Shown here: positions 1 to 44,602 of the stretch, piece after piece
Layout: every line of letters starts with the position of its first letter
How positions within the stretch are numbered: position 1 is the first letter of the stretch
Source: Anaerolineales bacterium
GTDB lineage: Bacteria; Chloroflexota; Anaerolineae; Anaerolineales; E44-bin32
Assembly (NCBI GenBank): GCA_037382465.1
Contig: JARRPX010000024.1
Coordinates: 1-44,602, forward strand
Length of the DNA: 44,602 bases
Direction of reading: 5' to 3'
Position numbers and translations under genes: made by a program
The notes under the pieces: model-generated
Database searches by the model: none
Seen by the model: only the letters and a program-made list of their open reading frames with translations
What the model was told of the DNA's origin: nothing

Positions 1-91
1 GATCCCACTGCGTCGTCTTCTGCCCAACGAGCGCACAAGCTGTCAGTGTAAGGGCGAAAATCCCGGCAATCACAAGCCTTCTGACCATCAT
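1..91 (-). CDS. lipoprotein, N-terminal fragment (runs off left edge)
   Basis: The reverse strand from an ATG at 91 reads MMVRRLVIAG followed by IFALTLTACALVGQKTTQWD with no stop before the window edge. This is a lipoprotein signal peptide: basic start, hydrophobic core and lipobox L-T-A-C with Cys as residue 19, so the mature protein should be membrane-anchored and extracytoplasmic. A purine-rich GGAAAGG element lies just upstream of the tandem ATGs. Only about 30 codons are visible, so the function is unknown. Confidence 0.6.
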   Translation of the reverse strand, partial: MMVRRLVIAGIFALTLTACALVGQKTTQWD

Positions 92-265
92 TATCCTTTC
101 CATCTTTTTCAATATCACGATACCCTCCAAAGGAAAATCGTTTTGATTGGTTAACAAATGGCCTCCAGAGAACTCCGAAAGTCTACTTGTTTGAGTCAAA
201 CTATCCGAAGCAGCTAAAAATAATCGTCCACGCAACGAATTGCAGCATGGCTGCCGAATTTATGA

Positions 266-1870
266 TTAATTGACTTCGGATTTCATTAGAGTCGGCCTAA
301 CTTTACGCCAAGCCGATTCCGCCGTCGCCACCTCGAACGCCCGACCGATACGCAGCAGTTTTGCCTCGTCGAAATCCGCGCCGAGGAATTGGACGCCGAT
401 CGGCAATCCCTGGGAATCGAAACCGGCCGGGACGGATAGCCCGGGGATGCCCGCAAGGTTCGCCGGGACGGTCAGCAAATCCGCGTACTGCATCAACACC
501 GAATCCCCATATACGGCGCCCAATTCGAACGCCGTCGTCGGAGTAGTGGCCGTAAGCAAAGCGTCCAGGGCATATTCACCCTGCGGATCGAAAATGCCGT
601 CGAAATCGCTGCGGATCAGCGTACGCACCCGCAGCGCTTTGTCGTAATATCCCTTTTCGTACTGTTCTGCAGACACGTACATGCCCATGAGGATGCGCAA
701 TTTGGGCTGAGATCCAAACCCGCGACCCCGGCTGCGTCGATACAATTCGCGTAAATCTGCGACGGGCTGTGAATAGCGGTAGCCGTACTTCACGCCGTCG
801 TAGCGATGAAGATTGGAGGCGGCCTCCACGCGCGACACCACGAAGTACACGGGAATCCCGTAGCGGGTGTTCGGCAGCGGAACGTCCTCGACGATCTCCG
901 CGCCCATTTTAGCCAGAGTCTCGGCCGCATTTCGAACGCTTTGCTCGATTTCCGGAGCGACCGGCTGCTCCCGTAATTCTCCGGATTGTGGATCGGGATA
1001 CTTGAGCCGGAAGTAATCGGGAGAAAGCCCGATGCGCATACCTTTCACGCCGTCCTCGAGTGCCACCAGATGGTCCGCCACCGGGGTGGCGACCGCCGTG
1101 GCATCATGAGCGTCCTTGCCGGCGATGACGTTCATCATTAACGCCGCGTCCCGAACGTCTCGCGTGACCGGGCCGGGGCAATCGAGGGAAGAGGCAAAAG
1201 CGATCAAACCGTAGCGCGAAACGCGTCCGTAAGTGGGTTTCAAACCCACAACGCCACAAAAAGCGGCCGGCTGCCGAATCGAACCGGCCGTGTCGGTGCC
1301 CAACGAGATTACGGCTTCGCCCGCAGCGACAGCCGCCGCGCTTCCACCCGAAGAGCCGCCGGGCACCCGCCCGGGATTCCACGGGTTTCTCGGCGAAGGT
1401 TGGAATGCGGATGATTCATTCGACGATCCGAAGGTAAATTCATCCAGATTGACCTTGCCCAAGGTAACCGCGCCCGCAGCCTCCAGCCGCTCCACCGGTG
1501 TAGCGCTGTAGGGAGCCACGAAGTTTTCCAAAATCTTCGAACCTGCCGTCGAAGGTGTGCCCTTCACGCAAAATATATCTTTCACGGCAAGGGGAATCCC
1601 GGCCAGCGGGCCGGGGTCATCACCGTTCCTCAGGGCGCGATCGACGCGCTCTGCCTGCGAACGAGCGCGCGCTTCCGTCAACGTAATGTAAGCGTGAATT
1701 TTCTCGCCATCGTGTGGTTCCTGCGCCTCCAGGCTCGTCGTCGGAGGGGAGCCTTCCACGCTGCGGATGCGATTCAACGCAGCTTCCAAAATGTCTGCGG
1801 CGGTGCATTCACCCTCTTTCAACTTGCGCACGAGTTGATGCGCCGTTAAATCGCAGAGTGAAACGGTCAT
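266..1870 (-). CDS. gatA: Asp-tRNA(Asn)/Glu-tRNA(Gln) amidotransferase subunit A
   Basis: 534 aa, the normal length for GatA, the glutaminase/amidase subunit that supplies ammonia for transamidation of mischarged Glu-tRNA(Gln) or Asp-tRNA(Asn). The amidase signature is complete: the catalytic Lys lies in AVKD (about residue 97), the cis-Ser in GGSSGGSAAA (about 173), and the nucleophilic Ser in GTDTAGSIRQ (about 197), followed by GLKPTYGRVSRYG, typical of GatA rather than other amidases. The ATG at 1870 overlaps the gatC stop in an ATGA arrangement, so the two are translationally coupled. gatB is not in the window and must lie elsewhere. Confidence 0.96.
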   Translation of the reverse strand: MTVSLCDLTAHQLVRKLKEGECTAADILEAALNRIRSVEGSPPTTSLEAQEPHDGEKIHAYITLTEARARSQAERVDRALRNGDDPGPLAGIPLAVKDIFCVKGTPSTAGSKILENFVAPYSATPVERLEAAGAVTLGKVNLDEFTFGSSNESSAFQPSPRNPWNPGRVPGGSSGGSAAAVAAGEAVISLGTDTAGSIRQPAAFCGVVGLKPTYGRVSRYGLIAFASSLDCPGPVTRDVRDAALMMNVIAGKDAHDATAVATPVADHLVALEDGVKGMRIGLSPDYFRLKYPDPQSGELREQPVAPEIEQSVRNAAETLAKMGAEIVEDVPLPNTRYGIPVYFVVSRVEAASNLHRYDGVKYGYRYSQPVADLRELYRRSRGRGFGSQPKLRILMGMYVSAEQYEKGYYDKALRVRTLIRSDFDGIFDPQGEYALDALLTATTPTTAFELGAVYGDSVLMQYADLLTVPANLAGIPGLSVPAGFDSQGLPIGVQFLGADFDEAKLLRIGRAFEVATAESAWRKVRPTLMKSEVN

Positions 1871-2211
1871 GTTATGTCCTCGTGCGGGATGTCCGGTACG
1901 ACGATCGATCGCCCCTCAACTTCCGGAGCCTGCGTCAATATATCGTCGGCCGCAGCGGACGGCTCGATACGATCCTGGCGCAGCGGCAAGCGCATGGCCG
2001 GAGAATAAGGAACGCCGTGGGATGTGATCGGAACTTCCGCAGCGACGTCGATGGCGTCGAGTTCCCGAATGGCTCTGAGTTGGCCGTTCAATTCTCGGCG
2101 CAGGTAGGCAGCCTCCTCGTCCTCCAGGTGGAACGCTGCCAAATCGACGAGATGGCGGAATATCGCTTCGCTGATCTCATCCAGGGCTTGGCTTTCAGAT
2201 TCCTGTGACAA
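1867..2211 (-). CDS. gatC: Asp-tRNA(Asn)/Glu-tRNA(Gln) amidotransferase subunit C
   Basis: 114 aa if started at TTG 2211. That TTG is preceded at 4 nt by GGGGAGGT, and the reading from it matches the small GatC subunit, with an early helix carrying HLVDLAAFHLEDEEAAYLRR and a later VPITSHGVPYSP region like the conserved proline-rich belt. An upstream in-frame start near 2361 would run through the promoter and is rejected. GatC wraps round GatA and stabilises its interface with GatB. It is first in the gatC-gatA pair, with a four-base stop/start overlap. Start choice is good but not proven. Confidence 0.85.
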   Translation of the reverse strand: MSQESESQALDEISEAIFRHLVDLAAFHLEDEEAAYLRRELNGQLRAIRELDAIDVAAEVPITSHGVPYSPAMRLPLRQDRIEPSAAADDILTQAPEVEGRSIVVPDIPHEDIT

Positions 2212-2238
2212 AATGACCTCCCCGTGTAGCCTGCGAAC

Positions 2239-2267
2239 ATTGTACCCGCTGGTTAAACCACGGTCAA
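2239..2267 (-). promoter_or_regulatory. promoter of gatC-gatA
   Basis: On the minus strand TTGACC (2267-2262) and TACAAT (2244-2239) are separated by 17 nt, a good sigma-70-type promoter. Transcription would start about 20 nt before the gatC TTG. It interleaves with the divergent promoter of the acyl-CoA dehydrogenase gene. Confidence 0.65.
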
Positions 2268-2274
2268 AGCACCA

Positions 2275-2283
2275 TGCTATAAT
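2275..2283 (+). promoter_or_regulatory. extended -10 promoter of acyl-CoA dehydrogenase gene
   Basis: TGCTATAAT is an extended -10 element with a perfect TATAAT at 2278-2283. No good -35 is present; TTAAAC at 2253-2258 is a weak candidate at 19 nt. It lies 35 nt before the start codon at 2319. Confidence 0.6.
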
Positions 2284-2318
2284 CGCTGCGCATACGATCC
2301 GATCAAGGAGAGCAACGA

Positions 2319-3506
2319 ATGGCAGCTGCTGAATCACCGGAACAATATATGAGCCTCTCACTCACAGCCGAACACCAGATGATTCGCCAGGCTGCACGTG
2401 ATTTTGCCCAAAACGAGATCGCGCCTATCGCGGCCGAGTTCGACGAGAGCGGCGAATTCCCGTACGAAACCATCCGCAAGATGGGTGAAATGGGTTTCAT
2501 GGGCATCGAAATCGCCGAGGAGTACGGCGGCACGGGCATGGATACCATCGCCTACGTGCTGGCGCTGGAAGAAATTTGCAAAGCCGACGCGGCGCACGGA
2601 ACGATCATGTCGGTCAACAACTCATTGTATTGTTACGGCATCGAACGCTTCGGGACGGAAGAACAGAAGCAGAAATTTCTCGTTCCCGTCGCCTCCGGTG
2701 CGGCGATCGGCGCCTACTCGCTCACCGAACCCATGTCCGGCTCGGACGCGGCGACGATGCGCTCGCGCGCCGTCCGCCAGGGGGACGTGTACCTGCTCAA
2801 TGGGAGAAAGTCGTGGGTCAGCAGCGCACCCAAGGCAAATTTCTTCGTCGTCTTCATGATGACCGAACCGGAAAAAGGTCACAAAGGAATTAGCGCTTTT
2901 CTCGTCGATCCCCGGGATGACGGATTCAGCCTGGGAAAGACCGAACCCAAATTGGGCATACGCGCCTCCGCCACCAGTGAAATCCTCTTCGAAAACTACC
3001 GCTGTCCGCTGGCGAACCGCCTCGGGGAAGAAGGGGATGGATTCAAAATCGCCATGGCCGTCCTCGATGCGGGACGCATCGGCATCGCCGCACAAGCGTT
3101 GGGCATCGCTGAAGCCGCATATGCAGCCAGCGTCGAATATGCCAGAGAACGTGAAGCCTTCGGGAAGAAGATCGGCCAGTTCGAGGGAATCAGCTTCAAG
3201 ATCGCCGACATGAAGACACGCATCGAAGCCAGCAGGCTGTTGATCTATCAGGCCGCGCTGGCCAAACAACTCGCCAAGGAAACGGGGAAGCGCTACACGC
3301 TGGAAGCCTCGATGGCGAAACTGTTCGCCTCGGAGACGGCCATGTTCTGCGCCCACGCCGCGGTGCAAATCCACGCCGGCATGGGGTATTCGAAGGAATT
3401 GCCCGTCGAGCGCTATTTCCGCGACGCCAAGATCACCGAAATATACGAAGGCACCAGTGAAATCCAACGCCTGGTCATCTCGAGGAACGAGCTGCAGCTG
3501 CGCTGA
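2319..3506 (+). CDS. acyl-CoA dehydrogenase
   Basis: 395 aa flavoenzyme of the short/medium-chain acyl-CoA dehydrogenase family, introducing an alpha-beta double bond into an acyl-CoA and passing electrons to an electron-transfer flavoprotein. Visible signatures are YSLTEPMSGSDAA in the FAD/substrate region, the C-terminal signature around GMGYSKELPVERYFRDAKI, and YEGTSEIQR near the C-terminus, which carries the catalytic Glu base. AAGGAG lies 8 nt before ATG 2319; a second in-frame ATG (QYMSLSL) 10 codons later is an alternative start. Given the downstream propionyl-CoA module it may feed beta-oxidation of odd-chain or branched acids; exact chain-length preference cannot be read from sequence. 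Confidence 0.93.
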   Translation: MAAAESPEQYMSLSLTAEHQMIRQAARDFAQNEIAPIAAEFDESGEFPYETIRKMGEMGFMGIEIAEEYGGTGMDTIAYVLALEEICKADAAHGTIMSVNNSLYCYGIERFGTEEQKQKFLVPVASGAAIGAYSLTEPMSGSDAATMRSRAVRQGDVYLLNGRKSWVSSAPKANFFVVFMMTEPEKGHKGISAFLVDPRDDGFSLGKTEPKLGIRASATSEILFENYRCPLANRLGEEGDGFKIAMAVLDAGRIGIAAQALGIAEAAYAASVEYAREREAFGKKIGQFEGISFKIADMKTRIEASRLLIYQAALAKQLAKETGKRYTLEASMAKLFASETAMFCAHAAVQIHAGMGYSKELPVERYFRDAKITEIYEGTSEIQRLVISRNELQLR

Positions 3507-3733
3507 AGCCGTTACGCGGCGCGAAACGGTCCATTCGCGAGACGGCCATTCGGAAGAGGTTACCCCACACTCCAGCCAAACTCATCCCCCCACGCAACGA
3601 GCAGCCCCTGAAGGAAGTTGGGGAGCTTTCAACGAAATCGAGAAAACCGTACAATATCCAGCGAATTGAGGCCTCTACACCGGCGAGCAGCGTTGCCTGC
3701 ATCCACGATTTCATCGATTCTCTGGAGGGAGAC

Positions 3734-5713
3734 ATGACGGAAAATCTCGACCAAAATCATCCCGAGCGAGAATCATCCGCCTCCCTGGAAAGCACGCTGC
3801 TGATGATCGGCGGATTGCTGATCGTCTTCCTGGGCCAATACCTGGCGCAGCTCAGCCCGCACAAGCTCATCACCACAACCTTACTGGTCGTCGGGGCTTG
3901 CGCCTTTCTCATTGGCGTCCTCGCCTCCAACTCCACAGCCATTGCAGCGATGCTGCAGCAATCACTCGGAAAACCTGCGTCACGCCTGGGCGTCTCGAAG
4001 ACTCAGGTGCTCCTGTTGGTCTTCGGTTTTTCACTCTCCCTGGCATCCCGGGCGGCGGCCGGCAATTCCCTCCAGGCGCACTCGCCCTGGCACGTTTTAA
4101 TCTGGATCGCTGGCTGTCTCGTAGTCATTGCGGGCTGCTGGCGAGGTTCGTTGAAGGAATCCTTGCGGGGCATCGACCGCTGGGATTGGGTCCTGATCGG
4201 CGTTCTGGCAGCGATCGCCCTCGCCGCGCGGCTCATCCAGCTCGACCAGCTGCCTTATACGGTCAGCGGCGACGAAGGCTCGGTCGGGCTGATGGCCTGG
4301 GATTATAAAACCGGCGTGCGAAACAACTACTTCATCATGGGCTGGTTTTCGTTCCCCGCGCTCCAGTTCTGGCCGGCGTCGTTCATGCAAGAGATATTGG
4401 GACGCAGCGTGCTGGCCATGCGGATTCCCTCCGCAATCGGAGGCGCGCTTGCGATCTTGGCCGTGTATTGGAGCGCGCGTTTGATGTTTGGCCGTCTCAC
4501 CGCCGTCATCGCCGCGCTGTTCCTCACCTTCTTCCATTATCACCTGCTTTTCAGCCGCATCGCACTCACCAACGTCTGGGACGGATTCTTTCTCATGCTG
4601 ATGATCGCTTCGCTTTACGCTGCCTGGCAGGAAAACCGGCGCCTCGCTTTTCTCAGCGCCGGCCTCGCCATCGGCCTGGGGCAGTTCTTTTATACGACCG
4701 CGCACTTGCTGCCCATTTACGCGCTCCTCTGGCTCTTGATCCTGTACAAATCCCGACCGAAAGCAGATCGCCTGCCCGGAATCGCTTGCACGATACTGGT
4801 CGCAGCGGTCATCGTTCTCCCACTCGCCCTTTTCTATTTCGAGAATCCCAACGAACTATCGGCGCCGCTCAACCGCGTCTCAATCCTGAAAGGGGATTGG
4901 ATCCGGGACACATCGCTGACCACGGGCGATTCGGTTTTCATGATCTTTGCCAAGCAGTTCTGGCAAACCGTTCGGGGATTTACAGCCAGTCCGATACTGG
5001 GTGTATATAGTCCGGGACGGCCGATGCTGCTTCCGCTGCCGGCCACCCTGTTCATCGCCGGCTTGATCCTCACCCTGCTGCGCATCAAGCAGCCGCAGTA
5101 CAACATTCTCCTCATTGCCCTCATCGGACCCGTTCTCGCTTCGACGTTCAGCGTCGGGCCGCCCAACGCACAGCGGCTGCTGCTCGCCGCGCCCATCGTT
5201 GCCACCATCGCCGCCTTGCCGCTCCACGAGATCTATACACAGATTAACGCAACCCGAGCGCAGTACAGATCCGTCTTCGCCGCAGCGGCGATCTTGTTCG
5301 TGCTGCTCATCGGCTACTCCGAAGTACGCTTTTTCCGTCAAGCGATGCAGGAAGGACGATACTCCGATTCAAAGAGCCTCGTCGCACGCAAAATCGGTGA
5401 AACGCTCCGCCAACAAGGAGCGGGTCTGGAAGTATATTTCCTCGGTCAGCCCGTGATGAGCTACAACACACTTCCCTGCCTGCCCTATATCGCCGACAAC
5501 ACTATTGGCCACGACATGTCCTGGCCGATCGATTGGAATCAATACCCAGACTTGGGTGGAAAACCGACCGCATTCGTGATTCTGGCGCAAAACGCCGAGG
5601 CGCTTCCGGAAATCGAGGGTAAATTCCCGCAGGGCACGACGATCGTCGGACGGGATGAGTCTGGCCAGCCGTCGTACTACATCCGGCTGCTTCAAACCAC
5701 GGGCGGCAATTGA
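3734..5713 (+). CDS. GT39-type membrane glycosyltransferase
   Basis: 659 aa polytopic protein of the GT-C superfamily (dolichyl-phosphate mannosyltransferase/ArnT-like). A hydrophilic N-terminus of about 20 residues is followed by several hydrophobic segments. The extracytoplasmic motif SGDEGSVGL, after helix pair LIQLDQLPYTV, holds the acidic pair that in this family acts on a polyprenyl-phosphate sugar donor. GGAGGGAG precedes ATG 3734. A non-membranous C-terminal tail of about 110 residues lies outside. The next gene encodes a second protein of the same type, so the pair probably glycosylates a cell-surface polymer or protein; donor and acceptor are unknown. Confidence 0.82.
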   Translation: MTENLDQNHPERESSASLESTLLMIGGLLIVFLGQYLAQLSPHKLITTTLLVVGACAFLIGVLASNSTAIAAMLQQSLGKPASRLGVSKTQVLLLVFGFSLSLASRAAAGNSLQAHSPWHVLIWIAGCLVVIAGCWRGSLKESLRGIDRWDWVLIGVLAAIALAARLIQLDQLPYTVSGDEGSVGLMAWDYKTGVRNNYFIMGWFSFPALQFWPASFMQEILGRSVLAMRIPSAIGGALAILAVYWSARLMFGRLTAVIAALFLTFFHYHLLFSRIALTNVWDGFFLMLMIASLYAAWQENRRLAFLSAGLAIGLGQFFYTTAHLLPIYALLWLLILYKSRPKADRLPGIACTILVAAVIVLPLALFYFENPNELSAPLNRVSILKGDWIRDTSLTTGDSVFMIFAKQFWQTVRGFTASPILGVYSPGRPMLLPLPATLFIAGLILTLLRIKQPQYNILLIALIGPVLASTFSVGPPNAQRLLLAAPIVATIAALPLHEIYTQINATRAQYRSVFAAAAILFVLLIGYSEVRFFRQAMQEGRYSDSKSLVARKIGETLRQQGAGLEVYFLGQPVMSYNTLPCLPYIADNTIGHDMSWPIDWNQYPDLGGKPTAFVILAQNAEALPEIEGKFPQGTTIVGRDESGQPSYYIRLLQTTGGN

Positions 5714-5761
5714 TGCCCATTCATGCGAGGTTAAGTCGATCAACTTCGGGAGTGTCCTGGA

Positions 5762-7867
5762 TTGTGTACTCGAATGATCGTTCAGAATTCAAAATTCACT
5801 GAAAGCGTTCGACGTTTCGGCGCACGTTTGAAAGAAATCCCGCATGCACGCCTCTTCAGGCCGCACAAATGGCAGTGGGACAGCAGACTCTTCGCCATCG
5901 CGCTGCTCCTCTATGCGCTCACGCGCCTGATCGCAATAGAGGACTTCCCTATCTACTTCTTCACGGATGAAGCGGCGCAAACCGTTCTCGCCGAAGATCT
6001 GGTGAACAACGATTTTCGCGACGCCGATGGGACGCTGCTGCCTACCTATTTCGAAAACAACTACCTTTACAATCTCAGCCTTTCGGTATATGTGCAGGTG
6101 ATTCCCTACATGCTTTTCGGCAAGTCGGTGTTCGTCACCCGGGCCACGTCTGCACTGATTTCGATACTGGCCGCTGTCGCCGTCGCGCTGATGCTGCGCG
6201 ATGTCTTCCGCACCCGCTTTTGGTGGGCAGGCGTCCTTATACTCTCGATAACGCCGGCGTGGTTCTTACACTCGCGTACGGCGTTCGAAACGGTCATATT
6301 CGTCAGCATGTACGCGCTGATGCTGCTCTTTTACATGCGCTATCGCAACGATTCGCCCGCCAACTTGTACCTGACCATCCTCTTCGCCGGATTGGCTTTC
6401 TACAGCTACAGCGGCGGGCAGTTGATCATCGCCGGCACCGCGATGCTGCTCTTCGTCTCCGACTTCCGCTACCACTTCGAGCACAAACGCACGCTGCTGT
6501 TCGCCTTCATATTCGCGGTCGTCATTGCGCTGCCGTACGTTCGATTTCAACTCGATTACGAGGGCGAAACCTATTTCCATCTGCGCATGCTCGGCACTTA
6601 CTGGCTGGAAGACCTGCCGTTTCGAGAGAAATTAAGCACTTTCATCAAGACCTACCTTCAAGGGCTGAACCCCGCATACTGGTATATCCCCCAGGAGACC
6701 GATCTCAGGCGTCACATCATGCGGGGATACGGACACATCCTCATTCCCACCCTGCCCATCATGTTGATCGGCTTGATCGAAGCGCTGCGTAAGTTGCGCC
6801 AGAGTCACAATCGCACGCTGCTGATCGCCGCGATCTGCGCGCCGCTGGGCGCATCCATCGTGGGGATCGGTATCACTCGCATCCTCTCGTTCGTGATCCC
6901 GGCCGCGATGCTGACGACGCTGGGGATCTCCCGTCTGGCAGATTGGCTTTCCCCACGCATTTCACAAAAAGCGTTCGCACTCGCAGCGATCCTGCTGCTC
7001 GGTGGCACGAATCTCTTCATGCTCTACGATTCAGTCACACACGGGTACACCTGGTACGATGATTACGGGCTCTACGGCGCCCAGTACGGCGCCCAACAGG
7101 TTTTCGATGCCGTTGAGGAACTTGCCCTCGCCCACCCCGAATACCGAATCTTCGTCTCCCCCACCTGGTCCAACGGCACTCACATACTGGAGCGCTTCTT
7201 CCTCCCCGAGTGGCTCAACGTCCATCTGGGCAATGCGGATTATTTCCTGCTGGAAAAGCGAGACCTCGACGAGCACACCCTCCTGGTACTCACCGCGGAA
7301 GAATACGCGGACGTATTGAACGAGGAGAAAGTCACGGACATCCGCGTGGAAAAGATGTTGAAGTACCCGGATGGCTCCGATGGTTTCTTTTTCATCCGCA
7401 TGAATTACGCCCCGGACATCGACGAACGCCTCGCTGCGGAGAAGGCCGCCCGGCAGCAGCCCGTTACCGATTACGTGGAAATTGGCGGACATCTGGTCGA
7501 AATCGAACACTCCCAGATCGACCTGGGAAAAATCGAGTACATCTTCGACGACGATCCATTTACACTGATCCGCACCTTCGACATCAATCCTTTTACCATC
7601 AACTTCAATTTTCCCCGGCCCATCTCTCTCAACGGGATCGTAGCCACAACCGGCAGTATGGACATCGTTTTCAGCGCCCGCCTATACGGAGATTGGGGAC
7701 CGGAGCCGATCGACATTTCCGAGACCTTCACGAATCTGGAGGACGATCCCACCGTGGAACTGGCCGTTCCAGACGGACCCAAAGAAGTGACGCGCATCGA
7801 AATCACCATTCTGGGGCAGGGGCTCAGCGACGAAAAAGTCCACATCCGCGATATTTCCCTCTACTGA
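5762..7867 (+). CDS. GT39-type membrane glycosyltransferase with C-terminal beta-sandwich-like domain
   Basis: About 700 aa. The hydrophobic N-terminal two thirds contain the acidic motif FFTDEAAQTVLAEDL in the first external loop, as expected for a GT-C sugar transferase using a lipid-linked donor. After the membrane part comes a soluble region, and the last 130 or so residues (from DYVEIGGHL) are rich in beta-strand-like repeats with FNFPRPISLNGIVA, resembling a galactose-binding/F5-8C-like fold; this domain call is tentative. A GGGAG element favours TTG 5762; ATG 5774 is an alternative with no clear ribosome binding site. It sits 48 bp after the first transferase, likely one transcript. 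Confidence 0.78.
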   Translation: MCTRMIVQNSKFTESVRRFGARLKEIPHARLFRPHKWQWDSRLFAIALLLYALTRLIAIEDFPIYFFTDEAAQTVLAEDLVNNDFRDADGTLLPTYFENNYLYNLSLSVYVQVIPYMLFGKSVFVTRATSALISILAAVAVALMLRDVFRTRFWWAGVLILSITPAWFLHSRTAFETVIFVSMYALMLLFYMRYRNDSPANLYLTILFAGLAFYSYSGGQLIIAGTAMLLFVSDFRYHFEHKRTLLFAFIFAVVIALPYVRFQLDYEGETYFHLRMLGTYWLEDLPFREKLSTFIKTYLQGLNPAYWYIPQETDLRRHIMRGYGHILIPTLPIMLIGLIEALRKLRQSHNRTLLIAAICAPLGASIVGIGITRILSFVIPAAMLTTLGISRLADWLSPRISQKAFALAAILLLGGTNLFMLYDSVTHGYTWYDDYGLYGAQYGAQQVFDAVEELALAHPEYRIFVSPTWSNGTHILERFFLPEWLNVHLGNADYFLLEKRDLDEHTLLVLTAEEYADVLNEEKVTDIRVEKMLKYPDGSDGFFFIRMNYAPDIDERLAAEKAARQQPVTDYVEIGGHLVEIEHSQIDLGKIEYIFDDDPFTLIRTFDINPFTINFNFPRPISLNGIVATTGSMDIVFSARLYGDWGPEPIDISETFTNLEDDPTVELAVPDGPKEVTRIEITILGQGLSDEKVHIRDISLY

Positions 7868-7929
7868 ATGCAAGCGCGTGCACGATCGTCGAGCGCTGAT
7901 CTCGTAGGTCCGTAACCTGAAACCCACGA

Positions 7930-7935
7930 TATAAT
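7930..7935 (+). promoter_or_regulatory. possible -10 box before the MDR gene
   Basis: TATAAT in the 146-bp gap between 7867 and 8014. No convincing -35 is seen upstream, so this is a weak prediction. Confidence 0.3.
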
Positions 7936-8013
7936 TCCCGAGACCGGTCAATTGCCGCAGCTTTGCTTTATGCGGAATAATCGTCCGGAAGGCACGCCGC
8001 GAGGAGGGTGTCC

Positions 8014-9045
8014 TTGAAAGCCATTCTGTTCGACGAGCACGGAGGCCCCGAGGTTCTCCGATACGGCGAAATCGATGCGCCGCAGCCCGGTCCTGGGGAA
8101 GTTCAAATCCGTCTGCGCGCGGCGGCGTTGAATCACCTGGATTTATGGGTCCGCCAGGGCTGGCCCGGTTTGAAACTGGAATTTCCACACATACCGGGCG
8201 CAGACGGCGCGGGCGAGATCGCCGCGCGCGGAGAAAATGTCACCGATATCGAACTCGGTACACGCGTGGTGATCAACGCCAATCTGAGCTGCGGTCACTG
8301 CGACTACTGCCTTGCGGGGAAAGAAAACCTGTGCCGGGAATGGCAGCTGCTCGGGGAAACCGTCCGGGGCACCTATGCCGAGTACGTCGTCGTACCTGAC
8401 ACGAACGTAACGCCTCTGCCAGACTCCGTCGACGATCACACCGCTGCCGCAGCAGGCTTGGTCTTTCACACCGCCTGGCACTCTTTGATCCGGCGCGGCG
8501 ACCTGCAGCCCGGCGAAAGCGTCCTCATCGTGGGCGCCTCCGGCGGTGTGAACACCGCCAGCATCCAGATCGCCAAATACAGCGGCGCCAAGGTCTTCGT
8601 CATCGGATCGAACTCAGAAAAATTGGCGCTGGCAGAATCGTTGGGCGCCGATGTGTGCATCGACCGCTCCAAAGTGGATGACTGGTCGAAAGCCGCGTTT
8701 CAGGCGAACGGCCGCCGGGGAGTCGACGTCGTGGTGGACAACGTAGGCGCCGGAAGCATGCCCCTCAGCCTGCGCGCCGCCCGTAAAGGCGGTCGTATTC
8801 TCATCGTCGGCAGCACTTCCGGGCCGAAACTCGAGCTCGACGACCGGTTGATTTTTCTCAAACATCTCTCGATTTTGGGCTCGACGATGGGCACGCTGCG
8901 CGATTTCGCAGAAGTCATGCAATTGATCATCAACGGGAACCTCAAGCCCGCGCTCGACCGCCGTTTCCCCCTCGAAGATGCGGCCGCAGCGCAAGCCCGC
9001 ATGGCGGCCGGTGAACAAATGGGGAAGATTACCCTTGCCATCTAA
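8014..9045 (+). CDS. zinc-type alcohol dehydrogenase/acryloyl-reductase-like MDR oxidoreductase
   Basis: 343 aa from TTG 8014, which follows GAGGAGG by 6 nt; an in-frame GTG at 8008 abuts that element and is less likely. It is a medium-chain dehydrogenase/reductase: the Rossmann motif VGASGGVNTASIQIAK binds NAD(P)H. The structural zinc loop CGHCDYCLAGKENLC is intact with four Cys. The usual catalytic zinc ligands appear replaced: NHLDLW where the first ligand Cys normally sits and PGADGAGE in place of GHE. That pattern fits reductases acting on activated double bonds (for example enoyl or acryloyl compounds) better than classical alcohol dehydrogenases. Its place beside the acyl-CoA carboxylase genes is consistent with acyl-CoA chemistry, but the substrate is inferred. 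Confidence 0.82.
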   Translation: MKAILFDEHGGPEVLRYGEIDAPQPGPGEVQIRLRAAALNHLDLWVRQGWPGLKLEFPHIPGADGAGEIAARGENVTDIELGTRVVINANLSCGHCDYCLAGKENLCREWQLLGETVRGTYAEYVVVPDTNVTPLPDSVDDHTAAAAGLVFHTAWHSLIRRGDLQPGESVLIVGASGGVNTASIQIAKYSGAKVFVIGSNSEKLALAESLGADVCIDRSKVDDWSKAAFQANGRRGVDVVVDNVGAGSMPLSLRAARKGGRILIVGSTSGPKLELDDRLIFLKHLSILGSTMGTLRDFAEVMQLIINGNLKPALDRRFPLEDAAAAQARMAAGEQMGKITLAI

Positions 9046-9442
9046 ACGACGCCCTCGGCTCGTAACTTGTCTGAGCCTGATAGTGTTAACCTATTCAGCC
9101 ATCCAACTCATGGGACTGAAGGCAGGATTGTCGCTTCCCGACCTCAAACTCTCCGTTCCCAGAGGGTATCTGTTCCTCAAAAACGGTGTTTGGGGATTGG
9201 CCGGTGTATTCACTGCCGCAGCACTTTTCTTTGGATGGTCTCGAGCCCTGCAGTGGACGCGGGGCGTTGTGTTGCTGATCGGCATGTGGTATTGGATCGA
9301 TAGAGTGACGTGGATGCATTCGGACTTCACACACCGATCGTGGCCGGTGGCAGCGTTGATCACTCTTTTGATGATTTCCGTGACCTTCTGGGTCACGAGC
9401 AGGAAGTCGGTGCAAGCGTATTATCGGGAGACGAATGTATGA
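9035..9442 (+). CDS. small membrane protein of unknown function
   Basis: About 135 aa from TTG 9035 (GGGGAAG upstream); a GTG at 9011 is also possible. Four hydrophobic segments are visible: one near [15 protein letters not shown], one at the [17 protein letters not shown] region, one at [12 protein letters not shown], and one at [16 protein letters not shown]. It overlaps the end of the preceding dehydrogenase by 11 nt and its TGA overlaps the ATG of the carboxyltransferase gene (ATGA at 9439-9442), so it is translated in the same operon. I do not recognise the family; coupling to the carboxylase suggests a membrane-associated accessory role, unproven. Confidence 0.6.
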
Positions 9443-10989
9443 GTCATTCTTCGAGAATCGAGCATCTTCAGAATTTGCGCAAGGACGCGCGAATGGGCGG
9501 CGGCCAGGAACGCATCGACGCCCACCACGAACGTGGCCGCCTGACCGCGCGCGAACGCCTCGAGATTCTGCTCGACACCGGATCGTTCCGCGAGACCGAC
9601 ATGTTCGTCACCCACCGCACGTACGATTTCGCCCTGGACCAACAGCGCTACCTGTCCGACAGCGTCGTCACCGGCTGGGGGACGATCGATGGACGGCTCG
9701 TGTACGTCTTCTCCCAGGACTTCACCGTCTTCGGCGGCAGCCTGGGGGAAGTTCATGCCGAGAAAATTTGCAAGATCATGGACATGGCGCTCAAGAACGG
9801 CGCACCGCTGATCGGCTTGAACGACTCGGGCGGTGCGCGCATCCAGGAGGGCGTCGTCTCGCTCGGTGCGTATGCCGATATCTTCCTGCGCAACACGCTC
9901 GCTTCCGGCGTCATTCCACAAATCAGCGCCATCATGGGACCGTGTGCGGGCGGCGCAGTCTACTCCCCGGCCATCACGGATTTTATCTTCATGGTTCAAA
10001 ACTCATCCTACATGTTCATCACCGGTCCGGACGTAGTCAAGGCCGTCACCCACGAAGAGGTATCTTTCGAAGACCTCGGCGGTGCGGAAGTACACGCTTC
10101 TGAATCCGGCGTGTGTCATTTCATGGCGCCCAGCGAAGCGGACTGCCTCTACATGATCCGCCTGCTGTTCTCCTACCTTCCTCAAAACAACATGGAAGAT
10201 CCACCCACGGTGGTTTCCAGCGACGACAGACTGCGCACTGAAGAAGCGCTCGACACCATCGTCCCCGACGATCCCAGCAAGCCGTACAACATGCGCGACA
10301 TCATCCGTCTGGTCGTCGATGACGGTGCATTTTTCGAGATCCACGAGAACTACGCCCAGAGCATCGTAGTCGGCTTCGCCCGTTTGGGCGGCCACAGCGT
10401 GGGCATCGTCGCCAACCAGCCCGAAGTCCTGGCCGGCGTCCTGGACATCGATTCGTCCGTCAAGGGTGCACGTTTCGTGCGTTTCTGCGATTCGTTCAAC
10501 ATCCCCATCATCACCTTTGTGGACGTGCCCGGTTTCTTGCCCGGGACAAGCCAGGAACACGGTGGAATCATCCGCCACGGCGCCAAGCTGCTCTTCGCCT
10601 ACTGCGAGGCCACGGTTCCCAAGATCACCGTCATCACCCGCAAGGCGTACGGCGGCGCGTACGTCGTCATGTCTTCGAAGCACATTCGCGGGGACCTGAA
10701 CCTGGCCTGGCCCAGCGCCGAATTGGCCGTCATGGGACCGGAAGGCGCGGTGAAGATCATCCACCGCAAACAAATCACGGAATCGAAAAAGCCGGATAAG
10801 GAAGAAGCCGAACTGGTGGCGGACTACCGCGAGAAATTTTCCAATCCTTACGTCGCCGCAGCCCGCGGCTACGTCGACGACATCATCGAACCGCGCTACA
10901 CACGCGCGCGCTTGATCAATGCGCTCGAAATGCTGTCCAACAAGCGTGATTCCAATCCGCCGAAGAAACATGGCAACATCCCGCTGTAA
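9439..10989 (+). CDS. acyl-CoA (propionyl-CoA) carboxylase, carboxyltransferase beta subunit
   Basis: 516 aa from ATG 9439, which overlaps the upstream stop and follows GGGAG by 8 nt. This is the crotonase-fold carboxyltransferase that moves CO2 from carboxybiotin to an acyl-CoA. Both halves are present: the N-terminal half with [24 protein letters not shown] and [12 protein letters not shown], and the C-terminal half with [20 protein letters not shown] and [14 protein letters not shown]. Sequence is closest in character to PccB/AccD5-type propionyl-CoA carboxylases. At the position that influences acetyl versus propionyl preference in actinobacterial homologues (Asp in PccB) it has Val409. 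The following biotin carboxylase and biotin carrier genes complete the enzyme; methylmalonyl-CoA is the expected product, feeding the mutase and epimerase downstream. Confidence 0.92.
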
Positions 10990-11079
10990 GCGTCTCATAC
11001 CATTCCGCCTGATCGATGCGCACCCAAAAGGAAACTGGTTCGGATTTATACTTGAAGCACAACCTGTCTGAGGGAAACG

Positions 11080-12588
11080 ATGTTCAAAAAGGTTCTCATC
11101 GCCAATCGAGGTGAAATCGCAGTGCGCATCATCCGAGCCTGCCGCGAGCTGGGGTTGAGCACGGTGGCGGTGTATTCGGAAGCCGATCGGCCTGCGCTGC
11201 ACGTCCGCTATGCTGACGAGGCCTATCTGCTGGGCCCGTCCGCAGCCCGAGAATCCTATCTGCGCGCCGACAAGCTCATCGACATCGCCAAACGCACCAA
11301 CGCCGGCGCCATCCATCCAGGCTACGGATTCCTGGCCGAACGCGAAGACTTCGCCCTCGCCGTCCAGGATGCAGGACTCAATTTCATCGGTCCGCGCCCG
11401 AGCGCCATCGCCGCCATGGGCGACAAAGCCGTGGCACGTGCCACCGTCACCGCAGCGGGTGTACCTGTCGTCCCGGGAACCGAAGGCGAGGGCAATTTGC
11501 GCGACGATGAACTCATCGCCATCGCACCGAAAATTGGCTTCCCACTGCTGATCAAAGCCACCGCCGGCGGCGGCGGAAAAGGCATGCGCGAGGTCAACGA
11601 CCCGAAAGACCTCCCGGGGTTGATCACGGCCGCCCGCCGTGAGGCCGAATCTGCCTTCGGGGACGACAACGTGTATCTCGAAAAGTTGATCGTCGATGCG
11701 CGCCACATCGAGTTCCAAATTCTGGCCGACGATCACGGCAACGTGATCCACCTCGGAGAGCGGGAATGCTCCCTGCAAAGACGTCATCAAAAATTACTGG
11801 AAGAGTCACCTTCGACCTTCCTGGACGACGAAATGCGCATGCGCATGGGCGAATTGGCCTGCACCGCAGCCCGCTCGGTCGATTATCTCAATGCCGGAAC
11901 GATCGAATTTCTGGTCGACAAAGAGAAAAATTTCTATTTCCTGGAGATGAACACCCGCCTGCAGGTCGAACATCCGGTCACCGAACTCGTCACCGGACTG
12001 GACATCGTCACGGAGCAAATCCGCATCGCCCGCGGCAGGAAGATGCGCTATGCCCAGGAAGACGTCCACCTGAACGGCTGGGCGATCGAATGCCGCATCA
12101 ACGCCGAGGATCCCTACAACCAGTTCCTGCCCTCCACCGGCCTGCTGACGCAGGTCATTCCCCCAACCGGACCCGGCGTGCGCGTCGATACCGGCGTGTA
12201 TTCGGGCTTCGAGATTTCCCCGTATTACGATTCTCTGATTTCGAAATTGATCGTCTGGGGGGAGACGCGCGGGGCCGCGATACTGCGCATGCGCAGAGCG
12301 CTCGAGGAATACCGCATCACCGGCGTGAAGACCAACATCCCCTTCCATCAGAACATCATGGATTCGCATCGTTTCATCGCCGGCAATTACGACACCCGTT
12401 TCGTCGAAGAGCGTTTTTCGATGGACGAAGCCCAGGAGGGCAAGGAAGCCGAAGCGCACATCGCGGCGATCATGGCCGTGCTCGTCGCCCACCGCCAGAC
12501 TCAGGAGGCTTCCCAGATCGTCCGCCGCGGAGAGCGGGACGCCAGCAACTGGAAGTGGGTCGGACGTTGGGAGAGGATGCAGCGTTGA
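11080..12588 (+). CDS. acyl-CoA carboxylase, biotin carboxylase subunit
   Basis: 502 aa ATP-grasp enzyme that carboxylates biotin on the carrier protein using ATP and bicarbonate. It begins MFKKVLIANRGEIAVRIIRA, has the Gly-rich ATP loop ATAGGGGKGMR, the catalytic region LGERECSLQRRHQKLLEE, and MNTRLQVEHPVTE with the active-site Arg. The length exceeds stand-alone AccC (about 450), with a C-terminal extension of about 50 residues; no biotinyl domain is fused. It has GAGGGAAAC upstream of the ATG, and a TATACT hexamer at 11047-11052 might allow separate transcription. It lies 90 bp after the carboxyltransferase gene. Confidence 0.94.
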   Translation: MFKKVLIANRGEIAVRIIRACRELGLSTVAVYSEADRPALHVRYADEAYLLGPSAARESYLRADKLIDIAKRTNAGAIHPGYGFLAEREDFALAVQDAGLNFIGPRPSAIAAMGDKAVARATVTAAGVPVVPGTEGEGNLRDDELIAIAPKIGFPLLIKATAGGGGKGMREVNDPKDLPGLITAARREAESAFGDDNVYLEKLIVDARHIEFQILADDHGNVIHLGERECSLQRRHQKLLEESPSTFLDDEMRMRMGELACTAARSVDYLNAGTIEFLVDKEKNFYFLEMNTRLQVEHPVTELVTGLDIVTEQIRIARGRKMRYAQEDVHLNGWAIECRINAEDPYNQFLPSTGLLTQVIPPTGPGVRVDTGVYSGFEISPYYDSLISKLIVWGETRGAAILRMRRALEEYRITGVKTNIPFHQNIMDSHRFIAGNYDTRFVEERFSMDEAQEGKEAEAHIAAIMAVLVAHRQTQEASQIVRRGERDASNWKWVGRWERMQR

Positions 12589-12646
12589 GCTCGGCACCGG
12601 CATTGAAGATCACGATCGACCACCCGCAGCCGAGACCGGAGGCTTG

Positions 12647-13144
12647 ATGAAATATTTCGCAACCATCGAAGACCAGAATTTTGAAATCGAGATCAGCAGC
12701 GATCGCGAATTGATCGCCGATGGTGTACGACTGTCGGTGGATTTTCAGTCGGTGATGGGCCGTCCGGTGTACTCCTTGCTGCTCAACGGTCGTTCCTACG
12801 AAGCCTACGTCTATCCAACGGAGAGCGGCATGGAAGTACTCCTGCAGGGCGACCTCCATCAAGTCGACATCGAAGACGAGCGGCAGCGGCGCCTGCGCAA
12901 GGCGTCGACCTCGGTGAAGGTCCAGAGTGGAGAATTTCAACTCAAAGCGCCGATGCCGGGGCTGGTCATCAGTGTGCCCATCGAAGAGGGACAGGAAATC
13001 GAGGAAGGCCAGAATCTCATCGTTCTCGAATCGATGAAAATGCAGAACGAACTCAAGTCACCGTGCACCGGGACGGTCACGCGCATCCGCGTCGAGCCAG
13101 GGGACAGCGTGGAGAAAAATGAGGTCCTGGTGATTCTCGGCTGA
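12647..13144 (+). CDS. biotin carboxyl carrier protein of acyl-CoA carboxylase
   Basis: 165 aa from ATG 12647 (GGAGG upstream). The C-terminal 70 residues form a biotinyl domain with APMPGLV and the biotinylation motif ESMKM, so Lys131 carries biotin, 35 residues from the C-terminus as usual. The first 80 residues are beta-rich with YSLLLNGRSYEAYV, as in the carrier subunits of decarboxylases and propionyl-CoA carboxylases, probably docking to the partner subunits. Third gene of the carboxyltransferase, biotin carboxylase and carrier set. Confidence 0.92.
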   Translation: MKYFATIEDQNFEIEISSDRELIADGVRLSVDFQSVMGRPVYSLLLNGRSYEAYVYPTESGMEVLLQGDLHQVDIEDERQRRLRKASTSVKVQSGEFQLKAPMPGLVISVPIEEGQEIEEGQNLIVLESMKMQNELKSPCTGTVTRIRVEPGDSVEKNEVLVILG

Positions 13145-13253
13145 TGAAATTGTCCACGCAGAAACACCCGCCCTGCGAGCCATGGAAGGTTTCCGTACAA
13201 TCCCACGGTCGAAAGCCAACGATGAACCACAATACGACGATTGGAACGATTCT

Positions 13254-13856
13254 GTGTCCGGCGTAAAGGTAGAAATCGAAGCAAAATTTTACCTGCCAAG
13301 CCTCGACGACATCCGCGAGGCGATCGAGGCATTGGATGGACACTTGTGTTCAGCGCGCGTCCTCGAACGCAACCTGCGCTTCGACACTGCGAACCGGACC
13401 CTGTCCTCCAATCACTCACTGCTGCGCCTGCGTCAGGACCGCTCTGCACTGCTCACCTTCAAACATGCCGTGAGCGTCGAGGAACGCACGGAAATCGAAG
13501 TCGGCGTCGAGGATTTCGACACGACCCGGGCGCTGCTCGAGAGGCTGGGCTATGAAGTCTACTTTATTTACGAAAAATATCGGGAAACCTACGCACTCGG
13601 ACCCTGCAGCATCATGCTCGACGAGCTGCCCTTTGGGCATTTCATCGAGATTGAGGGAAATTCGCTCGACGAGGTGAAAAAGACGGCTGCGAAACTCAAC
13701 CTGCCGTGGAAGAAGCGGGTGAGGATGAACTACCTTTCTCTGTTTCACTCGCTCAAGCAAAAGCTGCAACTGCGTTTTCGCGATGCAACCTTCGATAATT
13801 TCTCCAGGTTGCCGGCGGTCCAGCCCGATGACCTGGATTTGAAATACGCACAATAA
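13254..13856 (+). CDS. CYTH domain protein (class IV adenylate cyclase/triphosphatase family)
   Basis: About 200 aa. The CYTH signature EIEAKF (ExExK) lies at the very start, followed by strands NLRFDT, LLRLRQD, LLTFKH, RTEIEV and, late, YEKYRETY and IMLDELPFGHFIEIEG, which supply the basic and acidic residues lining the triphosphate tunnel. Members hydrolyse or cyclise triphosphates (ThTP, PPPi, ATP). GTG 13254 places ExExK near the N-terminus as in the family; ATG 13182 would add 24 low-complexity residues and has no ribosome binding site, but cannot be excluded. The activity cannot be decided from sequence. Why it sits inside the propionyl-CoA module is unclear. Confidence 0.8.
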   Translation: MSGVKVEIEAKFYLPSLDDIREAIEALDGHLCSARVLERNLRFDTANRTLSSNHSLLRLRQDRSALLTFKHAVSVEERTEIEVGVEDFDTTRALLERLGYEVYFIYEKYRETYALGPCSIMLDELPFGHFIEIEGNSLDEVKKTAAKLNLPWKKRVRMNYLSLFHSLKQKLQLRFRDATFDNFSRLPAVQPDDLDLKYAQ

Positions 13857-13871
13857 TACAAGGAAATCGCA

Positions 13872-15533
13872 ATGACAAAGTCTGTCGAAGAATCGTTGGA
13901 AGAATGGCAAGAAAACACGCTCCGTCCCACGTTGGAACGCTATCCGGAACGCAAGGATCGCTTCGAAACTTCTTCGGGGATTCCCCTCGAACGTTTTTAC
14001 ACTGAATCCCTGAGCGAAGCGGATTACCTGCAGAAGCTGGGATTTCCGGGCGATTATCCCTATACCCGCGGCGTGCAACCCACCATGTACCGCGGCCGGT
14101 TGTGGACCATGCGGCAGTACGCCGGGTACGCCAGCGCAGAGGAAACCAACCGGCGCTTCCGTTACCTGCTGGAACAGGGCCAGACCGGCCTATCGATCGC
14201 CTTCGACCTGCCCACGCAAATCGGCTACGACGCGGACGATCCCATCGCCTCCGGCGAGGTCGGCAAAGTGGGGGTTTCGATTTCCTGCCTGGACGACATG
14301 GAGCAATTGTTCGCCGAAATCCCGCTCGACAAAGTATCCACCAGCATGACCATCAACGCCCCGGCGACGATCCTGCTGGCGATGTACATCGCCATCGCCA
14401 AACGCCAGGGAGTCGATATTGCCAGCCTGCGGGGAACCGTACAGAACGACATTCTCAAGGAGTACGTCGCCCGGGGAACGTACATCTTCCCGCCGGGTCC
14501 CTCGATGCGCCTGATTACCGACGTGTTCCGCTACTGCCGCGAAGACGTACCGCGTTGGAACACGATCTCCATCTCCGGCTATCACATTCGCGAGGCAGGT
14601 TCGACGGCCGTTCAGGAACTGGCCTTCACGCTCGCTAACGCTATCGCCTACGTGCAGGCAGCGCTGGATGCCGGGCTAGAAATCGATGAATTCGCCCCGC
14701 GTCTTACCTTCTTCTTCAACGCCCACAATCAGTTTTTGGAGGAAATCGCCAAATTCCGCGCCGCACGGCGCCTGTGGGCGCGCATCATGCGCGAGCGCTT
14801 CAAAGCGGAAAACCCGCGCTCCTGGTGCCTGCGCTTCCACACCCAGACTGCTGGCTGCACGCTCACCGCACAGCAGCCGCACAACAACGTGGTGCGCGTT
14901 ACACTGCAGGCGCTTTCCGCCGTTCTGGGCGGCACCCAATCATTGCACACCAACAGCATGGACGAAGCGCTGAGCCTACCCACAGAACAGGCCGTTCAGG
15001 TGGCGCTGCGTACGCAGCAGATCATCGCGCACGAATCCGGGGTGAGCGATTCGATCGACCCCCTGGCCGGTTCCTACCTGATCGAGCATCTGACGGACGA
15101 AATCGAATCCGGGGTGATGGACTACATCCGGAAAATCGATGATCTCGGCGGCGCGTTGGCGGCCATCGAGCAGGGCTACATCCAGCGCGAGATTCAGGAC
15201 GCCGCCTATCGCACGCAGCGCGAGATCGAACTCGGTGAATCCGTCGTCGTGGGAGTCAACAAATACGAGACAGACGAGGCGCTCGACATGGCGCGGCTCG
15301 TCGTCGATCCCGCCATCGAAACGGCGCAGCGGGAGCGCCTGGCTGCGGTTCGCCAGCGCCGGGACGCCGCACGTGCCGCCGAGCTGCTTGACCGCCTCGA
15401 GGCGATCGCCGTGGGAGAAGAGAACCTGATGCCGCATCTGATCGAGTGCGTGGAAGCCGATTTGACCCTGGGCGAGATCTGCGGGCGGCTGCGGCAGGTG
15501 TGGGGGGAATACCGTCCGCCGACGGGGATTTAA
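13872..15533 (+). CDS. methylmalonyl-CoA mutase, large (substrate-binding) subunit
   Basis: 553 aa. This is the TIM-barrel domain of a B12-dependent acyl-CoA mutase without the C-terminal cobalamin-binding domain, so it needs a separate small subunit. Conserved blocks include [60 protein letters not shown] and [16 protein letters not shown]. At the two positions that distinguish methylmalonyl-CoA from isobutyryl-CoA mutases it shows Tyr (RQYAGY) and Arg (PSMRLI), as in methylmalonyl-CoA mutase, converting (R)-methylmalonyl-CoA to succinyl-CoA. AAGGAAA precedes ATG 13872, 15 nt after the CYTH gene, so the same transcript is likely. Confidence 0.92.
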
Positions 15534-15547
15534 TCTATTTGCGCTGG

Positions 15548-15779
15548 TGCCGGGACGTATCGGCAGCCGCCGCTTATTCCTGCTGGCACCGGATGTGTAT
15601 CCGGTGCCGATGATCAGCGGATTATTATCCGCTGACGCTTATCTTCAGGAATATTGACCCGGTTTTATGGTTCCCGCAACATGAAGATCGGCAGATAAAT
15701 ATCTGCCCAAGATGGGTTGCGGATGAATATCCGCAACCAGCAAGTCAGGTCTGCTGGCGCCGGTACGTATCCGGTCAGC
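15548..15779. repeat. array of short palindromes with a shared GAT-NNN-TATC core
   Basis: The 340-bp gap 15534-15873 holds no gene but at least four perfect hairpins with 4-nt loops: stem GGCACCGGAT with loop GTGT (15585-15608), stem TCAGCGGAT with loop TATT (15614-15635), stem GGCAGAT with loop AAAT (15690-15707), and stem GGTTGCGGAT with loop GAAT (15715-15738). Two imperfect relatives flank them (15543-15567 and 15753-15779, both GCTG...CAGC with a central CGTAT). The stems differ in sequence but each is self-complementary, and the centre is always GAT-NNN-TATC in the perfect units. They are REP-like or multiple hairpin elements of unknown function. No T-tract follows them, so they are not ordinary terminators. 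Confidence 0.75.
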
Positions 15780-15873
15780 GGATTTCGATCCCCAGCCGGC
15801 AGACTCGACCCGCCCCCGGTTTCACTCTTTCAATTCCCGTGTAGAATAGAATCAACGAGAGGCAGGGTAGCCT

Positions 15874-16428
15874 ATGCCGTCCATTATTCGCATCGATCAC
15901 GTCGCCATCGTCGTCGAGGACATCGACCGGGCATTGCATTTCTGGCGCGACGCCCTCGGACTCGACGTCACCCACGTGGAAGATGTCGCCGGGCAAGACG
16001 CCATCGTCGCCTTTCTCCCCATGGGCTGTTCTGAAGTCGAACTGGTGAAACCGACCAGCGAGCAAACCGGCGTTGCCCGCTATCTCAAGCGGCGCGGGCC
16101 GGGAATCCACCACATTTGTTTCGAAGTCGACGACATCGAAGCCACACTCGGCAAACTGGCGCAGCACGACATCCAGTTGATCAACCAGGAACCTGTCGTC
16201 GGCACCGGCGGCAAGAAGATCGCCTTCATCCACCCCAAAAGCACCCACGGGGTTCTGGTCGAATTGTACGAGCTCACGGACCAGGAACCGGTGATTCGCC
16301 TGGCACGCGCCCGTGAACTCGCCGATCGAGCGATGCTGCAGGGTCAGGCCGTCGCCTCTGGAATCCTGGCATTTCTGCGCGGGTTACGCAGCGGCGCCGA
16401 AACGATGCTCGGTGACGACCCAGATTAG
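15874..16428 (+). CDS. mce: methylmalonyl-CoA epimerase (VOC family)
   Basis: 184 aa. The two VOC half-repeats are clear: IDHVAIVVEDIDRA and GIHHICFEVDDIEA. Putative metal ligands are His in IDHVAI, Glu in SEVELV, His in GIHHICF and Glu in VLVELYE, as in methylmalonyl-CoA epimerase, which interconverts (S)- and (R)-methylmalonyl-CoA. A basic/Ala-rich tail of about 50 residues after the fold is longer than usual (typical length about 135-150). The gene lies between two mutase large-subunit genes, which fits its role between the carboxylase and the mutase. Confidence 0.9.
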   Translation: MPSIIRIDHVAIVVEDIDRALHFWRDALGLDVTHVEDVAGQDAIVAFLPMGCSEVELVKPTSEQTGVARYLKRRGPGIHHICFEVDDIEATLGKLAQHDIQLINQEPVVGTGGKKIAFIHPKSTHGVLVELYELTDQEPVIRLARARELADRAMLQGQAVASGILAFLRGLRSGAETMLGDDPD

Positions 16429-16480
16429 GCCCAAATTATTCCCCCAACTCAACCGACGTCCGGTATCCGCGCTCGCGCCG

Positions 16481-16489
16481 TGCTATAAT
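16481..16489 (+). promoter_or_regulatory. extended -10 promoter of the second mutase gene
   Basis: TGCTATAAT, identical to the element before the acyl-CoA dehydrogenase gene at 2275, lies 25 nt before ATG 16515. No clear -35 is present. It implies that the broken mutase locus was transcribed independently. Confidence 0.55.
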
Positions 16490-16514
16490 CACGAACTACT
16501 CGGTGGAGGTCTTC

Positions 16515-18070
<1,556 letters not shown>

Positions 18071-18108
18071 ATTCGGCTCGTCGGAGATCGACGCCCCAGG
18101 GAGGAACG

Positions 18109-18840
18109 ATGAGAACACGGAAATTCACAGCACTCTGCCTGGTCATTCTGCTTAACGTCAGCGCTGTTTTGGCCTGTTCGTTTCCCTTTGCGGACTCGGG
18201 CAATGAAACCGATGAATCCGGCACGACGGCTACAGTCACCCAGGCAGCTCCAACGGCGACCGAAACGGAGTTCGCCATCGAAACTGAAACCGCTGCGAGC
18301 ACCGCGGAAGCATCCGCAACCCAGACACCCACGCTGACGGCTACGCCACCGACAGGCGGTGTCAGCTTGAACTGCGACGGCACGTACCAGCGGGTGCGCA
18401 TTACGGATCACGGCAGCGCCGGCAAAACGATCTCCGTGGATAACAGGAGCGGTGGCGCGTGGGTGAACGTCTGGAACATGGCCAGCGGGGATCCCAACCA
18501 GCGCCAACTGATGCCCGAGGCAGGAACGTACGAATTCGGAGAATGCCGGCTGATGGTGGTCGTGCCCATGCGTTCATCCGGACCCCATCTATGGTATGAG
18601 TTGGGCATCTACGCCTGGAACGGCGTCGGGCTCTCCCAGGTGTATTACAACGAGGGCTATTACGGTGAGTGGTCGAAGATCGGCGACGTAATCACCTTTC
18701 GCGAGGCCAGCACGCTGGGCGGATCGCCCCTGGGCCCATGCGAATGGATGACCCTGGAACATGAATGGGACGGAACGGATTTCGTCCAGATCGGATCCGT
18801 GCTCGAGCCCGTAGCAGGATGCACCCCCATTGTCCCCTGA
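18109..18840 (+). CDS. lipoprotein of unknown function
   Basis: 243 aa from ATG 18109 (GGGAGG upstream). The signal peptide ends in lipobox L-A-C (VLACS, Cys at about residue 23). A low-complexity linker of about 60 residues rich in Thr, Ala and Glu follows, then a compact C-terminal domain beginning near GGVSLNCDGTYQRVRI, rich in aromatic residues and with paired Cys (NCDG, GECRLM, GPCEWM, AGCTP) that may form disulfides outside the cell. No family recognised. The last gene at the right end of the window (42967-43785) has the same lipoprotein layout but no obvious sequence identity. Confidence 0.75.
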   Translation: MRTRKFTALCLVILLNVSAVLACSFPFADSGNETDESGTTATVTQAAPTATETEFAIETETAASTAEASATQTPTLTATPPTGGVSLNCDGTYQRVRITDHGSAGKTISVDNRSGGAWVNVWNMASGDPNQRQLMPEAGTYEFGECRLMVVVPMRSSGPHLWYELGIYAWNGVGLSQVYYNEGYYGEWSKIGDVITFREASTLGGSPLGPCEWMTLEHEWDGTDFVQIGSVLEPVAGCTPIVP

Positions 18841-18913
18841 GCGGCCTGGTTAATACGAGCAAGCCAAATCAAGCAACTCGCCTTGCCTCACGACGGGCTG
18901 TATCGGTTCGCGT

Positions 18914-19222
18914 CTATCGGTGAAAGATGGAAACCGAGTGCATCATCTCGTCGAAGCACTCATGCCTGGAGCTGCAGTCTTGCGTTTCCCCATCGCCAAA
19001 ATGTGACACCGCAAGATCCAAAACGGAGAGGGTGTCCTTGATGAAGAAATCGCGCACGAAAGGATCTTGCTCCTCCAAGAATTGATCCAGATCAAGCTGA
19101 AGGTTGGACAACGGACGCTGCGTACGTTGGCACAGCCATTCGATCGCATTCTCACGAAATGGTTCTCGGAGGTTTTCGACCCGGTCGACGATTCTCGCAA
19201 CACTCGCGCCTCGAATTTTCAT
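18914..19222 (-). CDS. hypothetical protein, 102 aa
   Basis: Opposes its neighbours in the 650-bp gap between the lipoprotein and the phosphofructokinase. ATG 19222 has GGAG 8 nt upstream. The product is a charged, apparently helical soluble protein (for example LREPFRENAIEWLCQRTQRP and LDQFLEEQDPFVRDFFIKD) without signal peptide or membrane segment. No family recognised. Amino-acid composition looks like real protein rather than a shadow frame, but there is no independent support. The remaining 19223-19490 shows only the phosphofructokinase promoter. Confidence 0.45.
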   Translation of the reverse strand: MKIRGASVARIVDRVENLREPFRENAIEWLCQRTQRPLSNLQLDLDQFLEEQDPFVRDFFIKDTLSVLDLAVSHFGDGETQDCSSRHECFDEMMHSVSIFHR

Positions 19223-19357
19223 CGCTCAACTCCATGTTCCGACCTGCGGAGATTTTTGGATGCGTTCATGAATGAGATTGCAAGGTTCGTACCATTCGCG
19301 AATCAGGCGACACGTTCGAAGCGCATCAGGGTTTAACTTCTCGAAACCCGGTTTACC

Positions 19358-19387
19358 TTGATGAAACATCCACCCTTCTGCTAAGAT
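19358..19387 (+). promoter_or_regulatory. promoter of PPi-type phosphofructokinase gene
   Basis: TTGATG (19358-19363) and TAAGAT (19382-19387) with 18 nt between them; the -10 is extended by TGC. Predicted start near 19394, leaving a leader of about 97 nt. Confidence 0.45.
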
Positions 19388-19490
19388 TGGCGGAAGATAC
19401 AAGAATGTGAATCATCGATATCAATTTGCGTTCCATGAAAAAACACATTCTCATGGCCGCGCATCGAAATCTCATATTGGAGTTGAAGAC

Positions 19491-20693
19491 ATGGCAAATG
19501 TAAACAAGAAAAAAGGAGTCCTCGGTATTCTGACGGGAGGCGGCGACGTGCCGGGGCTCAATCCGGCAATTCGGGCGGTCACGATTCGCGCCCTGCGCGA
19601 AGGATATGAAGTCATCGGCTTCCGCCGCGGCTGGGCAGGGACGATCAACGTCCTTCGCGATAAAAAAGCCGACAACAGCAAGAGTTACATGACGCTCACG
19701 GAAGAAATCGTCAACAAAGCCGGCAGGACCGGCGGCACCTTCATCCACACTTCGCGCACGAATCCAAGCCGTGTCGTCAAGGATAAGGTGCCTGTCCACC
19801 TCCAGGATACGTACAACGAGGAGACAAACGATCTCACTCCCGAGGTGCTCAAGAACCTCGATTTTCTCGGTATCGACTATTTGATCCCCATCGGTGGTGA
19901 CGACACCTTGAGCTATGCGGTCCGGCTGTTCCAAGAAGGCGTCAAATGCGTGGCCATCCCGAAGACCATGGACAACGACGTTCCAGGCACGGATTACTGT
20001 ATCGGCTTTAGCACCGCCGTAACCCGGACGATCAGCCTGACCAATTTACTTCGAACCTCCGCGGGCTCCCACGAGCGCTTCCTGATCATCGAGGTGTTCG
20101 GACGCTACGCAGGTTTTACGGCGATGCTTCCCACCATGGCCGGCGCGGCTAATCGCTGCGTGATCCCGGAATACACATTCAAGATCGACAGGCTGGCGCA
20201 GCTGCTGGTCGAAGATCGCAACAAGAACCCAAGCAGATATTCCGTGGTGCTGGTCTCGGAAGGCGCGATGTTCGAGGGCGGCGAGATGATCATCAAAGAC
20301 ACCAATAAGGATGCTTTCGGCCACATGAAATTGGGCGGTGTCGGGGACCTGGTTTCCGCCAAACTGAAGGAAATCTCGGGCAAATACAACAACGGTAGAC
20401 AGATCAGTACGATCACCCAACGCCTGGCCTACCTGGTGCGTGGCGGCGATCCGGATGCGATCGACTCGATCGTACCCATGGCCTACGGAAACCTGGCGCT
20501 GGACCTGATCCTGGCCGGCGTACACGGCCGTCTCGTCGTTCTGAAAAACGGCCGCTACGATAACGTGCCGATCGACGTCGTGACCAGCACATCGAAATTG
20601 GTCGACGTCGATAAATTTTACAACACGGATCGCTTGCGCCCGCATTACAAGAGCTTCGAAATGAAACCGCTCTTCATCATGACTAGTGAGTGA
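19491..20693 (+). CDS. pyrophosphate-dependent 6-phosphofructokinase
   Basis: 400 aa from ATG 19491 (GGAG 8 nt upstream). Phosphorylates fructose 6-phosphate at C1. The phosphoryl-donor motifs are of the PPi type: GGDDTL, with Asp where ATP enzymes have Gly (E. coli 104), and PKTMDNDV, with Lys where ATP enzymes have Gly (E. coli 124). Other conserved blocks are LTGGGDVPGLN, FSTAVTRT and EVFGRYAGF. PPi-dependent enzymes work near equilibrium and can serve glycolysis or gluconeogenesis. The longer length (against about 320 for bacterial PfkA) is due to insertions typical of this clade. An ATP-type paralogue lies 1.1 kb downstream on the other strand. Confidence 0.9.
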   Translation: MANVNKKKGVLGILTGGGDVPGLNPAIRAVTIRALREGYEVIGFRRGWAGTINVLRDKKADNSKSYMTLTEEIVNKAGRTGGTFIHTSRTNPSRVVKDKVPVHLQDTYNEETNDLTPEVLKNLDFLGIDYLIPIGGDDTLSYAVRLFQEGVKCVAIPKTMDNDVPGTDYCIGFSTAVTRTISLTNLLRTSAGSHERFLIIEVFGRYAGFTAMLPTMAGAANRCVIPEYTFKIDRLAQLLVEDRNKNPSRYSVVLVSEGAMFEGGEMIIKDTNKDAFGHMKLGGVGDLVSAKLKEISGKYNNGRQISTITQRLAYLVRGGDPDAIDSIVPMAYGNLALDLILAGVHGRLVVLKNGRYDNVPIDVVTSTSKLVDVDKFYNTDRLRPHYKSFEMKPLFIMTSE

Positions 20694-20715
20694 TTGACCG
20701 TTCGAGACAGGAGAG

Positions 20716-21663
20716 ATGAATCAGCGCATGAACGCTGTGCGCCCTCGCTATCTTCGTCTGCACAAGGAAGGTGAACTGCAACGCCGCGCGCACGTTGCGC
20801 GCCAACATGAACGGGCATGCGACCTGTGTGCGCGCTACTGTCGTGTCGATCGATCGCAGCGCGTGGGCGCCTGCCGCACGAAATTGAAGGCGCTCGTCGC
20901 CTCTTACGGTCCGCACCACGGAGAAGAAGATCCCCTGCGCGGTTGGCGAGGTTCCGGAACGATCTTCTTCTCGTGGTGCAACTTACGCTGCCAGTACTGC
21001 CAGAACGCAGACATCAGCCAGAGTCCCGCCGGCCGGGAAGTGGATTCCCGGGAACTGGCCGCGATCATGCTCAGCCTGCAGGAATCGGGCTGCCACAATT
21101 TGAATTTCGTCTCGCCCTCCCACGTCGTTGCCGAAATCCTTGAAGCGCTGGTGATCGCCGTCGATCATGGGCTGCATCTCCCGCTTGTCTACAATACCGG
21201 TGGATTCGATTCCGTCGAAGCGCTGGCACTGCTCGAGGACGTCGTCGATATCTACATGCCGGACATGAAATACAGCGACCGCCTCACCGCCCGCCGCCTG
21301 TCGAAAGTCGGCAACTACCCGGAAGTCAACCGCAGCGCGGTAAAGGAAATGCATCGCCAGGTGGGAGACCTTCGACTCGACCCGGCGGGCATCGCCCAGC
21401 GGGGCCTGTTGGTGCGGCACCTCGTCCTGCCGCACGATCTCGCGGGCACGGAAGGCGTGGTGCAGTTTATCGCAGACGAGATTTCCAAAGAAACCTATTT
21501 GAACGTCATGGGACAATACCGTCCGGCCTTCAAGGCACATCGAATCGAGCACCTCGACCGAAATCTGCGCCCAGAGGAATACCAGCGCGGCGTCGAGTTG
21601 GCCCGGGCGGCCGGACTGACCCGCCTGGACAAACGTACACGAACGCCACGCCTGATCTTCTGA
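20716..21663 (+). CDS. radical SAM protein, PflA-like (pyruvate formate-lyase activating enzyme related)
   Basis: 315 aa. The radical SAM cluster motif is WCNLRCQYCQN (CX3CX2C), preceded by an N-terminal Cys-rich stretch CDLCARYCRVDRSQRVGACR that could hold a second metal site or Zn. Later motifs SPSHVV and YMPDMKYSD are typical of the PflA-related family without a known glycyl-radical partner. The start is ATG 20716 directly after AGGAGAG, or ATG 20728 four codons later. Only 22 bp separate it from the phosphofructokinase gene, so it is likely co-transcribed. No glycyl-radical enzyme lies in the window, so the target is unknown. Confidence 0.82.
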   Translation: MNQRMNAVRPRYLRLHKEGELQRRAHVARQHERACDLCARYCRVDRSQRVGACRTKLKALVASYGPHHGEEDPLRGWRGSGTIFFSWCNLRCQYCQNADISQSPAGREVDSRELAAIMLSLQESGCHNLNFVSPSHVVAEILEALVIAVDHGLHLPLVYNTGGFDSVEALALLEDVVDIYMPDMKYSDRLTARRLSKVGNYPEVNRSAVKEMHRQVGDLRLDPAGIAQRGLLVRHLVLPHDLAGTEGVVQFIADEISKETYLNVMGQYRPAFKAHRIEHLDRNLRPEEYQRGVELARAAGLTRLDKRTRTPRLIF

Positions 21664-21700
21664 CGCATGTCAGGAAAACCGGCTGGCGGCAGCGAAGCGA

Positions 21701-21730
21701 AACGCCCGGTACTCAATGCAGCCGGGCGTT
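21701..21730 (+). terminator. hairpin between convergent radical SAM and pfkA genes
   Basis: Perfect 9-bp stem AACGCCCGG/CCGGGCGTT with a 12-nt loop, followed on the plus strand by a T-rich stretch (GGTTTGTTT). Placed between converging genes, it probably ends the plus-strand transcript and possibly both. Confidence 0.55.
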
Positions 21731-21758
21731 GGTTTGTTTCCGGATTTTTGGGCGTGAA

Positions 21759-22739
21759 TCAGCGGCTGATCATGCGCGCAATCTCAAAGTAACGCGGATT
21801 TGGGGACTGCTTGCGTGAGATCACTTTTTCCAACGGAGTGCCCACGATCGCTCCATCCTGCAAGCCGACCATTATGTCGGTTTTCCCGTCCAATAACAAT
21901 TCGACCGCCCGGACGCCCAAGCGGGAAGCCAGCATGCGGTCGAACGCAGTCGGACTGCCGCCTCGCGGCACGTGACCCAGGATGGTCACCCGGGTTTCAA
22001 ACCCGATGTCCCGCGCATTGAGTTCCGCGGCGATTTCGCTGCACTTGAGCTTCGCACCTTCCGCAACGACCACGATGGCGGAGTTCTTGCCGCGCGCGTA
22101 GGCGTTTTCGAGCACCTCGGCGACCTCGTCAATCGTGGCTTCCTCCTCGGGCACGATGATCATCTCCGCGCCGCACACGATTCCGACCTGCAAGGCCAGA
22201 TAGCCGCATCCCCTGCCCATCGTCTCGACCAGAAAGGCGCGTTGATGGGAAGAGGCCGTGTCGCGTAGCTTGTCCACGGCTTCCATGATGGTGTTCAAGG
22301 CCGTATCGACGCCAATGGACATCTCCGTGCCGTAGATGTCGTTGTCGATCGACGCCGGAGCGCCCACGACCGGGAATTCGTACCCCGCCAAAGCATGGGC
22401 GCCGTGCATCGAACCATCGCCGCCGATCACGATCAGACCGTCAATTTCGGATTCATTCAACTCGCGCAGCGCCTCGCGCTGCCCCTTCTTGGTTTTGAAT
22501 TCGGGGCAGCGAGCCGTTCGCAGGAACGTTCCGCCGCGCTGCAGGATTCCGCCCACATCCCGGGCGCGAAGTTCTTCCATTTCCCCGCGAATCAGGCCGT
22601 CGAAGCCCTCGTAGATTCCCATGACCTCAACGTTCTTCGTGATTGCAGTGCGCACAGCGGCGCGAATACAGGGATTGATTCCAGAGGCATCACCGCCGGA
22701 AGATAGTATTCCCATACGTTTGATTTTTGTCGCTGTCAT
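21759..22739 (-). CDS. pfkA: 6-phosphofructokinase, ATP-type
   Basis: 326 aa from ATG 22739, preceded by GAGG. The canonical PfkA blocks are LSSGGDASGINP, GGDGSMHGA and PASIDNDI, with Gly at the 104-equivalent and Ala at the 124-equivalent position instead of the Asp/Lys pair of PPi enzymes, so ATP is the likely donor. GRGCGYLALQVG and PRGGSPTAFDR carry substrate-binding residues. Its ATG overlaps the dnaE stop (ATGA, 22739-22736), so it is the downstream partner in a dnaE-pfkA operon. An ORF extension upstream of 22739 into dnaE is rejected. Confidence 0.93.
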   Translation of the reverse strand: MTATKIKRMGILSSGGDASGINPCIRAAVRTAITKNVEVMGIYEGFDGLIRGEMEELRARDVGGILQRGGTFLRTARCPEFKTKKGQREALRELNESEIDGLIVIGGDGSMHGAHALAGYEFPVVGAPASIDNDIYGTEMSIGVDTALNTIMEAVDKLRDTASSHQRAFLVETMGRGCGYLALQVGIVCGAEMIIVPEEEATIDEVAEVLENAYARGKNSAIVVVAEGAKLKCSEIAAELNARDIGFETRVTILGHVPRGGSPTAFDRMLASRLGVRAVELLLDGKTDIMVGLQDGAIVGTPLEKVISRKQSPNPRYFEIARMISR

Positions 22740-25700
22740 TGCATCCTCAACGGTTCTACTCGAATTGTACCTTCTCCCAGCAAAGATAATAACTGCGAAT
22801 GTAACTCGGGGCAATAGCCTGTCGTCGAGTTCGGAAATTCAAGATGATATCTGCGGGAAGCTTCAAACACGTGAAACACGTATTTATCGTTGCCCGGATA
22901 CGAGGTCAGCAAACCATGCACTCGCCGCATGCGCAGGGTGTCCTTGTTGCGGTCGCCGGAAGATTTCAGCAGGATCGTCAATATCTGTGGGTTCGAACTT
23001 CCCCCACGCGAAGATTCCACATCGGGCCCGTAATTCGAAGCCCGAGCGGTGGGCTCCTCGACCGAAGGACGATTTTTGCCGTTGCCGGAAGGCGGGCTTT
23101 CCTCCTTCTTCTCCGCTTGTGACTCGGCGAGTTCCCCTGGAGTCTGCTGCGCATCTCCCTGCGTTGCTTCGGGCTGCAGCGTCGCATCGACGGATTCCAT
23201 CGGCGGCTCACTTTCGGCGATGGACAGATGAACTTCCTCAACGGCCGTCTCGAAATCTTCGGGGAAGGATTCGACCGGCGCTGGTTCTTCAATCATCGCG
23301 TCGACGACGTTCGTTTCGGGGATCCCTTCCAGCTTCGTCTCGCGGAATTTGTCGGATTTTCCCTCGGGCAGCTCGGCGGTGATATGGTCGACCAGGATCT
23401 TGGGTTCCCCTCGCTCCAGGTCGACCTTGCCTTTCACGATCACGATCATGTCCTCGTGGAGCCAGTCCGTGACCCTGCTCCAAACCCGGCTGAAGACGAC
23501 CAGTTCGATGTTTCCCTGCAGATCCTCGAGCGTCACGAAACCCATCGGTTTTCCGCTGCGAGTCTGATAGGGGCGAACGTGACTGACTTCACCGGCCACG
23601 ACGACCGTTTGCCCGTGAATGGCGTCTTCCAATTCTGCGCTGTAGTGCGTGACGGTTTCCGAGAGTGTATCGATGTACGGCGTCAATGGGTGGTCAGAAA
23701 CATAAACACCGAGGAGTTCCTTTTCCCAACGAAGCTGACGGCGTCGCGGTATTCCTACCGCAGCGGCGTCGAACTGCGGGCTTTCCGCTGCAGCAGAAGA
23801 CGAGTCGAAAAACGTCATTTGCCCGACTTCGACGGCGCGGAAATGCGAAGCCGATACCGCCATCAAACGATCGGTCGATTCGAGCACGGCGGCGCGATCG
23901 GCCAACGAATCGATGGCGCCCACGCGGGCGAGGCTTTCGATGGCGCGCCGCCCGACCTGGCGTAAGTCCACGCGTTGAGCGAAGTCCGTGAGTGATTTAA
24001 ATACTCCGCCCGTTTCCCGGGCGTCCAGGATTTTTTCGATGGCGCCTTCTCCAACGTTTTTAATCGCACCCAATCCAAAGCGAATCGCCCCCGGAGATTC
24101 TTCATCCGTCCTGGGTTCGATTTGGAAATCGAGCCCGCTGTGATTGATATCCGGCGGCAGGACGTCGAATCCCCGGCGCCGGCAGTCTGCAATGTAAATT
24201 GCCACCTTGTCGCTGTCGTGTTTGAAAACGGAAAGCAAAGCCGTCATGTACTCCAGTGCGTAGTGTGCCTTGAGATATGCCGTTTCCACGCAGATCACGG
24301 CATAGTCGGCGGCGTGACCTTTGGGAAAACCGTAGCGGGCGAAGGTCTCCCACTGATCGAAAATCGTGTTGGCCGCACTCTCCGGGATGTCGTTCTCGAC
24401 GGCGCCTTTGACGAAGGTGCTGCGGTGCTTGCGTAAGACTGCCGCTTTCTTCTTCGCCACGGCCTTGCGTAGATTATCCGCATCGGAGGCCGAATAGCCG
24501 GCCAAATTCATGGCCGTATACATTATTTGCTCTTGATAAACGGTAATGCCGAATGTCTCTTTCAGGATCGGTTCCAAAGCCGGGTGCAGGTACTCGATGC
24601 GCTCCTGGCCATGCATTCGGCGGATGTAATCGGGGATCTTCTCGATCGGGCCGGGTCGATACAGCGCGACCATGGCAACCACGTTCGCAAGTTCGCGCGG
24701 TTTCATCTCGATCAGATTGCGGCGCATTCCCGCGCCTTCAACCTGGAAGACTCCCAAGACGTCTCCGCGGCCCAGCAGCTCGAACGTATCGGGATCGTCG
24801 AGAGGAATGGAATGAATATCCAGATCGATCCCGTGGTTCTCGCGGATCAGGCGGCAGGCTCTGGCCATCACCGTGAGCGTCGAGAGACCCAGGAAATCGA
24901 CCTTGAGCAGTCCGAGCGAATCGAGCACGTTCATTTCAAACTGCGTGACGGCACCGACGGGATTGTCGTCCTGATGACCGCCAGTAGGGCGATGTAAGGG
25001 AATGTATTCCGTGATGGGCAAATCTGTGATGATCACGCCCGCGGCGTGCGTACCAGCGTTGCGCGCGACGCCTTCCAGTTGAGCCGCCGTGTCGATCAGT
25101 TCCCGCAGGTAAGACGTCTCGCTGCAGGCTTCCCGCAGCGCATCGACGGTCTTGAGCGCCTCGGGAATGCTGACCGGCTTTCCGGGGATGTTGGGCACCA
25201 TTTTAGCGATACGGTCGACTTCGGGAAGCGGGATGTCCAACACCCGGCCGACGTCCCGAATCGCCGCACGCGCGCCCAGGGTGCCGAACGTGATGATCTG
25301 CGCCACGCGATCCCGGCCGTACTTGTTGGCCGTATACTCCAGCATTTTACAGCGCAAATCGTCCTGGAAATCGAGGTCGATATCCGGCATGGAGACACGT
25401 CCCGGATTAAGGAAGCGCTCGAAAATCAGCCCGTGATCGATGGGATCGACGAGAGTGATACCGAGACAGTAGGCCACGATCGAACCGGCCGCCGAACCGC
25501 GCGCGTTGTACCAGATGCCCTGTTCACGCGCATAGCGGCACAAATCCCAGACGATGAGGAAGTAGGTGTCGAATCCCATGTTGTGGATGATGGAGAGTTC
25601 GTATTCGAGCCGTTGCTGATAAACCGCATCCGAAGCGTGATCGCCGTAGCGCCCGCGCAGCCCGGCGTCGCACAACTCGCGAAGATACGACTGCGGTGTA

Positions 25701-26572
25701 TACCCCTCCGGCACTTCGAAATTGGGCAGATGATAACCCTTGAAATCGAGATCCACATTACAGCGTTCGGCGATGAGCAGCGTGTTCTCCAGCGCGCCGG
25801 GCACATGGCCGAAGAGCTGCGCCATTTCTTCTGCCGGGCGTAGATAATACGATGGATCCGTCATGCGCATGCGATCCGGATCGCTTCGCACGGCTCCCGT
25901 TTGGATGCAGAGCAGGATGTCCTGCAAGGCAGCGTCTTGTGGATTTACATAATGCACGTCGTTCGTGGCGATGAAGTTCGCTTGATAGTGTTTTCCGAGG
26001 TCGATCAACTGCTGGTTTACCGCAGGCAGTTCGGGGATGTCGTGATGCTGTAATTCGAAGAAAAAGCGATCGCGCCCGAAAACATCGTAATACCAATCGA
26101 GACGTTCGCGAGCGTGATCCGGGCGGCCCTGCAGCAGCGCACGCGGGATCTCCCCCGACATGCAGCCGGTCGTGCAGATCAACCCCTCGCTGTGCTCGGC
26201 GAGAAATTCGCGATCGATGCGAGGCCGGTAATAAAAGCCATCCAGCTGAGCTGCAGTGGCAATCTTCAGCAGATTCTTGTAACCCGTTTGATTCTCGGCG
26301 AGAAGTAGAAGATGAAAGGATCGCCCGTCCATTTTCGGATCGCGATCCTTCATGCCGCGGGCGGCGAGGTACGTTTCCATGCCGATGATCGGCTTGATAC
26401 CTGCTTTGCGCGCCTGTTGATAGAAAGAGACGATCCCAAACATGGCGCCGTGATCCGTCAGGGCGATGGCCGGCATATCGAGTTCAGCCGCGCGTCGCAC
26501 CAGTTTCGGAATCCGGCTCAGGCCATCCAGCAAGGAATACTCAGAATGTACGTGCAAGTGGACAAATGACAT
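22736..26572 (-). CDS. dnaE: DNA polymerase III alpha subunit
   Basis: 1278 aa replicative polymerase of the DnaE type. N-terminal PHP domain: HLHVHSEYSLLDG, ALTDHG, GMETYL, ICTTGC, FFELQHH and TNDVHY, i.e. the metal ligands appear intact, unlike in E. coli where the domain is degenerate. Catalytic acids are in PDIDLDFQDD (about residues 396-405). A helix-hairpin-helix and an OB fold (TVVVAGEVSHVRPYQTRSGK) follow. The C-terminus has an acidic, Pro/Glu-rich linker of about 100 residues and ends in a small domain. ATG 26572 begins at the first PHP strand; an upstream ATG at 26614 adds unconserved residues. A TATAAT lies 31 nt upstream on the minus strand. Confidence 0.96.
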   Translation of the reverse strand: MSFVHLHVHSEYSLLDGLSRIPKLVRRAAELDMPAIALTDHGAMFGIVSFYQQARKAGIKPIIGMETYLAARGMKDRDPKMDGRSFHLLLLAENQTGYKNLLKIATAAQLDGFYYRPRIDREFLAEHSEGLICTTGCMSGEIPRALLQGRPDHARERLDWYYDVFGRDRFFFELQHHDIPELPAVNQQLIDLGKHYQANFIATNDVHYVNPQDAALQDILLCIQTGAVRSDPDRMRMTDPSYYLRPAEEMAQLFGHVPGALENTLLIAERCNVDLDFKGYHLPNFEVPEGYTPQSYLRELCDAGLRGRYGDHASDAVYQQRLEYELSIIHNMGFDTYFLIVWDLCRYAREQGIWYNARGSAAGSIVAYCLGITLVDPIDHGLIFERFLNPGRVSMPDIDLDFQDDLRCKMLEYTANKYGRDRVAQIITFGTLGARAAIRDVGRVLDIPLPEVDRIAKMVPNIPGKPVSIPEALKTVDALREACSETSYLRELIDTAAQLEGVARNAGTHAAGVIITDLPITEYIPLHRPTGGHQDDNPVGAVTQFEMNVLDSLGLLKVDFLGLSTLTVMARACRLIRENHGIDLDIHSIPLDDPDTFELLGRGDVLGVFQVEGAGMRRNLIEMKPRELANVVAMVALYRPGPIEKIPDYIRRMHGQERIEYLHPALEPILKETFGITVYQEQIMYTAMNLAGYSASDADNLRKAVAKKKAAVLRKHRSTFVKGAVENDIPESAANTIFDQWETFARYGFPKGHAADYAVICVETAYLKAHYALEYMTALLSVFKHDSDKVAIYIADCRRRGFDVLPPDINHSGLDFQIEPRTDEESPGAIRFGLGAIKNVGEGAIEKILDARETGGVFKSLTDFAQRVDLRQVGRRAIESLARVGAIDSLADRAAVLESTDRLMAVSASHFRAVEVGQMTFFDSSSAAAESPQFDAAAVGIPRRRQLRWEKELLGVYVSDHPLTPYIDTLSETVTHYSAELEDAIHGQTVVVAGEVSHVRPYQTRSGKPMGFVTLEDLQGNIELVVFSRVWSRVTDWLHEDMIVIVKGKVDLERGEPKILVDHITAELPEGKSDKFRETKLEGIPETNVVDAMIEEPAPVESFPEDFETAVEEVHLSIAESEPPMESVDATLQPEATQGDAQQTPGELAESQAEKKEESPPSGNGKNRPSVEEPTARASNYGPDVESSRGGSSNPQILTILLKSSGDRNKDTLRMRRVHGLLTSYPGNDKYVFHVFEASRRYHLEFPNSTTGYCPELHSQLLSLLGEGTIRVEPLRMQ

Positions 26573-26602
26573 CTGCAACCTGAGTCCTTGAGGATGTGAG
26601 GC

Positions 26603-26608
26603 ATTATA
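26603..26608 (-). promoter_or_regulatory. -10 box of dnaE-pfkA
   Basis: Minus-strand TATAAT, 31 nt before the dnaE ATG at 26572. No recognisable -35 at 16-18 nt. Confidence 0.4.
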
Positions 26609-26731
26609 GCGCATCCCCCAACCCTCGCGCTAGTCTTCAGACCGCAATTTATAAAATTTTAAGGTTCCCCACAGGTCGATCGTCACGAAAAGTAAATTAT
26701 GGCGTCCGCTAAATAGGACATAAAGGAATCA

Positions 26732-26779
26732 CAAGGGAGTGATTTGCCATCACTCCCTTGCGTTCGTTCCTCACGAACG
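26732..26779 (-). terminator. tandem hairpins downstream of the sigma/bactofilin operon
   Basis: A perfect 12-bp inverted repeat (CAAGGGAGTGAT, 26732-26743, with 26749-26760; 5-nt loop) is followed immediately by a 7-bp one (CGTTCGT, 26761-26767, with 26773-26779). They lie 70 bp beyond the stop of the minus-strand gene at 26850 and upstream of dnaE. They probably end that transcript, though the T-tract is poor. The rest of the 277-bp gap 26573-26849 shows only the dnaE -10 box. Confidence 0.45.
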
Positions 26780-26849
26780 GACCTTTATCAAGAGGGATCC
26801 AATGTCGAAGGAGTTCCGTCCGCACTTTTCTTCGCTGAATGTTCCGGCC

Positions 26850-27893
26850 TCACTGATCCTTGCCCTCCTCGGATTCGTCCGGACTCTTTTTGGACGAGGA
26901 TTCCGCTTCTGCGGCCATACTGGGAGGGCTGAATTCGGGCTCAATGTATGGGTAGGTTCGTGTACCGAAACGGGTCAGCAAGACCGCCCCCAGACCGAAA
27001 GCCCCGACCAACAGGGAGAAGAGAAAACCGAAACACGGGATGAACACGATCCCACCGACGACCAGGCTGAGCACGAGCGTGCCCAACCCCGCGGACAACA
27101 CCGGCTGGAAATCCTGATTGAGCGCCTTTTCGAGCCGGTTCCCCACTTCATAACCGAGCACGACGATGCCGAAGACCCAGGCCACCCCAAATACCAGGAA
27201 CCCGACGAGTGAGACCGGGATCAAGCAGACCGTGACGATGAGAAGGGTCAACACGGGCATGACCACGAAAAGGGTCAGCAAACCCAATCCTCCGGCTGCG
27301 GCGGGCTTGGTGATCACGACTTGCGCCGCCGTTCGAGTGGGTTTCGGCCAGAACAGCACCACCATCACCGCGATCGCCGTCATCAGGAAACTCATGAATA
27401 GGTACGAGATCACTCGCGCCTCGATACTCATTCCGAAGCCCGGCAGGGGTGGTACGGAGAGACGATCGAATTCGAACTCGAAATTCTCAAAATCGTAAGG
27501 GATCGCAAAATCCGTGCCGCTGATGATATCACCCTGGATCTGTGCCGCATCCGCGTTCAGATTCCCACCCAGCGTAGCCACGTCACCTTGGATCAACGCA
27601 GCAGGACCGAGATTGGTATTCCCTCCGACGATGATCACATCGCCATCGATCTGGCCGTAAACCTCGAGATTGCCGCCCAGCACGAGCACTGAGCCCGTGA
27701 CGCGTGATTCTTCCTCCAGGTAGGCCGCCCCACCGATAACCGCCAGATCCCCATCGAGGATTTCTCCGCTTTCGAGGCGATAGGTGCCGCCAAGAACGAC
27801 GCGGCCATCCGAGGATTCACTGGCAAATGCGGGCGTGGGAATGGCAAGAGTCAGCAGGACAATCAAACCCACAACTGCAGATAAACGTTTCAT
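26850..27893 (-). CDS. bactofilin-like polymer-forming membrane protein
   Basis: 347 aa from ATG 27893, preceded by AGGAGG at 7 nt. A Sec signal peptide (hydrophobic LIVLLTLAIP, cleavage near AFA) is followed by a short right-handed beta-helix built from repeats such as GDLAVIGG, GSVLVLGGNLEV, GDVIIVGGN and GDVATLGGNLN, as in bactofilins and related cytoskeletal proteins, but exported. Then come about four transmembrane segments (around the VISYLFMSFLMTAIAVMVV and LGLLTLFVVMP regions) and an acidic/Ser-rich tail. Third gene after an ECF sigma factor and its anti-sigma factor, so likely expressed under envelope stress; precise role unknown. Confidence 0.78.
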   Translation of the reverse strand: MKRLSAVVGLIVLLTLAIPTPAFASESSDGRVVLGGTYRLESGEILDGDLAVIGGAAYLEEESRVTGSVLVLGGNLEVYGQIDGDVIIVGGNTNLGPAALIQGDVATLGGNLNADAAQIQGDIISGTDFAIPYDFENFEFEFDRLSVPPLPGFGMSIEARVISYLFMSFLMTAIAVMVVLFWPKPTRTAAQVVITKPAAAGGLGLLTLFVVMPVLTLLIVTVCLIPVSLVGFLVFGVAWVFGIVVLGYEVGNRLEKALNQDFQPVLSAGLGTLVLSLVVGGIVFIPCFGFLFSLLVGAFGLGAVLLTRFGTRTYPYIEPEFSPPSMAAEAESSSKKSPDESEEGKDQ

Positions 27894-27894
27894 C

Positions 27895-28440
27895 TTATAA
27901 CCTCCTACGAAACGGCAAAATGCCGAGACGATACATCGATGTAAACCATAAGGCAAACATCGTGAACAATACGAAAGGAATGGCAATACGATACCCCAGC
28001 GGAATGCTGGTGATCGTGCTCTCCAAGATCGTGCCCAGAATTTCCCGGGCCAGGTTCAGATGTACGAGCATGGCGGAAATGTTTTCGAACCAGGCGATGA
28101 ATTGAGGAGCTACCAGTTGAAGCAGCGGCAAAAGCCGGGCACCAAGAACGAGCAGCAGCACAAACAAACCCGCCGTGAGCGTCGCCACGGATGATGTAGT
28201 CTCCCGCTGGCGTTCGATTCTTCGTTGACGTGCCAGGCGCGCGCGCCAGCGCTGCGTGAAACCCGGGCGAGGCGACAGCGTTGCCGCATTGAAAAACCGG
28301 CTTTCTACGGCATGCAGCGCTTCTGCATACGCAGCACACCGCGCACAAGAGGCAAGATGATCCTGCAGCAAGCGCGCCTCACTTCCGGAGAGCGCATCCT
28401 GCTCGAACAACCATTTCTCAAAGGGCTGATGCTTCATCAT
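27895..28440 (-). CDS. anti-sigma factor with zinc-finger (ZAS-type) domain
   Basis: 181 aa. The N-terminus has an HC2-type zinc-binding motif HLASCARC preceded by conserved helices (EKWLFEQDALSGSEARLLQD), as in cytoplasmic anti-sigma domains that sequester ECF sigma factors. Two hydrophobic segments follow (near TLTAGLFVLLLVLG and IPFVLFTMFALWF), so it spans the membrane and could sense envelope state. It overlaps the sigma gene by 23 nt and ends 2 nt before the bactofilin-like gene. Starts at tandem ATGs 28440/28437, GAGGT upstream. Confidence 0.82.
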   Translation of the reverse strand: MMKHQPFEKWLFEQDALSGSEARLLQDHLASCARCAAYAEALHAVESRFFNAATLSPRPGFTQRWRARLARQRRIERQRETTSSVATLTAGLFVLLLVLGARLLPLLQLVAPQFIAWFENISAMLVHLNLAREILGTILESTITSIPLGYRIAIPFVLFTMFALWFTSMYRLGILPFRRRL

Positions 28441-29020
28441 GTCTACCTCGCGTCGTCAAAAGACTGGTTTCCTGTTCCATCCACTGCTGTGCTACTTCAC
28501 GCCGGGCCCGGTGCAACCGGCTTTTCACGGCCGAAACGGTAAGGGAAAGCGTTTGCGATATCTCCTCGTACGACATCTCATACCAGTAACGTAAAACGAT
28601 CGCGGCACGGTCTTTCTCCGCCAATTGATGCAGCACGTTACGAACCGATTCCTCGGTCTCGGAACGGGCGACCATGGCTTCCGGACCCGGTTTGTCATCG
28701 GGCTTCTCCTGACTCGGAAGCAGGTCCTCCAAAGACAGGGCCAGAATGCGTTTCTTCCGCAGACGATCGATACAGTGATGCGAAGCGATGGAAAGCAGCC
28801 AGGTCGTGAACGAACGATTCAAATCGTAGCTGCCGAGTCCCTGATAGGCCTTGAGGAAGGATTCCTGCGCTGCGTCTTCCGCTTCCGCCCCGTCACCCAA
28901 CATACGGTAGCAAAGGTTGTAGACGGGCGACTGATACGCTTCGACCAAACGAGCGAATGCATCATCATCGCCAAGCACGGCGAGGCCTATCCATTCCTGT
29001 TCCTGTGTCCGATCAGGCAT
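28418..29020 (-). CDS. ECF-family RNA polymerase sigma factor
   Basis: 200 aa. Region 2 is recognised by NLCYRMLGDGAEAEDAAQES and the following FTTWLLSIASHHCIDRLRKK; region 4 by DRAAIVLRYWYEMSYEEISQ and VSAVKSRLHRARRE (helix-turn-helix). Regions 1.1 and 3 are missing, as in group IV (ECF) factors. It is followed by an overlapping zinc-finger anti-sigma gene, and preceded by an ECF-type promoter (29055-29082), suggesting autoregulation. Function: envelope or stress response driving at least its own operon. Confidence 0.92.
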   Translation of the reverse strand: MPDRTQEQEWIGLAVLGDDDAFARLVEAYQSPVYNLCYRMLGDGAEAEDAAQESFLKAYQGLGSYDLNRSFTTWLLSIASHHCIDRLRKKRILALSLEDLLPSQEKPDDKPGPEAMVARSETEESVRNVLHQLAEKDRAAIVLRYWYEMSYEEISQTLSLTVSAVKSRLHRARREVAQQWMEQETSLLTTRGRHDEASAL

Positions 29021-29054
29021 ACCCGTCTCTTTGTCCGCGAGCGTTTCTACTTCC

Positions 29055-29082
29055 TATACGCAGAGATTGTCCTCAGGTTGCA
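29055..29082 (-). promoter_or_regulatory. ECF-type promoter of the sigma/anti-sigma operon
   Basis: Minus strand TGCAAC (29082-29077), 16 nt, CGTATA (29060-29055). This matches the AAC/CGT pattern of ECF promoters such as those of Bacillus SigW, and lies 35 nt before the sigma factor ATG, as expected of an autoregulated promoter. Confidence 0.6.
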
Positions 29083-29160
29083 CGTATTTTACAAGGATTT
29101 GAAATAATGAAGCGAGCAGGAGCACCGTACGCAATGACGGGATGAGGCGCGGCGCAGCGC

Positions 29161-31092
29161 TTACACCGCGACCCTGAACTGCGTTTCGTACAATTGGGCG
29201 TACATCCCGCCCATGGTCAGCAATTCATCGTGACGGCCCTGTTCGACCAGTCGGCCCTCATCGAGCACCAGAATCTGATCCGCACCGATGACCGTGCTCA
29301 GCCGGTGGGCGATCACGAATGAAGTTCTGCCCTGCATCACGACCTCCATCGCTTGTTGAATAAGCGCTTCGGATTGAGAATCGAGATGGCTGGTGGCTTC
29401 GTCCAGAATCAACACTTTCGGGTCTTTCAATAGAACGCGGGCGATGGCCACGCGCTGTTTCTCGCCACCAGAAAGTCGATAGCCGCGTTCGCCAACGACC
29501 GTATCGTAGCCGCGCGGCAAGGAGTCAATGAAACCGTGGATATTCGCGGCGCGGCAAGCGCGCTCGAGTTCCGCTTGCGTCGCATCGGGTTTGGCGTAGC
29601 GAAGGTTTTCCGCCAATGTCGTGTGGAACAGAAAAGTTTCTTGCGTGACCATGCCGACATTTTCGGCCAGCGAATCGATGGCCAGATCGCGGATATCATG
29701 GCCATCGAGTAGAACGCGGCCTTGCGTGGGGTCATACAGCCTGGGAATCAGGTACGTGATCGTCGTTTTTCCGGCTCCGCTCGGCCCGACGAGCGCTGCG
29801 ATCTCGCCCGCGTTCACCTCAAAACTGACCTCTCGAAGTGCGTAGCGAATTTCGTCGTCGCCTTCAGGCGCGGTTCCACCGCCTTCCCTGGCCGGCGTTT
29901 CCGATATCACGTACGCGGCATGGCGTCCCCATCGAAAGCGGCGCACTTCCTCCAGGCCGACGATCGCTTCTTGGGAGCCTCTGTAACTGAAGGACACGTC
30001 ATCAAAGCGGATGTGGCCTTGCGCATTCTTGAGGTAAATTGCATTCGGACGATCTTGGATCTCGATGGGCAAATCCATGACCTCGAAGACCCGTTCGAAA
30101 CTGACCATCGAAGTGGCGAACTCAACCCGCGCATTGGTCATTGCCATGAGCGGGCCATACAGGTCACTCAGATATGCAGTGAATGCGACGATGGTGCCGA
30201 TGGTGAAAGCGCCGCGCAGCACCAATTGACCACCCACCCAGAAGACCAGAGCCGTGCCGATGGCGCCGGACAAGCTCAGGGCGAGATTGAACCAACGGCC
30301 TACCACAGCCTGGCGCACGCCAATATCTCGCACGCCTGCAGCTCGTTCTTCGAATCGTGCAATCTCGGATTTATGACGCCCGAAAATCTTGATCAACAGC
30401 GCGCCGCTGATGTTGAGCGTCTCATTCATCAGGGCATTCATGCGTGCGTTGAGATCCATCGATTCTCTTGCGATCCTGCGCAGCACCTTGCCAACCCGGC
30501 GTGCGGGCAGGACAAACAGCGGCAGAATGGCGATTCCGATCAGCGTCAAGCGCCACTCGAGTGACAACATCAATACCAACGTCGCGATCAAAGAGAAGAT
30601 GTTGCTGACAATCGTAACCAGAGTTCCGGTTATGGCTCGCTGTGCGCCGATCACATCGTTGTTCAAGCGGGACATCATCTCACCCACTTGTGTATTCGTG
30701 TAGAACCGCAGACTCATGCTTTGCAAATGCGCATAAACGGAACGGCGCAGGTCGAATATGATGCCCTCACCGATGCGCGCACTGGTGTAGCGCTGGATCA
30801 CTCCGAGCAGTCCGTTTGCCAGGGGCACTGCGACCATGCCCAACGCCAGCAGGTTGAGCCGTGTGAGATTCTTTTGTGGAATAGCGTGATCGATCAAATC
30901 CCGAATGAGCAGCGGCGGGATCAGCGCGAGCAACGAGATTGCCAGCATCGTGATCAATACAACGACGACGCCCTTCCAGTATGGGAAAGCATAATCGGAC
31001 ACTCGGCGCAGCAGCGCACGGCTTACTTCCGGTCGATCCTGATCCTCATCGTAGCGGATGTACGACCACCAACCCCCACTGTGCATACCCAT
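29161..31092 (-). CDS. ABC transporter, fused permease/ATPase (exporter type)
   Basis: 643 aa half-transporter: six-helix exporter domain (about residues 40-330) then an ATPase with GPSGAGKTT (Walker A), TQETFLF (Q-loop), LSGGEKQRVAIAR (signature), VLILDEATSHLD (Walker B) and IAHRLST (H-switch). An insertion of roughly 45 residues, including EEVRRFRWGRHAAYV and a Gly/acidic loop, splits the first strands of the nucleotide-binding domain after FSYRG. It should work as a homodimer or with a partner not present here; the substrate cannot be inferred. ATG 31092 follows GAGG. Confidence 0.88.
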   Translation of the reverse strand: MGMHSGGWWSYIRYDEDQDRPEVSRALLRRVSDYAFPYWKGVVVVLITMLAISLLALIPPLLIRDLIDHAIPQKNLTRLNLLALGMVAVPLANGLLGVIQRYTSARIGEGIIFDLRRSVYAHLQSMSLRFYTNTQVGEMMSRLNNDVIGAQRAITGTLVTIVSNIFSLIATLVLMLSLEWRLTLIGIAILPLFVLPARRVGKVLRRIARESMDLNARMNALMNETLNISGALLIKIFGRHKSEIARFEERAAGVRDIGVRQAVVGRWFNLALSLSGAIGTALVFWVGGQLVLRGAFTIGTIVAFTAYLSDLYGPLMAMTNARVEFATSMVSFERVFEVMDLPIEIQDRPNAIYLKNAQGHIRFDDVSFSYRGSQEAIVGLEEVRRFRWGRHAAYVISETPAREGGGTAPEGDDEIRYALREVSFEVNAGEIAALVGPSGAGKTTITYLIPRLYDPTQGRVLLDGHDIRDLAIDSLAENVGMVTQETFLFHTTLAENLRYAKPDATQAELERACRAANIHGFIDSLPRGYDTVVGERGYRLSGGEKQRVAIARVLLKDPKVLILDEATSHLDSQSEALIQQAMEVVMQGRTSFVIAHRLSTVIGADQILVLDEGRLVEQGRHDELLTMGGMYAQLYETQFRVAV

Positions 31093-31133
31093 CGGTGCTT
31101 ACCTCAGATAGCCCTGGATTTTCAGTCAGGAAC

Positions 31134-31139
31134 ATTATA
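31134..31139 (-). promoter_or_regulatory. possible -10 box of the ABC transporter gene
   Basis: Minus-strand TATAAT, about 42 nt before ATG 31092. No clear -35. It lies in the 173-bp gap after the CapA-like gene, which transcribes towards it. Confidence 0.35.
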
Positions 31140-31265
31140 TCGCAGCGTAGAAGCTCGTTAGCCGGAGCACACGAAAGCCAGGACGCTGGGTGCGATTGGG
31201 ATTTCAACAAAGTCGGAGCATCTACAGCCGCAGGGACGATCGTGTGGCGTACCGGGGCGGCCGCA

Positions 31266-32573
31266 TCAATCTACGAGGTTGTCTGCGGCATCTTCGCTTC
31301 CGAGATCGTCGGTGGCCAGATTGGAGAGAACAGGGAAATCCTCCATGAAGAGGATATTCTCGAAGGCATAGATTACCTCGGCCTGAATCGCCGAGGTTGC
31401 GATGCTGGGGACCATGCACTTCGCAGAGTAGAAAACGTGATCGTGGACGGAGATCAACTCGGTTTTCCGAATTTCGACTTCCAGCCACACATTCTTCCGC
31501 ACGTCGTTGGTGTAAAAGGCGTAATCATCCGGAAAACATTGATCCATCATCCCGTTCCCCAGGCCAAAAAAGATGGGGGTATCTTCGATCTGGAGAACGC
31601 CTTGCGGTACGTGCGCGCCGTGACCGATGACGAGATCCGCACCGTATTGAACGGCTGCAAGAGCGAATTGCACTTGATTTTCTGTAACCGCTCGCTCGAA
31701 TTCCTTTCCACTGTGAAACGTGACGATGAGGAAGTCGACCGCCGGTCTCAGTTTCTCCATGTCCTCTTTAAACACCTCCGCATCCATCGGCATGACGCCC
31801 GCGTGGTCTGAGTCGGCGACCCATGCATCGATGATCACGTTGGTATCGGCGTACGCCAGGATCCCGATCACCGTTCCGTCGAGCTCGAGGACGTATGGCG
31901 CCCGAGCCGTCGAGAGATCTTTGCCGGCGCCGAGAACGCTGATTCCGGCATCCGAAAGAGTCTTGATCCCATGGCGCATGCACGCTTCACCCAGATTCAT
32001 CGTATGGTTGTTGGCTTGATCGATCGCCAACGCCGTCTCCCCCAGTTCGGTCTGCAAACCAATCAGGGAAGCAGGAGTCACCCAAAGGATGTTACTCCCG
32101 CGGGGCTTCAGATCGAAACCGGCTTCGACGGGATCACACAGCCCGCCTTCTGCGTTGAAGAACACGAGGTCCATACCCTGCATCAACGGCAGCAGGTTTA
32201 CGAAGGAATCGACCAGGGGAACATGCCAATCCGGATTGTCTCCCCAACGTCCTTCGTTTACATCGCCGCCAAAGAGTAAATGTACGGAATCCTGAGGGGT
32301 GTCTGCGGCTTTCGGCTCCGGTTCGGAAACGATGGAAGACAGCTTTCCCGTAAGCGGTGCCGGGGTAGGACTCACGATCGACTCGACTTCCTGGAACGCA
32401 TCAGAGGGATGTAGTTGGGTTTGTGGGAGCACGACTTCTTCAACCGATTCAAGGGCAACCGGATTGATTATGGGGAAGAACGATATCACCAGGGCGAATG
32501 AAACCATGAGGCTCAAACCGAAGCCCATGGCCAAGTAGAGACTGTGCTGTGGCCTGATGAGACCATTCTCCAC
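31266..32573 (-). CDS. CapA-family (poly-gamma-glutamate biosynthesis-like) membrane-anchored protein
   Basis: 435 aa from GTG 32573 (AGGT upstream). One N-terminal hydrophobic segment (MGFGLSLMVSFALVISFF) serves as signal anchor. A linker of about 50 residues follows, then the calcineurin-like CapA fold: LLFGGDVNEGRW, FFNAEGGLCD, ANNHTMNLG, FHSGKEF and GHGAHVPQG, with the Asp, Asn, His and Glu residues that bind metal in metallophosphoesterase folds. Family members act in capsule or polyglutamate assembly, but the biochemical activity is poorly known. Divergent from the DUF123 gene; no other capsule gene is adjacent. Confidence 0.82.
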   Translation of the reverse strand: MENGLIRPQHSLYLAMGFGLSLMVSFALVISFFPIINPVALESVEEVVLPQTQLHPSDAFQEVESIVSPTPAPLTGKLSSIVSEPEPKAADTPQDSVHLLFGGDVNEGRWGDNPDWHVPLVDSFVNLLPLMQGMDLVFFNAEGGLCDPVEAGFDLKPRGSNILWVTPASLIGLQTELGETALAIDQANNHTMNLGEACMRHGIKTLSDAGISVLGAGKDLSTARAPYVLELDGTVIGILAYADTNVIIDAWVADSDHAGVMPMDAEVFKEDMEKLRPAVDFLIVTFHSGKEFERAVTENQVQFALAAVQYGADLVIGHGAHVPQGVLQIEDTPIFFGLGNGMMDQCFPDDYAFYTNDVRKNVWLEVEIRKTELISVHDHVFYSAKCMVPSIATSAIQAEVIYAFENILFMEDFPVLSNLATDDLGSEDAADNLVD

Positions 32574-32973
32574 GTTATCAACCTATCGAGTTCGCGATTT
32601 TGGCGATCGAGGTGGCCTGCCGGCGCAGGCAGGACATGATCGTAAAACGTCGCTGTACGAGCTTGGATACTTATTGAACCATTGCTTAATGTGTTTTTCA
32701 TAGGGGAAATATCTCCCAATACCCGCTTCTATTATTTATGTCGAGTTCGATTCAGAATTCCATAGAATCAAGTTGCCCCAGACCGGTTGGATGGACCACG
32801 CATCATCGATCGCTGCACTCCTCTCAAAAGCAAGCGTTCAGCCGAAGTTTTCACCCACCGAATCGAAGTGTTATACTGCGACAAGCAAGCGCACACTGTT
32901 CTTACATCACCGAGTCGACGACGCAGCCCAAAGGAACTCTCGGAAACGATTGCGCCAATGCGGGGAAGAAAAG
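32574..32973. other. 400-bp divergent intergenic region
   Basis: Between the CapA-like and DUF123 genes. Holds a perfect 6-bp hairpin GCCTGC-CGGC-GCAGGC (32615-32630, with further flanking complementarity) resembling dispersed palindromes, and an extended -10 TGTTATACT (32869-32877) directed to the DUF123 gene. No supported gene; an upstream in-frame extension of the DUF123 ORF to 32773 is low-complexity and rejected. Confidence 0.45.
32869..32877 (+). promoter_or_regulatory. extended -10 promoter before DUF123 gene
   Basis: TGTTATACT (TGn followed by TATACT), about 97 nt upstream of GTG 32974. No good -35. Confidence 0.4.
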
Positions 32974-33513
32974 GTGAAAAAATCGCTAAACAAGGAAGAC
33001 ATTTTCCCTGCCAGTGAGAGGAATGAGAACTCCAAACTCGCGGAACTCCTGGCAACCGATGCACCAGGCGCGTATGCGATCGTCATCCTACTGAAGCGGC
33101 GCTGCGATCTGCCCGTAGGACGGTTGGGAATCCACTCATTTGCACCCGGTTATTCCATCTATCTCGGCAGCGCGCTCGGTCCCGGAGGGGTGCGGGCAAG
33201 AGTCCAGCGTCATCTGCGCTGCACGACGATGAAACCGGCGCATTGGCAAGTTGACCGTCTCCTGGCTGTGGGCGAGATCGTCGAAGTGTGGTGGAGATAC
33301 GGAAAAGAACGTATGGAGTGCCTTTGGTCCGCAAGGCTGAGCAAGATCGGCAGCATTCAAGTTCCAGGATTTGGCGCCTCGGACTGCCGCTGCCCCGGCC
33401 ATCTCGTACGCTTCGAAGATCGAAACCGCGTATCGATCGCTTACAAACATCTCGGAGTCGATCTTCATCGGCAGAAAATCGTCGAAACTCATCCGCTCGC
33501 GCCGCCCGGTTAG
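32974..33513 (+). CDS. DUF123 / GIY-YIG-like nuclease domain protein
   Basis: 179 aa from GTG 32974 (GGGGAAG upstream). The domain begins with PGAYAIVILL and then YSIYLGSALGPGGVRARVQR, the degenerate GIY-YIG pattern of the DUF123 family, followed by HWQVDRLL, CLWSARL and the Cys-containing FGASDCRCPGHL block. In some archaea this domain is attached to endonuclease III or stands alone; a role in DNA repair is plausible but untested. About 35 charged N-terminal residues precede the domain. The next gene starts 12 nt downstream and is likely co-transcribed. Confidence 0.72.
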   Translation: MKKSLNKEDIFPASERNENSKLAELLATDAPGAYAIVILLKRRCDLPVGRLGIHSFAPGYSIYLGSALGPGGVRARVQRHLRCTTMKPAHWQVDRLLAVGEIVEVWWRYGKERMECLWSARLSKIGSIQVPGFGASDCRCPGHLVRFEDRNRVSIAYKHLGVDLHRQKIVETHPLAPPG

Positions 33514-33525
33514 GAGGGAAACATC

Positions 33526-33912
33526 ATGGATCGAGAAATTCTCATCTCTGCGGGGGACGTTGCCGCGTTCGCACGCCTGTTTGAAAACGAGACCGCCAGA
33601 GTCATTTGGGAAGCACTTCCGCTGAACGGGATCGCTCACCGCTGGGGTGAGGAAATATACTTCGATATTCCGGTCGTGATTCCAGAATCAGATGATGCCC
33701 GCCAAGAAATGCGGATTGGGGAACTGGCGTACTGGCCGGCCGGGAACGCGTTCTGCATCTTCTTCGGCCGCACACCGATCAGCGAGGGTCAAACGCCAAA
33801 AGCGTACGCCAACGTCAACCCCTTCGGGATCATCGAACAGAACGCAGGCGTCTTCACCGCGATCAACGACGGTGCACAAATTACGATATCCAGAAGAGGT
33901 AAAACTTCATAG
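33526..33912 (+). CDS. cyclophilin-like fold protein (TM1367/DUF369-type)
   Basis: 128 aa with AGGAGGGAA before ATG 33526. Beta-rich sequence with EEIYFDIPVVI, GELAYWPAGNAFCIFFGRTP and PKAYANVNPFGII, the signature of small cyclophilin-like proteins resembling Thermotoga TM1367. These lack proven prolyl isomerase activity; function unknown. Twelve nt after the DUF123 gene and convergent with the GXGXG gene (41-bp gap, too short for another gene). Confidence 0.7.
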   Translation: MDREILISAGDVAAFARLFENETARVIWEALPLNGIAHRWGEEIYFDIPVVIPESDDARQEMRIGELAYWPAGNAFCIFFGRTPISEGQTPKAYANVNPFGIIEQNAGVFTAINDGAQITISRRGKTS

Positions 33913-33953
33913 ATCGAGCCAGTACGCGCGAGTGTATCGACGTTGAGATGATC

Positions 33954-34688
33954 TCAGTAGGCGTACAGATTGCCGAACGGCCGGGACGAAAACGGGATGA
34001 GTTTGGTGTAGTGATCCTTGAGCAAATCTTTCACCTTCAAGCGCACGTCGCCGCAGTATTCGCGTAGATGCTCCTCGACCGCAGCCATGTCCTCATCCGT
34101 CGGGTCGCGGATGCCGACTTCCTTCCCGACCTGGTACTCCTGCACTTCCCCACGGATGTAGATCGTTCCACCGTGCATTCCGGTGCCGACGTAATTTCCC
34201 ACGCACGAACGCCCGTTCAGTTGATCGATGCCCAAAACGATAATGAGACCTCCCGCCATGTACTCCCCCAGAAAATCGCCTGCACCGCCGCCGATAACGA
34301 TCACAGGTTGTTTATCCTCATAGGATTTCATGTGGATTCCCACACGGTAACCGACATTTCCCCGCACGAAGAGCTTTCCGCCTCGCATGGCGTATCCCAG
34401 GATGTCGCCCGCATCTCCCCTGACGATCACCTTGCCGGCGTTCATCGTGTTGCCCACGCCATCTTGTGCGTTCTCGCTGACTTCGATCGTCGGCCCGTCC
34501 ATAAACGAAGCCAGGGCGTTGCCCGGCACGCCGTTTACCTCGAGGTGCACCTGGGCTTTCAACCCCCCGCCGATGTAGCGTTGGCCGTTCACGTCATCCA
34601 GACGAATGTCCCGCTCTCCTGCGGCCACTGCCTGGCGAATCTTTCGGTTGAGTTCTTGATAATGAACGCCTTTGGCGTTGATTTTCAT
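33954..34688 (-). CDS. glutamate synthase-like GXGXG domain subunit (GltB domain 3)
   Basis: 244 aa composed almost entirely of the right-handed beta-helix found at the C-terminus of the large glutamate synthase subunit: repeats GNTMNAGKVIVRGDAGDILG, GGKLFVRGNVGYRVG, GGGAGDFLGEYMAGG and GTGMHGGTIYIRG. In fused GltB this part is structural, holding the ammonia tunnel. Its ATG (34688) overlaps the stop of the oxidoreductase gene (ATGA). Last gene of the split glutamate synthase-like operon read from 39113 leftwards. Confidence 0.9.
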   Translation of the reverse strand: MKINAKGVHYQELNRKIRQAVAAGERDIRLDDVNGQRYIGGGLKAQVHLEVNGVPGNALASFMDGPTIEVSENAQDGVGNTMNAGKVIVRGDAGDILGYAMRGGKLFVRGNVGYRVGIHMKSYEDKQPVIVIGGGAGDFLGEYMAGGLIIVLGIDQLNGRSCVGNYVGTGMHGGTIYIRGEVQEYQVGKEVGIRDPTDEDMAAVEEHLREYCGDVRLKVKDLLKDHYTKLIPFSSRPFGNLYAY

Positions 34689-35962
34689 AGGTACACCCCT
34701 TCGCCCTCCACAAGATGCTTGCGATAATCCTTCGGCAGGGAAATCAACCCAAAGTCCTCACTCAGGAGCACGTCACGGAAGCTGCTCACGTCCATCTGCT
34801 CTCGAATCAACCCTGTGTAGATGCCCGCCCGGTCGATGTCGCGCACCAGGATCGCGCCTACGATGACGCCGTCACGAAGCACGACTTTCTTATACGCATC
34901 CCGCTTTCGATCGAAATGCTTGAGCACTTCAAGACCGTTCTCTTCCGCCTGCATTATGCCGACGGATATCGTGGGGACGTCGAAAAGTTGGATGGAATTC
35001 ATGGCGAAACTGCCGGGGTACGCTTTACAGCCGCCCGCCATGTTGCACCCCGCAACCCAACCCTGTTTGTACGCATTCGGCCAGATGGCAATCGGACGCA
35101 CCTTGTTGAGCAGAATGTCACGCACTTCGACGACGTCGCCGGCAGCATAGACATCCTCGACTGCCGTCTGCATATGCTCGTCGACCTGAATGCCCTGTGC
35201 GGTCTGAATCGGCGTGTTTTCGACCAGCGAAATGTTGGGCCGGACGCCGATGCCAAACACCACCATTTGACACTCGATGCGGCGGTGGTCTTTAAGCACG
35301 ACACCGCCGATGCGATTCTTGTACTGCAAGATTCGTTCGACGGTGTTACCGGTCACCAGCGCAATTCCCTTTTGCGCCAGCCGTCGTTGGACGATTTCGG
35401 AGGCCTTTTGGTCGAAATTCGCGCTCATGATTCGATCCATGAGTTCGATGATGGTCACTTCGAGTCCGAGTTCGTCGAAGGCCTCAGCGGCCTTGAGTCC
35501 GATCAAACCGCCGCCGATCACCACCACCCGCGACACGGAATACGTCTCGAGATATTCTTGAATCGCCCTGGCGTCGTCCCATCCCATGAGGGTGAAAACC
35601 CCCTTCAATTGGGAACCATCTACCTGCGGCACGACCGCCGACCCGCCCGTGGCGATGAGCAGCTTTTCGAAATTCAACTGCGAACCGTCATCTATTACGA
35701 GACGCCGTTCCAGGACATCCAGCTCGCATACTTCCCTGCCCAGGATCGTGCGAACCCCTTTGCGCTCGTAAAAACCGTCATCTCGATAATACATGCGAGA
35801 TTCGTCTACGTGGCCGGCGAGCAGGTAGGTGATCAAGGGCCGGGAGTAGGCTCGATATTTTTCACGGGAGACGATCACGATTTCGCCCGTGTCGTCTTGC
35901 GAGCGGATCGCCTCCACGGCACCGATTGCCGCGGCAGAATTGCCGATGATCGTGTAACTCAT
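34685..35962 (-). CDS. NAD(P)/FAD-dependent oxidoreductase of the glutamate synthase-like complex
   Basis: 425 aa pyridine-nucleotide-disulfide-type flavoprotein. FAD site at the N-terminus (YTIIGNSAAAIGAVEAIR), NAD(P)H site VVVIGGGLIGLKAAEAFDEL around residue 150, and the FAD-contacting YAAGDVVEV near 290, with a C-terminal dimerisation-like domain. Similar to NADH-oxidase/nitrite reductase small-type reductases. No redox Cys pair is evident. It should bring electrons from NAD(P)H to the Fe-S subunit and FMN subunit. Translationally coupled on both sides (ATGA at 35962 and at 34688). Confidence 0.88.
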   Translation of the reverse strand: MSYTIIGNSAAAIGAVEAIRSQDDTGEIVIVSREKYRAYSRPLITYLLAGHVDESRMYYRDDGFYERKGVRTILGREVCELDVLERRLVIDDGSQLNFEKLLIATGGSAVVPQVDGSQLKGVFTLMGWDDARAIQEYLETYSVSRVVVIGGGLIGLKAAEAFDELGLEVTIIELMDRIMSANFDQKASEIVQRRLAQKGIALVTGNTVERILQYKNRIGGVVLKDHRRIECQMVVFGIGVRPNISLVENTPIQTAQGIQVDEHMQTAVEDVYAAGDVVEVRDILLNKVRPIAIWPNAYKQGWVAGCNMAGGCKAYPGSFAMNSIQLFDVPTISVGIMQAEENGLEVLKHFDRKRDAYKKVVLRDGVIVGAILVRDIDRAGIYTGLIREQMDVSSFRDVLLSEDFGLISLPKDYRKHLVEGEGVYL

Positions 35963-36408
35963 GCGACGACCCTTTCTTCGAAGGTGATCGCCTCATTGGG
36001 ACAGTTCCGAACGCAGACCGGGATTTCCTCCCCCAAACACAGGTCACATTTCGAAGCCACCTTCTTCACTTCCAAATCCCGCTTGATCACCCCAAAGGGG
36101 CACACCATGATGCACATCCAACAGCCCACGCATTTTTCTTCATCGCACAGAACGGCATTCGTCTCTTCATCCCGCTGCATGGCGCCGGTGATACACGCCT
36201 CCACACACGGCGCTTCTTCGCAGTGGCGGCACTGCAGTGCAAACGACAGGTACCCCTGTTCTTCCACCACGAGCATGGCCATGGCGCGCGGAAATTCTTC
36301 CTTGAAGGCTTTTACGATTTTCTTCGACTCCGAATGGCGCACGAGGCAGTGAATTTCACACAACCGGCATCCGATGCAGTACTCCTCGTGAATGTAAATT
36401 CGCTTCAT
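35959..36408 (-). CDS. 4Fe-4S polyferredoxin electron-transfer subunit
   Basis: 149 aa from ATG 36408 (GGGAG upstream); the longer frame to 36669 lies inside the neighbouring gene and is rejected. Four Cys clusters are visible: CIGCRLCEIHC, CRHCEEAPCVEAC, CVGCWMCIMVCP and CDLCLGEEIPVCVRNCP, as in HycB/DmsB-type subunits carrying up to four [4Fe-4S] centres. Stop overlaps the start of the oxidoreductase gene. Expected to wire the flavoprotein to the FMN/Fe-S glutamate synthase domain. Confidence 0.9.
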   Translation of the reverse strand: MKRIYIHEEYCIGCRLCEIHCLVRHSESKKIVKAFKEEFPRAMAMLVVEEQGYLSFALQCRHCEEAPCVEACITGAMQRDEETNAVLCDEEKCVGCWMCIMVCPFGVIKRDLEVKKVASKCDLCLGEEIPVCVRNCPNEAITFEERVVA

Positions 36409-36431
36409 ATACGTCTCCCGAGTTGCTCCGC

Positions 36432-37952
36432 CTACCAAGCTTCGCCGGCCGCTTTGATACCCAGGATATCCAATTCGCTCTGGGTCATTCCGACGCCGCG
36501 CAAGTGTTCCCGATTGCCGCGCAGACTCTCGATGGCGTTGATCCCCATGCCTCCCAGCATTTCTTTGATCTCCAACGACCAACCCCGCAGCAGATTGACC
36601 AGACGCCGCTGGGCGATGTTGGGATTGAGGCGTTTGGTGAGATACGGATCCTGGGTGGCGATGCCCCAATTACACTTGCCCGTGTAGCATTTCTGGCACA
36701 GATGGCAGCCCATCGCCACCAGTGCAGAAGTAGCGATGTAAACCGCATCGGCACCGAGCGCGATCGCCTTGACGATGTCGGCGCTGTTGCGGAAACCTCC
36801 ACCGGCGATGATCGAAGCACGATGGCGAATCCCCTCTTCCCGCAGCCGCTGGTCGACCGCCGCGATGGCCAGCTCGATGGGAAGCCCCACATGGTCACGG
36901 ATCATGGTCGGTGCAGCGCCGGTACCACCGCGCAAACCGTCGATGGCCACGATGTCCGCACCGGCCCGGATGATCCCGCTGGCGATCGGCGCCACGTTGT
37001 GAACCGCAGCGATCTTCACGCTCACCGGTTTGCTATAGCCGGTGGCTTCTTTCAAGGCGAATATCAGTTGGCGCAGGTCTTCGATGGAGTAAATGTCGTG
37101 ATGCGGTGCCGGCGAAAGGGCATCCGTCCCGGCCGGGATCATGCGCGTCTTGGAGATTTCCTCGCTCACTTTCTCGCCGGGCAGATGGCCGCCGATGCCC
37201 GGTTTCGCGCCCTGGCCGATCTTGATTTCGATCGCCGCAGCCACATCCAGATATTCCGCGTGAACGCCGAATCGCCCGGATGCGACCTGTGCGATCGTGT
37301 TTCCGCCGAAACGATAGAAATCCTTATGCAGCCCGCCTTCACCGGTGTTGTAGAAGGTGCCCGCTTTCTGCGCCGCCGCCGCCAGCGCCAAACAGGCGTT
37401 GTAGCTGATCGAGCCGTACGACATGGCGGAGAACAGAATGGGCGTTTCGAGCATCAACTGCGGGCTCAATTCGGTCGTAAGGTCGTAGCCCGCGTTCGTG
37501 CGTGCGAGCGTGACGCGCTCGGGTTTGCTTCCCAGGAAGGTGCGCAGTTCCATGGGCTCCCGCAGAGGATCGATGGAGGGATTGGTGACTTGCGAGGCGT
37601 TGAGCAGCATGCGGTCGAAATACGAAGGCAGCTGCCGGTCACAACCCATTCCGGTCAGAAGGACGCCGCCCGATTCCGCTTGCTTGTAGATGTTCTTGAT
37701 CGTCTGGGCCGTCCAATTGGCGTTGGACTTGTAATGATTCGGATTCTGCATGATCGTGATCGCATTCGTCGGGCACAGCGTGGCGCAGCGGTGGCAACCG
37801 ACGCAGTTGCGTTCGTCGCTGATCACGCAGTCATCGTCCGCATCGTAGACGTGACAATCGTTTGCACATTGACGCACACAGACCTGGCAGGCAATGCAGC
37901 GGTCCATGTCGCGCGCTATTCGAAATTCGGAGGGATAAAGGGATAATGTCAC
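36432..37952 (-). CDS. glutamate synthase-like FMN domain with N-terminal ferredoxin (GltB domain 2)
   Basis: 506 aa from GTG 37952. The N-terminus has two [4Fe-4S] motifs (CIACQVCVRQC and CVGCHRCATLCP). The rest is the FMN-binding TIM barrel of glutamate synthase: LFSAMSYGSIS, NTGEGGL, KIGQGAKPGIGGHLPG, DGLRGGTGAAP and, near the end, CHLCQKCYTGKCNWGIATQ, whose Cys would bind the 3Fe-4S cluster. It converts 2-oxoglutarate plus ammonia (from the glutaminase subunit) to glutamate using reduced Fe-S/FMN. Such separate domain 2 proteins with fused ferredoxin are typical of archaeal-type or ancestral systems. Follows the glutaminase gene by 24 nt. Confidence 0.92.
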   Translation of the reverse strand: MTLSLYPSEFRIARDMDRCIACQVCVRQCANDCHVYDADDDCVISDERNCVGCHRCATLCPTNAITIMQNPNHYKSNANWTAQTIKNIYKQAESGGVLLTGMGCDRQLPSYFDRMLLNASQVTNPSIDPLREPMELRTFLGSKPERVTLARTNAGYDLTTELSPQLMLETPILFSAMSYGSISYNACLALAAAAQKAGTFYNTGEGGLHKDFYRFGGNTIAQVASGRFGVHAEYLDVAAAIEIKIGQGAKPGIGGHLPGEKVSEEISKTRMIPAGTDALSPAPHHDIYSIEDLRQLIFALKEATGYSKPVSVKIAAVHNVAPIASGIIRAGADIVAIDGLRGGTGAAPTMIRDHVGLPIELAIAAVDQRLREEGIRHRASIIAGGGFRNSADIVKAIALGADAVYIATSALVAMGCHLCQKCYTGKCNWGIATQDPYLTKRLNPNIAQRRLVNLLRGWSLEIKEMLGGMGINAIESLRGNREHLRGVGMTQSELDILGIKAAGEAW

Positions 37953-37976
37953 CGTTTCAGACCTTCTCTTCTGTGT

Positions 37977-39113
37977 CTAGTGCGATAACTGCATCTGGAA
38001 CAATTCCAGGCGCCGCATTGAAGCCGGCGTTTCCACATGCGGTGATTTCAACAGGCCGATCACCGGTTCGCCTGCTCTCGGCATCCAGACCTGCGCCGGC
38101 TTCGGACAGATTTCACGAATGGCGGAATCCTCACTGGCGATGTAGAGCATGTCGCCGTCGCGTGCCGCAATCAGCGGCCTCAGCTTCATGCGATCGCTCA
38201 GTCCCACGATGCCGTTCGCATGACCGATAACCACGGCAAAAGGACCATTGACGAGCGCACTTGCATACACCGTCCGGAGCGTGCGAAAAATTTCACGCTG
38301 CTTTTCGTCCATGCGCTCGATTTCATCCCAAAAATGCGCACAAACGATCTTCGCGGCGATCTCGATGGGCATGCGATGTTTGCGGATGAGCAAATCGAAC
38401 AGGTATGCGAGGACTTCCGTATCCGTGAAACAGGTACATTGATAGCCGAAGTGTTCCAGATAACGTTTATTTATGCCGTAGGAGGAAATCTCGCCGTTGT
38501 GGATCACGCTCCAATCGAGCAAACTGAAGGGATGCGCGCCGCCCCACCATCCCTGGCTGTTGGTGGGAAATCTGCCGTGGCCCGTCCAGATGTAAGCCTG
38601 ATACTCATCCAGGCGATAATACGCCCCGATGTCTTCGGGGTAGCCCACGCCTTTGAAGACTCCCATGTTCTTGCCGCAAGAAGCGACGAAGGCGCCCTCG
38701 ATTTTGGCGTTGATGTCCATCACCATCCGCACGATGGTATCTTCTTCCTCGCCGTCCTGCGCCGACTCCGGCTTAAGCTTCAAAAAATAGCGCCAGAGAA
38801 TGGGAGGATTCGACACGAGTTCATTGCGCCGCGTGGGAATAGGCTCGTCCATTTCGATGGAGCATCTCAACTTGAGATAGGCCTCCGTCTCCGACTTCGC
38901 ATTCGGATGGTCGAGCAGCATGTGAAAGGCGTAGCAGTCGGCGCGTTCGGGATAGATACCGTAAGCGGCAAAACCACCGCCCAGGCCGTTTCCACGCTCG
39001 TGCATGGAAGCCATGGCCGTGATCACGCGATCGCCGGGAATTACCTTTCCGCGCTCGTTCATAAAACCCACGATGCCGCACCCGCTCATATCTTTTTCGT
39101 ACAATTGACCCAT
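37977..39113 (-). CDS. class II glutamine amidotransferase subunit of glutamate synthase-like complex (GltB domain 1)
   Basis: 378 aa from ATG 39113, with GGGAG 7 nt upstream; a GTG at 39131 would be too early for that site. Contains the Ntn glutaminase core: SGCGIVGFMNERG with the nucleophilic Cys, HERGNGLGGGFAAYG, TGHGRFPTNS, HNGEISSYG and FTDTEVLAY. In most class II amidotransferases Cys directly follows the initiator Met; here it is residue 12 (or 4 from an internal ATG), so propeptide removal is needed to free its amino group. First gene of the five-gene operon and the one directly behind the leader attenuator. Confidence 0.9.
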   Translation of the reverse strand: MGQLYEKDMSGCGIVGFMNERGKVIPGDRVITAMASMHERGNGLGGGFAAYGIYPERADCYAFHMLLDHPNAKSETEAYLKLRCSIEMDEPIPTRRNELVSNPPILWRYFLKLKPESAQDGEEEDTIVRMVMDINAKIEGAFVASCGKNMGVFKGVGYPEDIGAYYRLDEYQAYIWTGHGRFPTNSQGWWGGAHPFSLLDWSVIHNGEISSYGINKRYLEHFGYQCTCFTDTEVLAYLFDLLIRKHRMPIEIAAKIVCAHFWDEIERMDEKQREIFRTLRTVYASALVNGPFAVVIGHANGIVGLSDRMKLRPLIAARDGDMLYIASEDSAIREICPKPAQVWMPRAGEPVIGLLKSPHVETPASMRRLELFQMQLSH

Positions 39114-39142
39114 TCCCGTCTCCCACGACACCAGGTGATATT

Positions 39143-39182
39143 AAAAAAGACACCCCGGCGATCCTTCTTGCCGTTGGGCGTC
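39143..39182 (-). terminator. intrinsic terminator in the leader of the glutamate synthase-like operon
   Basis: On the minus strand GACGCCC (39182-39176) pairs with GGGTGTC (39155-39149), and CGGC (39173-39170) with GCCG (39159-39156), separated by an AA bulge, with a 10-nt loop. Six T follow at 39148-39143. This is a textbook Rho-independent terminator located between promoter and first gene, so it can only act as an attenuator. Confidence 0.8.
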
Positions 39183-39192
39183 CTTGCCGAAC
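39173..39192 (-). promoter_or_regulatory. candidate ANTAR-type antiterminator hairpin
   Basis: RNA GTT-C-GGC, hexaloop AAGGAC, GCC-C-AAC: a 3+3 bp stem with a C-C mismatch and a six-base loop with A1 and G4, the features recognised by ANTAR proteins. Its 3' arm is the 5' arm of the intrinsic terminator (39170-39182), so the two exclude each other. A possible first hairpin with hexaloop AAGGGG lies at 39217-39231. Confidence 0.55.
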
Positions 39193-39266
39193 TCAACGTC
39201 TTCGTCGAAGAGAGTCGAGGTCCCCTTACTCATGACCTCGGCCAAACACGTCATCGTGTTAGCCGT

Positions 39267-39294
39267 ATGATAAATGAAAAAATCGGCTTGTCAA
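39267..39294 (-). promoter_or_regulatory. promoter of the glutamate synthase-like operon
   Basis: Minus strand TTGACA (39294-39289), 16 nt, TATCAT (39272-39267). Predicted start near 39260 gives a leader of about 147 nt before ATG 39113. A palindrome AACACG-TCAT-CGTGTT (39245-39260) lies at the predicted start and could be an operator or first hairpin. Confidence 0.65.
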
Positions 39295-39314
39295 GTGATA
39301 CCGGGGAAGGCAGG

Positions 39315-40040
39315 CTAAGATTTCAGTTCATTGGCCAAAATAATCGCTTCGGCGATCTCGCGCATCGAACGACGGGAATTCATGCTTTTCTTACGCATCA
39401 TTTGAAAGGCATCATCTTCCTGCAGGCCCAAATCCTTCATCAGCATCCCCTTCGCCCGTTCGATTAGTTTGCGCGATTCCAGTTCCTCCCGGATAACTTT
39501 CGAGCGCACCATTAATTCCGTATTTTCGATACAGATCGCGGCCTGGTTGGCCACGGTGGTCAACAAATCCAGCTCGGTGTCCGAGAAGTCGTGCTCGTAG
39601 GAAGTGTAGCAGTTGATCACGCCGATGACACGATCGCGAACTTTCATGGGCACGCTGAGCATGGAGCGCAAGCCCATTTTCTTTGCAAGATCTTTTTCCT
39701 TGTAGCGCGGCTCTTTCAAGACGTCGGGTATGATCGCCGGCTCATCCCGCTGCGCCACGAAACCGACGACGCCTTCGCCCAGGCCGAGGCTCCGTTCCTT
39801 CAGGTAATCCTTGTTCATCGTCTGGGCAGCCCGCACGCGCAGGCACTTTTCATCCTCTTCGATCAACCAGAGCGAACACACCTTGGAGTTCATCGCCTGC
39901 GCGGTCACCGTCACGATGAGGCGCAATACGTCCTCGATGTAGCGGTCAGATGAGATTGCCGCGCTGAACTCCTACAACGCTTGAATTTGTTCCGCATACG
40001 AGATGTCGTGCTCTTCGGACAAACGAGACTCCTTCGCCAT
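39315..40040 (-). pseudogene. GAF-ANTAR transcription antiterminator, interrupted by an in-frame amber codon
   Basis: From ATG 40040 the frame reads MAKESRLSEEHDISYAEQIQ, A, L, then TAG at 39974-39972, then continues in the same frame EFSAAISSDRYIEDVLRLIV through a GAF domain (GLGEGVVGFVAQRDEPAII, SVPMKVRDRVIGVINCY) to a C-terminal ANTAR domain (KLIERAKGMLMKDLGLQED, SMREIAEAIILANEL). The N-terminal text on both sides of the TAG is coherent with the family pattern, where a Tyr or Lys codon is normal at that place. The part after the stop could be made from TTG 39926 or another weak start. ANTAR domains bind paired hexaloop hairpins in nascent RNA; the likely target lies 20 nt beyond its 3' end. 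Confidence 0.8.
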
Positions 40041-40051
40041 GGTTTTGTTTG

Positions 40052-40080
40052 TATTTACTGGATTATGGCGGGAAAGTCAA
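40052..40080 (-). promoter_or_regulatory. promoter of the ANTAR regulator gene
   Basis: Minus strand TTGACT (40080-40075), 17 nt, TAAATA (40057-40052). Predicted start lies only about 5 nt before ATG 40040, which has no ribosome binding site, so the message may be nearly leaderless. Confidence 0.4.
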
Positions 40081-40140
40081 CTTGGTGGAAGATGTGTGCA
40101 GATCATAAAACGGTGATGCTGCAGGGAGAGTACGTACTCG

Positions 40141-41742
40141 TCAGGGCAATACCTTCAGCATATACGTTCCCACCAACTTATAACCCAGCTTCTGATAATA
40201 ACCGCGTGTTCCCAACGCCGAAATTACCGCCAGATTTTCGTAGCCCGACGTACGGGCAATCGTTTCCGCACGCCTCATCAGGTCCGTTCCCAGCCCGGCA
40301 TGTTGGGCGGCGCCGTCCGCATTTTCGCCGACTTCGAGGGATTGCCCGTAAATATGCAGTTCACGCACGAGCGCACTGTGGGCCAATTCGGCCAATCCGC
40401 TCTCCGGTGATGCAGGACCGGGCAGCGAAAGTCGCACATAGCCCGCCAGGCGATCCTGCGAAGTTACGATGGAAAGGAAATGCTCCTCCGCGCCGCCGGC
40501 CTGATAGACCTCGTCCTGAATCTCGACCCGCTCCGCATCGATCGGACGTCCGCGCACCTCACGACAGCGGATGCATTCACATCGTTCGCCGCGCCGTTTC
40601 AACTCCCGCTGCACGTCCTGCCGCAGGCTCGTGCGTTTGTTGCCCGCGACGACGTTGTCGGAGGGGATGTCGCGCACGACGCGATTGACACGGCAGTAGT
40701 GCGGGATCAGCGGTTTGATGTCGGCGATCAAATCCACGAGTTCTTTCGTGGTGTACGGGGTGTACTCGCCCCGTTCCCAATACGCGTACAATTCGGTGTC
40801 CTCGAGCAATTGGCAGGGATAGATTTTTATTTCATCCGGGCGCAATCCGGGATCGTCCCAGAGACGAGCGAAATCCTCGGCATCTGATTCGAGTGTTGCC
40901 CCGAGCAGATTGGGCATCCAATGCAGCACCGTCTTGAAACCCGCCGCTCGCAGCAAACTCGTCGCCTTACGGGTTGCATCGACGGTATGTCCACGTTTGT
41001 TGAGCGCCAGGATGCGGTCGTCCTGGCTCTGGCTGCCCATCTGCACCTTGGTCACGCCCAGCGCGCGCAAGCGGGCGAGTTCCTCGTCGTCGATCCGATC
41101 GGGACGCGTTTCGACGACCAGGCCGACGTTGCGGTGGGCAGCCACGGCGTTGGCGCTCTGGGCCTCCGCCAATGAGGCGGATTCGAAACCGTTCATCACG
41201 TCCAGGCAGCGTTTCAGGAACCATTCTTGATAATCTGCTTTGTAAGCGCTCCACGTACCGCCCAGGATGAGAAGCTCGATCTTGTCCGTGGGATGGCCGA
41301 TGGCTTCCAGCGCCTCGATACGAGCCCGGGTCTGATCGTAAGGATCGAAGGCATGATGCACGGCGCGCATGGCGCCGGGTTCGTCCGGCAGGTAGGACTT
41401 GGGCACGCGGCTGTCCGTCGGGCAGAAGATACATTCACCGGGACAGGGATACGGCTTGGTCATCACGGTGACCGTCGTGACGCCGGAAAGCGTACGCCCC
41501 GGCTTCATGCGAATGCGGGACAACAAGGACGGTTCTTCGTCGATCTCCCCCTGCTCGACGAGCCGGCGGTAGACCTGCACGACGATCGGCTTTCCCACGT
41601 AACCGCCCGAAGGCAGCGGATTTCCCCGGATCGCCTCCAGTATGGCGCGCCCTTCGATGACTTCGTCCAGGATCTTGCGAGCCTGTCGAAGCTGCTCGCG
41701 AGAATATTCGCGAGCCTCAAGCCAAGCCTGATCGCCTTCCAT
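40141..41742 (-). CDS. Elp3-like tRNA uridine(34) modification enzyme (radical SAM plus acetyltransferase)
   Basis: 533 aa from ATG 41742; the upstream start at 41796 would overlap the divergent gene. Radical SAM domain: PYPCPGECIFCPTDSRVPKS with the cluster Cys, LGGTWSAY, VVETRPD, KVQMGSQSQDD. C-terminal GNAT acetyltransferase fold with VRELHIYGQSLEVG, GLGTDLMRRAE and GYYQKLGYKLVGTYM. This is the Elp3 architecture, which makes 5-carboxymethyluridine at the wobble base of tRNA from acetyl-CoA. In bacteria and archaea Elp3 works alone. Divergent from a Trm9-like methyltransferase gene. Confidence 0.9.
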   Translation of the reverse strand: MEGDQAWLEAREYSREQLRQARKILDEVIEGRAILEAIRGNPLPSGGYVGKPIVVQVYRRLVEQGEIDEEPSLLSRIRMKPGRTLSGVTTVTVMTKPYPCPGECIFCPTDSRVPKSYLPDEPGAMRAVHHAFDPYDQTRARIEALEAIGHPTDKIELLILGGTWSAYKADYQEWFLKRCLDVMNGFESASLAEAQSANAVAAHRNVGLVVETRPDRIDDEELARLRALGVTKVQMGSQSQDDRILALNKRGHTVDATRKATSLLRAAGFKTVLHWMPNLLGATLESDAEDFARLWDDPGLRPDEIKIYPCQLLEDTELYAYWERGEYTPYTTKELVDLIADIKPLIPHYCRVNRVVRDIPSDNVVAGNKRTSLRQDVQRELKRRGERCECIRCREVRGRPIDAERVEIQDEVYQAGGAEEHFLSIVTSQDRLAGYVRLSLPGPASPESGLAELAHSALVRELHIYGQSLEVGENADGAAQHAGLGTDLMRRAETIARTSGYENLAVISALGTRGYYQKLGYKLVGTYMLKVLP

Positions 41743-41746
41743 CGCG

Positions 41747-41752
41747 TATAAT
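41747..41752 (+). promoter_or_regulatory. -10 box placing transcription start at the methyltransferase ATG
   Basis: TATAAT ends 6 nt before ATG 41759, so the predicted start coincides with the A of the ATG; no ribosome binding site is present, consistent with a leaderless mRNA. The box lies just outside the Elp3 start codon on the other strand. Confidence 0.5.
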
Positions 41753-41758
41753 CCCAGT

Positions 41759-42472
41759 ATGCGAGACGAGATAATCGACCGTTTGATACGTCTCAACCGA
41801 GGATTCTACCAGACCTTCGCCGCCTCCTTCGCCGAGACTCGGGCGCGGTTACAGCCCGGGGTGCTGCGAATCCTGGACGACGTCAACGCCAGCGATTCCA
41901 TCCTCGACCTGGGATGCGGCAACGGTGAATTGGCGCGCACGCTTGCCCGCCGCGGTCACCGAGGCGTTTACTATGGGCTCGACAGCAGCCAAGCGCTGCT
42001 CGAAATCGCCCGTACTGATCGTTCGCATTCCAGGGCACATTTCATCGACTCCGATCTTACCGAATCCGGATGGTCCAGAGACCTGCCTTCGCCCTTCGAT
42101 CGGGTTTTTGCATTTGCCGTGCTGCATCATATCCCCGGCGACGCCTTGCGAAAGCGGATTCTGAGCGATGTGCACGACCTGCTGACAAGTGACGGCAAAT
42201 TAATCATGTCCAACTGGAATTTTCCCGAGAGCCAACGCCTTCGAAAACGCGTGCTCCCGTGGTCGACGATTGGGATCGCAAAAGCCGACGTGGACCCAGG
42301 AGATGCATTGCTGGATTGGAAGCGCGGCGGACGCGGACTGCGCTACGTGCATCACTTCAGCGAAGAGGAATTGAACCAACTGGCACAGGCAGCGGGATTT
42401 CGGATTCTGGACACGTTTTACAGCGACGGCGAAGGTGGCCGGCTGGGGCTTTATCAGGTGTGGGAAAAGTAG
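41759..42472 (+). CDS. class I SAM-dependent methyltransferase, Trm9/ALKBH8-like
   Basis: 237 aa. SAM-binding motif I is ILDLGCGNGELAR, followed by YGLDSS (motif II acid) and AFAVLHHIP, a pattern shared with tRNA carboxymethyluridine methyltransferase Trm9. Its N-terminus FYQTFAASFAETR resembles the conserved start of that family, and the late LRYVHHFSEEELNQLAQAAG matches the C-terminal RYYHLF-type block. Together with the adjacent Elp3 gene this suggests methyl-esterification of cm5U34 in tRNA, though generic methyltransferase function cannot be excluded. Confidence 0.75.
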   Translation: MRDEIIDRLIRLNRGFYQTFAASFAETRARLQPGVLRILDDVNASDSILDLGCGNGELARTLARRGHRGVYYGLDSSQALLEIARTDRSHSRAHFIDSDLTESGWSRDLPSPFDRVFAFAVLHHIPGDALRKRILSDVHDLLTSDGKLIMSNWNFPESQRLRKRVLPWSTIGIAKADVDPGDALLDWKRGGRGLRYVHHFSEEELNQLAQAAGFRILDTFYSDGEGGRLGLYQVWEK

Positions 42473-42520
42473 TAAAAACGCATCAACCGATGACGATTGA
42501 AGGCTTAAAATGACAGTTCT

Positions 42521-42549
42521 TTGACACCCCCATAGCCGCATGATACAAT
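42521..42549 (+). promoter_or_regulatory. promoter of the tRNA cluster
   Basis: TTGACA (42521-42526), 17 nt, TACAAT (42544-42549), the best sigma-70 match in the window, 35 nt before the first tRNA. Confidence 0.75.
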
Positions 42550-42583
42550 GCGGGCGCTCGGGAAGGGAGACCCTTTAAAGCCC

Positions 42584-42671
<88 letters not shown>

Positions 42672-42679
42672 TAACAACC

Positions 42680-42770
42680 GGGGAGGTGCCGGAGTGGTTG
42701 AACGGGGGCGCCTGCTAAGCGCTTGTAGGGGTTAAAGCCTCTACCGTGGGTTCGAATCCCACCCTCCCCG
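42680..42770 (+). tRNA. tRNA-Ser (GCU)
   Basis: Acceptor GGGGAGG pairs with CCTCCCC (42763-42769), discriminator G, CCA encoded at 42771-42773. Anticodon loop CTGCTAA gives GCT, reading AGC/AGU. T-arm GTGGG-TTCGAAT-CCCAC; long variable arm present. Starts 11 nt after the previous tRNA. Confidence 0.93.
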
Positions 42771-42779
42771 CCATCGGGG

Positions 42780-42785
42780 TATAAT
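42780..42785 (+). promoter_or_regulatory. possible -10 before tRNA-Arg
   Basis: TATAAT 14 nt upstream of the third tRNA, without a -35 because the previous tRNA occupies that position; a weak internal promoter is possible. Confidence 0.3.
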
Positions 42786-42799
42786 AGAACCGATAACAT

Positions 42800-42873
42800 G
42801 CGCCCGTAGCTCAGTGGATTAGAGCACTTGCTTGCGGAGTAAGGGGCCGCAGGTTCGAGTCCTGCCGGGCGCG
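42800..42873 (+). tRNA. tRNA-Arg (GCG)
   Basis: Acceptor GCGCCCG pairs with CGGGCGC (42866-42872), discriminator G, CCA encoded at 42874-42876. D-arm GCTC/GAGC, T-arm GCAGG/CCTGC, anticodon stem CTTGC/GTAAG with one G-U pair, loop TTGCGGA, so the anticodon is GCG, reading CGC and CGU. Arginine identity A20 (in GGA of the D-loop) and C35 are present. Most bacteria use an ACG anticodon edited to inosine instead. Confidence 0.9.
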
Positions 42874-42877
42874 CCAA

Positions 42878-42906
42878 AAATGGGCTGCGGAATTCGCAGC
42901 CCATTT
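42878..42906 (+). terminator. terminator of the tRNA cluster
   Basis: Perfect 12-bp stem AAATGGGCTGCG / CGCAGCCCATTT with a 5-nt loop, starting 2 nt after the tRNA-Arg CCA and followed by CGATTTTC. Being flanked by A and T runs, it may also serve the convergent lipoprotein gene ending at 42967. Confidence 0.7.
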
Positions 42907-42966
42907 CGATTTTCAGAACGGATTCGATACTTCCCGCTCTCTATTTCATATCTATTCCGATTGTTG

Positions 42967-43785
42967 TCATTCAAAATCTCCACAAGGCTCTGGCTTGGGA
43001 TAGCCATTGCGAGCGCAGCACCAGGCGTGGAAAGTGCCTTGTCCAGCACTACCCCGCAGTTGATTCCAGTTGTCCAGTAAATACCAGACTAAGTAATCGT
43101 CCGAAATGTAATCGGGATTGGGACACGCACCGTATGCACGCATGTAATCCTCATCCAGGGTAACGTCGTAGACACATTCCGCATCCCTGTAATTTATGGG
43201 CGTATAAACCGTCATATGATCCCCATTCTGGACGACAGTGACTTGGACAGGATTAACAGGAAACGTGTCATCCGCCCAGCACGTCCAGGTTCCATTCCAA
43301 TCGGGCAGCAAAGGCGGCGGTTCCATCACGGGCAGCATGCTGATGTCGCAGGACACCTGCGCATACATGTCCCAGATCCAACACTGTTCGCCAGGATTGT
43401 CGGGATTGTCGATGATCATGAAATCCGGCACGCTGCTCTGCCCCACGACCTGTGCTTCCTCCCCCACGACGAGCGCACCCAGGTAAAGATAGGGTTCTCC
43501 CGGTCCTGAACGGCAGTTGGTATTCGTGGTCACGCTGACCAGTGGAACGCAGGTCGTCGAAGTTGCCGTCGCGGCGTCCGCAGACTCTGGTACGGATGCC
43601 GAATCATCCGCCGAACCGGCAACAACTTGTCCGCTTTCCACGGCCGCAACGAACGTGGCCAGGGCTTGCATCGTCTGGGTAGCTTCTGGGTAAATCGAAG
43701 TCGATCCCATCAGGTCGCAGGAAAGAAGAGCGAGAAGCAAAAACAGTGCAGGAAAAAACGCAAAGCGAATGTGGGATGATCGCAT
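42967..43785 (-). CDS. lipoprotein with SH3b-like domain
   Basis: 272 aa from ATG 43785 with GGAGGAG upstream. Signal peptide with hydrophobic FPALFLLLALLSC and lipobox L-S-C (Cys at about residue 23). After a Ser/Ala/Asp-rich linker comes an SH3b-like unit: VTTNTNCRSGPGEPYLYLGA followed by LVVGEEAQVVGQSS and a Cys-Trp-Ile-Trp motif, as in bacterial SH3 domains that bind cell wall or protein ligands. A C-terminal region with WNGTWTCWADD and several Cys follows. Role at the cell surface unknown. Composition is still that of the GC-rich main part. Confidence 0.78.
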   Translation of the reverse strand: MRSSHIRFAFFPALFLLLALLSCDLMGSTSIYPEATQTMQALATFVAAVESGQVVAGSADDSASVPESADAATATSTTCVPLVSVTTNTNCRSGPGEPYLYLGALVVGEEAQVVGQSSVPDFMIIDNPDNPGEQCWIWDMYAQVSCDISMLPVMEPPPLLPDWNGTWTCWADDTFPVNPVQVTVVQNGDHMTVYTPINYRDAECVYDVTLDEDYMRAYGACPNPDYISDDYLVWYLLDNWNQLRGSAGQGTFHAWCCARNGYPKPEPCGDFE

Positions 43786-44430
43786 GGTAGTTCTCCTCCA
43801 TAACGGATGGGCGGGACCCCCAAATCTCTTGCGGACCTATCCCTGAAACGAACAGGTAGCTGAATTTGTGACGCCGCGGGCGATGGATCGGCAACGGGTT
43901 AACATTAGCACATTTCCGCCCTGACGTATAAGCTATGGCACATTCAGCCACTGACTTAATATACAAGCCGTTACCAACAAGGATATATTTTAAGGACTTG
44001 AAAATCAATCGATCAACTCGTGCGGCTGCACACAATATCGAGTATAACGATATTTGTCTTGATAAATGGAATTTGTCTTTGTACTCCATAATGGAAAACG
44101 TCATGTTTCCCAATCAAGAAACTATGTGAAACAATCTACCATCAACCGGCAACATCACTCCGAATCATCACCTCGTAGACAAGTAATAACATTAAGTAGA
44201 TCGATTCATTTTCTCTTGGTTTTAGCAAACTTAGTGGACTTTACGTCACAGAAAAGCGAGGATTTTAACAGAAAGAATATTACATCAGTAGTAATTCACA
44301 AGCTGCAATTACACGCAAAGCTTATACTCATTGTTAAAATACAGGTCATCAATCAACAATTCCGGATGATAACAGATCTATAAGGTTCCAATGATATTCA
44401 GCGATTACTGGTTTGTACCCCATGATGCAT
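43786..44430. other. AT-rich intergenic region without supported gene
   Basis: From about 43920 base composition becomes markedly AT-rich compared with everything before it. Only a 7-bp inverted repeat (AATATCG/CGATATT, 44034-44054) stands out. An open frame at 44066-44383 on the plus strand lacks a ribosome binding site and protein-like character and is not called. Confidence 0.5.
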
Positions 44431-44601
44431 CTAGTGATCGAATCTCTTCTTTACAACTGCAAAAATGGTTGAATCCTTAGTTACCTCGTAGATCGTTTCA
44501 TAATCTGGATAAAAATCCTCACTAAGATAGACATTTCTGCATCCGATCACATAATCGGGTTGCGTTTCTTCCCAAGGACCACCTTCTAATCCGAATATCA
44601 A
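44431..44601 (-). CDS. C-terminal fragment of an unidentified protein, possibly a membrane glycosyltransferase (runs off right edge)
   Basis: The minus strand is open from the window edge to TAG at 44433-44431, giving 56 residues including PDYVIGCRNVYLSEDFYPDY and a basic end KKRFDH. The text looks like real protein: balanced composition, Tyr-rich, no low complexity. It resembles the extracytoplasmic tails that end GT39-like transferases, but that is only an impression; the function is undetermined. Low GC relative to the rest of the window. Confidence 0.45.
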   Translation of the reverse strand: MIFGLEGGPWEETQPDYVIGCRNVYLSEDFYPDYETIYEVTKDSTIFAVVKKRFDH

Positions 44602-44602
44602 C

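Follow-up and report, generated by a model that had tools for sequence, protein, structure and literature searches.

The leader that precedes a split glutamate synthase operon in this Anaerolineales contig raises the question of whether the GAF-ANTAR gene immediately upstream controls the operon through transcription antitermination, as a first-pass annotation made from the sequence letters had proposed. Here the window denotes the whole stretch of DNA analysed, 44,602 nucleotides. Our analysis indicates that the leader (39260-39114) is very likely an ANTAR-type transcription attenuator of the operon. All parts of the switch and the operon lie on the minus strand (Table 1), in the order Elp3-like gene, GAF-ANTAR gene, promoter, leader and five operon genes, which encode in turn an amidotransferase, an FMN synthase domain, a ferredoxin-like protein, a FAD oxidoreductase and a GXGXG domain. 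The gltB1-type gene begins at ATG 39113 with GGGAG ahead of it, a GTG upstream (39131) being likewise open, and the true start of the ferredoxin-like subunit probably lies inside the frame given for it. The first-pass annotation had proposed checking its reading by folding the leader, by looking in related leaders for A1/G4 hexaloops and covarying stems on the terminator, and by searching with covariance models, and the results of all three are reported below.

Table 1. Coordinates of the regulator, leader elements and operon genes in the window, and of tandem leaders in Latescibacterota loci.
Feature	Coordinates	Strand	Support or remark
GAF-ANTAR regulator gene	39315..40040	-	Pfam GAF 2.2e-22, ANTAR 1.3e-21
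Sigma-70 type promoter TTGACA-16-TATCAT	39267..39294	-	11/12 consensus matches
First leader hairpin AACAC-GAUGAC-GUGUU, candidate P1 by position and stem	39245..39260	-	Best window match of model R2, 11.7 bits
Candidate P1, weak hairpin with hexaloop AAGGGG (39227-39222)	39217..39231	-	A1/G4 fit, -1.8 kcal/mol
Small hairpin UCUUC-GAC-GAAGA in linker between AAGGGG hairpin and P2	39199..39211	-	Sequence
P2, putative antiterminator hairpin GUUCGGC-AAGGAC-GCCCAAC, A1/G4 hexaloop	39173..39192	-	Overlaps terminator 5' arm
Intrinsic terminator hairpin and T6	39143..39183	-	In minimum-energy fold; -19.8 kcal/mol for hairpin stretch scanned
gltB1-type gene, class II glutamine amidotransferase part of split glutamate synthase	37977..39113	-	Pfam GATase_2
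gltB2-type gene, FMN glutamate synthase domain with 4Fe-4S	36432..37952	-	Pfam Glu_synthase 1.4e-142
4Fe-4S ferredoxin-like subunit	35959..36669	-	Pfam Fer4_11 1.9e-17
FAD/NAD oxidoreductase subunit	34685..35962	-	Pfam Pyr_redox_2 3.6e-59
gltB3-type GXGXG domain subunit, last of operon	33954..34688	-	Pfam GXGXG 2.6e-34
Tandem Latescibacterota leaders	L249 5668-5800, L250 2825-2945, L251 1888-2009, L252 1633-1753		

The anatomy first read from the sequence, a TTGACA-N16-TATCAT promoter, a leader of about 147 nt and a terminator with T6 about 30 nt before the start codon, was confirmed in its coordinates. The TTGACA (39294-39289) and TATCAT (39272-39267) elements flank a 16-nt spacer, the -35 element lying 20 nt from the end of the GAF-ANTAR gene (39315), and sites with 11 of 12 matches occur twice in the whole window, the second preceding tRNA genes at 42584. 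From a transcription start estimated at ~39260, the leader extends ~147 nt to the ATG and holds a terminator hairpin (~39183-39149) followed by T6 (39148-39143), the end of which is 30 nt ahead of the ATG. RNA folding of the full leader favors the terminator fold over the alternative by ~8.7 kcal/mol, and in the nascent RNA up to 39165 the P2 hairpin (39192-39173) is part of the minimum-energy fold. The two folds are mutually exclusive, and the energetics of the leader are those of an attenuator; because the nascent RNA holds P2 and the full leader favors the terminator, folding supports a switch.

The alternative hairpin with loop AAGGAC, which the first-pass annotation had recognized as sharing the terminator's 5' arm, is borne out by both sequence and folding. 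P2 has an energy of ~-6.1 kcal/mol, resembles the Latescibacterota P2 (GGGC-AAAGGA-GCCC) and presents, on the 5' arm of a terminator, the A1/G4 loop expected of ANTAR targets. With thresholds that were set after the leader had been seen, so that the figures are upper estimates of its unusualness, a P2-like hairpin arises in 0.7% of shuffles and a P1+P2 pair in 0.06% (terminator fixed, upstream part shuffled), while among 172 strong terminators scanned across 442 kb of the same genome two carry a P2-like hairpin and one, that of this leader, carries the pair. A 37-codon open reading frame also spans the whole leader (39254-39141, minus strand) and ends at the T-run, a length reached in 1.9% of shuffles; we found in it no Shine-Dalgarno sequence, codon run or Pfam match. 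Such a frame, together with the weakness of P1 described below, would fit an ordinary attenuator or terminator outside ANTAR control, operated for example by another factor or by a leader peptide, in which the A1/G4 loop arose by chance. We consider this explanation improbable, as P2-like hairpins are rare on the terminators scanned in this genome and this one lies beside the sole ANTAR gene. Clear elements also occur in relatives that share these neighbors, and the leader frame lacks the features named above.

Two hairpins are candidates for the upstream partner, P1, and neither is secure. The AAGGGG hairpin that had been put forward as the partner of P2 does carry an A1/G4 loop, but its stem is weak and, as the first-pass annotation itself cautioned, a 7-bp stem (39240-39216, -9.6 kcal/mol) outcompetes it, so that its formation costs ~3.5-4 kcal/mol. 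The 5'-most leader hairpin occupies the position of P1 in relatives; its loop starts with G, and in the predicted fold it has six base pairs and an AUGA tetraloop. A G at the first loop position may be tolerated, because G4 touches the protein and A1 does not (PMC8934654). A good stem and an A1/G4 loop are combined in neither candidate. In Elusimicrobia, the leader of an amt gene (L247 11231, minus strand) has a P2-like hairpin, ACAGGC, with a terminator, and its upstream hairpin has the loop GGAGAA, which begins with G like that of the window's 5' hairpin. The linker from the AAGGGG hairpin to P2 measures 24 nt, and folding gives an alternative small hairpin in the stretch of it (39199-39211) that holds the hairpin listed in Table 1. 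Linkers in the eut leaders of Enterococcus faecalis measure 5-12 nt, with 14 nt impairing function (PMC3369931), and linkers of 2-25 nt were accepted for actinobacterial elements (PMC8164766). By analogy, an Elusimicrobia element with a hairpin inside its linker offers a possible precedent for the long linker in the window.

The gene upstream encodes a protein with both a GAF and an ANTAR domain and is the single ANTAR gene of the 3.7-Mb genome, adjoining the leader. Its ANTAR domain aligns to EutV without gaps and keeps the RNA contacts R142, K143, E146, K149, E160, R168, M172, N173 and R175 (list from PMC8934654), with K147, Y164 and R177 changed to R, F and S, respectively. The position and domains given in the first-pass annotation stand, but it had missed an amber codon: codon 23 of the full 241-codon frame is an in-frame TAG (39974-39972), so that the frame is not intact; its open part runs from 39315 to 39971, TTG 39926 being the next start codon beyond the TAG. 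Relatives can be aligned on either side of the TAG, codon 23 falling in a conserved stretch. TAG is not plainly reassigned, because it terminates 4 of the 24 window genes, and no suppressor tRNA was found in the window. The codon may reflect an error in the assembly, initiation at TTG 39926 or a disrupted gene.

This amber codon, lying where relatives are conserved and in a genome where TAG still ends genes of the window, is one argument that the locus may instead be a decaying ANTAR module, with a leader descended from an ANTAR attenuator, a broken regulator, a P1 that has decayed to its present weakness and a terminator that merely lowers expression constitutively. Against such decay, the remainder of the protein is intact and mostly keeps its RNA-contacting residues, P2 and the terminator are themselves intact, a TTG 39926 start would retain most of the GAF domain and all of the ANTAR domain, and a single wrong consensus base is possible in a draft assembly. 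We therefore regard decay as unlikely and continue with the reading of a functional attenuator. The GAF domain of its regulator most likely reports nitrogen status. The closest solved structure is the GAF domain of PtsP (3ci6), and weak NCBIfam matches of the protein include PtsP and NifA; the GAF domain of PtsP, the nitrogen phosphotransferase enzyme, is reported to bind glutamine (PMC4848567), and this kinship in PtsP and NifA would suggest, by analogy, glutamine as the signal. As of 2012, no GAF-ANTAR protein had been characterized (PMC3369931).

Related genomes show the regulator family among similar neighbors. The nearest relatives of the window's GAF-ANTAR protein, at 46-53% identity, come from Latescibacterota (52-53%), Geothermocultor (~49%) and Elusimicrobia (47%); close GltB1 relatives occur in the same genomes, with the best three coming from the three Latescibacterota (the window's gltB1-type product is 62% identical to Latescibacterota). 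At these loci, dual hairpins with overlapping terminators stand beside genes for GAF-ANTAR, gltB, glnA, amt and guaA, and several of the leaders have a TTGACA-type promoter immediately ahead of the element, like the window. The order in Latescibacterota locus L249 is GAF-ANTAR, element, gltB-type gene, second ANTAR, glnA and gltB1, and in L252 the element precedes the GAF-ANTAR gene itself. In Geothermocultor (L248) the order is gltB1, gltB2, gltB3, GAF-ANTAR, element, amt gene and further elements, and in Elusimicrobia (L247) elements follow the GAF-ANTAR gene and precede glnA, an amt gene lying in between, with a further element ahead of the GAF-ANTAR gene. Seven genomes of the same order as the window, all of one family, have GAF-ANTAR, a textbook dual hairpin, an overlapping terminator and glnA, with P2 ~70 nt before glnA and a GAF-ANTAR protein that, as compared here, shares ~33% identity with that of the window. 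This conserved association of GAF-ANTAR genes, dual hairpins, terminators and nitrogen genes supports the earlier proposal that the adjacent gene would control the leader.

The Latescibacterota leaders are tandem, a dual hairpin and terminator being followed by a third hexaloop hairpin and a second terminator. In L251 (219-2047, minus strand), an ANTAR element separates the GAF-ANTAR gene from guaA; the product of guaA, GMP synthase, uses glutamine and is not among the customary targets of ANTAR control. A dual hairpin, again overlapped by a terminator, comes immediately after the Geothermocultor GAF-ANTAR gene (L248 11558-11590), ahead of an open reading frame of ~170 codons.

The stems of such elements covary: across 11 related elements, which belong to relatives and are not orthologues of the window leader, and which were chosen by a hairpin scan that favors pairing and aligned at their stems by N-padding the linkers by hand, 98% of cells are paired and 27 double changes are found, versus 9.6 in shuffles. 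Leaders with A1/G4 hexaloops and covarying stems on the terminator thus exist among the relatives. Our search for an orthologous leader of the same operon in a close genome found none, and neither a dual hairpin nor a terminator is present in the leaders immediately ahead of gltB1 in Latescibacterota (L062-L064), the element lying instead further upstream, beside the GAF-ANTAR gene.

Covariance models gave a mixed answer. A model built from five same-order elements (R1) misses the window leader, whereas the best window match of a broader model of relatives built without the window (R2) falls on the leader but is weak, at 11.7 bits and E 0.35 (0.0013 if 171 nt are searched). The R2 alignment takes the 5' hairpin as P1 and leaves the real P2 unused, P2 being matched separately at 5.1 bits. 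In a search of the whole genome, R2 did not report the leader, its only match (17.2 bits) lying inside a coding frame, and around the other 75 GltB1 loci it gave no convincing match. When R1 and R2 were run on many genomes with ANTAR genes from the presumed phylum, convincing elements were confined to one family, the weak matches mostly having no terminator. No Rfam family matches the leader at threshold, the best score, 11.2 bits, falling short of the cut-off of 36. That result bears on the possibility that a metabolite riboswitch controls the leader, which a long structured leader ahead of amino-acid metabolism genes might bring to mind and which we consider highly improbable; the Rfam negative carries limited weight here, since the textbook ANTAR elements of relatives match no Rfam family either.

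For the attenuator, we infer protein binding, direction of control and signal. Without active regulator, RNA polymerase starting at ~39260 would form the terminator (39183-39143) and halt before the first gene. An active GAF-ANTAR protein would capture the emerging hexaloop hairpins, above all P2, which would then retain the terminator's 5' arm and allow transcription to proceed into the operon.

The neighboring Elp3 is up to 71% identical to genomes of the same family, and the G+C content of the window (57.2%) is close to that of a genome sample (56.6%), so that the contig looks native; the same two observations argue against contamination. No ANTAR domain and no close GltB1 were found in the other genomes of the family that were searched, and, given the closer kinship to other phyla, sequence comparison suggests that the GAF-ANTAR/GltB1 module may have been acquired horizontally. 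More tentatively, and with considerable doubt, we propose a one-component switch in which the GAF-ANTAR protein would sense glutamine directly and release neighboring genes for glutamate synthase, glutamine synthetase and the ammonium transporter from termination. The module would have moved among Latescibacterota, Elusimicrobia, Geothermocultor and the lineage of the window, and a hairpin embedded in the linker would allow its unusual spacing.

These findings extend ANTAR antitermination to several little-studied bacterial phyla apparently without coverage in the cited ANTAR literature, and connect GS/GOGAT and the uptake of ammonium with a GAF-ANTAR family; if the GAF domain does bind glutamine like that of PtsP, the leader and its regulator would form a direct glutamine-to-transcription switch. 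The idea of ANTAR control of glutamate synthase is not itself new, because ANTAR elements were predicted in 2012 before glutamate synthase genes in Desulfotomaculum reducens, as they were for the nitrogen regulon of D. acetoxidans (Ramesh et al., 2012, PMC3369931). Novelty, which the first-pass annotation had seen in the organism group, accordingly appears confined to the phyla, to the GAF-ANTAR family and to the conserved module that links it to nitrogen genes. As in the window, dual hexaloop hairpins were predicted in Desulfotomaculum before glutamate synthase and other nitrogen genes, and the wider search of that study found terminators overlapping the elements (PMC3369931); the window differs in its phylum, in the GAF-ANTAR gene directly upstream and in its less clear P1. 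The EutV/eut leaders of Enterococcus faecalis share the P2 hexaloop on the terminator and largely the same ANTAR residues (PMC3369931, PMC8934654), but EutV is a phosphorylated response regulator, whereas the window's regulator has a GAF domain as its sensor and the linker is longer. The NasR/nasF leader of Klebsiella, in which a one-component sensor-ANTAR protein relieves termination of a nitrogen operon (PMC3369931), matches the role predicted for the window's protein, with the difference that NasR senses nitrate through a NIT domain and the window's regulator has a GAF domain in its place.
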